A DNA stretch of 13,704 bases from Tetrahymena elliotti 4EA (lineage: Eukaryota > Ciliophora > Oligohymenophorea > Hymenostomatida > Tetrahymenidae): positions 1,229,147-1,242,850 of the forward strand of contig JH720310.1 in assembly GCA_000231825.2 (NCBI GenBank), written 5' to 3'. Below are positions 1 through 13,704 of this stretch, in pieces (the first letter of the stretch is position 1; the number at the start of each line of letters is the position of its first letter). The notes under the pieces were generated by a model, which was not told where the DNA came from, did no database searches, and saw only the letters and a program-made list of their open reading frames with translations. The position numbers and the translations under genes were made by a program.

Positions 1-3000
1 TTCTAAGGTAATAATAGATAATGAATGAATTAAAGTTATACAAAAATTAAATATAGAGGGTATTATTTTTTAATTAGTTTTCATTTGATTAAATTATTTT
101 TAAAGAAGGTTAGCTTTTTAATCAAAAAAAAAGGAAGAAATACTGGCAAAATTTTAATAAAATTTCTAAAAGAATGTAGCTTTATATTTTTTTCTAATAT
201 ATTAAATTAATTAATATGTAAAAATAAGAAATTTATAGTAGTTAATTCTTTATGAAATATGATTTAAAAATTAAACTTATTTCATCAATATTAAGAGAGT
301 AAATTTAGTCTAAGGCTTTTGAAAAATAAAAATAAATTTATTTTTTCTAACTTAAAAGATGGTAAATAATTTCTTTTAGAAATTCCTAGTTTTTTTATTA
401 ATTTTAATTAAAGGAAGTAAAATTCTTTTAGGAGATTTTAAACTATTAACCTTTATTGGATAGCGAGTACTTAACAAAAAATTAAAATATAAAATATTTG
501 ATAACTATTTACCTAAATAAGCCAGTAATAAATATTTTTTATCTGCATCCACCTTAAATTAACAATATTCTTTAAACAGAAAGTAGGATTTTAGAAATTT
601 TCTTGTTGACTTATCAAAAATTCAAATATTTTAATGATTAATTAGAATGTAAGATTTTAAAAACATATTTTTGGCTCAAATCTAATAAGAGGAAATTTTG
701 TTAAAAGGGAGTAAGATTTTATTGTTTATAAAAAGAAATAAAATATAATTTTTTTAAATTAAAAAAAAGATTGTAATTAAATTGAAGGCTGATAAAATAA
801 TTTAACTACAACTTTCAAATTAAAAAGATAGTAAAATTTTTTTTCGTCAAACCTTTCAAATCATAAAATAATTTTAATAATAGTGACATGTAGTTTTTTG
901 AACTAATTCTCTTTATTTTCAAGTAGTTTTGACCCAAAAAATTTAATCTAGGGAGTATTATTTGAAATATAACTATTTAAGAATTGATAATTCATTTTGA
1001 TAAAATCCAAAGCATGTAAATTTTAATTATTTTTGAATCAAATATTTATTAAATTTATTTTAAAATAAGGAAAAAGTAATTTCAATTCGCAATTTTTAAA
1101 TTACAGAATTTGATTTGGCTGAATAAAATAAATAAATAAAATTAGGATGTAAATTTTAATTTGCATTTACTTAAAAGATTCTAAAAATTTGGAAAAAATA
1201 ATATAGCATGTAATTATTGTATTGAAATAAATATAAAAATTAATAAACCTTGGAATATCATAATTAGAGGGTAGCTATTTAACTTTTCAATAGAGAAAAT
1301 AGATTTACTTTTATTGTTAAAAAGATAGTAAAATACTAATTTGTAATAATCTAATATGAAATTAAACAATTTAATTTTAATTTTTAAAAAGTGTGTAATG
1401 ACAATACTCAGTCTCAATTGGCAGATTAAATCTTCATTTATTTTTCTTTCTTATATATCACCAATAGCTAGTAAGTCTAATTTATTACTAATTTCATCCA
1501 AATAAGCTTATATTTTCATTCTAAATAGCAAGTATATATTTCATAAATATAAGATAAAACACTGTAAGAAATCTTTTTCCTAAAAAAAGCATGTAACATT
1601 TTTTAATTATTTAATAAAAAATATGCTTAACTTAATTTTTATCCTCTATAGCAAGTAACATCTCAATCTAATTTCATTTCACAAGGCTAGCTTTTAAATA
1701 TTTTATAAATAGACCTCAGTAATTAGATTTTGAAATATTTTTCCTAAAATAGTTATTAAATAAACTAAATTTAATATTCATAATAATAGTCCAGAGTAAT
1801 AATAATTTTTGAAAAAATAATTGATTAAAATGGACCTTAAAACTCTAAATAAATACCGCCACTAATTATTTATTCAAAATAGTTACAAGTAAAAAATATG
1901 TTTAAATATAATTTAATAACCAAGTTGATAAATATTAAATAAATTAACATATTAAAATAGGAAAATGTAATAGATATTATTCAAATATTTTTGTTGAGAG
2001 AACAAAAAAGAAGGAAATTGATAAACTAATTAAAATATAAAAACTAGAGTGTAATTCTTTAAAAAAATTGTTAAAATATTTCAACTAATTCAATCTAAAA
2101 TGTAGCACGTAATAGCTTAAAATAAATTGATTTACAAAAAGAAGAATTAATTATGGAAAATTAATAGATGGTATTTTTTTTAAATTTAAAGAATTTAATA
2201 ATGAGACATTTTTGTAATCTAAAAGCGAGTATTTTAAGTTCATAAGACATTTAAAATAGAAGCAAATTCTAAATAATTAGATAGTAAATTTTTCATTAAT
2301 TTGTAAAATTTAACCATAAATGACATTTTAAAAATGAAGTGAGTAGGATATTTTTAAAAGTTAGAATTTGAGTGAATAAATTACATTTATTTAATAAATA
2401 GACTGTAAAAAATTCTTCATTTTTTAAAAATCTGATGATAAATTTCAAAAAAAAGCCTGTAAGTTTCTTTGAAAAACTTTAGCAATATTAGAATACTTCT
2501 AATCGGTCAAATAGATGGTAAACATTATATTATATTTTCAAAAATTAATTTAATTTAAAAACAGCTAAATGATATATTTTAAAATCATTTCTTTTACCAT
2601 TAATCTATAAATCAATTAGAGTAAGGCGTTTATTTTATCAAAGTAAATCTCAGAATGCATCATTAAAAACATAAAAATAAATAGGATCAAGTATAAATAA
2701 CAAACATATTGAATAAATGTATTAAATTTAATGTTTTGATTAAAACAATAAGTTTGAGAGAGAGACATCATCATTCAGATTCAAGATAGAACACAATCAA
2801 TATTGAAGAAGGCCAGTACTATGAAACTGATGATGAATATTATTAAATAATCAATAAAGATATATTATTTTATGTGAAGAATAAAATTTATGTTTTATGT
2901 TGTGAAGTAAATTTTACAAACATAATTTTTTTTTCTTTTTTAAAACCTTTTTAAATATTCTTGTTAAATAAATATTAAAATAATTCTTATTTTTCTATAA

Positions 3001-3122
3001 AATTAAAAAAAAGTAATGAGCTTATAAATTTTAAAAATAAAATATCACCACACACACTACTATATGATTTGGAAAGAAAGAACTTTCTTTAGTTTTAAAT
3101 AACTCTTTATAAAAAATTTTGA
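1..3122 (+). CDS. 3' part of a microexon-array gene (about 41 exons of 3-12 nt plus a last exon)
   Basis: Function not recognised. What is seen: the frame AG|exon|GTAA recurs about every 60 bp. Exons: 57-59, 106-108, 173-175, 229-237 (uncertain), 296-298, 359-361, 414-416, 464-466, 522-524, 580-582, 646-648, 708-710, 770-772, 828-830, 884-889, 952-954, 1013-1015, 1070-1075, 1146-1148, 1207-1209, 1268-1270, 1325-1327, 1392-1394, 1468-1470, 1529-1531, 1590-1592, 1652-1654, 1713-1718, 1790-1795, 1883-1888, 1961-1966, 2048-2050, 2106-2108, 2168-2170, 2226-2228, 2281-2283, 2340-2342, 2402-2404, 2456-2458, 2515-2517, 2685-2690, then 2753 onward. Introns are mostly 46-87 nt. All exons from 296 on are multiples of 3 and all introns are phase 2. 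In that phase the joined exons are open and include KKIIGYVYNIKPHPDYKK; the other two phases hit TGA. The last exon reads on in frame (INIEEGQYYETDDEYY, KDILFYVKN). TGA at 3120-3122 is the first in-frame stop, but the true end may be earlier. The 5' part lies outside the window. An AAG|GTAATA junction at 7/8 may end the preceding exon. Confidence 0.72.
2518..2684 (+). other. Unusually long, conserved intron before the last two exons
   Basis: This 167-nt stretch separates the 3-nt exon 2515-2517 from the 6-nt exon 2685-2690, whereas almost all other introns of the array are 46-87 nt. Skipping it keeps phase 2 and gives an open frame into the last exon. It contains an AG|A|GTAAGG site at 2618-2626 that would act as a one-nucleotide exon, but using it would create TGA with the preceding exon. 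The segment from about 2561 to 2690 is noticeably better conserved in the second copy (about 5140-5265) than most introns are, so it may hold an unrecognised exon, a regulatory element or a small RNA. I see no convincing C/D or H/ACA box. Confidence 0.45.
2753..2935 (+). other. Conserved last exon (coding part)
   Basis: The exon starts after ATAAG at 2748-2752, which gives a 62-nt upstream intron and continues the phase-2 frame. It begins with Leu-Arg-Glu-Arg and three histidines, then runs through an acidic and tyrosine-rich stretch (INIEEGQYYETDDEYY) and a hydrophobic segment (KDILFYVKN, later VLCCEVNFTN). One TAA is read as Gln. The second copy at about 5320-5490 keeps the same frame and length across this block with several amino-acid changes (for example Gly to Asp, Glu to Gly, Tyr to Phe), so the block was coding when it was duplicated. 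No known domain is recognised. Confidence 0.6.
3073..3090. repeat. Short perfect hairpin
   Basis: An 8-bp perfect inverted repeat (arms 3073-3080 and 3083-3090, 2-nt loop) of A/G-rich against C/T-rich sequence. It lies near the end of the first gene, so it could mark the 3' end of the transcript, but nothing else supports that. Confidence 0.3.
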
Positions 3123-3419
3123 AAAAAGTAAAAATTAATTTATAGAATATTTTCTATCTTATAAGATATCTAATTCAAGATAAACCAATTAGCGATAAAT
3201 ATTCTTTTTTTTAATATAGCTTTACTTTCGCACTTTATCAAGTTTCTTGGAAATTTTTAATAAAAAAAGTTAATGAATTTAAATTTCATAAAATTATTTT
3301 TTTTTTCTATCACCTTAACTTCGAGAACTGAGAACTGAAGGTATTTATACTTAAAAAAGTGAGTAATACACTTTTTTTATTGTCATTCTTCTTAGAATAA
3401 CATATCCTATATTTTTTGA
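3123..3419. other. A+T-rich spacer between the two array copies
   Basis: No coding region is recognised. It contains poly-T/poly-A tracts and a small direct repeat GAGAACTGAGAACTGA at about 3323-3338. An AG|TGA|GTAATA microexon-like site at 3360-3362 may be the 5'-most remnant of the second copy. Confidence 0.4.
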
Positions 3420-5500
3420 ACAGGAAGTAAAATTTTAGGGATTTCCTTATCTGTTCAGCAAAAAACTCAATTACATTGCTGTTAAAAAGAAATGAAATAT
3501 AGTTTCCTTAAATTAAAATACAAAGATTGTAATTAAATTGAAGCCTGATAAAAGAATTTAACTACTAATTTTAAATTAAAAAGAGAGTAAAATTATTTTT
3601 ATCAAATATTCCACAAAAGAAAATATATTTAAAAATAGCGACCTCAGGTAATTTTTTCAATTTATGCTTTTTATTTATTGATTTATGACCAATAAACTTT
3701 GTTACTTAAAATAAAGTAATATTTGAATTAATTATTTTAAAGAATTTTTAATTAATTTTGATAAAATCCTTAGCATGAAAATTTTAATTATCTTTTAATC
3801 AAATATTTATTGCATTTATTTTAAAAAAGAACAAGTGATTTCAATACAAAATGTTTAATATAAAGAATTGGTATGACACTAAAAATAAATAAAAATTATA
3901 AAGTAAATTTTAATCTAAATGTGAATAAAAGATTCTCTTAATTTTGAAAAAATAAAACTAATAATTAATTTTATTGAAATAAACATGAAGATTCATTAAA
4001 CTTTGCATATCTTAATTAGAGGGTAGCTATATAATTTTTGAACAGAAATAATTATTTACTGATATTTTTAAAAAGATAATAAATACTAATTGTTGAAAAT
4101 CTAATATTATTTTAAACAATTTATTTAAAATTTTTAAATAGCATGTAATTTTAAATACTGAAAAATTAAATCTTCATTTATTTATATTACCTATTGCAGT
4201 AAGTCTAATTTATTAATCATTTCATTCAAGTAAACTTATATTAATTCTAAATAGCAAGTAATTCCATAAAAATTTGATAAAACATTATTAACTAGTATTT
4301 TACTAAAAAAACATGTAACATTTTTAAACTATTTAATAACAAAAATATTAATTCAATTTCTAACTTTATAAAGAAGGTAAAACTTTAATCTACTTTATTT
4401 AGCATGAAAATGTTAGTTTTTAACTATTTTTTATTCTTCATAGACCACAGTAATTAAATTTTAAAAGATTTGATGACAAAATAGAAACTAAATTAGATTA
4501 TCAAAAAATAATAATTTTAGAAAAAATATTTGATAAGATAAGAAATTAATCACTATTAATTAATTATTCTAGATTGGGACAAGTAATTACAATCAGTCAA
4601 TAGATATTTTAATTATTAACAAATCTTATTAAAAACATTCAAACTAATTTTTAATATAAAATATGGGAAGTATTCGTTTAAAATATATTGATTTACAAAA
4701 GAAGAATGTAAAACATAATAAAAAATTAAGAGATAGTATTTTACTAAAATTTTAGAAATTAATTAATAATTATGAATTTTTGTAATTTAAACAGCAAGTA
4801 CTTTAAAATATCAGCAACATCCAAAATAAAAGCAAATTTGAAATAATTAGATTGTAAATATTTAATTAATGTGTAAAATTCAACCATAAATGGTATTTTA
4901 AAAATGAAGCGAGTAAAATACAATAAAAAAATTAAAACTAGAGTTAACTAACTACATTTACTTAATAAATAGACTGTAATTAATTTTACATCTTTTTCTT
5001 AGACTTATTATTTAATTTTCAAAAAAAAAGCTTTAAGTTTTTTTTTAAGAGCTTTAGTAATACTAAAAATGCTTCTAATCGGGAAATGAGTTGGTAAACA
5101 TTAAACTATATTTTCAACTATTGATTTTATTTTCTAACCAGCTAAATTATTTATTTTACAATAATTACTTTTACCATTTATTTTTAATCAATTAGAGTAA
5201 GACATTGATTTTATGAAAGTTAATCTCAGAATGCATCAATAAAAACATAAAGATAAATAGGATAGTATAAATGATATTATATTTATAGGTTACCTTATAT
5301 TTTTTGATGAAAAAATACCATCAATCAGTCAATCAGATTCAAATAAGACAGGATTCTATCAATATTGAAGAAGACAGATACTATGGAACTGATGAAGAAT
5401 ATTTTTAAATAATTAATAAAGATATATTATTTTATGTGAGGAATAATTATACTTTTTTATGTTGTGAAGTTAATTTTACAAACATAATTTTTTTCTATTA
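3420..5500 (+). pseudogene. Decaying second copy of the microexon-array gene tail
   Basis: This is a diverged duplicate of about 705-2935: many introns align, and landmark exons occur in the same order. Sites still intact: 3424-3426, 3526-3528, 3584-3586, 4020-4022, 4142-4144, 4255-4257, 4374-4376, 4444-4449, 4733-4735, 4795-4797, 4851-4853, 4910-4912, 4973-4975 and 5091-5093. About half of the counterparts are broken. At some the 3' AG is gone (for example near 3711, 3900, 4197, 4314); at others the 5' GT is gone (for example near 3777, 4078, 4407, 5033). One exon has become 10 nt (4573-4582) and another 4 nt (5261-5264). Exons matching 464-710 of the first copy appear deleted. Without the broken exons the frame cannot be restored simply, so I read this as a pseudogene. 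The last exon (about 5320-5490) is still open and similar. It could instead be a functional paralog with a different exon set. Confidence 0.6.
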
Positions 5501-6148
5501 TAAACTTTTTAAATATATTTAATAAAAAAATATATTTTAGTTATTCATATATAATAAAATAACTTTAAGAATAAATAATAATTATATAATATGGCCAAAA
5601 ATATTTTTGATTGGCTTATTTTTAAAACAAATAACTTTCTTTTTTTAAATACATTTTTTTTCATTGTAAATTATTAATGTTAAATAATTATTTTTTTTTG
5701 TTTAAAAATTCTCTCTTTTTTATTTATTTTAATTTCTTCTAAATTTGTTTTTTTAACAAGTGCTTTTTAAAATAATAATTTTCTTAAAAAGTATAGTTCA
5801 TTACTTTTATCATATTCATAAAAAAAATTCATCGTTTTTCAAGTCAATAAATTAAAAAAAAATTTTTAAAAGAGGGCATCAAGCAAAATACTTAAACAAC
5901 CAAATATTGGCAGCAGAAAAAATGTTTTTTTCCTCCAGCCTAAATAATGCCCCCATTTTAAATTCACTTTTCATTATAAAAATGTTATATCATTACTATT
6001 ATCAATTCTGTAATGATCTATATACTAAAAGTAATAAGCTAATTTTTTCATCTCTATTTTTTTAAAATTTATTCAGGTTATAACCTAACTTTCCTAAACA
6101 TTTCACAATTCTTAGATATACCCAGCTTTCTTTCAGTGTTATATTATT
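5501..6148. other. A+T-rich region without a recognised gene
   Basis: Long T and A tracts with no open frame worth calling on either strand. The only structured element is a short inverted repeat, listed separately (5872-5954). Confidence 0.5.
5872..5954. repeat. Short inverted repeat with G+C-richer arms
   Basis: GAGGGCAT at 5872-5879 faces ATGCCCCC at 5947-5954, an 8-bp inverted repeat with one mismatch around an interior of about 67 nt. The arms stand out because G/C runs are rare here. It could be a remnant of a small inverted-repeat element, or chance. Confidence 0.3.
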
Positions 6149-6509
6149 TCATTATGATCTCTTTCTCTAATCTATTTTGAACTCTCTTAAACTATCTCCC
6201 TTTTAATCTCTAACTTCAATTTCTTCAAATTGATAATCAGTAATTTCCTCAATTTCTAATGAAAGGTATGACCCAAAGTCTTCATAAAATCTTTATTAAA
6301 TATTCCTCACCTTCTATCAAGTATGTTCCTCTAAATTTTAATCCACTCTACCTTGAAAGATTGAAAATTTCACAAAAGAGCAGAATAGCTTGTGAAAAAA
6401 TATCACAATACCTATAGATTAATGTCTATTTTTATATCAAAAGATAGAAAGCTGATTGATAAATATAAATCATAGCATAATAATTCAGGCACAAGACCTT
6501 CAAATGCAT
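6149..6509 (-). pseudogene. Small unrecognised ORF with a probable frameshift
   Basis: On the minus strand an ATG at 6509-6507 opens a 75-codon frame ending at TGA 6284-6282. TAA/TAG are read as Gln, and it includes a hydrophobic stretch (QAILLFCEIFNL) and then GLKFRGTYLIEGEEYLIK. A different frame then continues immediately with FYEDFGSYLSLEIEEITDYQ and an acidic/basic tail to TGA 6151-6149. The two halves read like one protein broken by a one-base shift near 6290. A 20-nt GTGAGG...AAAG intron at about 6311-6292 would also join an alternative upstream frame. No family is recognised. The sequence composition suggests former coding sequence rather than a working gene. Confidence 0.4.
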
Positions 6510-6900
6510 CTACAAATATTTGAGCAAATATATATTTCTTATACAAAAATGCAGAAAAATGAGCATAGAATATTTTTAATTGCTATTTTTATAATTTATT
6601 TTAACAATAAAACATAAAAATTGAAATTTGTTATTCAATGTTTTCATATTATTTATGAATTTACTCAAATACAAAAGACCAAGAAGGGAATTTTCTTTTA
6701 AATTAGTAATTATTTTAACAAATTTAATAGACTAAAAAAACAAAATTATGTTCAAAGTTAAATAATATGATTATCTAAATTGTTTTATCTTCATTTAAAT
6801 CAATATTTTAAAACTATGTTTCAAGAAACTTATTTTTAAAATATGTAAAATGAATTTTCAAAGCTTTGGTTTTCTCTTTATTAATATTAAATTATGTGAT
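6510..6900. other. Spacer without a recognised gene
   Basis: A+T-rich sequence between the minus-strand ORF and the transposon. An open frame on the plus strand (6850-7086) starts here, but it runs across the transposon's terminal repeat and shows no protein family, so it is not called. Confidence 0.45.
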
Positions 6901-6990
6901 GTGTTACAGATTGAGACTGTCCTAAATAAAAAGACCTTTAGATTGTCACAAAAATCAGTCTTTTCAGATTTAATAATTTTTGAGATCGAT
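6901..6990 (+). repeat. Left terminal inverted repeat of the hAT element
   Basis: Begins GTGTTACAG at 6901-6909 and pairs with the right end at 8757-8765. Inner parts such as AAATCAGTCTT at about 6952-6962, followed by TCAGA, also recur in inverse at the right end. The match is patchy, so the inner boundary is approximate. Confidence 0.55.
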
Positions 6991-7216
6991 CAAATCCGAA
7001 GGTTTAGGATGGTCCAAAAACTATCCCAATTTAATAAAATGGTTAAAAATACTAATTATTTTATTAAGTTTTTAATTTCTTTCTAGTTAAGCTTTTTATA
7101 TCTGCCTAGTTAAGGTTTAGATTAAATTTATAGTTAAGCTTAAGATGAATTGTATAAATTGATTTATGTGAGACAATAGTAATTTAAATAAAATAATTAT
7201 ATAATTAAAAAAAATA

Positions 7217-8630
7217 ATGATTAAACAATAAATGGAAGAAGAGAAGCGTTAACTAAAATAAATCATTGACAAATTTGTGATTAATTATGGTGATGATGAA
7301 GAAATCTATGAGGATGATAATTACGATGAGTGTTTAGAGGATAACACAAAAGCTAAATAAATGATTGATGAGAATTGAGTTCTAGATGTAAATACTTTTG
7401 CTTGATAAAGAGAAAAAATAAATATTAAAGAAATATCTTTAAAAATATTCTCTTCTCTCAATAAGAGATCTTCTTAATAAATTGTCCCATACTTGTGGAT
7501 AACATTGCATCTATTAAATCAAACATACTAAATCTGCTGTTCTTCTCATATAATAAATATTGTTGTTCAAAGGGGAATATCAGCTCTTAGTAAAACTCTT
7601 TGGATTTAATATAAAAAATTAGATTACTATTTTAAAAGCTTAGAAGAAGCACAAAGAAATTAGAGTTTTTTTAAAAATTCAATAAAATATGTAGAAACTT
7701 TTTTTAAAGCCTTACTAGATAGATATTCAAACTTGTTGGAATGTTCCTTCTTGATGGTTAGTAGATGTCTAAAGCTCGAAAAATCTATAAATATTTGCTT
7801 TCAGTTGATGAAAAATTAGGAAAACAGTTTTCAATCTCTAATGAAGAGTGGAGCCTTTTGAGATTACTTGAAGAATCATTGTCACCATTTTATTAAGCTA
7901 TTAAATTTGTATCTATTTAATATTCTCCAGTTTTGCATTAAATTTTGCACATTTTCTACAGCTTAGATGAATAGATTTCAATACTTTAATAAAATCTTTA
8001 ATCTAATCAGATAATAAGAACTATGAAGTTCAATTTATTCCTTGTCTAAAATAAATGAAATTAAAACTTAATGAGTTTATTAGCATTAAAAAAGAACTAT
8101 ATGAACTATGTTCAATATTTGTGCCAGCAATTAAAAATTTACTCATAGATGAATCTCCCAATTCTTTAATAAACTATCATTGACTCAGTGAAATAGTTCT
8201 ATTTACCATCTATCTCAAAGAGTAAAAGTAAAATTAAATTAATAACAAAAATGATCTAAAAAAATCAATCATGAAATAAAATAGTATATTTTTATTCTAA
8301 TACTAAAGAAATAATTAAGTAGAATTAAATTATTCTGAATTAGAAGTAAATATAAGGATATTAACCCAATTACTTATTGGAAGTACTACTAATTAAACAA
8401 CTAAAATAGTTAACTAATAAAATTTGTTAAAGCTCAATCTACTTACAATTTAAATTTGTAGTGTTGCCAGTGAATTAATGTTTTCAGTTGGAAATAAGAG
8501 ACAAAAAATAAAGAGTAATACATTTTAATCTTTAATGTGCTTACATTCATGGAAATATAAATATAGAGTTAGTAAAGTGAAATTATTTTCTTTTTTGTAT
8601 TGGTTTGAAAAAAAATTGTTTATTCATTAA
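7217..8630 (+). pseudogene. hAT transposase pseudogene
   Basis: hAT transposases cut and paste DNA through an RNase H-like domain with a C-terminal dimerisation region. The reading frame starts at ATG 7217 (or 7232) with an acidic N-terminus, then meets TGA at 7376 and 7403. In the same frame CCSSHIINIVVQRGISAL (about 7535-7590) matches the hAT block usually written C-x-H-x-LNL-V. A second frame gives DIQTCWN (from 7722), like the family's T-R-W-N-S-T motif. A third (about 7770-8058) gives FSISNEEWSLLRLLEESLSP followed by FYQ, like the family's EEW...L...L.PF block. A fourth, from 8055, carries an ELYELCSIFVPAIKNLL stretch; 8357-8400 gives INPITYWKYY. Finally 8454-8557 gives CSVASELMFSVGNKRQ and LMCLHSW, the hAT dimerisation motif. 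At least two stops and several frameshifts show it is dead. TAA/TAG are used as Gln throughout, so it has long resided in this code. Confidence 0.72.
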
Positions 8631-8647
8631 AATTTAAAATATTTTTT

Positions 8648-8765
8648 GAGATAGTCTCAAGCTCACAGTAGTCTGAAACTTTTTAAGACTGATTTATTTT
8701 TTTTCACCTGGTTTTAAAATTTCTTAAAAAGACGGTCTTGAGATCAGACAGGCCTTCTGCAACAC
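8648..8765 (-). repeat. Right terminal inverted repeat of the hAT element
   Basis: Ends CTGCAACAC at 8757-8765, the complement of the left end with one mismatch. It contains the inverse of the left-end AATCAGTCTT at about 8683-8693 and a local GAGA-TAG-TCTC palindrome at about 8648-8658. The outer end is better defined than the inner one. Confidence 0.55.
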
Positions 8766-8970
8766 AAATTACATATATTTATTTGAAAGCATAATTTCAA
8801 AATCCAATTTTTATAGTCAATAAATCTTATCAAATATACCTAAAGTAGAATGATTACTTGATTATTATTTTTTGAATAGGAATGAGCATTAGAGATTTAA
8901 TCTTTTTAATTATTAAATATTTACATTAAAAAATATAGCTAAATAAGGGTTATTTTAGAAGTAGATAGAA
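8766..8970 (+). promoter_or_regulatory. 5' flank and probable leader of the kinase gene
   Basis: This is A+T-rich sequence between the transposon end and the kinase ATG. There is no recognisable ciliate promoter motif. No in-frame TGA lies in the 30 nt just upstream of ATG 8971, so an upstream start cannot be formally excluded, but 8971 is preceded by A-rich sequence typical of ciliate starts. Confidence 0.3.
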
Positions 8971-11900
8971 ATGATAGATTTGAATAATTTAGAGGAATCA
9001 GATAGCGCTGTGTCAAAGATAGCTAAGCACATTCGAAATAGATAAAAAATCAAACAAATCTATAAAGATAAGGGTATTTAGTTACTAAATAAGCCAGAAT
9101 AACAATGTATTTATCTATCAAAAATTCTTTTTTATGATGATTTCATTTTTAATTTAATTTCTTGAGAAATGGTTCTAAAAAATATAAAACTCTTCATTAT
9201 TTCTTATTTAAGTATCAGAAATTTAAGATCAAGAGCTTTAAGAAAACCCCTACACCCACTACAATAAAATGAAAAAGGAACTAGCTCAAAAAGGTTTTGA
9301 TGAATTTAGATATTTAGGATAGGGAGCATAAGGATTAGTTTTATTGGCTAAGAAATCATAGACAAACAAAAGATACGCAATTAAAGGAATTCGGTATAGA
9401 GATGATGATAACAATAAGATTTTCTAAGAAAATTTAGATAAAGTGAACAAAGAAATTGAAATTCTGTAGAAATGTAGAGGTTTTCCATACGTTGTAAACC
9501 TTTTAGAAGAATTTAAAGGAAAAGAATATATACACTTGGTTTTTAGTGAATGCTAGGGTAAGTGATTAATAAATATAATGGATTATTTAATTGCTTTAAT
9601 AATAGGAACTCTGAAAGATATTATTGAATAAACTTAAGAGAAAAAGCTAAATGAATTATCTGCAATAAAATACTCTAGAGATATAGCAGAAGGTCTTGAT
9701 TTCGTTCACTCAAATAGCTGCCTTGTCAATGATTTAAAAATGGATAATATTTTGATTGACTACAATGGAAATGCTGTTGTTTGTAAATAAAAGTTAAATG
9801 AAAGATATTTATTGTTTAACTGATTGTTGATAAAAATAGGTGATTTTGGATTGGGTGTTATTCTATAAAAGCAATCTGGATACTCTCTTGCTTAATATGT
9901 AGAATTGTTTTATAAATTAAATGATTTTATGGTTTCTTAAATTAATAAAGCAAGGAAACTGTTATTATTAAGCACCTGAATGCTATGGCCCTAACTCTTT
10001 TTAGAAAACTGATGACTTTGATGGCTATATTTCAGAATATAAAAAACTTAATGTTGATGTAAAATAAGAACCAAGTCAAAGAGTAGTTTATTTTTTAGAT
10101 TTATTTTTATTAAAATTGATTAATATTTTTAGAGTGAAGCTTTTTCATTAGGTATATTGTTTTTTTCTATTATTTTCCTTCTAAAATGAGCTTTTTATGC
10201 TAAATAAAAAGGATACATCATTTACACATTAATTTCTGGAGTGAACTTTAGTCTAATATTTAATAAGCACAAGCCAATCTAATATAAAGAAGAATTTTAG
10301 ACCTTTAAATATAAGAAATAACTTTAATTTATAATAGATGGATTAACCTAATTTGTTCCAAGATAAAGGTTACCGGTTAACGAGGCATTGAATATATTAA
10401 ATGAAATTTTTTCATAGGAATTTAACCTAGAAGAGAAGTTTATAGATTATATTGAGGACAATAATGGAGAGGCACACGAATTCTTAAATAATTTAAACAT
10501 GGAAATCTAGTTTGTTTAAGCTTTTTCCAATAGGTTTTATCCTATTATGTAAGCTTTATATTAACATCATAAAAATTTAATCTAAATATTTACAAGAAAA
10601 AATGAAGAGACACTCCTCTATGAAATTGAGAAAAACCAGATCTAACAGGGCTAAGCAAATATAAATTAAAAAAGAACAATTTGGGTTTATTAAATTAATA
10701 TTATATTAAAAGGATGTATAACTTGGATAAAAAAATCAGAATCCTTTCTAATCTGAAGAAGAACTACAACAGTTAAAGCTAAATTATAACAAACTAGAAA
10801 CTGAATTGAAAGAAAAACTCAATCTAATTCAAAATATTTAATCTTAAAATTTTAGTTAAGAAAAATAGATTAAACAACAAAAAGAAATAATAGCAGACTT
10901 GAACCAACAAAATTCTTAATTAAAATAGGAATTTGAGAGACAAAAGGAGAATTTAGAAAAATTATAAAATGAACTAAAAGATAAGAAAACTCAAAACCAA
11001 AATTTATAATTTGTTAACAATTATTAAGAATAGTAGATTTAGAAGTAGGAGGAACAAAAAGACTAATTGAAATTACAAAATTTCTTACAACAACAATAAT
11101 TTAATGAAAAAGAGCAAAAATTGCAAAGAGAATTGCAAGAAAAGCTTAATTAAATTCAAAAGTTTGCATCTTTGAATTATAGTTAAGAAAAATAGATTAA
11201 ACAACTGGAAGAGATAATAGCAGAATTGAAAAAAAAAAATTCTTAATAAAAATAGGAATTAGAGATACAAAAGGAGAATCTTAAGGAATTATAAAATAAA
11301 CTATAATATAAGGAAACTCAAAATCAAGATTTATAATCTATTAATGTTAATTAAAAACAGTAAATTAAGCAGTAGGAGGCACAAAAATACTAATTGGAAT
11401 AACAAAATTTCTTACAACAACAAGAATTTGATAATAAAGAGCGAAATTTGCAAATCGAATTGCAATATTAAATTCAAAATTTTTAATTTTAGAAATAAAG
11501 TTAAGAAAAATAGATTAAACAACAAGAAGAGACAATAGCAGAAATGAACCAAAAAAATTCCAAATTATCCAACGAAATTTAGGAAAATCAGAAAAAAATA
11601 CACAACTTATTGAATGAAAATCAAAATTTATAACTTACCATTTAATAAAAATAATAAAATATTATTAATTAGGAGAAATTCATAGAAGAATAAAGTTAAA
11701 CAAATTACCAAATGAAAGAAACAATTGAAGAATAAAGTGCAAAAAATGAATATTTTGAAATGCTAAATAAATTGAGGTATTAATAGATTAAAAAAAATAG
11801 ATGGAAATATTTTGAAAATTAAGAAAGAATTATAATATTTAATATTAATTTTTTAAATAATTAGATTGTAATATTATGAATTTAAAGGACCAAATATAAT

Positions 11901-13704
11901 TAATCTTCTGTATTACTTTTAGCCAGTAATTTTTCTTAATGAAAAAATAAAATAAAATAAAATTTAATTTAATTTATTTTAACATTAAGGAAAAAATTGA
12001 AGTAATAGAAATTATTTTTTAGATATTGATATTTAGAAAACTACCTTAAAAAAAAGAATGTAAAATTATTATTTATTATACCGTATTCCCTTACTTGATA
12101 GAGCTGAGAAACGTCTCCCTTCAAAAATAGAAATATACAATTTAAATTAAAAAAATATTTTGAATGATTCATTGATTTAAAAAGCAATAAATCGGAATTA
12201 TGGTAATCAAAGAAGTGAATATTTAATTTATTTATAAATTAACAGAGGGTAAATTTATTTCTTTTCTTTTAGCAAAATATTTATTTTTTTAATAAGAACG
12301 TAATAAATATTAAATTGAAGATTCAATAGCATAAAAACATAAAATTAAGAATGTATTTTAAAATATTATGGATTCATAAATTTAAACTAATACATTTCTT
12401 ATTACCAAAAAACTCAAAATAGAAAAAAGTAAATTTAACAGATCTTTTGAAAAGATAATTTCAACAGAAGTGATAAAAATTATAAATAGAGAGTAATTTA
12501 TTAATTAGTGTTATTTTAAACATTTGATTTTATTATCAAATAGAATGTAAGAATAATTTTGAATATAATTTATGATTGGTCACAATAATATTCATTATTT
12601 CATTTCAGTGTGTAATTCAAATTTTTAAAAATTTGATATTAAAAAATAAAAAGGTATAGGTATTTTTTTTAAAGTAACCCTTTTATGTATATTTTAGAAA
12701 AACTAGAGTTCTAAATTCAAATAAAAATTAATTTACTTTAATTACTTTAAAAAATATATCTGTATTGATTTAATCAACTTTTTAATACAAAATAAGCAAT
12801 TGGTTGATATTTTTGAATCATATTCAGAAATAGCTTATTAATTAATTTACTTTCTAATTCTAAGGTAAATGATATTTTTGAGAGTTTGCTTTTAGATCAG
12901 AAGAAGATATTGAATCAATTTGTATATTCTAAAACAGCTAGTAATTAATATTTTTTAACAATTTGCATGAAAAATATTATTTATTCATTAACTTTCATAA
13001 AGGTAAATGATATTTTGAGAGTTTGCTTTTTGATTAAAAGAAGATATTGAATCAACTTTTTTATTCGAAAAATAGCAAGTAATTAATATTTTTAAATAAT
13101 TTGTATGAAAAATATTATTAATTAATTATCTTTCATATTCTAAGGTAAATGATATTTTTGAGATTTTTACTATTTGTTCAGAAGAAGATATTGAATCAAC
13201 TTTTTTATTCCAAAAATAGAGAGTAATTAATATTTTTGAATGATTAACATGAAAAGTTTATTAATTAACTTTCATATTCTAAGGTAAATAATATTTTTGA
13301 GAGTTTTGCTATTTGTTCAGAAGAAGATATTAAATCAACTTTTTTATTCCGAAAATAGATCGTAATAAATATTTTTGAATGATTTGTATGAAAATATTAT
13401 TAATTAATTAATTAACTTTTATATTCTAAGGTAAATGATATTTTGATAGTTTTGCTATTTGATAATAAGAAGATATTGAATCAACTTTTTTATTTCAAAT
13501 ATAGACTGTAATTAATATTTTTGAATGATTTGTATGAAAATATTATTAATTAATTAACTTTTATATTCTAAGGTAAATGATATTTTTGAGAGTTTTACTA
13601 TTTGATTAAAAAAAGATATTAAATCAACTTTTTTATTCCAAAAATAGTGGGTAATTAATATTTTTGAATGATTTGCATGAAATATTATTTATCAATTAAC
13701 TTTT
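8971..13704 (+). CDS. Protein kinase with Gln-rich coiled coil, continuing into a microexon array (3' end outside window)
   Basis: Exons: 8971-9106, 9213-9557, 9606-9782, 9840-9898, 9951-10082, 10133-10151, 10212-10684, 10713-11776, then microexons. TAA/TAG are read as Gln. Kinase domain (about residues 76-345): glycine loop GQGAQGLV (81-88), ATP lysine in YAIKG (Lys103), helix-C Glu126, catalytic loop VNDLKMDN (201-208) with Asp203, Lys205 and Asn208 kept but His-Arg of HRD replaced by Val-Asn, DFG (221-223), APE (247-249), and SLGYIIYTLISG across the 10152-10211 intron. Thus catalysis seems possible, in a non-RD kinase. Residues about 455-801 are a coiled coil with three repeats of about 107 residues. 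Introns are 48-106 nt except a 28-nt one (10685-10712). Reading straight through from 11777 would stop at TGA 11877-11879. Splicing at AG|GTATTA (11777) to exon 11865-11867 instead continues in phase 2 with FQKKLKIGTIKKEI, a coil-like sequence. The substrate is unknown. Confidence 0.75.
10133..10151 (+). other. 19-nt internal kinase exon
   Basis: This exon encodes Ser-Glu-Ala-Phe-Ser-Leu plus the first base of Gly. Together with the next exon it forms the kinase helix-F motif (SLGYIIYTLISG). It is needed because reading on from 10152 gives TGA at 10187-10189, while a 60-nt GT...AG intron (10152-10211) restores the expected motif in frame. It shows that small exons occur in the conserved domain too. 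Confidence 0.7.
10685..10712 (+). other. 28-nt candidate intron
   Basis: GTTTAT...AAAAG, 28 nt, phase 0. No other GT exists in the preceding 100 nt. Removing it joins the kinase C-tail frame to the coiled-coil frame exactly; without it the frame runs into TGA near 10755. It is about half the length of its neighbours, so either the splicing machinery accepts Paramecium-size introns here or this is a frame-breaking change. Confidence 0.5.
10854..11776 (+). repeat. Three tandem coiled-coil repeats of about 107 residues
   Basis: The block SQEKQIKQ starts at 10854, 11181 and 11499 (spacing 327 and 318 bp). Within each unit the order recurs: SQEKQIKQ, EI(I/T)A(D/E)(L/M), KQE.E.QKENL, NFLQQQ.F and a Q/L-rich link. 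The third unit is incomplete and more diverged. Many Gln codons are TAA or TAG. The repeats are visible at DNA level and look recent, so the coil length is probably variable. Confidence 0.75.
11865..13704 (+). other. Microexon array of the kinase gene
   Basis: AG|exon|GTAA-type sites at 11865-11867, 11923-11925, 11990-12001 (12 nt), 12057-12059, 12246-12248, 12297-12299, 12350-12352, 12423-12428, 12490-12492, 12544-12546, 12609-12611, 12654-12659 (uncertain), 12797-12802, 12938-12940, 13076-13078, 13220-13222, 13359-13361, 13505-13507 and 13648-13650. All are multiples of 3, and the coiled-coil exon ends in phase 2 at 11776, so one frame is kept. Two gaps are long (12060-12245 and 12660-12796) and may hide exons. 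A candidate 18-nt exon at 12185-12202 would create TGA and was left out. The array continues past the right edge. Confidence 0.6.
12861..13704 (+). repeat. Tandem repeat of about 140 bp, one microexon per unit
   Basis: Six units start at AAG|GTAAAT with GT at 12865, 13003, 13145, 13284, 13431 and 13573 (spacing 138-147 bp). Each has a GATATTTTTGAGAG-like block, then AAGAAGATATTGAATCAAC, then AAATAG, a triplet, GTAATTAATATTTTT, a TATGAAAATATTATT block, and TTCTAAG. The flanking intron sequence is nearly identical, but the triplet differs in every unit: CTA, CAA, AGA, ATC, ACT, TGG. A degenerate forerunner lies at about 12797-12864. The window's first bases (TTCTAAGGTAATAA) match the unit junction, which hints that the first gene has similar units upstream. 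Confidence 0.85.

Follow-up and report, generated by a model that had tools for sequence, protein, structure and literature searches.

Schistosome micro-exon genes (MEGs) contain many small symmetrical exons that lie in frame; these exons are tens of bases long, and the genes are animal genes encoding secreted proteins. Small exons also make up the bicycle genes of aphids, in which they are larger than 3 nt. The bicycle genes encode putative insect effectors; in them, tiny internal exons follow one another in large numbers, almost always in phase 2, and the megacycle gene carries more than 100 microexons in one gene, according to the available part of the account (PMC9168663). Their layout is the closest to that of the locus reported here, which likewise has many consecutive small exons in a single phase but in which the exons are mostly exactly 3 nt long and lie behind a ciliate kinase.

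In plants, 1-nt exons have been validated in APC11 and VPS55, and exons of 1-15 nt are spliced and often unannotated (PMC8831610). Plant microexons thus resemble the present ones in that a tiny size is workable, whereas in the available sections of that paper they occur singly or in pairs and not in runs of dozens. The LRR genes of Tetrahymena, likely the same genus, have tandem 90-bp exons and phase-2 introns and therefore share fixed-length tandem exon units and one intron phase with the locus described here. In the available part of the LRR account, however, each exon is a 90-bp protein repeat unit, while here an exon measures only 3 nt and no triplet is related to another. No report of arrays of 3-nt exons, or of any arrays so dense, was found in the open-access literature, outside which most subscription papers lie. 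At 3 nt, exons come close to the minimum size for splicing, and with 40-80 of them per tail and many copies, the splicing of exons smaller than the spliceosome footprint would become open to direct test in a ciliate genus amenable to culture and transformation.

Microexon array A and its kinase context

The window, meaning the whole stretch of DNA analyzed (13,704 nt; C18:1229147-1242850), is flanked on both sides by runs of N. It opens inside microexon array A (57..2517, plus strand), which starts before the window, where there is a run of N. Forty exons are predicted in array A, each preceded by AG and followed by GT in a base-by-base check, with sizes of 3 nt (n = 33), 6 nt (n = 6), and 9 nt (n = 1). 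The preliminary description had proposed 41 candidate exons, mostly of 3 nt and a few of 6 nt; the array is real, and the count is corrected to 40. The first 20 exons start at 57, 106, 173, 229 (9 nt), 296, 359, 414, 464, 522, 580, 646, 708, 770, 828, 884 (6 nt), 952, 1013, 1070 (6 nt), 1146, and 1207, and are 3 nt long where no size is given; those at 106 and 173 were positioned by eye on an alignment of A with copy C. The second 20, again of 3 nt unless marked, start at 1268, 1325, 1392, 1468, 1529, 1590, 1652, 1713 (6 nt), 1790 (6 nt), 1883 (6 nt), 1961 (6 nt), 2048, 2106, 2168, 2226, 2281, 2340, 2402, 2456, and 2515. Introns had been given as mostly 46-87 nt; the 40 introns measure 46-102 nt, with 31 of them at 51-64 nt.

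Spliced array A in frame 1 reads GRINLQEWNDQKMELYDMDMKKIIGYVYNIKPHPDYKKIVTCEYELL-stop, the tail ending in ...CEYELL-TGA, and its microexons are parts of two codons (phase 2), not entire codons. The stop codon is divided as TG|A by a predicted last intron of 102 nt (2518..2619, plus strand); copies A, B, and C all have its acceptor, ATTAG|A at 2615-2620. Six further family members have TGA at the same tail position. Another acceptor for the end of this intron, ACAG near 2564, was rejected as it is missing in copy C. The last exon previously placed at 2753 was also rejected, because the last acceptor is at 2619 and reading stops at the conserved, intron-split TGA upstream of 2753. Region 2783-2937, which is 85% identical to 5345-5499, has open frames downstream of the conserved stop and is taken as putative 3' UTR.

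Gene 2 of the window has a kinase domain in ordinary exons (8971..10200, approximate, plus strand; Pfam Pkinase, E 3.7e-12 and 2.4e-9 in two exons). This is followed by a long glutamine-rich open frame (10392..11876, plus strand; 495 aa in code 6, with internal 327-nt repeats), which is coiled-coil-like by eye and had no Pfam match. The first microexons of the gene 2 tail then form array E (11865..13650, plus strand), a chain of mostly 3-nt exons that continues to the window end. Past the run of N beyond array E, the same units continue in copy C, which has an end like that of A. Gene 1, upstream of the window, shows the same order as gene 2, then a run of N, and then array A. We infer that the gene 1 parts on both sides of N belong together and that kinase and array are on one transcript. 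Judged by position, array A forms the 3' portion of a kinase gene, made up of kinase, coiled coil, and microexon tail, instead of standing as a separate gene. The earlier view of the array as a gene made of microexons is kept for its apparently coding microexons, and changed in that these would form the tail of a larger gene.

A kinase on C40 is paralogous to gene 2, and its best named homologs are Tetrahymena thermophila kinases with at most 65% identity. Taken with kinase frames that read TAA and TAG as glutamine and with GGGGTT repeats at contig ends, this suggests the somatic genome of a Tetrahymena species other than T. thermophila. Arrays on C17, C24, and C40 are likewise downstream of a kinase. 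Genes 1 and 2, C17, C40, and others have a Pkinase match ahead of the array in the same orientation, unlike the arrays on C33, C35, C1, and C16; for C33 and C35, no upstream kinase was found among the matches listed. The catalytic stretch of the kinase family has 39 genome matches at E <=1e-5, thus representing an expanded family, and an array occurs within ~10 kb downstream on the same strand in 12 of the 39, C10 included. Fourteen matches on C1-C39 (C10 included) have no strict triple, that is, three strict motif units in a row, nearby among the sites listed, a pattern which also misses array A. At the C10 kinase locus, a weak chain of six 3-nt exons (score 35) precedes a run of N; at C17:760k, there is no chain before the run of N. 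As runs of N follow, neither locus can be counted as array-free.

Array B (3310..5260, plus strand) aligns to A as a partial duplicate with broken splice sites, in which the chain model identified scattered microexons only. At 29 sites aligned with A, array B retains AG at 18 and GT at 23 (alignment slips are possible), whereas copy C retains AG at 32 and GT at 33 of 36 aligned sites, most misses being alignment slips by eye. Array B is predicted to be a decayed copy, a pseudogene, and offers a natural control for relaxed selection. Between array B and the gene 2 kinase, 8184-8741 contains remains of a hAT-type transposase (Pfam Dimer_Tnp_hAT, E 2e-4, 8184-8738), and the nearby stretch 7372-8055 (region 7372-8058) had no Pfam match.

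Sister arrays and chance expectation

Microexon arrays like A are present in many copies in the genome, which was searched over 90 Mb in 134 contigs. The motif density had been thought to exceed chance, and the counts bear this out: TAG-N3-GTAA occurs 342 times in sense and 9 times in antisense orientation in 46 arrays (39.6 kb), where first-order Markov sequences predict 3.4. In the same 46 arrays, TAG-N6-GTAA occurs 15 times (3.5 expected), and TAG-N4-GTAA and TAG-N5-GTAA do not occur; since arrays were chosen by N3 density, the spacer-length count is unbiased only for spacers other than 3. Genome-wide, there were 148 cases of three strict units in a row and none for the reversed pattern, which is an undercount given that the strict pattern has no matches in array A itself. 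The strict-triple sites listed lie on at least 13 contigs. A match on C4 (L011), which is without a TAGNNNGTAA site, was dropped, as was a TAAG repeat stretch in C18 that is a simple repeat.

A splice-chain model with a flat exon-length prior (2-30 nt) was applied to the fetched genome parts and returned 20 chains with 802 exons, the splice-site model having been trained on these same arrays, themselves chosen by motif. Exons of 3 nt made up 629 of the 802 and exons of 6 nt another 84; 762 were multiples of three and 40 were not. Consecutive small symmetrical internal exons, by which MEG and bicycle genes are recognized, are thus found here as well. The flat-prior model found no chains on the antisense strand of the fetched parts. 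A prior restricted to multiples of three gave 24 chains. The longest chain, C17:141842-147330, has 79 introns, and 72 of its 78 exons are 3 nt, followed by chains on C23 (63 of 72 exons) and C40 (55 of 66).

Exons have a G+C content of 36% compared with ~18% around them. The G+C content within array A is 16-20%, and short motifs do recur in such DNA, so a chance or low-complexity pattern of A+T-rich sequence might be suspected. With the hundredfold excess of the N3 motif over expectation, its near absence from the antisense strand, the empty N4 and N5 classes, the lack of reversed triples, and the absence of antisense chains, this explanation has a negligible probability. Tests of exon length, strand, frame, and synonymy nevertheless carry more weight than the counts, since the arrays were found with the motif under test.

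Coding signal and the predicted tail

Kinase frames read TAA and TAG through as glutamine, and TGA is the only stop of the code. Among exons of up to 12 nt in the window family, TGA accounts for 6 of 739 codons in frame 1 (phase 2), each at a conserved place as the last or last-but-one codon of its chain, compared with 40 of 769 in frame 0 and 28 of 739 in frame 2. Two more frame-1 TGA codons were dropped; they fall within or on the boundary of modelled exons 39 and 42 nt long. A second group of arrays (C1, C5, C16, and C24:1003000) has no TGA among 167 codons in frame 0, versus 5 of 160 and 7 of 160 in the other frames. Chain C3:1102198-1103819 was omitted from both phase groups, and its frame 1 is also stop-free. 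The test is independent of the splice-chain model, as the model ignores exon content. Phase 0 was rejected for the window family because TGA would be frequent as an exon (22 of 484 in all arrays, in addition to the frame 0 count above). Pooling all arrays mixed the two phase groups and muddied the frame test, which was therefore redone by group.

Substitutions between paralogs point to the same frame. In six disjoint paralog pairs, the synonymous share is 21 of 68 in frame 1, 8 of 82 in frame 0, and 10 of 74 in frame 2 (Fisher p 0.001 and 0.010 for frame 1 against the others, which are frames of the same data). In one disjoint pair, C24-C40, this excess is lacking: frames 1, 0, and 2 give 3 of 19, 6 of 22, and 3 of 19, respectively. 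A wider set comprised 30 of 66 paralog pairs, namely those that exceeded 40 exon-order shuffles in an exon-by-exon alignment ignoring frame, and gave 80 of 267, 39 of 326, and 39 of 291 for frames 1, 0, and 2, respectively, the pairs not being independent. Exon identity in the aligned pairs is 76%, versus 45-61% for the flanking intron beyond the splice motifs, a contrast weaker than it appears because the alignment maximizes exon identity. Copies A and C differ at one intron-split codon, CAA in the former and TAG in the latter, which both mean glutamine only under the ciliate code. Stretches such as IG.VSLING and NCEYELF recur in several spliced tails of separate contigs, with just one column invariant across ten. 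Judged from sequence, the array exons look coding and the encoded peptide appears to be under selection. Consecutive 3-nt exons between introns, as originally proposed, thus gain computational support from splice motifs, the stop-free frame, and the synonymous excess.

Six tail peptides had no Pfam matches; solved structures did not identify the tail, with two phage-fibre rows at E 0.5; and one tail searched against a set of 5.8 billion proteins gave nothing at E <=10 among 6 candidates. The peptides EYEL, NCEY, SLING, EYDF, DELF, and GYVYN were absent from all 24 Tetrahymena homologs (23 T. thermophila and one T. malaccensis) fetched of 32 named kinase hits. The annotated T. thermophila kinase models, several of which are marked partial, run past the coiled coil into terminal stretches which by impression resemble intron read-through. 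One T. thermophila RNA-seq study mapped its reads with a microexon option, and the available part of the paper has no other mention of microexons (PMC3274533). Either the tail has been systematically missed in the annotation of homologs or it is not made. If the former is true, published models of a large kinase family may lack C-termini.

The second possibility could mean that the array is skipped, with the kinase/coiled-coil exon joined to the terminal exon or the transcript ending earlier, and that the microexons are remnants. The 24 homologs without a tail fit such skipping, as does copy B, which shows that arrays can decay. Remnants would not retain both a frame free of stops and an excess of synonymous changes specific to that frame, which makes this reading very unlikely.

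Splicing of the array and turnover of its units

The 837 array introns have a median length of 61 nt and mean splice scores of 4.83/4.38. The eight ordinary kinase introns compared with them, from the same genes, range from 48 to 113 nt, with donor scores of 4.6-6.2 and acceptor scores of 4.1-5.2 apart from one of 1.7. Two of these in gene 2 served as controls, with splice scores within the array-intron range (9558..9605, 48 nt, and 9783..9839, 57 nt and located before DFG; both plus strand). In motif and length, the array introns resemble the ordinary GT-AG introns of the same genes. Microexons avoid starting with GT or ending in AG (GTA 1 versus 14.7 expected, TAG 0 versus 4.1, and CAG 2 versus 7.2), as expected if selection acts against stray splice sites.

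Ciliates remove internal DNA segments, and the ~60-bp spacers could accordingly be germline-limited segments that are removed from DNA and not from RNA. GGGGTT telomere repeats were found at an end of at least 19 contigs, including the array-bearing C3 and C40, with C18 absent among the contigs listed. Since C3 and C40 end in telomere repeats, the spacers are present in somatic chromosomes, and absence from the somatic genome, which characterizes internal eliminated sequences, was not seen for the spacers of these two contigs. The spacers are also bounded by GTAA...TAG in the same way as ordinary introns of the same genes. Elimination at the DNA level is thus highly improbable.

We consider it very probable that the array forms the coding 3' end of a protein-kinase gene whose tail is written in codon-length exons, the ~60-nt introns between them likely being removed in succession by the ordinary spliceosome. 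These introns, of a length that fits intron definition, would be recognized across the intron and removed singly, as a 3-nt exon is too short for two spliceosomes at once. Short ciliate introns agree with intron definition in the available part of a comparative study (PMC5014332). Each splicing step would add 3 bases to the growing upstream exon and expose the next 5' splice site. The resulting tail would follow the kinase domain and the coiled-coil-like stretch and end in ...CEYELL/F-TGA; our guess is that it acts as a short binding or targeting segment.

Removing 40-80 consecutive introns would presumably be slow and costly, which suggests that the array might act as a splicing timer that delays or gates kinase expression, the tail itself being secondary. 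Conservation of the peptide between loci points to the tail itself, and such a timer appears improbable. A less remote alternative is that the microexons are real but mostly optional, with variable in-frame skipping giving many tail isoforms. Nearly all exons are multiples of three and each family has one phase, so most skips would keep the frame. The would-be full-length peptides are, however, partly conserved between loci, which suggests that the full tail matters, and mostly optional microexons are possible but less likely than regular inclusion.

Beyond the predicted kinase tail, we tentatively propose a genome-wide architecture, though with rather more doubt than confidence: ends of whole protein families would be written in codon-length exons, a single gene having as many as 70 or more of these 3-nt exons, all in one phase, and introns would be copied or homogenized between units independently of the triplets. 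If true, single codons of a tail could be altered, duplication of units could lengthen it, and any subset of codons could be dropped in frame, and the spliceosome would be a codon-level assembler of protein.

The turnover of array units was compared in tandem repeats of ~142 nt (12865..13704, plus strand; TRF and unit alignment), each containing one 3-nt exon and one AG|GTAAA. In a comparison of 11 such units from arrays E and C, identity is 26% for the triplets and 87% for the rest of the unit, and the triplet has the highest three-column entropy in the unit (5.23 versus a maximum of 3.57 in 136 other windows). In two of the 11 units, the GT after the triplet is lost, as seen by eye. Exactly one AG|GTAAA occurs in each interval between successive microexons (9 of 9), 59-69 nt in. 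Such a site would divide the interval into two introns of normal length and is possibly a zero-length (recursive) splice step. Units of ~142 nt also occur in the upstream part of copy C on C18, beyond the window.

Over all chains, triplet identity is 0.25-0.35 at any flank identity. Flanks at least 80% alike were found in 33 unit pairs, on C17 and C23 only, where triplet identity is 25 of 99, about the level of unrelated pairs. Near-identical introns thus lie beside unrelated triplets, and introns therefore seem to be copied or homogenized independently of codons. Introners are mobile introns, and as with these, near-identical introns occupy several sites next to unrelated exon sequence; unlike introners, the copies adjoin at 3-nt steps within one gene. 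The units may have arisen either by introner-like spread of introns between existing codons or by unit duplication, after which the triplets diverge or selection keeps them different. No contiguous unsplit tail was found in the genome itself with two tails as queries and no positive control. The arrays would offer a system where the spread of introns is uncoupled from codon evolution.

The second group of arrays, of phase 0, lies at C1:454-456k, C5:903k, C16:851-854k, and C24:1006-1009k. The C1 and C16 arrays are preceded by a frame in which CxxC and CxxCH-like motifs were noted by eye, and the one on C24 follows a kinase-like frame (Pfam E 6e-6, below the cut-off).
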